A DNA stretch of 24,849 nucleotides from a virus. The DNA lies in IMG/VR virus record IMGVR_UViG_3300032093_000787, positions 1 to 24,849 of that record. The stretch is one strand, 5' to 3'. Shown here in pieces: positions 1 through 24,849 of this stretch. The notes beneath the pieces are model-generated. The model did no database searches. It saw nothing but the letters and a program-made list of their open reading frames with translations, and had not been told where the DNA came from. The position numbers and the translations under genes were made by a program. Position 1 is the stretch's first letter; the number at the start of each line of letters is the position of its first letter.

Positions 1-608
1 GGAACAGCCAGATGTGGCATCACATCCGAACAATCCACAACACCACTCCCTGCTGGGACAGTTTTGCTAAAGAGAAGGCGGAAGTCACCGCTTGCAGGAA
101 TTGGAGTGGTTGTATTACGCGTGTGATAAAACACAAACGTCACTGCTGGTTGATTGGCATAAGCAGCAGTCTGATACGTAAAACCACTCACCGTTGCGCC
201 AGAGTAGTTAATTGCTGTATTGACGCCCGTCAAAGTAGCTGCGCCGGTATAGGTGTAGTAACCAATGCCACTCGCAGTTCCGTTCGTAAGAACAGTTGCA
301 GACTGAACGTAAACAATCTGACCGCTAGCCAGTGCAATAACAGTACCAGAAGTCGATGCATTTACCGTATAATCTGGTGCGCGATAAGCGTCGTTGCGGG
401 CAATCGTAATGGAATCAACCATTCCACCACTGTTGTTATCCTCGGCAAGCGCTGCGTCCATGTCAACAAGAATGGAAGGAGCCTGGCCACCTTGCACAAA
501 TAAGGTGTTTCCTGCCTGGCTACCAACCGTCTGAGTGGTGACTCGGACAGAATCAAACAGCGGACGATCAATAAAAAGCGGCTGTTTATTCGAGCTTGTT
601 GACGACAA
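1..608 (-). CDS. Partial virion/structural protein (C-terminus off window)
   Basis: An open frame on the minus strand enters from the left edge and begins at a TTG (606-608) seven bases after a GGAG Shine-Dalgarno sequence (AAGGAGAAAGGAATTG). About 202 residues are visible, starting MSSTSSNKQPLFIDRPLFDS. The sequence is rich in Ser, Thr, Gly, Ala and Val with repeated short beta-prone stretches (for example SGIGYYTYTGAATLTGV), as in phage tail, fibre or decoration proteins. No catalytic motif is visible. It is the last gene of the leftward structural module in this window and follows a terminator, so it probably has its own promoter or depends on read-through. The function is inferred only from composition and position. 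The plus-strand frame across the same bases is a shadow. Confidence 0.7.
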   Translation of the reverse strand, partial: MSSTSSNKQPLFIDRPLFDSVRVTTQTVGSQAGNTLFVQGGQAPSILVDMDAALAEDNNSGGMVDSITIARNDAYRAPDYTVNASTSGTVIALASGQIVYVQSATVLTNGTASGIGYYTYTGAATLTGVNTAINYSGATVSGFTYQTAAYANQPAVTFVFYHTRNTTTPIPASGDFRLLFSKTVPAGSGVVDCSDVMPHLAV

Positions 609-680
609 TTCCTTTCTCCTTGTAAGTGCTACAACGGTTTTGTTACAACTATTTTAATAGGTGCAGCTCAATATGAGCCA

Positions 681-709
681 AATAAAAAGACTCCACCGAA
701 GTGAAGTCT
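681..709 (-). terminator. Rho-independent terminator after the lytic transglycosylase gene
   Basis: Read on the minus strand, AGACTTCAC pairs with GTGGAGTCT (nine pairs, one G-T) around a TTCG tetraloop, followed directly by TTTTTATTT. It begins 7 nt beyond the transglycosylase stop codon. The stable UUCG loop and the U tract make this a textbook intrinsic terminator that separates 716-1330 from the gene at 1-608. Confidence 0.9.
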
Positions 710-715
710 ATATCA

Positions 716-1330
716 TTAAAACTGTGTCAGAGCTTCCAGGAACGGCGATCTAGGTGTAAACAGAGAAGCCGTTGAAAGGTCTGTTTCAACTTCAGTCAGT
801 GGGCGCTGGAATGCAGTTTTTAAAATCTGCTCTCCCATCGAGGGTGTTTCTGACTGTTGATTGAATAACAGATTCTTCAAAAGGAACCCTTTCAAGAAGT
901 CTTGAACGTTTGTTTTTTGTTCTTCTTGAGGCTGGGGCCTGGCTTGTGGGTTGGTACCGCCAAGGATTGTTCGCACGTAATTTTGCGTTTCCTTGAATGG
1001 CGGAATACCACCATATCGTTCAACATTTCCTGGACCTGCGTTGTAAGCAGCCAGTGCTTTGTCGTAAGAACCAAACCGTTTCAGTTGTTGGCTCAGATAA
1101 CGAGCGCCGCCAGTAAGGCTTTGGACTGGATCGTATGGATTAGATACACCAAGTCCTTGCGCTGTGCCTGGCATCAACTGAACCAAGCCCATGGCACCCG
1201 CACCGCTTTTGGCTCGTGGGTTCCAGCCTGATTCCTTTTGTACAAGACGCAGAAAGATGTCTTCATTTACACCGAAATCACGAGCTTTTTGTCTCGCAAT
1301 TTCTTTAAGTTGTTCGCTGGTGTAAGACAT
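716..1330 (-). CDS. Lytic transglycosylase, SLT (GH23) domain
   Basis: This 204-aa protein has a soluble lytic transglycosylase fold over residues 5-125. The catalytic glutamate is E33 in QKESGWNP. It is followed by the family signatures [13 protein letters not shown] and AYNAGPGNV, and a YVRTILG helix closes the domain. Such enzymes cleave the MurNAc-GlcNAc bond of peptidoglycan to 1,6-anhydro products. In phages they act either as virion enzymes during DNA entry or as endolysins. There is no signal peptide. The C-terminal 75 residues are low in motifs (Gln/Pro-rich, then helical) and could dock it in the virion. Its place among structural genes favours a virion-associated role, but this is inference. 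AGGAGG lies 14 nt upstream of the ATG, a rather long spacing. A terminator follows the stop. Confidence 0.93.
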
Positions 1331-1542
1331 TGGTTTCTGCTTAACCTCCTACCCAATTTGAACTTGCCCTGAGACCAGGAATAAACACTGTTTGAAGAGT
1401 AAGTGCGACTGCCAGATGAGTCAGGGAACGTTTAACAAAATTGGGACAGAGAATCATTGGTTTAAAGCAACAACACTGGCCCCCGTGAATCAAAGATTCG
1501 TGTCCAGCAGGCTGGGCTTACATGCGAAGCAATGCCAGAAAA
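1331..1542. other. 212-nt spacer without a convincing gene
   Basis: This gap separates the transglycosylase from the upstream 278-aa gene. On the minus strand a frame stays open from a TAA near 1520 to a TAA just before the transglycosylase start. Its only ATG would give 38 residues (MILCPNFVKRSLTHLAVAL...), with no Shine-Dalgarno sequence. A short GAATC-TTT-GATTC inverted repeat occurs near 1490-1502. No tRNA, promoter or full terminator was recognised. It may hold leader sequence or the remnant of a small gene. Confidence 0.4.
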
Positions 1543-2379
1543 TCAACGAGAATTGGCGCGAGCTAAAAGAGTTTCAAACAATTCAGCGCGTCGCTTGGCT
1601 GCAGGAGTCTCAAAATAATCTCCAGCTAACGATAGGCCGTCAATCGGTTGGAGCGCACCAGCCTGAGCATAAGATGCTTCCTGAGGATTAGTTGGAGGGG
1701 GAGCAACTGCAGGTTGAGCTTGACCACTCAAGAACCGATTAAACATCTGTGCCTGGAACTGGTTTTGAGGCGTGCCAAAATCAGACGCGTCTACCGGAGT
1801 TCCTACAGGTTGTAAATCAGAAGCACCTGCGTAAGTTGGAATGGACTGACCCGCTCCTTCTCCCAGAAGAGAGTCAGGTGCAAAGGGCAGATCAGTCACA
1901 GGACCCATGCTTCCAGCAGCAAGCTGACGTTGGATTGCATCGTATCCAGATTGACCTGGCTTGACTTTTGCAGCAAGTCCACCATGCTTGGCGGCCCAGA
2001 TTTGCATCCCAATATCTTCTGCGGATTGCACTTGCTCTGGGGTCGCTCCTTGTGCGGCAGCAGTCTTGCGAGCTGCTTCGTAGCGCTGTAGGTCTGGATT
2101 CTGTGCAGCCATCTGAGCAACACGGGATTTCTCTGCTGCGTATGCACGTTCAGCAGGAGAAGCCAGTACAGCTGAAGTAGTTGTTTCAGAGCCAGCTGGA
2201 ATAGTCCTGGTAACAGGCTGAGTATATGGTTCTTTCTGACCAGGCCACTGATAAACAGATGCCGCTGGAGCACCCGCAGCTAGCATTTCAATAACACTTT
2301 TATCAGCAGGTTTCTGCCGTTGAAACACAGAAGAAACGGGCTGAGCAGCTTTAATAGCTTTGAAGATATCAATGGCCAT
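1543..2379 (-). CDS. Uncharacterised Ala/Gln/Pro-rich structural-module protein
   Basis: This 278-aa protein begins MAIDIFKAIKAAQPVSSVFQ. It is rich in Ala, Gln, Pro and Gly with no recognisable domain, signal peptide or membrane segment. A helical stretch (about residues 75-150, ERAYAAEKSRVAQMAAQN...) sits between Pro-rich linkers, and a second helix ends the protein (PAAKRRAELFETLLARANSR). This composition suits a virion-internal or tail-associated protein rather than an enzyme. Its ATG lies 2 nt past the stop of the 153-aa gene, so the two are probably translated together. The frame is long and free of stops, which supports it as real, but I do not recognise the family. Confidence 0.75.
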   Translation of the reverse strand: MAIDIFKAIKAAQPVSSVFQRQKPADKSVIEMLAAGAPAASVYQWPGQKEPYTQPVTRTIPAGSETTTSAVLASPAERAYAAEKSRVAQMAAQNPDLQRYEAARKTAAAQGATPEQVQSAEDIGMQIWAAKHGGLAAKVKPGQSGYDAIQRQLAAGSMGPVTDLPFAPDSLLGEGAGQSIPTYAGASDLQPVGTPVDASDFGTPQNQFQAQMFNRFLSGQAQPAVAPPPTNPQEASYAQAGALQPIDGLSLAGDYFETPAAKRRAELFETLLARANSR

Positions 2380-2381
2380 GA

Positions 2382-2843
2382 TTAACGCCAGGTGTTGTGA
2401 AGATAAATACGAGAACCCACTGCAGTGTCAGCAGGGCCAGGTAAAGCTTGAATGAATTCCGCACCTGAGCGTTCATAACGGTATCGGGCTTGGAATGGAT
2501 CCTTGTAGTTAGGTACGTATAAGATGCCAGCAAGACGATTGGTTTCGTAGAGATAAATCTCATCCCAAACCTTCAATGCCTCTTTGGCATTACTTGACCT
2601 AATTGTACGGTCAACATCACCAGCGATGTTTTCCAGTCGTGTTGCCGGAGCAGTCGCGACTTCAGTACGTTTCTCTGCCGTGTCACAACGACCGAGCTGA
2701 ATAACAACTTTATCGTAAAAGTAAGAGTCAGGAACTGTGTTCATCGCCTCTTCCAAACGAGCATAATCACCCGCAGGGACAGAGACAGTGAAATAACCCA
2801 GGTGATACCTGACGCGACTTTTATCGAAATCGCTTAGCTTCAC
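2382..2843 (-). CDS. Possible head-tail connector (neck) protein
   Basis: This 153-aa protein starts at a GTG (MKLSDFDKSRVRYHLGYFTV). It is compact and mixed alpha/beta, with a helical core (AGDYARLEEAMNTVPDSYFYDKVV) and charged surface, unlike the low-complexity neighbours. The opening DFDKSRVRYHLGY followed by a helix and an I-x-x-L-x-R-C element is the kind of small globular fold used by head-completion and neck adaptor proteins. Size and location in the head-to-tail part of the operon agree, but no diagnostic motif is present, so the role is a guess. The Shine-Dalgarno sequence is weak. The next gene's ATG follows immediately. Confidence 0.75.
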   Translation of the reverse strand: MKLSDFDKSRVRYHLGYFTVSVPAGDYARLEEAMNTVPDSYFYDKVVIQLGRCDTAEKRTEVATAPATRLENIAGDVDRTIRSSNAKEALKVWDEIYLYETNRLAGILYVPNYKDPFQARYRYERSGAEFIQALPGPADTAVGSRIYLHNTWR

Positions 2844-2882
2844 TTCTACTTGTCGTTATTGTTTAATTATAAAGTAAGGAAC

Positions 2883-3512
2883 CTATGCTTCAAAAGGCAG
2901 TGGGCTTGAGATGTAAGACTGCAAGAACATTTTGGCCGGACTCTCAGCCGGAGAGAGTAATTCGCCAAGCATGTTTTCTGTCATACTTTCTTCAAACGTT
3001 TTTGGTTTCTTGATGCTGGACTGCAATAAGTTCAACAAACCTAGAGTCAATAAATCTTCTTGGCCTTCTCCTTCGGTTACAGGAAGTTGTGTAGAAGGTC
3101 GGTCAGTTGACCCAGGCATTACATCGGTTAGTTTTCCTTCTGGTGTTTTGTAACGACCAGTAGCAAGCCATTCAAGTTGTGGATCTGTTATGTATTTCTT
3201 GCCCTCAAGAGCCAGATGAACATGGGTGTCATGGCCTGGATCGCCAGGGCCAAGTGCTTCACTAAATAAGCCAAGTTGTTTGGCACGCCAGCTTAATTCG
3301 CCTGTGCGTTGCTTCCAGGGAATTGGTTTTCCTCCTTCATAGGCAGGCGCTACATCAGGACGCCAATCAGTTACATCGATAGCAAGACCTTTGGGGTGGT
3401 AACCGGTAGGTGAGTGCCCTCCTCCTACACCACCAAACGCTGGGTTTTCGCCAACTCTTAAGCCATAACGCTGAAGATATTTGCCAATATCAACAATTGA
3501 TCGTTCAGCCAT
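2883..3512 (-). CDS. M15-type zinc peptidase (D-Ala-D-Ala carboxypeptidase-like)
   Basis: The N-terminal 105 residues of this 209-aa protein carry the metal-binding signature of M15/Hedgehog-type peptidases. HPKGLAID (H39, D46) matches HxxGxAxD, and HDTHVHLA supplies the HxH histidines (H97, H99). These enzymes cleave peptidoglycan stem peptides or cross-bridges. The C-terminal half (after about residue 120) is a Glu/Ser/Leu-rich extension without a known fold, ending in short helices (SMTENMLGELLSP). There is no signal peptide, so access to the wall would need a holin or delivery in the virion. Together with the lytic transglycosylase three genes downstream it gives the phage complementary glycan and peptide cleavage. 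No Shine-Dalgarno sequence precedes the ATG. Confidence 0.88.
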   Translation of the reverse strand: MAERSIVDIGKYLQRYGLRVGENPAFGGVGGGHSPTGYHPKGLAIDVTDWRPDVAPAYEGGKPIPWKQRTGELSWRAKQLGLFSEALGPGDPGHDTHVHLALEGKKYITDPQLEWLATGRYKTPEGKLTDVMPGSTDRPSTQLPVTEGEGQEDLLTLGLLNLLQSSIKKPKTFEESMTENMLGELLSPAESPAKMFLQSYISSPLPFEA

Positions 3513-3537
3513 CTGTTTTATTTTTAATTTTAAGACT

Positions 3538-3561
3538 AAAAAACCCCTGGTTTCCCAGGGG
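3538..3561 (-). terminator. Rho-independent terminator after the ComEA-like gene
   Basis: On the minus strand CCCCTGG pairs perfectly with CCAGGGG around a GAAA loop, followed by six T residues. It lies 17 nt past the stop of 3578-3988 and just upstream of the M15 peptidase gene. The peptidase unit must therefore be reached by read-through or from its own AT-rich leader (3513-3537). Confidence 0.92.
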
Positions 3562-3577
3562 AGAACAAAGGTGCTTG

Positions 3578-3988
3578 TCAGACCCTGATTAGATCAGCGG
3601 ATAAGACAGCTTCCCAATCAACACGTTTAATTTGTCTGAGCTGTTCCAGGCTATTAAACTTTTCACCCGATAAAGACATCTGCAAATCTTTGATTTCACG
3701 AGCTGTCTTTAAGCCAATACCCTTAATATGATCAGCGATCATCTGAGGGGTTGCTGTATTGATGTTTAAACGCGTTTCTGGTGGAAAAGAACGAGGCTCT
3801 TCCTGTGCCGCCTTATCTTTGATTTGAAGCGTTTTAACCTTTTTGGTTGCCGCTTCATCAGGAAGCAATTCAGTTTTGTAAGCGGTGTAAAGGCGACCGT
3901 CCTGGTCTTCGACCATGAACCAATCGCCGTTATCCCATTCACTTACAACCTTGACACGGGCACCCGTTTTTTTGTGCTGGTAAAGCAT
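3578..3988 (-). CDS. ComEA-type helix-hairpin-helix protein
   Basis: This 136-aa protein (MLYQHKKTGARVKVVSEWDN) has two parts. Residues 5-45 look like a small beta-barrel (RVKVVSEWDNGDWFMVEDQDG), similar to KOW/SH3-like folds. Residues 74-122 match the ComEA helix-hairpin-helix: LNINTATPQMI, then IKGIGLKTAREI as the hairpin, then FNSLEQLRQI. Such domains bind DNA without sequence specificity through the hairpin backbone. A role at the DNA-containing head or neck is possible because it follows the capsid genes, but this is inference. The ATG at 3986-3988 is chosen. An upstream TTG at 4003 would put the start inside a 10-bp hairpin. No Shine-Dalgarno sequence is visible. Confidence 0.82.
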   Translation of the reverse strand: MLYQHKKTGARVKVVSEWDNGDWFMVEDQDGRLYTAYKTELLPDEAATKKVKTLQIKDKAAQEEPRSFPPETRLNINTATPQMIADHIKGIGLKTAREIKDLQMSLSGEKFNSLEQLRQIKRVDWEAVLSADLIRV

Positions 3989-3990
3989 AA

Positions 3991-4013
3991 AGACCAGAAA
4001 CAATTTCTGGTCT
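3991..4013 (-). promoter_or_regulatory. 10-bp hairpin just before the ComEA-like start codon
   Basis: AGACCAGAAA pairs perfectly with TTTCTGGTCT around a 3-nt loop. On the minus strand it lies 13 nt after the 268-aa capsid-associated gene and ends 2 nt before the next ATG. The following bases (TTATGCTTT) are not a clean U tract, so it is at best a weak terminator. It could equally be an RNase III-type processing site or a 3' stabiliser for the abundant capsid mRNA. Confidence 0.7.
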
Positions 4014-4026
4014 TAGTTTAACTTAC

Positions 4027-4833
4027 TCAGCTAACGACGCGGTTGTTCAGATATGCATCGATATCTTCGTAACCAGGTGCGTCATCAGGTTGGATGTAGC
4101 ACACTTCAACCACGATGTAACCCTTGAGGCCTGCGCTCTGATCAGCGCTGGCGAGGTACACACCACCGGACACGCCGGTAGCAGTGTTGGTACCACGGGC
4201 GAACACCTTGAAGGTGGTAGCGCCAGTGATTTCCTTATACAGACCAGAAGGACCAACGCCGGTGGCGCCAGTGGCGGTCAGGAAAGGAGTGGTGCTCAGG
4301 GCCTGGGAGCCAGCAGCGAAGAAGATCTTCGTAGCAGCGTCGCCGGAGGTGGTGGAGGTGAGGTTGGCCTGTGCGATAGGCTCGCCCACACCGGTCACAG
4401 CCACAGGGCCACTATCGTTGCGGCAGAAGGTCACCACGTTGCCGGTAGAGGCGTAGATACCAGTAGCAGCACGGTTGTCGCCCCAGCCAGAAGCCACAGA
4501 CATCGCAGCGCGATAGATGTAAGCAGGCTGAGTGGAGCTACCAGAGATCACCATGCCGGTGATGTCGGGGCGGGTGTCGTCCTGGCGGTAAGGCGAAGGA
4601 ACGATCACGTCCATGGTTTGGCCATAGGTGGCGGCATCACCGGAAGCCCAGGTGATGGGCACATAACCACGCTGCTGGAAATAACGCCAGCCAGGGACAG
4701 CCAGCACAGAAGTGGGGCCAGCCTTGGAAGCATTGTTGGTACCGTCATCGTTGGTATCGATGTTCTTGTACCAGCCGTTCAGAGCATTAGTCCAGTTACC
4801 TGGATAGATCTTTTTAGACGAAAGATAGGACAT
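4027..4833 (-). CDS. Capsid-associated or decoration protein candidate
   Basis: This 268-aa protein (MSYLSSKKIYPGNWTNALNG) follows the major capsid gene by 35 nt and has a good GGAG Shine-Dalgarno sequence 6 nt before its ATG. It is rich in Gly, Ala, Thr and Ser with short beta-strand patterns and no catalytic motif. Codon choice is GC-rich and uniform, like the capsid gene and unlike the AT-richer neighbours, which suggests high expression. Position and composition fit a head decoration or second capsid protein, although a tail tube protein cannot be excluded. The plus-strand open frame across it is a shadow caused by this codon bias. Confidence 0.82.
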   Translation of the reverse strand: MSYLSSKKIYPGNWTNALNGWYKNIDTNDDGTNNASKAGPTSVLAVPGWRYFQQRGYVPITWASGDAATYGQTMDVIVPSPYRQDDTRPDITGMVISGSSTQPAYIYRAAMSVASGWGDNRAATGIYASTGNVVTFCRNDSGPVAVTGVGEPIAQANLTSTTSGDAATKIFFAAGSQALSTTPFLTATGATGVGPSGLYKEITGATTFKVFARGTNTATGVSGGVYLASADQSAGLKGYIVVEVCYIQPDDAPGYEDIDAYLNNRVVS

Positions 4834-4844
4834 TTATTTCTCCG

Positions 4845-4854
4845 TTTTATTTAC
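4845..4854 (-). promoter_or_regulatory. AT-rich GTAAATAAAA element, possible late promoter core
   Basis: The minus-strand decamer GTAAATAAAA lies 11 nt upstream of the 268-aa gene. The same decamer occurs before the portal gene and GTAAATAA before 15362. It resembles phage late -10 elements such as T4 TATAAATA. No -35 element is visible. Confidence 0.3.
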
Positions 4855-4868
4855 AGATGATTTAATTA

Positions 4869-6029
4869 TCAGATGCTGCCGTCATCAGACACGAAGCTGT
4901 AAGCAGTGGTCACGAAGTCCTTGTTCAGGATCTCGAAGCCGGCGTACAGTTGCCAAATCAGGATGATGAAGCGGCTGAAGTCGTCGTTGTTGTTGATGAG
5001 CACCTGGGCGTTAGGACCACCGATACCCACACCGATCGACTGAGGACCGAAGAAGTAACCTTGGGCAACCTCTTGGTTGGAGAAGGTGTTTGCACCGTCG
5101 CTGGCGAAGGTAGCAGACACAGTCTTGCTTGGGAAGTTGGTCGACTCGAAGAACTTCACGCCTTCGAACTGAACACCAGTCGGCATCACAGGCTCACCAG
5201 CCAGGAAGTAGCCCTGACCAGCTTGGGGACCCATGTAGAAGCTGGAGTTGTTAGGCATCATGGGGTTACCCATGTACATGCCTTGACCAGGATTGCCGCT
5301 GTAACGTGCGATCTCACGGAAGTCAGGATCACGACGCAGGTGCATCATGAAGGTGGGATCGCAGATGCAACGATACAGACCATCAGCGAAGGTAGGAACG
5401 TTGCGCTTACGCAGGTCCTTAACAACGGTCAGCAGGTCGGTACGCACCTGGAACTGCTGCACATCAGCGGTGTACTCAGCAGCGGTGTAGGAGATGGAGC
5501 CGTTAGCAGCTTTGGTCTTGCCACCGGGGAAGTAGTAACCACCCTGGGTGCTAGAAGCTTCACCATTGGCTTCAGCTTTGGCGAGTTCATCAATGAACAC
5601 GCGGTCACGCCAACGGCGGTAGTCGTCCAGCAGGGTCAGGCTACCGATGGACTGGTGGAACATGTTGAGGTTCCCGGTGTCCAGCAGCAGACGCTGAGCA
5701 GTGATCAGAGTCTCGCGAGCAATCTTGAAGGTGCTGGGCTGGGTCGGATCACCCGGGTCTGCAGGACCAGTGTATTCCTTAAGCACCACCAGGACTTTCT
5801 CCTTGGTGATGTTACGGCTGTTAGCGGTACCGATGGTCTGATCGGCAATACGCTCACGGCTGTCCTTCGTACCAGGGGTACCCCAGAACTTGTAGCGGTC
5901 TAACTGAACAGTCTGACCAGGCTGGCGAGTGAAGTCATGAACGACCACAGGCTCGACGGCCATTTCTGCGATATACGCAGGGTGGGGACGGTAAAGTTCC
6001 GCACCCAAGATTTTTGGAAAATCGTTCTC
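4869..6029 (-). CDS. Major capsid protein, main exon
   Basis: This frame encodes about 386 residues and includes ILGAELYRPHPAYIAEMAVE. It lies after terminase, portal and scaffold candidate, which is the canonical capsid position. It has the length, mixed alpha/beta composition and highly regular GC-rich codon use expected of a major capsid protein. Segments such as QRLLLDTGNLNMFHQSIG and FGPQSIGVGIGGPNAQVLI fit a shell protein. There is no ATG at the N-terminus. The frame is open upstream only to a TAA in the flanking RNA, and the sole in-frame candidate start is a TTG at 6006-6008 without a suitably spaced Shine-Dalgarno sequence. The group I intron abutting it explains this: exon 1 (6854-6862) supplies the start. 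The 3' splice site is placed after G6030 or G6027, both in frame. Confidence 0.85.
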   Translation of the reverse strand, partial: ENDFPKILGAELYRPHPAYIAEMAVEPVVVHDFTRQPGQTVQLDRYKFWGTPGTKDSRERIADQTIGTANSRNITKEKVLVVLKEYTGPADPGDPTQPSTFKIARETLITAQRLLLDTGNLNMFHQSIGSLTLLDDYRRWRDRVFIDELAKAEANGEASSTQGGYYFPGGKTKAANGSISYTAAEYTADVQQFQVRTDLLTVVKDLRKRNVPTFADGLYRCICDPTFMMHLRRDPDFREIARYSGNPGQGMYMGNPMMPNNSSFYMGPQAGQGYFLAGEPVMPTGVQFEGVKFFESTNFPSKTVSATFASDGANTFSNQEVAQGYFFGPQSIGVGIGGPNAQVLINNNDDFSRFIILIWQLYAGFEILNKDFVTTAYSFVSDDGSI

Positions 6030-6853
6030 CTGGTCTCTAGTTTCTTAGAGGGGTGGACTATCTCTTCATCCCTGAGGGATGCCGGACGCTAAATCTGGTA
6101 TTACGTAACAAGAACGTGTTACCCCCAGTAGTCTCTGCACCTTCCAATCACGCTTGATTGGCTTGGCTCAGGATTACCCTCGTCTTTACGTTAGGGCTTC
6201 CCTGAATTCATCCGGTTTGCACTCATCGATTGCTCGGTGAGGTGACAACGTTGAGCGTTCAGTTGAGGCGTGTTAAGCTTTGGAAACTTGTTTATAAACA
6301 ATATGAATCCAAAACTTGTTCCTGGATTTGGTAATCTTTACTTAACAGAAGAAGGAAAGGCTTTCGAAAAACAACTTGATCCCGACAATCAAGAATACTT
6401 TCGAGAGATTCCCATCAGATCGACCAGTGTTTATGACCGTATTTCAGTTCTTGTAGATGGAAAACGAAAAAGATTTCATCTTCACGTCTTGATGGCGGTT
6501 GCCTTTTTAGGATTAGATCTGCGTTCTCACGGAACCAGTAACTTTTCCTTACAGGTTGATCACAAAGATAACAACAAGAAAAACAATCGAGTTGAAAATC
6601 TAGAGATCGTTACCAAACAAGAAAATTTAACAAGAGCCTGGAAAAACGGTTGTTATGAAAACAATGGCTTTGCCAGTAAAGGGAAACCGAAAAAATCTTT
6701 GAGAAAGTTTTCTTCGGTCGATGTGGAACAGATTAAAGCTTTAAAAAAAGCTGGTCTCTCTTACAGAAAGATAGCTGAAAAGTTTAACTGCAACCACGGA
6801 GCTATTTACCAAATCCTAAAAGGATACACCTACCAGGATCTGAACTAGCTATC
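6030..6853 (-). ncRNA. Group I intron (subgroup IA-like) in the major capsid gene
   Basis: Read on the minus strand, the conserved core elements appear in order. P is AATTCAGGGAAGCC (6208-6195) and Q is AATCCTGAGCCAAGCC (6175-6160). R is GTGCAGAGACTA (6140-6129) and S is AAGAGATAGTCC (6066-6055). P4 pairs TTCAGG with CCTGAG, and P7 pairs GACTA with TAGTC. P3 pairs CCGGA with TCCGG. P8 is a CATCCC/GGGATG hairpin (6081-6067), and P9 is CTCTA/TAGAG (6050-6035). Extra stems between P7 and P3 (CTGG/CCAG enclosing GTAAC/GTTAC) are typical of subgroup IA. P1 is nine pairs: TTCATTGAT at the 5' junction with ATCGATGAG (6230-6222), with a U-G pair at the splice site. The 5' site is firm to a few bases. 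The 3' G (6030 or 6027) is not settled. An HNH gene fills the P1 loop in antisense. Confidence 0.88.
6303..6848 (+). CDS. HNH homing endonuclease within the group I intron, antisense to it
   Basis: The ATG start gives 181 aa (MNPKLVPGFGNLYLTEEG). An in-frame GTG at 6270 would add 11 residues, and neither start has a convincing Shine-Dalgarno sequence. The HNH core lies at about residues 58-110: LHVLMAVAFLG, then VDHKDNNKKNNRVENLEIVT with the central His and Asn of the beta-beta-alpha-metal fold, then QENLTRAW. The last 40 residues (VEQIKALKKAGLSYRKIAEKF) form a helix-turn-helix of the type found at the C-terminus of intron endonucleases. Such enzymes nick or cut an intronless allele and drive intron spread. 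The gene is AT-richer than its neighbours and is the only plus-strand gene in the left 22 kb. Its TAG ends 5 nt from the 5' splice site. Confidence 0.92.
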   Translation: MNPKLVPGFGNLYLTEEGKAFEKQLDPDNQEYFREIPIRSTSVYDRISVLVDGKRKRFHLHVLMAVAFLGLDLRSHGTSNFSLQVDHKDNNKKNNRVENLEIVTKQENLTRAWKNGCYENNGFASKGKPKKSLRKFSSVDVEQIKALKKAGLSYRKIAEKFNCNHGAIYQILKGYTYQDLN

Positions 6854-6862
6854 AATGAACAC
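6854..6862 (-). other. Predicted major capsid exon 1 (GTG TTC ATT)
   Basis: On the minus strand a strong GGAGG (6877-6873) is followed after 10 nt by GTGTTCATT, after which the frame closes (GAT AGC TAG). If the group I intron is removed after ATT, the three codons join the capsid frame in phase, giving MFI followed by ENDFPKIL or NDFPKIL. The final T is the base predicted to form the U-G pair of P1. An alternative P1 (AGTGTTCA with TGAACGCT) would move the junction upstream, but none of its products keeps a start codon in frame that I can find. Confidence 0.6.
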
Positions 6863-6960
6863 TTTGGTTTATCCTCCAGTGTCAGTGTTTTTATCGGGTG
6901 AAAGATAAAGACACACGTGTCTTATCTAACAAAAATTTTAGCAGGTAGTTAACTTAAAAG
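6863..6960 (-). promoter_or_regulatory. Leader of the major capsid gene with a stem-loop at 6904-6926
   Basis: On the minus strand GATAA plus GACA pairs with TGTC plus TTATC (one bulged T) around CGTG, giving a stable hairpin between the 173-aa gene and the capsid Shine-Dalgarno sequence. TTTATCTTTC follows it, so it may be a weak terminator or a processing site that isolates the capsid message. An AT-rich stretch precedes it. No clear sigma-70 promoter was found. Confidence 0.5.
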
Positions 6961-7479
6961 TCACATGTACTGCATAGTTGGCACGCCCATTCGAGCCATC
7001 TCGGTATTATTCGAACTGTAGCTCTCAGGATCGATACCAGCCTGGAACCCTGGGATACCGATGGCACCAGCCAGACTTCCGGCAGCTAAACCACCGAGAC
7101 CAGCAGCGCCTGCTGCAAGGGGAACACCAGCGATGGCTGCAGTTTCCCTGCTGACACCACGGTTAATCGCATCAGCGATCGGCCCCATGGCACCACGTAC
7201 TGCAGCAGCGCGTTTGCTGCCAGCAGGAACGTTTTGGCCAATGGCCCCAAGACCTTCGATGGCCTGAGAAGCAAGTGCAGCACGGGCTGCGCCTGCATGT
7301 TTACCAGCAAGGCGTGCGGCACCAAGAGCACCACGAGCGCCAAGGCCTGCAGCGACGCCACCAAGCAGAGCACTACCTGGATCTTCGCCCTGTGCGGCAA
7401 GAGCCCCGCCAGCTACCAGACCGGCAGCGGCGGGGACTCCATATGCGAGCAGAGGACGGGTTTGTCCTAACGGTCGCAT
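6961..7479 (-). CDS. Gly/Ala-rich hydrophobic protein between scaffold and capsid genes
   Basis: The ATG at 7477-7479 is chosen because a GGAG lies 8 nt upstream, inside the last codons of the scaffold gene. A GTG at 7488 that overlaps the scaffold stop is the alternative. The 172-aa product (MRPLGQTRPLLAYGVPAAAG) has several Gly/Ala-rich hydrophobic stretches with small residues at i, i+4 spacing (AAGLVAGGALAAQG, LGGVAAGLGARGALGAA, LAAGAAGLGGLAAGSLAGAIG), the glycine-zipper pattern of membrane-inserting segments. It ends with a polar tail. I do not recognise the family. A minor head protein or a DNA-ejection protein would fit position and composition. Confidence 0.8.
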   Translation of the reverse strand: MRPLGQTRPLLAYGVPAAAGLVAGGALAAQGEDPGSALLGGVAAGLGARGALGAARLAGKHAGAARAALASQAIEGLGAIGQNVPAGSKRAAAVRGAMGPIADAINRGVSRETAAIAGVPLAAGAAGLGGLAAGSLAGAIGIPGFQAGIDPESYSSNNTEMARMGVPTMQYM

Positions 7480-7484
7480 TAGCT

Positions 7485-8408
7485 TCACTCCATCACGAAG
7501 AGTTTGTTGGACACAACGTTGGGCTGAGCCTGGTTCAGAACGCGCCAGGCATTCTGGGGATCACGAGCCATGATGTCGTTGAAGGTGCCCCAGAAGTTTT
7601 GAGGCTGCTGAGGAGCTGCGGCAGCAGGGGGAGCGGGGAACTCACCATAAGCATATGGATCCACTTCTTCAGTGGGATAACCATACTGCTCAAGATCTGC
7701 TTCACCTTCATGAACAGGGTATGGACCTTCGGGACCAAAGAACCGAAGGGTGTAATCACTGAGAACGTCAGGATTGGTCAGAATCTCGTTATAAGCAAGA
7801 TTCTCAGTATGAGACTGAACAGCAAAGTCAGCGTAACCCTGAAGGGTTTCAGTCATCTCGGTACCCCAAGCCACGGCACTGTCAAGCAGTGCTTCAAGCT
7901 GGAGGGCATAATTATTTAGAATTGCGGGAGCTTCGCTTCCGAACGCTTCGATTACTTGCAGGCTTTCCTGACTGATCCCCTCCGAGAAGGTTGGGGAAGA
8001 GCTGGGCGAGTAAGCCTGGTTGGTTGACCAGGTCTGCGGAGCCGATTGTTGCGTAGCTTGGCTGCTGCTCAGTCCGTAATTGGCCGGGGTATAGCTCGTC
8101 GGAGCTGATGGTTGAGCCTGGAACGGGGATTGAACTGGAGCGCTCAGCAGGTTCACTACTTTGTTGAACGCCGATTCCCATGGGTTGCTGCTCGGTGCTT
8201 CCGGTTGGGATTGGGGGGCGTACTGAGTAGGGGCTGAGGGTTGGTAAACCGGGGCCGCCTGAGGTGCTGCCACCTGGTAATTCGCCGGGGCTGCTTGGTA
8301 CGAGACCGGGGCTTGGCTCGGCTGGTAAGACGGAGTCACGTAGCTGCTCGGCGCTACTGCCGGAGTCGGGCTCGTCTGTGGGATCGATTGGACGGTAGCG
8401 TCCTGCAT
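7485..8408 (-). CDS. Scaffold protein candidate, 5' half overprinted on the portal gene
   Basis: The 307-aa product starts at an ATG 7 nt after a strong GGAG (AAAAGGAGATGAGTT) located inside the portal coding sequence. Residues 1-150 are an extreme Pro/Gln/Ser/Ala/Tyr-rich disordered region (SYQPSQAPVSYQAAPANYQ). Residues 150-205 are acidic and helical (ESLQVIEAFGSEAPAILNNY, then LEALLDSAVAWGTEMTETLQ). The C-terminus has Pro-rich linkers and a short helix near NFWGTFNDIMARDPQNAWRV. A gene between portal and capsid with a disordered, helical, acidic character is typical of scaffolding proteins. The first 497 nt overlap the portal gene in another frame, an unusually long overlap. Confidence 0.78.
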   Translation of the reverse strand: MQDATVQSIPQTSPTPAVAPSSYVTPSYQPSQAPVSYQAAPANYQVAAPQAAPVYQPSAPTQYAPQSQPEAPSSNPWESAFNKVVNLLSAPVQSPFQAQPSAPTSYTPANYGLSSSQATQQSAPQTWSTNQAYSPSSSPTFSEGISQESLQVIEAFGSEAPAILNNYALQLEALLDSAVAWGTEMTETLQGYADFAVQSHTENLAYNEILTNPDVLSDYTLRFFGPEGPYPVHEGEADLEQYGYPTEEVDPYAYGEFPAPPAAAAPQQPQNFWGTFNDIMARDPQNAWRVLNQAQPNVVSNKLFVME

Positions 8409-10158
8409 AACTCATCTCCTTTTGTAATGCTTCTAAGGTTCGATACAGATATGGAGTTAAATCCAACCTGGGATCTGCAGCCATCGGTAAATTCGGCGAC
8501 TGCGGGTGAGGGGTCTGCATCAAACCCGCCACCAGGCGAGAGAACTGGGAGAAAGCACCCTGTAGTTCATTCACCATCCTGAACGGGAACCCAGATAGCA
8601 TCTCGGCCCGCTCCTCATCCGTCTTAGACGGGAAGAGGTATTTCAGTGCTTCAATGCTATCAACCCCTAATTCCTGAAGGTTTCTAACAACAATAGAGTT
8701 GTTCAAAACATCTTGCGTGGAATCTTCATAGACGGGACCCGTCCATCTCCACAGCATAGTCAAATCGCCATCAGGAATTAAACCCGTTACGCCAGGCGGT
8801 ACCTGGCGAGCATCGATACATGCGGCCAGGGCAGATTCAACTTGGCTTTCAAACTGAGCTAAAGCTTGTTGATAACCAGCTTTTTCTTCATTTGTTGCTG
8901 TTGGAGCTGGCTCCACAGGTTGTTCAATGCCCGTTGCAGCAGCAAGGGTTTTGCGGAATAACTGCTCTTCTTGATAGATAATTAACTCAAGACAACGACA
9001 GATACCGTATGTATAAACAGCCATTGCTTTTTTCTTCGATGTTGCAGAAACGCGTCCGAATAAAGATTTGTATTCTGTAGCAGTTACACCAGCAGAGATA
9101 GAAAGTTCATCAACACCACCAAGTGCAGTACGAATTTCTTCCCTGAAGGAACGTGCAAAATTATTTTGGTCGCCAGTAATTGCATCTGGAACGATATAAC
9201 CAACACGATCGTTTGGCTCCAGGTTTGCGATCACACGAGGAACGCGGATCTGGCCATCGACACCACGGCTGATTGGATCTGCTTTAAACGCTGAGCGACT
9301 CAATGCACCCATCCCTGTAAAGCCAGAGTTGGCTGCAATGGAAGGACGCTGAACGACAGAGTCAGTCCCAGACTCCATCAAGTCAGTCTTGGGACGAGAC
9401 GACAGAAGCGTTGGGTTACCAAAGAACTGAACGTTCTTGCGCATGGTGCGAACCAACTCATCGTGAATGATAATGTGGTTGGCCAACGCATCAAATTCAC
9501 CGAAACCTTCCTTCGCGAACCCCTTCGGATTATTGAAGATCTCAACGCAGGGGATAAAACCTAAAGTATTTTTAACTTTCTTGTTCTTGCCTGGGGTCAC
9601 ATAAGCAGGGGCATCAAAAGACATCTCACCTTCTGAGTGAGTTTCCTCGATCTCATCTGCCTTGATCGAAAGCCTGATGTAACGCTTAGCTCCTTGATCA
9701 CCAGTGTTCGCAGCGCCTGTCAACGAAGCAGCATTGAGGCCATCAACCATGCCAGAGCTGCGCCGCACCCTGTAGCTGTAGATGATGACGACTTCTTCTA
9801 ATTCACCGTCAACGTTGTAGTAACTGCGGTACTCATGCTCACGGAAGTAGTAAATTCTGTAATTATCTTTTGTAGGCCTGATGTAAAAGATGCCTTTGCC
9901 ATCACACAGGAAATAATCCCAGATAGAATCCAGGCGAATATCGATTTGATTGTATTTAACAACACGCTCAACAAAGTCTTTGCGTTGAGCACCAAAATTG
10001 TCCTGACCGGGAAAAAACTCAACCCCTTGGCGAATGCCAAAGAGTTTCATCTGGGCAAGGTGGGACGCAACGATACCGGTATCGACAGTTGTCGAACCGT
10101 CTTTATCCAGGTAGGAATTAATGATTTCCTGGAGCCTTACCTTTGCATCCGTGGCCAT
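7912..10158 (-). CDS. Portal protein
   Basis: This 748-aa protein lies downstream of the large terminase and upstream of the scaffold and capsid genes, the standard portal position. The first 550 residues are globular alpha/beta. They include an N-terminal helix (VRLQEIINSYLDKDGSTTVD), a wing-like beta region (GIFYIRPTKDNYRIYYFREH) and a long helical stem/clip region (ELSISAGVTATEYKSLFGRV, then KKAMAVYTYGICRCLELIIY). The portal dodecamer forms the DNA channel at the capsid vertex and docks the terminase. Residues from about 583 are a disordered Pro/Ser/Gly-rich tail with a basic end (RSVRKRSSRNSK). This tail is encoded in the bases shared with the scaffold candidate. The ATG overlaps the stop of the upstream 49-aa gene by one base, with an AAGGA before it. 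Confidence 0.9.
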   Translation of the reverse strand: MATDAKVRLQEIINSYLDKDGSTTVDTGIVASHLAQMKLFGIRQGVEFFPGQDNFGAQRKDFVERVVKYNQIDIRLDSIWDYFLCDGKGIFYIRPTKDNYRIYYFREHEYRSYYNVDGELEEVVIIYSYRVRRSSGMVDGLNAASLTGAANTGDQGAKRYIRLSIKADEIEETHSEGEMSFDAPAYVTPGKNKKVKNTLGFIPCVEIFNNPKGFAKEGFGEFDALANHIIIHDELVRTMRKNVQFFGNPTLLSSRPKTDLMESGTDSVVQRPSIAANSGFTGMGALSRSAFKADPISRGVDGQIRVPRVIANLEPNDRVGYIVPDAITGDQNNFARSFREEIRTALGGVDELSISAGVTATEYKSLFGRVSATSKKKAMAVYTYGICRCLELIIYQEEQLFRKTLAAATGIEQPVEPAPTATNEEKAGYQQALAQFESQVESALAACIDARQVPPGVTGLIPDGDLTMLWRWTGPVYEDSTQDVLNNSIVVRNLQELGVDSIEALKYLFPSKTDEERAEMLSGFPFRMVNELQGAFSQFSRLVAGLMQTPHPQSPNLPMAADPRLDLTPYLYRTLEALQKEMSYAGRYRPIDPTDEPDSGSSAEQLRDSVLPAEPSPGLVPSSPGELPGGSTSGGPGLPTLSPYSVRPPIPTGSTEQQPMGIGVQQSSEPAERSSSIPVPGSTISSDELYPGQLRTEQQPSYATIGSADLVNQPGLLAQLFPNLLGGDQSGKPASNRSVRKRSSRNSK

Positions 10159-10307
10159 TAACTATTTTCCTTTTTATTTACTTCAATCTTAGCAGCTTTC
10201 TTCTGTTGTTTCTTGTGCCAGAGCCAACGATCAAAATAAGCAAGCTCAGCAGGTGTAAAAAGCTCTGGATGCTTTAACGCCTCTTTTGCAAGCTTAGTTT
10301 TTTTCAT
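10158..10307 (-). CDS. Small basic protein, 49 aa
   Basis: The ATG at 10305-10307 overlaps the preceding gene's stop (TAATG), and its own TAA overlaps the portal ATG in the same way. It is thus translationally coupled on both sides. The product MKKTKLAKEALKHPELFTPA... is lysine-rich and helical, with an ELFTPAELAYFDRWLWHKK segment carrying aromatic residues. No family was recognised. The doubly coupled arrangement and absence of rare features argue that it is real despite its length. Confidence 0.78.
   Translation of the reverse strand: MKKTKLAKEALKHPELFTPAELAYFDRWLWHKKQQKKAAKIEVNKKENS
10172..10181 (-). promoter_or_regulatory. GTAAATAAAA element before the portal gene
   Basis: This is the same minus-strand decamer as at 4845-4854. 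It lies inside the end of the 49-aa gene, 13 nt before the portal ATG and next to its Shine-Dalgarno sequence. Overlap with coding sequence weakens the promoter reading. It may simply be an AT-rich translation-initiation region. Confidence 0.2.
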
Positions 10308-10741
10308 TAGACACCACGGATAACAAGAGGACTGGAGCCGGGGAGTAAAGGATTATTTTGAACAGGTACAGGGCGCCGACGACCATATACGCCTTCAATG
10401 GACTGTTTATTTTCGCCAGGCAAAACGGGTTGGCCACCAGGACCTGCACCTGGAATTACAAACTCAGCACCAAAAGGATTACCCGCCACACCGGAGCGCG
10501 GATCATGAAGGATAAAACGATCTCTATCTTGTTCTAATTGAAAAGGAGTATAACCAGGCAGCTGTTGATAATCAGATCTTGGCTGGACATTCAGCTGGCT
10601 TGGATCAAAGCGAGCAGGTTGTACATTCATGCCACCACCGTAATACGGCATGGGAGCAAGCTCATAAGGTTCGCCACGATAAACTAGATCGTTAAACGCA
10701 CCAGCGTTGCCGAGATATCCGCCGTAAAAACCTTGTGCCAT
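10307..10741 (-). CDS. Uncharacterised Pro/Gly/Tyr-rich protein
   Basis: The 144-aa product begins MAQGFYGGYLGNAGAFNDLV and is rich in Pro, Gly, Gln and Tyr. A single more structured stretch in the middle reads YTPFQLEQDRDRFILHDPRS. It has no membrane segment or enzymatic motif and looks like an intrinsically disordered virion component. It overlaps the following 49-aa gene by one base and lies 24 nt from the AbrB-like gene upstream. Function unknown. Confidence 0.75.
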   Translation of the reverse strand: MAQGFYGGYLGNAGAFNDLVYRGEPYELAPMPYYGGGMNVQPARFDPSQLNVQPRSDYQQLPGYTPFQLEQDRDRFILHDPRSGVAGNPFGAEFVIPGAGPGGQPVLPGENKQSIEGVYGRRRPVPVQNNPLLPGSSPLVIRGV

Positions 10742-10765
10742 GTATCTTTATTAGTTGCTTCTATT

Positions 10766-10948
10766 CTAATCTTCTAAAACTTCATATCCTTCTGGATCGT
10801 TAACTTTGGTAAGAACAACGCCTTCACCACGAAGATCCCAATTAAGAAGATCACCTTCTTGCCAGCCCATCTCTTCCATCAACTCATCGGGAAACGTGAT
10901 AATACAATCACCCGATTCGTCTTCTTCCACCTCGATGATGTAGGTCAT
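10766..10948 (-). CDS. AbrB/SpoVT-like swapped-hairpin protein, 60 aa
   Basis: The product MTYIIEVEEDESGDCIITFP... shows the AbrB/MazE pattern. A short beta strand is followed by CIITFPDELMEEMGWQEGD and LLNWDLRGEGVVLTKV, matching the family arrangement of IxIPxxLxxxLGxxxGDxL followed by a beta hairpin. Dimers of this fold bind DNA in small transcription factors and antitoxins. No toxin partner is adjacent, and the protein is acidic, so it could be a phage regulator or have lost DNA binding. Its stop overlaps the upstream TM/coiled-coil gene by 4 nt (ATGA). Confidence 0.8.
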   Translation of the reverse strand: MTYIIEVEEDESGDCIITFPDELMEEMGWQEGDLLNWDLRGEGVVLTKVNDPEGYEVLED

Positions 10949-11238
10949 TTTGTCAAAAGCTTTTCCATAAGCTTATCAAGCTTATTATTGATTTCGCGAA
11001 AATTATCATGCATTTCTTGGATTTCCCTTAAAAAATCAACCTTCAAGACATAGTCCAAAGGCATGCGATTAATCTGATCTTCCAAGATATCAATCCTTCT
11101 TTTTTGAGAATTTGTGTAGTTAAAGGCCTGTTGGATATCTTGGGCATGTCTGCCAAGAATCTTATTGGCGACCCATGTCCCTGCGCTAACAGCCGAAACA
11201 ATAGCGGTCAAACCTAACGCAAGGTACTCCGGACCCAC
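10945..11238 (-). CDS. Membrane-anchored coiled-coil protein, possible holin or spanin-like
   Basis: The 97-aa protein has one N-terminal hydrophobic helix (residues 4-27, YLALGLTAIVSAVSAGTWVA). A heptad-rich charged coil follows (residues 45-95), including LREIQEMHDNFREINNKLDK. A single membrane anchor plus coiled coil is seen in some phage holins and in inner spanin subunits. Its position beside terminase genes, away from the cell-wall enzymes, gives no strong support for either. It is encoded directly downstream of the large terminase (32 nt). Confidence 0.78.
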   Translation of the reverse strand: MGPEYLALGLTAIVSAVSAGTWVANKILGRHAQDIQQAFNYTNSQKRRIDILEDQINRMPLDYVLKVDFLREIQEMHDNFREINNKLDKLMEKLLTK

Positions 11239-11270
11239 TTGCTTTTAAAATCTTTTTTACTATTTTAAGG

Positions 11271-12797
11271 TTAGTAATCAAGATGAAGTTTTCCTTTTCG
11301 AGCAAGACCCGTCACCAACCAGACCAACGCATCGACACAGTCATCGTGACCACTGACACCAAAATTTGTTAGCTCGTCAAACACGTGCGTGAAGTTTCGG
11401 AAACGATTGAAGATAATCTTGCGTTCTTCAAAGAGACCTACAATACCCCGGAAGCGGGCCAACTTATCCGCACGGAAACCTTTAACCGGATGCCAGATTA
11501 AGTTATCTAGACCTTCACCATTAATACAAACACGTTTAAAGTCTGCCTCCAGGGATGCCTGGTACTGAACAGCTTCTGACCAAATATCACACGTTGAATA
11601 TGTTGGGAAATAATTGTCGTTGGCATCCCTGCCGATGATTGACCAATCGTTCAGAAGTTCTTTTAACGCATCTAGTTTCTCCAGATTACCCATGACACGT
11701 AAGCGGCGGTAATCAATAATATGGATGCGATCATCAATACGACCGCCAAGAATCATGACTGTGTAGTCATTCTTTTCTTTGGTGCCTGCAGAAAGATCCA
11801 CCCCAATACCGAGGGTATCAAACTCTGTTGCAATTTCAGCTTTAACAATTAACTCTGGTGCCAGAGACAGCTCGTTTTGTCTGACGACCTGATTCATGTA
11901 CTGGAAAGAAAAAGCAATAGGTGCTTGCCGTTTCTTTTCTTTCAGGTAATCCAGTGACCACATCTCTGGCCAGTATGATTCTTCGTCACCAGTTTTGATA
12001 TCTGTTTGAATGGCGGATAGAACAATTTGCGTCCAGTTATTTTGTTCGTTGAATGTTGTTGCATGAATGTCATCATGTCGGAAGCGGGTTCCAAGGCAAA
12101 TGGCTCTGCCACCTTCAAACATGGTGGGAGCAATCACCGCGTTCCAGTTATCCTGCATTGTTTTACGGATATCTGGGTTTGAGATATCTGCAGCAGATTT
12201 AATGGCGTCATCAATCATCACAAGATGAGAACGCTTGGAGGTCACTGAACCTTTTAGACCTGCGGCGCAGAGGGTAAATTGTTCGTCACCTGTTACGTCA
12301 ATACCAGCAAATTTATGATCAATAGACCAGTACTCATTACTGGTTACGTTTTTAAGAAGGCGTACTGTGGGGAAAACTTCTTGATAACGTTTGCTTTCAA
12401 TAATGCGTTTAATCGTTGCAGACTTGGAGCGTGCAATATCAACCGTATACGAAAGATAAAGAATCTGCAGAGGTAATTTAGCTTGTGTATGAATGCCAAT
12501 TGCCCAAGCAGTCAACAAACCAAGGACAGTGGATTTTGCTGATCCCCGTGGCGCCAAAAGATCAATATTGGGACCAGCAATTTTAATTAGACAGCTGCTA
12601 TCTTCGTTCGTAACAAAATGACGATGCCAATCTTGATGGTGTTTTGCAGGAGGCTTATCAGCTACGTACTCGCAGAAGAACCCAAAATCTTGACGAGCGC
12701 GTTCGATCTCGTCATTGTTTTTGGATGGCTTAACTTGATAATTTTTAGAGGCGGCACGTGCATTCCGCCTGTAAGCAAGGTGTAGGTAAGAAGGCAC
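11271..12797 (-). CDS. Terminase large subunit
   Basis: This 508-aa DNA-packaging motor has an ATPase half and a nuclease half. Walker A is APRGSAKST (residues 82-90), with the adjacent LLTAW helix. Walker B is HLVMIDDA (residues 191-198). A probable coupling region lies in ICLGTRFRHDD. The RNase H-like nuclease starts at GIGVDLSAGTKEKNDYTVMI (D334) and ends with GHDDCVDALVWLV, which supplies further acidic residues. It cuts concatemeric DNA and pumps it into the prohead through the portal. The start is a GTG (12795-12797) without a good Shine-Dalgarno sequence. An in-frame stop lies just upstream, so the true N-terminus is here or slightly downstream. Confidence 0.96.
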   Translation of the reverse strand: MPSYLHLAYRRNARAASKNYQVKPSKNNDEIERARQDFGFFCEYVADKPPAKHHQDWHRHFVTNEDSSCLIKIAGPNIDLLAPRGSAKSTVLGLLTAWAIGIHTQAKLPLQILYLSYTVDIARSKSATIKRIIESKRYQEVFPTVRLLKNVTSNEYWSIDHKFAGIDVTGDEQFTLCAAGLKGSVTSKRSHLVMIDDAIKSAADISNPDIRKTMQDNWNAVIAPTMFEGGRAICLGTRFRHDDIHATTFNEQNNWTQIVLSAIQTDIKTGDEESYWPEMWSLDYLKEKKRQAPIAFSFQYMNQVVRQNELSLAPELIVKAEIATEFDTLGIGVDLSAGTKEKNDYTVMILGGRIDDRIHIIDYRRLRVMGNLEKLDALKELLNDWSIIGRDANDNYFPTYSTCDIWSEAVQYQASLEADFKRVCINGEGLDNLIWHPVKGFRADKLARFRGIVGLFEERKIIFNRFRNFTHVFDELTNFGVSGHDDCVDALVWLVTGLARKGKLHLDY

Positions 12798-12828
12798 AGG
12801 CCGAAGTAATCAGTAACTGAATACTAGC

Positions 12829-12993
12829 CTATTCTTCTGAACGTTCCGATTTTTTGGTCGATTTGTATTTACGCGCTTTATCTAAAGCAGCTTTGCGCTT
12901 TTCTTTATCACTCATTTCGGAACCATCTGCATTCTTGGCTTCCTTTTTACGGAAGTGCTCAAGAAGCTGAGGAGGCATTTTGCCTTTTGCCAT
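12829..12993 (-). CDS. Small lysine-rich protein, 54 aa
   Basis: This short gene lies between the small-terminase candidate and the large terminase. It encodes MAKGKMPPQLLEHFRKKEAK..., ending KKSERSEE, with 16 lysine or arginine residues among acidic ones and no hydrophobic core. It is probably a disordered nucleic-acid-associated protein. An AT-rich leader (TTAAAATAAAG) precedes the ATG, and no Shine-Dalgarno sequence is visible. Its character recalls the 70-aa lysine-rich gene at 20202-20414. Confidence 0.72.
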   Translation of the reverse strand: MAKGKMPPQLLEHFRKKEAKNADGSEMSDKEKRKAALDKARKYKSTKKSERSEE

Positions 12994-13024
12994 AACAATT
13001 GTTTTTCTTTATTTTAACTTATTT

Positions 13025-13561
13025 TTATTCTTCTAACTGCATACGTGCCCACACACTCATTGTTGCTTCATGCAGTGGAGCTTCAATGGGATCATCTTTG
13101 AAGATGAACATTAACTCACGAATGGCGCGATCTGCTCCAGCCATTAGAAGACCCTTGCGATCTTTACCAGATGTATACTGTTCAACTTGATTGATAGTTC
13201 CACGCAATTCTTTTTGCATGGCAGCAATACGCGCCACACCGGAATCACGTTTTACAGCAAGGTTCTCAATGTCATCCCTGAGACGACGAATATCCTCTCG
13301 CATCTGCTCAATCTCATCTAAGAGCATTTTGCGATGGTCTGGTTTTGGATACCGTTCTTCTATCCAGGTTTCACAGGAAGGAATGCTTCCTACATAACCA
13401 AGAAATCTTGCATAAAGAAAAGTCTCAATGACAGAATAATTTTCTTTAGCAAAAGAATGGAAGGATTCCTGGATGCTTTTATCCAGAGAATCCAACCAGT
13501 CTTGGAAACATTCAGAAGAAGTCAAAGCAAAGCTTTGCCTTTTAGTTGAAAGTTTTAGCAT
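13025..13561 (-). CDS. Coiled-coil protein in the small-terminase position
   Basis: The 178-aa product has a globular helical N-terminus (ECFQDWLDSLDKSIQESFHS) and a long central coiled coil (about residues 75-125, including LLDEIEQMREDIRRLRDDIE). A C-terminal helix with an acidic end (IRELMFIFKDDPIEAPLHEA) closes it. Size, oligomerising coil and location immediately before the large terminase are those of small terminase subunits, which recognise viral DNA and regulate packaging. No clear helix-turn-helix is visible, so the assignment rests on position. The ATG overlaps the stop of the upstream gene by one base. Confidence 0.8.
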   Translation of the reverse strand: MLKLSTKRQSFALTSSECFQDWLDSLDKSIQESFHSFAKENYSVIETFLYARFLGYVGSIPSCETWIEERYPKPDHRKMLLDEIEQMREDIRRLRDDIENLAVKRDSGVARIAAMQKELRGTINQVEQYTSGKDRKGLLMAGADRAIRELMFIFKDDPIEAPLHEATMSVWARMQLEE

Positions 13562-14442
13562 CAGAAACGATATGCATTTGCTGCCTTCATGTAATCTCGA
13601 CTGCGATCACGCTCAGAGAATTCCTGAAGCTGTTGTTTCTGTTCTTCTTGAGAAGTTTGGAGTTTCTTAAGAAGCTCAGTAAACAAGTTTTGATCAAAAG
13701 CTGCGGTAGCATTCTGCTGTTGTAAGAAACTTCCAAGATCAAATTGTGGTTCTTGTGCCACGGGTTGAAAAGGTTCTGGTTCTTGGCCGCCTTCCTTGAG
13801 CGCAGCTAATTCTTCTGTCAGACTACCAAAGAGTTCTTTCAGTTCATCAAACTGCGACGTTAAATCGTTGGGCTGCGCTGTAACGTTATTAGTTGGTGTA
13901 GTGTTTACTTGTGGCTCAGTACTTGGCGTTTGTGTTCTCTGACCACGAAGATACGCTTTTGCACGCCCTAACTCACTCTTGGAGTCAATTTTTCCAAAAC
14001 CAAGAGTTTTAGCTGCAGCTCTAAGATCGGGATTCTTATTTGCTTGACGAATATTCTTGGCAAGACCTTTGCCTACGTTATTTCTACTTTCGCGAGCGCT
14101 GGTAGTTGCGCCAGTCTGTGTGCCTGTTTGTGTGGCCCCTGCTTGTGCAGAAGATGTAGTAGGTTTGGCACCTGTTTTATTTGCCTTCGAACGTTGAAGG
14201 CCGTCAAGGATGGATTGATACGTTTTAGGGCTGGTAACAGGAGCCTTAACTGGGGTAGCTCCAGCGGCTCTGGCCGGAGTGGCTCCAGCGGCTCTGGCTG
14301 CTGGGGCACTTGCTCGTGCAGCGGGAGCAGAAGCCCTTGCGCTCCCGCCTTTAGCTGCACCTCCACCGGTAGATGCACCGCTCCCAGCCTTGGCTCCACC
14401 GCCACCCTTGGCTCCACCGCCACCTTTACCACCTTTAGCCAT
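13561..14442 (-). CDS. Low-complexity Gly/Ala/Lys-rich protein
   Basis: The 293-aa product opens with Gly/Lys repeats (MAKGGKGGGGAKGGGGAKAG) and tandem RASAPAA and RAAGATP units (residues 36-65). A Thr/Gln-rich linker follows. A short basic helical segment with KTLGFGKIDSKSELGRAKAY comes next, and Gln/Glu-rich coils follow to the end (LLKKLQTSQEEQKQQLQEFS). The N-terminus resembles histone-tail or collagen-like DNA-associated sequence. Function is unknown, and a virion-internal, DNA-contacting role is a guess. It lies directly upstream of the small-terminase candidate with a 1-nt overlap. Confidence 0.75.
   Translation of the reverse strand: MAKGGKGGGGAKGGGGAKAGSGASTGGGAAKGGSARASAPAARASAPAARAAGATPARAAGATPVKAPVTSPKTYQSILDGLQRSKANKTGAKPTTSSAQAGATQTGTQTGATTSARESRNNVGKGLAKNIRQANKNPDLRAAAKTLGFGKIDSKSELGRAKAYLRGQRTQTPSTEPQVNTTPTNNVTAQPNDLTSQFDELKELFGSLTEELAALKEGGQEPEPFQPVAQEPQFDLGSFLQQQNATAAFDQNLFTELLKKLQTSQEEQKQQLQEFSERDRSRDYMKAANAYRF
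14255..14440 (-). repeat. Tandem low-complexity repeats encoding Gly/Lys and Ala/Pro units
   Basis: Within the 5' end of the preceding gene, GCCACC/TTGGCTCC-type units repeat on the plus strand near 14390-14430. Near-identical GGCTCTGGC(C/T)-containing units repeat around 14250-14310. They encode GGGGAK and RAAGATP/RASAPAA. Such arrays expand and contract by slippage, so length variation between relatives is expected. Confidence 0.6.
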
Positions 14443-14461
14443 GTCTCTTAGGGATTATGGG

Positions 14462-14608
14462 TCAATAAGAAGATTGGGTATCGGGTACATTTTTAATTTG
14501 TTCCCGAGATTTTTTTAATTGCTCCAAGAGGACTTTAAAACTCTGTGGATCAAAGGGTGCATTGATGGGAGACCCTGGTTTAACAAAAGAAGAAGCAGTT
14601 TCTTCCAT
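14462..14608 (-). CDS. Small protein, 48 aa
   Basis: A short complete frame (MEETASSFVKPGSPINAPFD..., ending NVPDTQSSY) fills most of the 200-nt space between two larger genes on the same strand. It has a helical middle (FKVLLEQLKKSREQIKNV) with alternating charge. No strong Shine-Dalgarno sequence precedes it, which is common in this operon. Nothing identifies its function. Confidence 0.6.
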   Translation of the reverse strand: MEETASSFVKPGSPINAPFDPQSFKVLLEQLKKSREQIKNVPDTQSSY

Positions 14609-14642
14609 CTTTAGCAATGGTTTAATTATAACAGTTTAGATA

Positions 14643-15362
14643 TCAAGTAAATGCGTAACCAATCAGGCCATACAAACTGTTGGCTTGTTGAATTTGCGCA
14701 AGATCTTTCCGTGTTTTTGAATCAATTAAAGCTTGTTCACGCGCAGATTTAGCCTGGATTTTATAAGGATCAATTTGAGTGGCGTATTCCATCTCGGCAA
14801 TTGTAGAGCCAGGTGCCCCCTCTGGGCTTAAACCAGCAAGAAAATCTTTGATGGATGAGACTGTCTGACCAAACGGAGAGGTAGAAGATTGCTCTCCTGT
14901 TTCTTTGATGTCTGTTACGTTCTTAACATATTTACCGGTAGCTGGATCGACTTTATATCTTCCGGATTCACCGACGAAGCGAGCAACTTCTCCAGACAGT
15001 TGACTGCCTAAGAACTTTTGCGCAAGATAATCCTCAACGTCTGCTTTGGAATAGCCTTGACTCGCAGCTTTCTTAATTGTGCCCGCTCCAATTGGCTTGC
15101 CGTAATAACCATCAAATTCAACAAAACCTGCTTTTTCAAAAGCAGATTTAGCTTTTCCTTTAAGTGCAGAAATAGGTACCGCACCTGATACGCGAGTTAA
15201 ATACTGCTGGAACTGATCGCCCGTCTTGCCCTTCGTTGCCTTGCGAAATTCTTTACCAGTTACTTGGTCTGCAGCGCCACGATAACCTACAGAACGGCCA
15301 ACTTTCTTCTGGCGAGCAGGAGACATATTAGACCCTGTTCTAAAGAGCTGTTCTAAACTCAT
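14643..15362 (-). CDS. Uncharacterised structural-module protein, 239 aa
   Basis: The product MSLEQLFRTGSNMSPARQKK... is basic at its N-terminus (PARQKKVGRSVGYRGAADQV). It has a central mixed region with GYYGKPIGAGTIKKAASQGY, and an Ala/Gln/Lys helix near the end (KSAREQALIDSKTRKDLAQI). No domain or membrane span was recognised. The leader carries GTAAATAA inside a short CTTGT/ACAAG inverted repeat (15374-15388). Codon use and operon position support a real late gene. Confidence 0.76.
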   Translation of the reverse strand: MSLEQLFRTGSNMSPARQKKVGRSVGYRGAADQVTGKEFRKATKGKTGDQFQQYLTRVSGAVPISALKGKAKSAFEKAGFVEFDGYYGKPIGAGTIKKAASQGYSKADVEDYLAQKFLGSQLSGEVARFVGESGRYKVDPATGKYVKNVTDIKETGEQSSTSPFGQTVSSIKDFLAGLSPEGAPGSTIAEMEYATQIDPYKIQAKSAREQALIDSKTRKDLAQIQQANSLYGLIGYAFT

Positions 15363-15376
15363 GGTTGTTTATCTTG

Positions 15377-15384
15377 TTATTTAC
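15377..15384 (-). promoter_or_regulatory. GTAAATAA element in a small inverted repeat
   Basis: The minus-strand octamer GTAAATAA lies about 15 nt before the 239-aa gene and is nested in a CTTGT...ACAAG dyad (15374-15388). It matches the motif before the portal and the capsid-associated genes. Promoter function is not shown. Confidence 0.28.
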
Positions 15385-15408
15385 AAGTATAAGATCAGAA
15401 AGCAAAGA

Positions 15409-16197
15409 TCAATAATTTAAAGCAGAAGCTGGAGCGCTCCTGTCAAAGCGAAACGTGCCAGTCATTGCACCGCCAGCAGTGCGATAAGGAATTCCATACT
15501 TACCGCCATAAGGCAGATTAGACATAAAAGCCAATGGATTAGAACGGATATATTCAGGCGAACTCATTAAAGCTGTACCAAGAAATTCCGAGAATGCTTC
15601 TGGGGTAGCCGCCTTGCCAATGGCTTGAGCAGCCTGTTCATATCCTTTTAACTGTCCTTCGCTCAATTGACCAAGGCCAAGCTGTTGTGCAGCAAATTGG
15701 GTAAAAGGACGATAGCTTTCTACGGTACTGGTTGGGGTAACGCCACGAGTTGTTCCAGCGATTTGACCCGCTATTTTAAAAGTTTCAGGTAGTTTATAAG
15801 CAAGACCAAAATCTTCAAATCGCGACGAAGCTTCTTGGGGGCTTAAGCGCCCAGCGCCAATCTGATCTGTTAAATATTGAGCGTAATCACCTGCTTGACT
15901 TAAAATATTTTCTTCACCTTTACGCACATTAAATAAAGAACTAAGACCAACTTCGGTCAAGCGTTGGACTTGTTTATTTGTAGAGGTACCGCCTGATTTT
16001 ATATCTCCTGTAGGAAAGCCAAATTTATCAAGACGCGGCTGTCCATAGTTGCTGCCACCGCGACCGGTTTTTTGTTTTATTGAACCCTCTTGAAAATAAG
16101 AAGAGAGTGAAGGATTATTTTGAGACGCATCAACGGGGTAAGGCGTATTAGAACGCCCCGTAGAAGTAGGGAAATATGGATTGACTGGTGCAGGCAT
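15409..16197 (-). CDS. Uncharacterised structural-module protein, 262 aa
   Basis: The product MPAPVNPYFPTSTGRSNTPY... has a disordered Pro/Ser/Asn-rich first third. A helical middle follows (RLTEVGLSSLFNVRKGEENI, then GAGRLSPQEASSRFEDFGLA), then an Ala/Gln/Gly-rich helical region (FAAQQLGLGQLSEGQLKGYE). The end is a Gly/Tyr-rich C-terminus with GGKYGIPYRTAGG. I do not recognise the family. It lies between genes of similar character and is preceded by an AT-rich leader without a Shine-Dalgarno sequence. Confidence 0.75.
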   Translation of the reverse strand: MPAPVNPYFPTSTGRSNTPYPVDASQNNPSLSSYFQEGSIKQKTGRGGSNYGQPRLDKFGFPTGDIKSGGTSTNKQVQRLTEVGLSSLFNVRKGEENILSQAGDYAQYLTDQIGAGRLSPQEASSRFEDFGLAYKLPETFKIAGQIAGTTRGVTPTSTVESYRPFTQFAAQQLGLGQLSEGQLKGYEQAAQAIGKAATPEAFSEFLGTALMSSPEYIRSNPLAFMSNLPYGGKYGIPYRTAGGAMTGTFRFDRSAPASALNY

Positions 16198-16234
16198 TTC
16201 TTTTACTCAATAATTATTATTTTAACTGAGTCAA

Positions 16235-16744
16235 TTAAAAAAGATTTAACGGCGATACATAACCAGGCATTGCCGAAGATAGCTGTGCGGCATAATCTTG
16301 GACACGATCAAAGCGAGAAAGGCCTCGATTGATTGCCATGGCTGGGTTATAGGCCTGGAACTCAGCTTCTTGCTGTGCTTGTTTGAAGGCGTTCAAGCGA
16401 TTTGCAGCGCCACCGGCACCAGTGTTGTAACGCTGCGTAAGGTAATCGAAGCCAAAGCCAGCCCATTCCTTGGCCAACTCGCGACGAGTCGCTTCTTTTG
16501 AAGCTTGTTTAGTTGCTTCTTCTGCTCGTTTAGCAGCTTCTTCAGTCGCACTGGCAGCTTTGGATGCACCAAAGATAGAACCAGCTGCAGAGATACCGGC
16601 TGCCGCAAGTGGAATAAATGGGAAAGCCATGGAAGAACTAGAAGCTGATGTAGTAGTAAATGGATTTTTTGATAAAGAATCAGCTACACCAGAAAACTGA
16701 CCTGCTGTATCTATACCAAAACCGCCACCAAAGGGACCTGCCAT
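16235..16744 (-). CDS. Protein with one glycine-zipper membrane-like segment, 169 aa
   Basis: The product MAGPFGGGFGIDTAGQFSGV... has a Gly/Ser-rich start and one hydrophobic small-residue segment (about residues 40-65, including FPFIPLAAAGISAAGSIFGA). A long alanine-rich charged helix follows (ATEEAAKRAEEATKQASKEA) and then a Gln/Ala/Tyr-rich tail. A hydrophobic hairpin followed by a coil is the pattern of internal virion proteins that insert into the host membrane at DNA entry. That role is inferred, not shown. Confidence 0.76.
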   Translation of the reverse strand: MAGPFGGGFGIDTAGQFSGVADSLSKNPFTTTSASSSSMAFPFIPLAAAGISAAGSIFGASKAASATEEAAKRAEEATKQASKEATRRELAKEWAGFGFDYLTQRYNTGAGGAANRLNAFKQAQQEAEFQAYNPAMAINRGLSRFDRVQDYAAQLSSAMPGYVSPLNLF

Positions 16745-16767
16745 GACTCAATTATAAAGGTAAAGAA

Positions 16768-17193
16768 TCAACCAAACGTCACACTACGACGCACAGGGTT
16801 GAACGGAGTAGCACGATAGATATCGGCAATCTGTCCCGGAATGGAGGCCAGGATCTGTTGGCGTTGTGGGTTGTAAATCATGGTTGCAACTGATTCAGCA
16901 GTCTTGGGAATCAGGTTGACCAGATCACGCTTCATCTGCATATCAAAAGCTTGCTTGGCTTCTTCAGCACGAAACTCTTTATATACATTCATGAGTTCAC
17001 GTAAACGGTCAGGGTCGTTATACATACCCTCTTTCCGTTCCATTTCTCTAACCATCCAGGGAATTAATTGTTTATCTGGATCGTAGGGATTATCAGAACG
17101 TTCTTGTTGCTGCTGAAGCATTGAACCAAACACGCTTCCGTCCATACCGGAGGAACCTGGTTGATTTCCAGCGAGGTTAGAAAAAGGTAACAT
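16768..17193 (-). CDS. Uncharacterised helical protein, 141 aa
   Basis: The product MLPFSNLAGNQPGSSGMDGS... has a disordered Gly/Ser/Gln-rich start. A charged helical core follows (LIPWMVREMERKEGMYNDPD, then LRELMNVYKEFRAEEAKQAF), and then a second helical part with ATMIYNPQRQQILASIPGQI. No membrane segment or motif is visible. It lies 10 nt downstream of the 307-aa glycine-zipper gene and is probably co-translated with it. Function unknown. Confidence 0.75.
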   Translation of the reverse strand: MLPFSNLAGNQPGSSGMDGSVFGSMLQQQQERSDNPYDPDKQLIPWMVREMERKEGMYNDPDRLRELMNVYKEFRAEEAKQAFDMQMKRDLVNLIPKTAESVATMIYNPQRQQILASIPGQIADIYRATPFNPVRRSVTFG

Positions 17194-17203
17194 GCTACTT
17201 ATT

Positions 17204-18127
17204 TCAACCGATAGAGATGTTTGGCGAACCTAATGCAACAACATAAGGATTAGTTGCAAGCGCCTGACGCATGGTAGCGCCACGCTCACGTTGTGCACCT
17301 AGAGCGAGGTTCGATTGAGCGCCGACCATCATCTGTTGCAGATAAGCATTGTTCTGAGTATTAATCAATGCTTGTGCACGGGTTAGTTGATCGTTTGCAA
17401 GCTTGGTGGTGATGGGGATCATCGCCCGCTGCATGTCGATCTCTTGCTGATTTTGGAACTGCGTCAAGTCCTTAATGTTTGACGTAGTCATGCCCATCAT
17501 GGTGCCGTAGTACTCAAGCTGACGCTTTTGATTACGGTTGTCAAAATCTTGTTGGGCGGCAGCATCATTAAGGTTGATGCGGCCCAGGGGAGTTTCAATA
17601 TATCGAGGGGGTTGTGCAACTTCCGTACCGGCTTTACCAGTAGGAGGTTTACCTGTGTAGGCCGAAACCGCTGCTTCTGCTGCACCGCCGCCAAGCATGC
17701 CACCCAGGGCAGAGCCGGCAAGACCGCCGATTACCGTGCCAACTCCAGGAAGCAGGGCGGTACCTAATGCAGCGCCAGCAGCACCACCTGCTGCAGAGCC
17801 AACCAGGCCACCTGCTGCTTCAGCTGGACGACCTTCCATCAGGGAAGGGATTGCCATCAGCGCACCACCGGCCAAGCCACCGCGCAGGCCAGCACGCATT
17901 GGTTTATTACGGATATACTCTCCAGCGCCTTTAGCTTTTTCCTGCACAGACTCAAGAGCAGTGCCGGTACCAGACTGAAGATTTGCCATGAAATCTTGCA
18001 GACCTTGTTGAGCCCGTGCACGACGGCTCTGAGATGGAGCAGTGCCACCAACCTCCATTACTTCACCAGAGACTGGATCCCCCATGTAAGTCTTACCGGT
18101 GGATGGATCCGTAAAAATGCGAGCCAT
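17204..18127 (-). CDS. Glycine-zipper protein, 307 aa
   Basis: The start (MARIFTDPSTGKTYMGDPVS) looks like a short beta repeat. Residues 75-150 form a long Gly/Ala hydrophobic tract with repeated G-x3-G spacing (AGGLVGSAAGGAAGAALGTA, then GTVIGGLAGSALGGMLGGGA), enough for two or three membrane passes. The C-terminal 140 residues are a Gln/Asn-rich helix bundle (DLTQFQNQQEIDMQRAMIPI). Glycine-zipper tracts of this sort occur in membrane-inserting phage ejection proteins. I infer such a role. Other genes in this operon (16235, 18150, 19064, 20417, 6961) share the trait. Confidence 0.8.
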   Translation of the reverse strand: MARIFTDPSTGKTYMGDPVSGEVMEVGGTAPSQSRRARAQQGLQDFMANLQSGTGTALESVQEKAKGAGEYIRNKPMRAGLRGGLAGGALMAIPSLMEGRPAEAAGGLVGSAAGGAAGAALGTALLPGVGTVIGGLAGSALGGMLGGGAAEAAVSAYTGKPPTGKAGTEVAQPPRYIETPLGRINLNDAAAQQDFDNRNQKRQLEYYGTMMGMTTSNIKDLTQFQNQQEIDMQRAMIPITTKLANDQLTRAQALINTQNNAYLQQMMVGAQSNLALGAQRERGATMRQALATNPYVVALGSPNISIG

Positions 18128-18149
18128 CTATTTGATTATTTCTTATATC

Positions 18150-19064
18150 TTAAATTTTATCAGTACTCATTTCGTATTCAGCAACTGTTGGTAATTTAGG
18201 ACGATTACCAGTAGCAATTACTTCGTTAACAACGTTGCCGGCGGTTACGCCAAGCACAGATCCAACTGCGCCGCCGATTGCCCCACGAATCGCACGTGTC
18301 TTAGGGGTGCCCCCACCGGCTGCTGCAATCTTTGCACCAGCTGTACCAGCAGCAAAACCTCCGACCATCGGAAGACTTACAGGGAAACCAAGCATTCGAA
18401 CTTCTGGATGACCCTGAAGATTCTCCATAGTTCCTTTGACGATACCAAGATTAAGAAGGCCTTTTTCGTTATACAAGAAATTAAGGTAGTTACCGTAACG
18501 CTCCGGCGTTAAATCGGGAATCTCTTCTTTTGCAGTAGCGTACTTTAAGGGATCGCCAGTACGGCCAAGGAAGAAACGTTCGAATAATTCCTGCACTGGT
18601 TGCGCAGTTTGCCGACGATCCTCTGCACCTTTTGGAGAATACGTCTGAGCATAACCTTCAGGACGAAACTGTTCTTCTGGATTGGTAATGTCATAGGTGC
18701 CAGCGGCAGCAACAGCTGGTATAGCAATGGCAAGGCCGGCTGCAGCACGGCCGGTAGGTGTATCGATTTCTTTGACGCCTACTTCAGCGGCACGTTGAGC
18801 GATAGCAAGAGGATGATTCCAACGCCACCAGTAGGTTCGCGTGCCATCGTTGCCAACGTCAATCAACATACGTGAGGTATAAGCGCCAAGAAACTGACCA
18901 GGGGTTTCACGCGCTGAAATACCTTTTGCTTTGATAGCTTCTTTAAAACGCGGATCTAAAACACTTTCACCGTATCCAAGACCCTCGCGGACCATTCGGA
19001 TTTGAGCAATGTCAGCTTTTTTAAAACCACGTTTGTATTCTTTTAAAAAATTAAGGGGATTCAT
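18150..19064 (-). CDS. Uncharacterised protein with two hydrophobic Gly/Ala tracts, 304 aa
   Basis: The ATG at 19062-19064 shares its A with the stop codon of the upstream gene (TGATG), so the pair is coupled. The product MNPLNFLKEYKRGFKKADIA... begins basic and helical. It contains RAAAGLAIAIPAVAAAGTYD (about residue 105-125), a globular middle (LTPERYGNYLNFLYNEKGLL), and a second Gly/Ala stretch (about 235-290, FAAGTAGAKIAAAGGG and IGGAVGSVLGVTAGNVV). A Trp-rich patch (TYWWRWNHPL) stands out. The family is not recognised, and a membrane-active virion role is possible. Confidence 0.78.
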   Translation of the reverse strand: MNPLNFLKEYKRGFKKADIAQIRMVREGLGYGESVLDPRFKEAIKAKGISARETPGQFLGAYTSRMLIDVGNDGTRTYWWRWNHPLAIAQRAAEVGVKEIDTPTGRAAAGLAIAIPAVAAAGTYDITNPEEQFRPEGYAQTYSPKGAEDRRQTAQPVQELFERFFLGRTGDPLKYATAKEEIPDLTPERYGNYLNFLYNEKGLLNLGIVKGTMENLQGHPEVRMLGFPVSLPMVGGFAAGTAGAKIAAAGGGTPKTRAIRGAIGGAVGSVLGVTAGNVVNEVIATGNRPKLPTVAEYEMSTDKI

Positions 19065-19636
19065 CAAACCATTCCTCCACCCATCACTAATTGATCAATG
19101 TAGCCAGGGGGTAAGTTTGGAAGCATTTTGGTGACCTGTTGACGGTAATCATCAAGGAAGGTCTGTTCAATACCTTGTGCCTGGAATTGAGTGCCAGGAG
19201 CCACGGCTTGTGGGACTTCTAAATTATTAATGCCTTGACGTTGCATCATCTGTTGCATGATCTGCTGTTCTTGCGAGATCTGCGTAGGCTCTACCATGGG
19301 TGGAGCAATCAAACCGCCTGCAACAGCTTCTGTTACAAAAGGAGAAACCAAAGAACCACCAAGATTGGCAGCAGTTTCTAAACGAGAAGGGACGAACTCT
19401 TCTTCGAACTTGCCAGGAGCAACTTCAACGCGTCGAGATTTCGGAGGACGTATTTTACGTGCTGCTGCCGTTAAAGGTAAAGCAGTTGCAATATCGCCTA
19501 AACCATAAGCAAGGCCCATTGCCGGACCACCTGCCATTGTTCCGAATCCTGCCGATAACGCACTACCCGCTGCAACGTTACCTACCAGATCTTTATTGCG
19601 CTTGGCGTAGTTAAGTGCGCGAGCTAACGGATTCAT
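19064..19636 (-). CDS. Uncharacterised Gly/Ala-rich protein, 190 aa
   Basis: The product MNPLARALNYAKRNKDLVGN... starts like its downstream neighbour (MNPL plus a basic helix). It then has small-residue hydrophobic tracts (VAAGSALSAGFGTMAGGPAM, and a second near residues 88-112), a basic linker (RKIRPPKSRRVEV), and a Gln/Met-rich helical tail (QISQEQQIMQQMMQRQGINN). The shared N-terminal pattern with 18150-19064 hints at an old duplication, though the resemblance is short. Function unknown. Confidence 0.76.
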   Translation of the reverse strand: MNPLARALNYAKRNKDLVGNVAAGSALSAGFGTMAGGPAMGLAYGLGDIATALPLTAAARKIRPPKSRRVEVAPGKFEEEFVPSRLETAANLGGSLVSPFVTEAVAGGLIAPPMVEPTQISQEQQIMQQMMQRQGINNLEVPQAVAPGTQFQAQGIEQTFLDDYRQQVTKMLPNLPPGYIDQLVMGGGMV

Positions 19637-19671
19637 ATCAATACTCTTTTCTTTATTTTAATTTGATTAAC

Positions 19672-20205
19672 TCAAGAAATTTGCGTTCCGCTCTGCACCG
19701 TTTCATCAACAGCTGCAGGTAACTCAGGGATTACAGGTGTTCCCCCTTGTTGAACCATGGCACGTAAATAACCAAAAGGATCCATATTGTCCTGACGAGG
19801 GAATGGATTTTTAGTTTTATCTTTAGGATCAATGATCGGACTTAAGTTATAAAGTTCGTTCCAAAATGGATTAAAGTCTGGCTGCTGTTCTGGGAAGTTA
19901 GGTGTTTTAGGGCGACCAAGAAAAGGATCGTATTCAAAATCTGGACTGAATCGGCCAAGACCAGGAAACTGAACGTAAGGTTCAGCGTTGGGGTCTTCGG
20001 AAACAAAGTTGAGTTTATTACGTGTTAAACGTTTGTTTGCTACAGCACGCAGCAATTCCGCCTGACCCATACGAGATGGTATCCAGGGTGTCTCAGCGGA
20101 TTGTGGCTTGACTGCGTACTGATCGACTAATTTACTTTTGCTTTGCGCATTGTCCGCAAAGTTAATGTAAATATTAGGTGTAGTCTTAGGGCGATCTAGT
20201 TTCAT
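19672..20205 (-). CDS. Uncharacterised Pro/Asn/Phe-rich protein, 177 aa
   Basis: The product MKLDRPKTTPNIYINFADNA... is polar, rich in Pro, Asn, Asp and Phe, with one helical segment (RMGQAELLRAVANKRLTRNK) and repeated NPF/DPF-type pieces (EYDPFLGRP, DFNPFWNEL, KNPFPRQD, MDPFGYLRA). The recurring (D/N)PF motif looks like a linear binding motif for a partner protein, but none is known. Its ATG overlaps the stop of the 70-aa gene by 4 nt (ATGA). Confidence 0.76.
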   Translation of the reverse strand: MKLDRPKTTPNIYINFADNAQSKSKLVDQYAVKPQSAETPWIPSRMGQAELLRAVANKRLTRNKLNFVSEDPNAEPYVQFPGLGRFSPDFEYDPFLGRPKTPNFPEQQPDFNPFWNELYNLSPIIDPKDKTKNPFPRQDNMDPFGYLRAMVQQGGTPVIPELPAAVDETVQSGTQIS

Positions 20206-20414
20206 TCAGCTTTTTTCTTCTTATGTAAACCTACAAGAGTTTTACGAAGATTAGCTTGCTTCACAGTTTTTTCATCGTATTTATCTGGATTTGATAAAAC
20301 GTTTTCTTGAAGCTGGGCTGGCGTGATGCCACGGGATTTGGCTTTAGCTGTGAAGGCACCCTCCTTCATCTCCATCCCTTGAATCCATTTTTTATCTTTC
20401 TTCTTTTCAGCCAT
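20202..20414 (-). CDS. Small lysine-rich protein, 70 aa
   Basis: The ATG at 20412-20414 gives MAEKKKDKKWIQGMEMKEGA..., and an upstream TTG would add only MI. The protein has a lysine-rich start and end (KKKDKKW, HKKKKAE) around a small helical middle with KSRGITPAQLQENVLSNPDK. The middle resembles a short domain found in small phage proteins with a GAFTAKAKSRG-type opening, suggestive of nucleic-acid contact. Exact family not recalled. It is coupled to the next gene by ATGA and lies just after the 661-aa gene. Confidence 0.78.
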   Translation of the reverse strand: MAEKKKDKKWIQGMEMKEGAFTAKAKSRGITPAQLQENVLSNPDKYDEKTVKQANLRKTLVGLHKKKKAE

Positions 20415-20416
20415 GA

Positions 20417-22402
20417 TCAAATACCAATGCCAAACTGTTTAAGAACTGATTGGGGATCGCGTCCCTCAATTGTAGCTCGACGTAATGCTTCGCTTACTTC
20501 CAGGGAACGGCGTTTTTGCTCTGGTGTAGATGTAATTGATGTTTTAAATTCTGGCCAGCTACCATGACGTAATGCCATCTTGGTCTCTTCCCGTTGTAAA
20601 GCAGTTGGCTTTAACTCTGGATCAGCAATAGGTTTATCACGTGGTTCAATTCCGTAGATACCAATAGAACGTCCTGTTTGAGAACGATCTTCTTCAAAGA
20701 CTTGAGGAAGTCCACCTGTTTCAATATCAAAATCACGAACGCGTGTTCTGCGCCCACCTTGAAGAATTTCGCGAACTGCTTCAGCGGTGGGGTTACCGCC
20801 ACCAGCGACAAACTCAGCAACATTTCTGCCACCGCCACCTCTAGCTTTTGTTTCAATAGAAGGACGACCACCGCGAATTTCAAGTGTTTCAGCAATTGGC
20901 TCTCCGCTGACAGGGTCAACCTCAAAGAATGGGCGCACACCCTCTTCTCGTTTTAATGGTTTGTATTGTGTGCCAAGGGCTTCTAATGATTCCAGGCGAC
21001 CTCGTACATAATCACGTTCTGCTAGCGCGTCACCAAGATCTACATTAACGGACTCTGGGTCAAGAGATTGTTTTTCATTTAGCATTTTATTGAGAAGCCT
21101 TGTGTAATATCCACCTTGACCAGGTTCATCTGCGGCAGCAAAACGGAACTGTGGCTCTAATTCATCAATTTCTTCCAAGCGGTCAACAATTGCTTGTTTT
21201 TGTTTACCAAGTAAAGAAATGCGATTGGTTAAATTAATGTCTTTTTCAATCAGATCATCAATAAACTCACTTTGACCCGTAGGCTGGTAAAACTTACCCG
21301 TTGGAATAGTTTCTTCCAGGAGTTCTGTTTGAACACGTGGTTGAACAACCAATGGAGAAGACGGTGTTGCAGACAGACGACTTAATACGGATGGATCGCC
21401 TGTGGATGCATACAGCTCAACAGCTTCCGCAATGGATGGGTCCATGCCCATGACGCGTTCCCGGCGATAACGCCCTGGGATAGTGGCGCCCAACTCCTCA
21501 AACTTAGTCTGAAGAAAAGATTGCGCTTGTTCACGTGGGCTGACAGCAGCCGCCGGAAGTAAAGGAATGGTTGATTGTTGATTAATGGCGTCGGGAGGAA
21601 CTGTTGCTTCGCCCCAAGGATCAGCAATATTAAGTTGTTTGATAACACGACCGGTCAGTTGATCTTCTCCAGACTCAACTGCGTTAATAAATTGATCCAC
21701 TGCAACAGGTGCCTGGATCTTTTGTAGATCAGTTAATGATGTTGATGTTGTGCCAAGGCGTTCAGCTGCACTTAAAAGATCTTGTTGTGCAGCAGCGCGG
21801 CGTGCAGCTTGCAGTTCAGGAGACGGGGGATATTTCTTTTCATAGGCTGCAAGTGCTGCTGAGCGATAACCAGGCTCTGGTTGACGTTCCCGATAGCCAA
21901 CCCCATACACGCGAGAGGCGGCGGCAGGGAAATTTAACTCCTCTGCAGTGGGTTCAGGCAGTTCGGAAACCAGTTGACGCCTGTATTGTTCAAATGCTTC
22001 TTCCTCTGTCGGCATTACACTGCGACCAGCAACCTTCGATGGTGCAGGTGGTGGTGTAGAAGGCGCAGGTTCTGCAGCTACACGGCGAACAGCCTGCTCC
22101 ATTTCCGCAAGATTGGCTTGGCGTACACCAGCGGTTGCAGATTTGGCTGGACCTTTAGGGATTTGTTGGCCACGACGCATCAATGCCCTGGCGCCAAACC
22201 CTGCACCGGCCAATGAACCTAAGCCAAGTGCTGCTGCACCCAGGGCTGCGAGAGGATTTGAGCTTTCTTGCTGTGGTTTAAGTTGATTACGGCGAAATTC
22301 AAGCACTTCAGGCGCCATTTCCGCCCGTTCTTCCGGACTTTCGGGCACCGGAGCCCCTGTTGCACGGCTATAGGCGTAAAAATCAGCAGGAGACAGCGCC
22401 AT
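20417..22402 (-). CDS. Large uncharacterised virion-type protein, 661 aa
   Basis: This is the first gene of the leftward module, with an AAAGGA Shine-Dalgarno sequence before its ATG. The N-terminus (MALSPADFYAYSRATGAPVP) forms a small helical domain. A glycine-zipper segment follows (about residues 46-76, with AALGAAALGLGSLAGAGFGA). The rest is long, Pro/Glu/Arg-rich and mostly helical or disordered, with several Arg-Glu-rich coils and a C-terminus reading SLEVSEALRRATIEGRDPQS. No enzymatic domain is evident. Length, operon position and the membrane-like segment would suit an internal virion or ejection protein. This is inference only. Confidence 0.82.
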   Translation of the reverse strand: MALSPADFYAYSRATGAPVPESPEERAEMAPEVLEFRRNQLKPQQESSNPLAALGAAALGLGSLAGAGFGARALMRRGQQIPKGPAKSATAGVRQANLAEMEQAVRRVAAEPAPSTPPPAPSKVAGRSVMPTEEEAFEQYRRQLVSELPEPTAEELNFPAAASRVYGVGYRERQPEPGYRSAALAAYEKKYPPSPELQAARRAAAQQDLLSAAERLGTTSTSLTDLQKIQAPVAVDQFINAVESGEDQLTGRVIKQLNIADPWGEATVPPDAINQQSTIPLLPAAAVSPREQAQSFLQTKFEELGATIPGRYRRERVMGMDPSIAEAVELYASTGDPSVLSRLSATPSSPLVVQPRVQTELLEETIPTGKFYQPTGQSEFIDDLIEKDINLTNRISLLGKQKQAIVDRLEEIDELEPQFRFAAADEPGQGGYYTRLLNKMLNEKQSLDPESVNVDLGDALAERDYVRGRLESLEALGTQYKPLKREEGVRPFFEVDPVSGEPIAETLEIRGGRPSIETKARGGGGRNVAEFVAGGGNPTAEAVREILQGGRRTRVRDFDIETGGLPQVFEEDRSQTGRSIGIYGIEPRDKPIADPELKPTALQREETKMALRHGSWPEFKTSITSTPEQKRRSLEVSEALRRATIEGRDPQSVLKQFGIGI

Positions 22403-22522
22403 ATCCTTTAATTACTGAAAAATATTCCTTTTATTCCTTGTATTCTACCTTTTGTCGTTTAAAAAGAGTAAATGTCTTGTAAACTAAAGAGATATAAAAC
22501 GTCAATGCGTTTATCAAGGTAA
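22403..22522. promoter_or_regulatory. Divergent intergenic region with plus-strand TATAAA at 22493-22498
   Basis: This 120-nt AT-rich region separates the leftward and rightward modules, so it should hold outward promoters. On the plus strand GATATAAAAC provides a -10-like TATAAA about 25 nt before the 70-aa gene, with no -35 at proper spacing. It resembles the GGTATAAAATT site at 22895. On the minus strand TAGAAT is a weak -10 candidate. No terminator lies between the genes. Confidence 0.5.
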
Positions 22523-22735
22523 ATGGACGCCGAACTCCGAGGAAACCGCGACGCAGTAGAAGGTGCAATTGAGGAAAGCGCGCGTAAAATGCTGGCGAAC
22601 GGTTCGAATCCTTTCGAAGTACAAAACTATCGGACGGAAAAGCGCCAGGAATTAGCCCGTGCTATACCTGATACACAGAAATACGCACAGGCAACCAACC
22701 TTGCCGCCCAATTTATTCAAAAGAGAGCAGCGTAG
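22523..22735 (+). CDS. Small helical protein, 70 aa
   Basis: This is the first plus-strand gene of the right module. The product MDAELRGNRDAVEGAIEESA... is soluble, charged and almost wholly helical (KMLANGSNPFEVQNYRTEKR, then a C-terminal LAAQFIQKRAA). AAGG lies 3 nt before the ATG, close for a Shine-Dalgarno sequence. A strong terminator 28 nt after the stop makes it a single-gene transcript. The family is not recognised. Confidence 0.78.
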   Translation: MDAELRGNRDAVEGAIEESARKMLANGSNPFEVQNYRTEKRQELARAIPDTQKYAQATNLAAQFIQKRAA

Positions 22736-22763
22736 TACATAACAAAACCCATAAAACGTAAGC

Positions 22764-22789
22764 GCCGAGGGTAATACCTCGGCTTTTTT
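22764..22789 (+). terminator. Rho-independent terminator after the 70-aa gene
   Basis: GCCGAGG pairs perfectly with CCTCGGC around a 6-nt loop and is followed by six T residues. The decamer GGCTTTTTTG recurs 70 nt downstream (22851-22860) without an equivalent stem. Confidence 0.94.
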
Positions 22790-22809
22790 GTCTGAATTTT
22801 TGGGCTAAC

Positions 22810-22894
22810 TAGGGAAAATCGGTACAAAATTAGGGTTTTAGCATTTTATTGGCTTTTTTGTTTAAAAGAATGGCCCTATAGCATCCAAATAGGG
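22810..22894 (+). repeat. TAGGG repeats upstream of the second plus-strand promoter
   Basis: TAGGG occurs directly at 22810-22814, 22831-22835 and 22890-22894, and inverted as CCCTA at 22874-22878. The first two are 21 bp apart (two helical turns). The last two form CCCTAT-N9-ATAGGG, a dyad abutting the TATAAA box. A protein-binding site cluster is plausible. No protein is identified. Confidence 0.5.
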
Positions 22895-22902
22895 TATAAA
22901 AT
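22874..22902 (+). promoter_or_regulatory. Promoter-like TATAAAAT with overlapping dyad
   Basis: TATAAAAT at 22895-22902 follows an AGGG and lacks a -35 hexamer, and the dyad CCCTAT...ATAGGG fills that space. A start 6-8 nt downstream would fall at about 22908, which is exactly where the structured region begins. It resembles the TATAAA before 22523, so both may use the same phage-directed initiation. Confidence 0.5.
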
Positions 22903-22907
22903 TGCCT

Positions 22908-22988
22908 GACGCTTCTCCCACACCCCAACCGGCAGAGTTGCTGGAGAGAAAAAAGAAAGCGTGGGGGCTGATACGGAGTAGAAGCGAG
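22908..22988 (+). ncRNA. Structured RNA candidate A at the predicted transcript start
   Basis: CGCTTCT (22910-22916) pairs with AGAAGCG (22980-22986). Next to it CCCAC (22917-22921) pairs with GTGGG (22961-22965). Inside, CCGGCA (22929-22934) pairs with TGCTGG (22939-22944) around GAGT. A purine-rich single strand (22945-22958) and a 14-nt 3' bulge (22966-22979) remain unpaired. No open frame covers it. It does not match glutamine, SAM, hammerhead or tmRNA motifs as I know them. Confidence 0.5.
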
Positions 22989-22992
22989 AGTA

Positions 22993-23103
22993 ACCTAATG
23001 AGTTTTTAATAGTGTGAATATAGAAGACGACGAATGTGGGCTGTAATCACACGAAACACCCACGAAATGTCGCTTATTATACTATTAAATACGGTAATTA
23101 GGT
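22993..23103 (+). ncRNA. Long stem-loop RNA candidate B
   Basis: Nested pairings run through 111 nt. ACCTAAT (22993-22999) pairs with ATTAGGT (23097-23103). TTTAATAGT (23005-23013) pairs with ACTATTAAA (23081-23089) and extends by four more pairs with G-U. CGAC (23028-23031) pairs with GTCG (23069-23072), and GTGGG (23036-23040) with CCCAC (23059-23063). The internal loop between the last two (GAAT opposite GAAAT) could form tandem G-A pairs. No T tract follows, so it is not a simple terminator. No gene lies within it. Confidence 0.55.
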
Positions 23104-23123
23104 AGGAAATCCACGCGTTCTTC

Positions 23124-23195
23124 GTCTGCATATAAGACAGTGTGTATCTAACTGGATGATCGGGGGCTGCGCATCCGAACCACGCAGACATTCCA
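23124..23195 (+). ncRNA. tRNA-sized folded leader ending ATTCCA
   Basis: GTCTGC (23124-23129) pairs with GCAGAC (23184-23189), enclosing 54 nt, and is followed by ATTCCA. Size and 3' end recall a tRNA, but no D-arm or T-arm is present. GGATG/CATCC (23154-23158 with 23172-23176) fits inside, while CTGCG/CGCAG (23167-23171 with 23183-23187) would compete with the closing stem. It lies just upstream of the 55-aa gene, in the place the T-arm-like elements occupy before later genes. Confidence 0.35.
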
Positions 23196-23208
23196 CAGCA
23201 ACTCAACA

Positions 23209-23376
23209 ATGCCGGTCAACGTCCGTCAACAGCAACAGCTTCATGACATCTGGGTAGCAACTCATACTCCTCAGTGGGTACTTGAAGCAGAAGCACAGGA
23301 AGAAGGTTGGATCACTGATGACCAGCATGCAGCTAATGCATGGTGGGATTCACAGTCCGATGAGATTCCGTTCTGA
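23209..23376 (+). CDS. Small acidic protein, 55 aa
   Basis: This short complete frame has an ATG (23209-23211) preceded by CAACTCAACA and no Shine-Dalgarno sequence. The product MPVNVRQQQQLHDIWVATHT... is acidic and Trp/Gln-rich with a helical middle (WVLEAEAQEEGWITDDQHAA) and ends WDSQSDEIPF. The composition is coherent and the leader matches those of the following genes, which supports it as coding. Its stop codon lies within the closing stem of the next RNA element. Function unknown. Confidence 0.72.
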   Translation: MPVNVRQQQQLHDIWVATHTPQWVLEAEAQEEGWITDDQHAANAWWDSQSDEIPF

Positions 23377-23440
23377 GTACCAGGCGTGATGCCGGGGGAT
23401 CGAATCCCCCGCTCAGTATTACCCACAGCGGAGATGGGTA
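23373..23440 (+). ncRNA. T-arm-like intercistronic element 1
   Basis: CTGAG (23373-23377), containing the upstream TGA, pairs with CTCAG (23412-23416). A 15-nt linker follows. CGGGGG (23393-23398) then pairs with CCCCCG (23406-23411) around the 7-nt loop ATCGAAT, and its 3' strand is contiguous with CTCAG. The two stems would stack as 11 pairs, like a tRNA acceptor on a T-arm. The loop matches the T-loop consensus TTCRANY at six of seven positions. TATTACCCA follows, with TACCCA/TGGGTA (23420-23425 and 23435-23440) as a second hairpin. Confidence 0.6.
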
Positions 23441-23458
23441 CCGCACCGCAACACAACA

Positions 23459-23629
23459 ATGCAACTTAACTTCAACGAAGCAGACTTCCTCATGCACTGC
23501 ATCGAACTGTTTGTAGGTCAAACCAACTCCAGCTTTATGGATTGTGAAATGAAGGAAGTCATGATGGATTCCACTCAGATCAATGATCTGTTCCTAAGAA
23601 TCCAGGAGTCTAAATTTGCTGACAGCTGA
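23459..23629 (+). CDS. Small acidic protein, 56 aa
   Basis: The ATG at 23459-23461 is preceded by CAACACAACA, the same CA-rich leader as the gene before it. The product MQLNFNEADFLMHCIELFVG... continues with MDCEMKEVMMDSTQINDLFL and ends KFADS. It is acidic, helical and methionine-rich, with two cysteines and no known motif. It is clearly protein-like in hydrophobic pattern. The TGA stop lies inside the closing stem of T-arm-like element 2. Confidence 0.75.
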   Translation: MQLNFNEADFLMHCIELFVGQTNSSFMDCEMKEVMMDSTQINDLFLRIQESKFADS

Positions 23630-23690
23630 TCCGTCAAAGCGGGTGACCAGGTGCAAATCCTGGTCCAGTTATTGCCACACTCACGTGGCA
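23624..23690 (+). ncRNA. T-arm-like intercistronic element 2
   Basis: AGCTG (23624-23628), overlapping the upstream TGA, pairs with CAGTT (23666-23670, one G-U). After a 16-nt linker GACCAGG (23645-23651) pairs with CCTGGTC (23659-23665) around TGCAAAT. The strands are contiguous, giving a 12-pair stack, the length of acceptor plus T-stem in tRNA. The loop matches TTCRANY at six of seven positions. ATTGCCA follows, and TGCCAC/GTGGCA (23673-23678 with 23685-23690) forms a second hairpin. The stems differ in sequence from element 1 while the layout is conserved. Confidence 0.62.
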
Positions 23691-23705
23691 TCCACTCAAC
23701 GCAAC

Positions 23706-23873
23706 ATGATTCGTCAACGTTTGTCCCAGCTCCTTGCCGTGGCAGCGGTCAAGGTAGCTCAAGACCAAACTCCTGAGCACATCAAAGCTCAGCTCAAAGT
23801 GCGTCGTGAAGCATTGGCCACTGAGGTCAATGGTTACCGCAACGCACTGGCAACACTCATCGCGGCTAAATGA
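23706..23873 (+). CDS. Small basic helical protein, 55 aa
   Basis: The ATG at 23706 is chosen because the CA-rich leader (CTCAACGCAAC) ends there. The frame is also open upstream from 23616, but that would run through the RNA element. The product MIRQRLSQLLAVAAVKVAQD... is an amphipathic basic helix pair, with HIKAQLKVRREALATEVNGY and an end of ATLIAAK. It may bind nucleic acid or a host protein, but nothing specific supports this. Its stop overlaps the next start by 4 nt (ATGA). Confidence 0.76.
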   Translation: MIRQRLSQLLAVAAVKVAQDQTPEHIKAQLKVRREALATEVNGYRNALATLIAAK

Positions 23874-24118
23874 CCATGAATCCTGTAATGATCTACCAGC
23901 CTTCCTGCGAACACAACCTACGTGTCGCATGGTATGGCGGGGAGAGTACACAACTTCACTTCGAGAAGCTCAATATCCAGGGCGAGTGGTACGACAGAGA
24001 TGTCCGTACCCTCGGCTCTGGTCTTCCCACAGGGATTAAAGAGATGCTTCTCGAGATGGAGAACTACTATCACGAAGGTATCATCCTTGAACAGGAACGT
24101 ATCTACCAAATGATGTGA
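23870..24118 (+). CDS. Small uncharacterised protein, 82 aa
   Basis: This gene starts at ATG 23870, overlapping the previous stop (ATGA), or at ATG 23876. The coupling explains why no RNA element or CA-rich leader lies between this pair. The product reads MNPVMIYQPSCEHNLRVAWY and later HFEKLNIQGEWYDRDVRTLG, then EMLLEMENYYHEGIILEQER. It is mixed alpha/beta and acidic with many tyrosines. Family not recognised. Confidence 0.78.
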   Translation: MTMNPVMIYQPSCEHNLRVAWYGGESTQLHFEKLNIQGEWYDRDVRTLGSGLPTGIKEMLLEMENYYHEGIILEQERIYQMM

Positions 24119-24189
24119 TTGATTCCTGCTCTAAGGGGCTACGGCCCTTTACTGCAGAAATCTTCTGCAACTACTAGTTCACATACATC
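24119..24189 (+). other. Intercistronic spacer with two hairpins
   Basis: AAGGG (24133-24137) pairs with CCCTT (24145-24149) around a 7-nt loop. TGCAGAA (24153-24159) pairs with TTCTGCA (24163-24169) around ATC. CTGC at 24126-24129 can also pair with GCAG at 24154-24157, so the second hairpin and a longer outer stem exclude each other. No T-loop-like sequence is present. The leader before the next ATG lacks a Shine-Dalgarno sequence. Confidence 0.5.
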
Positions 24190-24519
24190 ATGCCAACAAA
24201 TCGACCAGGTTATCAAAGAGAGTGGCGTGACAAGAACAGAGAGAAAGCTCAAGAGCATCAGCGAAAATGGGCTGCATCTGACAAAGGCAAGCAAGTGTTA
24301 CAAGCAAGAGAGCAACGTTTGCGAGGAACACTTGAAGACAAGGCACGCAAAATGATCAAGAATCGTGTTGCACGCAAGAAGATGCCTCATGCATCCTTCT
24401 TTTTATGTACTGATTGTAATGAACGTGCTCAGCATTACCACCATGAAGACTATAAATTATGGTGGTCTGTTGAACCTCTTTGCCATGATTGCCATGGCAA
24501 AAGACATAGGAAATATTGA
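24190..24519 (+). CDS. HNH-type endonuclease, small treble-clef zinc protein
   Basis: This 109-aa protein has a basic helical N-terminal half (MPTNRPGYQREWRDKNREKA) and a C-terminal zinc-bound HNH core. The core begins CTDCNERAQHYHHEDY, giving C-x2-C followed by the HH pair, and continues with CHDCHGKRHRK, giving C-x2-CH and a final histidine. This is the usual short free-standing HNH nuclease of phages, which nicks DNA as a mobile gene or, in some phages, aids packaging. It is far from the terminase here, so a mobile or replication-linked role is likelier. It differs from the intron HNH at 6303-6848 in having zinc cysteines. Confidence 0.88.
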   Translation: MPTNRPGYQREWRDKNREKAQEHQRKWAASDKGKQVLQAREQRLRGTLEDKARKMIKNRVARKKMPHASFFLCTDCNERAQHYHHEDYKLWWSVEPLCHDCHGKRHRKY

Positions 24520-24597
24520 CTCTTGCACTTTCCCATCTGCAAAGATGGGTTACTGCAGGACTCATGTTCCTGCTTCATTCAACTCAACTCAAGTCAA
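24520..24597 (+). other. Intercistronic spacer with two perfect hairpins and CA-rich leader
   Basis: CCCATCT (24532-24538) pairs with AGATGGG (24543-24549) around GCAA, a stable GNRA tetraloop. GCAGGA (24555-24560) pairs with TCCTGC (24568-24573) around the 7-nt loop CTCATGT, which keeps only part of the T-loop pattern. No T tract follows, so neither is a terminator. CAACTCAACTCAAGTCAA leads to the next ATG. Confidence 0.6.
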
Positions 24598-24849
24598 ATG
24601 TCTGACTACAAGAAGCTCCCTGACTTCCAGCAAACCGTACTGCACGGACGTATTGCTCACATGGAGGTGGCTGAGTACCAGGATCGCAAGTTCCTTGCTG
24701 TATCCCTGGTGCACACCATCTCTGAAACAGCAGACCTCCGTATCAAGTTCACCAACAGCAACGGATTGCTTACGGCATTTAACAATGGCACTCTTGTCGT
24801 AGGACAGGAGCTGACCATCAGCGGTACCATCAAAGGCATTCGTTCCTTC
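24598..24849 (+). CDS. Partial protein with OB-fold-like strand pattern
   Basis: The ATG is preceded by the CA-rich leader shared by this module. Eighty-four codons are visible before the window ends. The product MSDYKKLPDFQQTVLHGRIA... shows alternating beta strands: HGRIAHMEVAEYQDRKFLAV, then TADLRIKFTNSNGLLTAFNN, then GQELTISGTIKGIRSF. The closing G-x-x-(L/V)-x-(I/V)-x-G-x-I pattern is reminiscent of OB-fold nucleic-acid-binding proteins. This is a pattern judgement only, and the C-terminus is missing. Confidence 0.75.
   Translation, partial: MSDYKKLPDFQQTVLHGRIAHMEVAEYQDRKFLAVSLVHTISETADLRIKFTNSNGLLTAFNNGTLVVGQELTISGTIKGIRSF

Follow-up and report, generated by a model that had tools for sequence, protein, structure and literature searches.

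The window analysed here is the whole of a 24,849-base IMG/VR virus contig whose kin is Synechococcus phage S-EIV1. Its left part carries head, packaging and tail genes on the minus strand, and at its right end a plus-strand array of small genes, encoding 55–109 aa, begins. Two structured elements are present in this array at the places where the original prediction had put them, element 1 between genes 1 and 2 and element 2 between genes 2 and 3, and in both of them the stop codon TGA of the upstream ORF falls in the 5′ strand of the closing stem (Table 1). For the 55-aa ORF upstream of element 1, searches of Pfam and PHROG up to E 0.1 gave no match.

Table 1. Features of the two intercistronic elements and adjoining ORFs (window positions)
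Feature	Position	Strand	Basis or remark
ORF upstream of element 1	23209–23376	+	55 aa; stop TGA 23374–23376 within element 1
Element 1, class II tRNA-like module	23373–23416	+	Fold and class II covariation (50 sequences, 46 distinct)
Element 1, closing stem	23373–23378/23411–23416	+	
Element 1, D-like hairpin	23383–23385/23391–23393	+	GGC-GTGAT-GCC
Element 1, T-stem	23394–23398/23406–23410	+	
Element 1, T-loop ATCGAAT	23399–23405	+	
Element 1, N73-like A and predicted RNase Z cut	A 23418; cut 23418/23419	+	Placed by the 12-nt ruler; putative cut
Element 1, 3′ module: UU, then H-type pseudoknot	23419–23444	+	Covariation in 67 sequences
Element 1, pseudoknot helices	S1 23420–23424/23436–23440; S2 23428–23431/23441–23444	+	TACCC/GGGTA and GCGG/CCGC
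ORF between elements 1 and 2	23459–23629	+	56 aa; stop TGA 23627–23629 within element 2
Element 2, class I tRNA-like module	23624–23670	+	Class I covariation (47 sequences); model R1, 77.8 bits
Element 2, closing stem	23624–23628/23666–23670	+	
Element 2, D-like hairpin	23629–23633/23640–23644	+	AUCCG-UCAAAG-CGGGU
Element 2, T-stem	23645–23651/23659–23665	+	
Element 2, T-loop TGCAAAT	23652–23658	+	
Element 2, N73-like A and predicted RNase Z cut	A 23671; cut 23671/23672	+	Placed by the 12-nt ruler; putative cut
Element 2, 3′ module: UU, then 6-bp hairpin (23673–23678/23685–23690)	23672–23690	+	z −5.1
ORF downstream of element 2 (MIRQRLSQLL..)	23706–23873	+	ORF list

The linker of 15–16 nt that had been described in both elements has that length but is not single-stranded: a small hairpin can form in it and is kept in relatives. 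The claimed absence of an anticodon and a D-arm was, as to the D-arm, too strong, since a D-like hairpin occupies this linker. The second 6-bp hairpin attributed to both elements is a plain 6-bp hairpin in element 2, whereas element 1 has an H-type pseudoknot there. A CCA-like position had also been proposed; the bases 3′ of N73 are UUA in element 1 and UUG in element 2, with no CCA at the tRNA position. The elements are indeed not tRNA genes, as ARAGORN found 0 tRNAs in the window and the elements had no Rfam tRNA match. No tmRNA was found in the window by ARAGORN or the Rfam model, sub-threshold matches occurring only in relatives. No Rfam family matched the window elements over its gathering cut-off, with sub-threshold matches at lax thresholds, and an Rfam scan of S-EIV1 at lax thresholds gave sub-threshold matches only.

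Taken alone, each fold is only moderately unusual against chance, with folding z-scores of −2.7 and −3.7 for elements 1 and 2 (−2.1 and −3.1 with the 3′ hairpin). The stack of element 1 has 11 rather than 12 pairs, and its loop ATCGAAT can be taken up into an alternative 7-bp stem with a 3-nt loop, which the folding program favours. Two moderately unusual folds in one window could therefore not settle whether the structure is real; the relatives do.

Several other features were seen in the window. Inside the array lies a small endonuclease-like gene (24190–24519; PHROG 2340, E 8e-12), and the leader before the array's first gene contains a common hairpin, GGGGCTGCGCATC..CGCAG, found in the window (23162–23187), at loci L014 and L063 and in S-EIV1. 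A second class of intercistronic structure occupies 24119–24189 and 24520–24598 of the window and 6786–6860 of the S-EIV1 locus L002, and was seen at many of the junctions listed; it consists of CTGC, a hairpin, UU(A/U)(C/U)UGCAG and a second hairpin that overlaps GCAG with its 5′ strand, and its two folds may be mutually exclusive. Two further S-EIV1 junctions (L002, ~8020–8064 and 8713–8773) share CCCTGGGC(A/G)TCCATA .. GGT(A/G)TAAGTCCCAGG, another repeated intercistronic fold. On the minus strand, the major head protein ORF (4869–6008), whose match to its own family covers only position 59 onward, is closely preceded by a Group I intron (6034–6275; Rfam RF00028, 94.5 bits); the capsid gene of the window is probably split by this intron.

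A covarying RNA family in cyanophages

Elements 1 and 2 belong to a large cyanophage RNA family absent from Rfam. In the 5′ part of the family, a closing stem whose strand holds the upstream stop codon stacks on a T-arm, and a small hairpin separates the two; the 3′ part begins UU(G/A)CC and forms a pseudoknot or a hairpin. S-EIV1 itself has two elements with an identical 5′ strand and differing T-stems. A first scan of IMG/VR returned 47 stretches, of which 33 were elements by inspection and 14 were chance matches without a T-arm, while a broader scan returned at least 119 stretches and a class II scan 47; for two of the scans, the broader one among them, the counts are lower bounds. In a search with a covariance model, as advised at the outset, the class I model found 1–6 copies per record in 34 records preselected as carriers. 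A collection of bacterial and archaeal genomes, one for each of 84,980 species, had 0 matches to two exact patterns, one of the class I T-arm and one of the pseudoknot, and by this test, which divergent copies and contigs shorter than 3,000 bases would escape, the family is viral.

Covariation, the other property that the original prediction had asked of an alignment, supports the class I, class II and pseudoknot structures. The compensatory stem change that it had read between the two elements is real within the family but not between elements 1 and 2 themselves, which belong to classes II and I, respectively. For class I, we aligned 47 sequences (alignment A1, with two T-arm candidates, L019 and L033, left out) over 17 pairs: 97.1% of the 799 pair cells are paired, 12 pairs show double changes, and double-change cells number 133 against 37.6 after shuffling, while the pair-type count was reached by 15 of 500 shuffles. 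Six of the seven T-stem pairs have changes on both sides, and the outermost pair of the D-like hairpin is missing in 12 of the 47 rows. In rows L004 and L014 the stop codon has changed from UGA to UAA together with its partner, from C to U; in row L018, UAA occurs without this change of the partner.

Class II was assessed on all 50 instances (46 distinct), which are 91.8% paired with 14 double-change cells against 2.4 shuffled; we relied on this count because an earlier alignment (A4) of 30 hand-picked instances, 96.0% paired, flattered the closing stem. The class II T-stem and small hairpin are paired in all, the closing stem is 80.8% paired, with each of its pairs unpaired in 7–10 of the 46 distinct rows, and six instances have another 5′ part, GGTCATCTGACC. 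One real tRNA (L029) was left out of a further alignment, A2. The pseudoknot of the element 1 type is 98.3% paired in 67 sequences, with both helices changed on both sides and 58 double-change cells against 13.4 shuffled; it shows no excess of pair types over the shuffles (10 against 9.9), and 19 of 500 shuffles reached its count of double-changed pairs. A G–C pair closes the T-loop in all 47 class I and all 46 class II rows, and some minor classes have a linker of just 8 nt, without the D-like hairpin. Pairing of the T-loop GCAA with the UUGC that follows the stem was rejected on visual inspection, UUAC variants having no matching loop change.

The elements are placed as a punctuation signal would be, between coding regions and on the coding strand, and occur on both strands in 1 of 127 loci and otherwise on one strand. 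Counted from UU and looked for between about −80 and −21, the upstream stop falls at −45 in 143 of the 291 elements (127 loci; quartiles −46 and −45). The start codon follows UU at a median of 41 nt in the pseudoknot type and 35 nt in the hairpin type, with a Shine-Dalgarno-like motif before 39 of 139 and 5 of 140 starts, respectively; start codons were called mechanically, and some calls are wrong and fall inside the pseudoknot.

We then compared module types with gene families in 253 elements, with the pseudoknot-internal start region excluded in a repeat of the analysis. Among 1264 pairs that share the upstream but not the downstream gene family, the 5′ class agreed in 73%, compared with 40% of 1732 pairs that share the downstream but not the upstream family and 45% of 28,730 pairs that share neither; for the 3′ type, agreement was 54% with the same upstream family, 63% with the same downstream family and 49% with both different. 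Neither module–gene difference was reached in 1000 label shuffles, although the pairs are not independent. On these values, the 5′ module clearly behaves as the tail of the upstream gene, and the 3′ module behaves, weakly, as the head of the downstream gene. The family of the ORF downstream of element 2 has 33 members in relatives, 18 after class I, 14 after class II and 1 after another module, with a hairpin-type 3′ module in 27 of the 33, in an analysis that allowed starts inside the pseudoknot and is partly circular.

The tRNA spacing and the capsid-gene slot

Between the T-loop and UU lie 13 nt, a 12-nt 3′ strand plus N73, as in tRNA. Measured from a fixed T-loop pattern to UU(G/A)CC, with copies kept, 356 matches lay at 13 nt, 50 at 14 nt and 0–11 at each of the other distances from 8 to 18, whereas a Markov simulation of the same size, 2.57 million bases, gave 20 matches in total for the eleven distances, 1 of them at 13 nt. 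A search free of loop sequence, which skipped loops with pairable ends and thereby excluded class II, found 201 hairpins with seven-nucleotide loops at 13 nt against 14–45 at any other distance between 6 and 21. Among the loops at 13 nt, 164 fit the strict consensus [TA][TG]CRANY and 170 fit the T-loop NNCRANN, a figure that is partly circular for class I. Many loci had been fetched by loop sequence, and the class I and class II loop counts are not independent; the independent part consists of 29 T-arms, out of 174 with T-loop-like loops at 13 nt, that do not fit the class I pattern and whose loops no scan had requested. These include the canonical tRNA T-loops TTCGATT, TTCGACT, TTCAATC and TTCAATG, and about six of the 29 are near variants of class I by eye. 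At distance 6, 21 of the 45 loops are also T-loop-like; 20 of the 21 have UUGG at 13–14 nt, like the marine elements, in which TTACC is the closing strand.

Class I comprises three groups differing in the 3′ module, with A at N73 in 142 of 163 elements and UU after it in 162 of 163, where a tRNA-like structure of the plant-virus type would have a 3′ CCA. The class II stack is divided otherwise, into a 5-bp T-stem and a closing stem of mostly 6–8 bp, with A at the N73 place in 33 of 47. A minority of elements have 13 nt instead of the 12-nt 3′ strand. The top half of a tRNA is thus represented by a T-loop of the form NNCRANN with G–C closure, a 12-nt 3′ strand and compensatory stem change.

Class I-like elements also stand before the major capsid gene in marine T7-like cyanophages, for example P-SSP7, P-SSP2 and S-SBP1, where another module, UUGG, follows downstream with a pseudoknot-like stretch inside it by eye. 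We analysed 120 unique capsid slots among the matches listed, 19 more having been dropped as too near a contig end. A T-arm is present in 60 of the 120 (45 at 13 nt and 15 at 14 nt, with 8–18 allowed), a tRNA called by ARAGORN in 3 and a different, non-tRNA hairpin with the apex CACCTCAGAGTCGGA in 36; the 21 unclassed slots are by eye about 19 variants of the non-tRNA hairpin and 2 T-arm-like, and about 55 of the 120 hold something other than a tRNA-like module. At L220, L236, L237 and L239 and in these roughly 55 slots, a long hairpin that is not tRNA-like, with the conserved apex CACCTCA(G/A)(A/T)GT(C/A)GGA, stands in place of the tRNA-like module directly before UUGGC.

Real tRNAs occur in this slot in the same register. 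In NATL1A-7, an annotated tRNA-Gly ends on the ruler's N73 (record position 3479) and is followed directly by UUGGC and then the capsid gene, and at L276 the slot is occupied by a second tRNA-Gly, on which ARAGORN and Rfam agree. Three further slots (L274, L344 and L353) hold decayed sequences that are tRNA-Gly-like by eye and exceed the Rfam tRNA cut-off but are rejected by ARAGORN, and in S-RIP1 and S-TIP37 the T-loop TTCGATT lies one base further away, as counted by eye. In a single register, the slot therefore ranges from a tRNA that looks functional down to a minimal T-arm. The idea that the elements are tRNA mimics or relics is strongly supported by the T-loop consensus, the 12-nt ruler to a discriminator-like A, the covariation and the real and decayed tRNAs in this slot.

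A tRNA at L240, called by ARAGORN only and unreported by the Rfam tRNA model at E 0.5, was not counted as firm; just upstream of it is an abiF RNA match (L240 3901–3937, minus strand; RF03085, 47.8 bits). Glutamine-II lies just upstream of many marine elements, this riboswitch exceeding its cut-off in 13 of 23 marine loci scanned (L084, L085, L142, L157, L218, L219, L220, L221, L235, L274, L288, L309 and L353), several of which have a YRG-containing mini-ORF between the riboswitch and the capsid slot. Genes for tRNA-Leu with an encoded CCA were seen at eight loci (L029, L037, L091, L100, L112, L158, L196 and L228), with an ATG, a candidate start, 9–22 nt past CCA in seven of the eight and no UUGCC module.

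Proposed tRNA-like punctuation and its alternatives

Given the observed structure, covariation, ruler, position and equivalence with real tRNAs in the capsid slot of some relatives, we consider it probable that the elements act as tRNA-like punctuation between cistrons, at which host RNase Z cuts just before UU. Of the functions suggested in the original prediction, processing or protection of the individual mRNAs is thus the one we favour. The 5′ module would fold as the acceptor-plus-T-arm half of a tRNA, with about 12 stacked pairs, a T-loop and A at N73, and the small hairpin would stand in for the D and anticodon arms. Host RNase Z, the tRNA 3′-end nuclease, would most likely recognise this module and cut after N73, dividing the polycistronic phage transcript into short mRNAs. 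The one upstream would then end in a tRNA-like fold with its own stop codon retained inside, and the one downstream would start 5′-UU(G/A)CC and carry a pseudoknot or hairpin at its 5′ end, about 35–40 nt before the start codon, that could shield it from 5′-acting nucleases such as RNase J or RNase E. According to the accessible portions of two papers, the RNase Z cut falls after N73 and gives the trailer a 5′ phosphate (PMC9181182), and cyanobacteria possess RNase Z, P, E and J (PMC10989914). We found no phage-encoded RNase Z homologue in nine phage records, five of which are contigs that may be incomplete, and did find one in a Synechococcus elongatus control, so the host would supply the enzyme. 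Against tRNA-like punctuation, common descent alone could preserve the spacing within a class. For the fuller proposal, we see the balance as even: in several cyanophage lineages, host RNase Z would cut polycistrons at tRNA-like marks, one cut per junction, giving each small mRNA a stop-bearing tRNA-like 3′ end and a pseudoknot- or hairpin-capped 5′ end, with marks that grade from real and decayed tRNA-Gly into minimal T-arms, as punctuation by tRNA mimicry outside mitochondria.

The strongest rival is a stability element without cutting, in which the tRNA-like fold and the pseudoknot are exonuclease barriers in an intact polycistron, as REP-type intercistronic hairpins are. The intercistronic placement on one strand only (both strands in 1 of 127 loci), the stability of the folds and the non-tRNA hairpin in the same slot of many marine phages agree with such a role, but a T-loop, A at N73, a 12-nt ruler and a real tRNA in register are all more than a mere barrier needs, and we regard this reading as unlikely. 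It is quite unlikely that the elements serve translation, acting on the ribosome halted at the built-in stop and helping that ribosome or the next to start the downstream gene in an IRES-like or reinitiation manner. Such a function would suit the fixing of the stop codon inside the element, the starts at a median of 41 or 35 nt after UU with a Shine-Dalgarno-like motif in just 39 of 139 and 5 of 140, and the tRNA mimicry of cricket paralysis-type eukaryotic IRESs (described in the available part of PMC4810235). However, most classes were seen without an anticodon-like loop, the real tRNA-Gly of the capsid slot makes better sense as a substrate for processing, the 5′ and 3′ modules combine with different partners, and the start calls are mechanical and in some cases wrong.

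A 12-bp ruler and a T-loop are also determinants for RNase P, which, in the accessible text of PMC11143913, reads the 12-bp T-loop distance and cuts acceptor/T-arm model substrates. Yet we hold it very unlikely that RNase P, alone or with RNase Z, cuts on the 5′ side of the closing stem, since such a cut would fall 3 nt before the stop in element 2 and one nt before it in element 1 and deprive the upstream gene of its stop codon; for this reason, a mimic of the proposed kind must favour RNase Z over RNase P. The UUG that replaces CCA after N73 should, moreover, weaken RNase P binding. Finally, a role as cassette or recombination boundaries, structured repeats serving gene shuffling at the DNA level like the PeSL cassettes of T4-type phages or attC sites, would account for small-gene arrays in which the 5′ module goes with the upstream gene and the 3′ module with the downstream gene, but is highly improbable, as pairing kept while the stem sequence changes points to folding and not to homologous recombination.

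Among known systems, PeSL cassettes, made of a promoter and a stem-loop, likewise have small genes separated by structured RNA, but the present family has tRNA grammar rather than a simple hairpin. The tRNA-like structures of TYMV-type plant RNA viruses are also viral tRNA mimics, and a pseudoknot takes part in them; as far as the accessible sources describe them, they lie in 3′ untranslated regions and can be aminoacylated, whereas those of cyanophages are intercistronic and have no CCA. Punctuation of this kind is known from mitochondria, where, in the accessible text of PMC8003010, the t-elements of plants are tRNA-like folds marking cleavage sites between mRNAs. Unlike these, the present family occurs in cyanobacterial phages, often in several copies per gene cluster, and has a built-in stop codon followed by a conserved pseudoknot or hairpin module, and its cut is predicted; we found no evidence of common descent between the two. 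In the tRNA punctuation of animal mitochondria, the tRNA folds between genes are, in the accounts available, cut by RNase P and RNase Z, whereas the cyanophage family consists mostly of top-half mimics, not tRNA genes, and is cut only by prediction. Other structured RNAs of cyanophages are manA, wcaG and PhotoRC-II (accessible part of PMC2864571) and Glutamine-II (Rfam), none of which matched the window elements or S-EIV1 in Rfam scans. Literature searches on tRNA-like elements with cyanophages or phage mRNA processing, mainly of papers open without subscription and judged by the listed titles and abstracts, turned up no such description, and by these searches the family, its built-in stop, its paired 3′ module and its location in phages appear to be new.

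The family adds to the known RNAs one that is absent from Rfam and in which real tRNAs grade into minimal mimics as a natural series, and tRNA-like punctuation yields a nucleotide-exact prediction in the cultured phage P-SSP7. If it is true, phages rely on the enzymes that mature host tRNAs to cut and shape their mRNAs, an arrangement that to our knowledge is otherwise known from mitochondria. It would explain both how arrays of tiny genes, mostly without Shine-Dalgarno-like sites, are expressed and where the 5′ end of the capsid mRNA in some marine cyanophages comes from.
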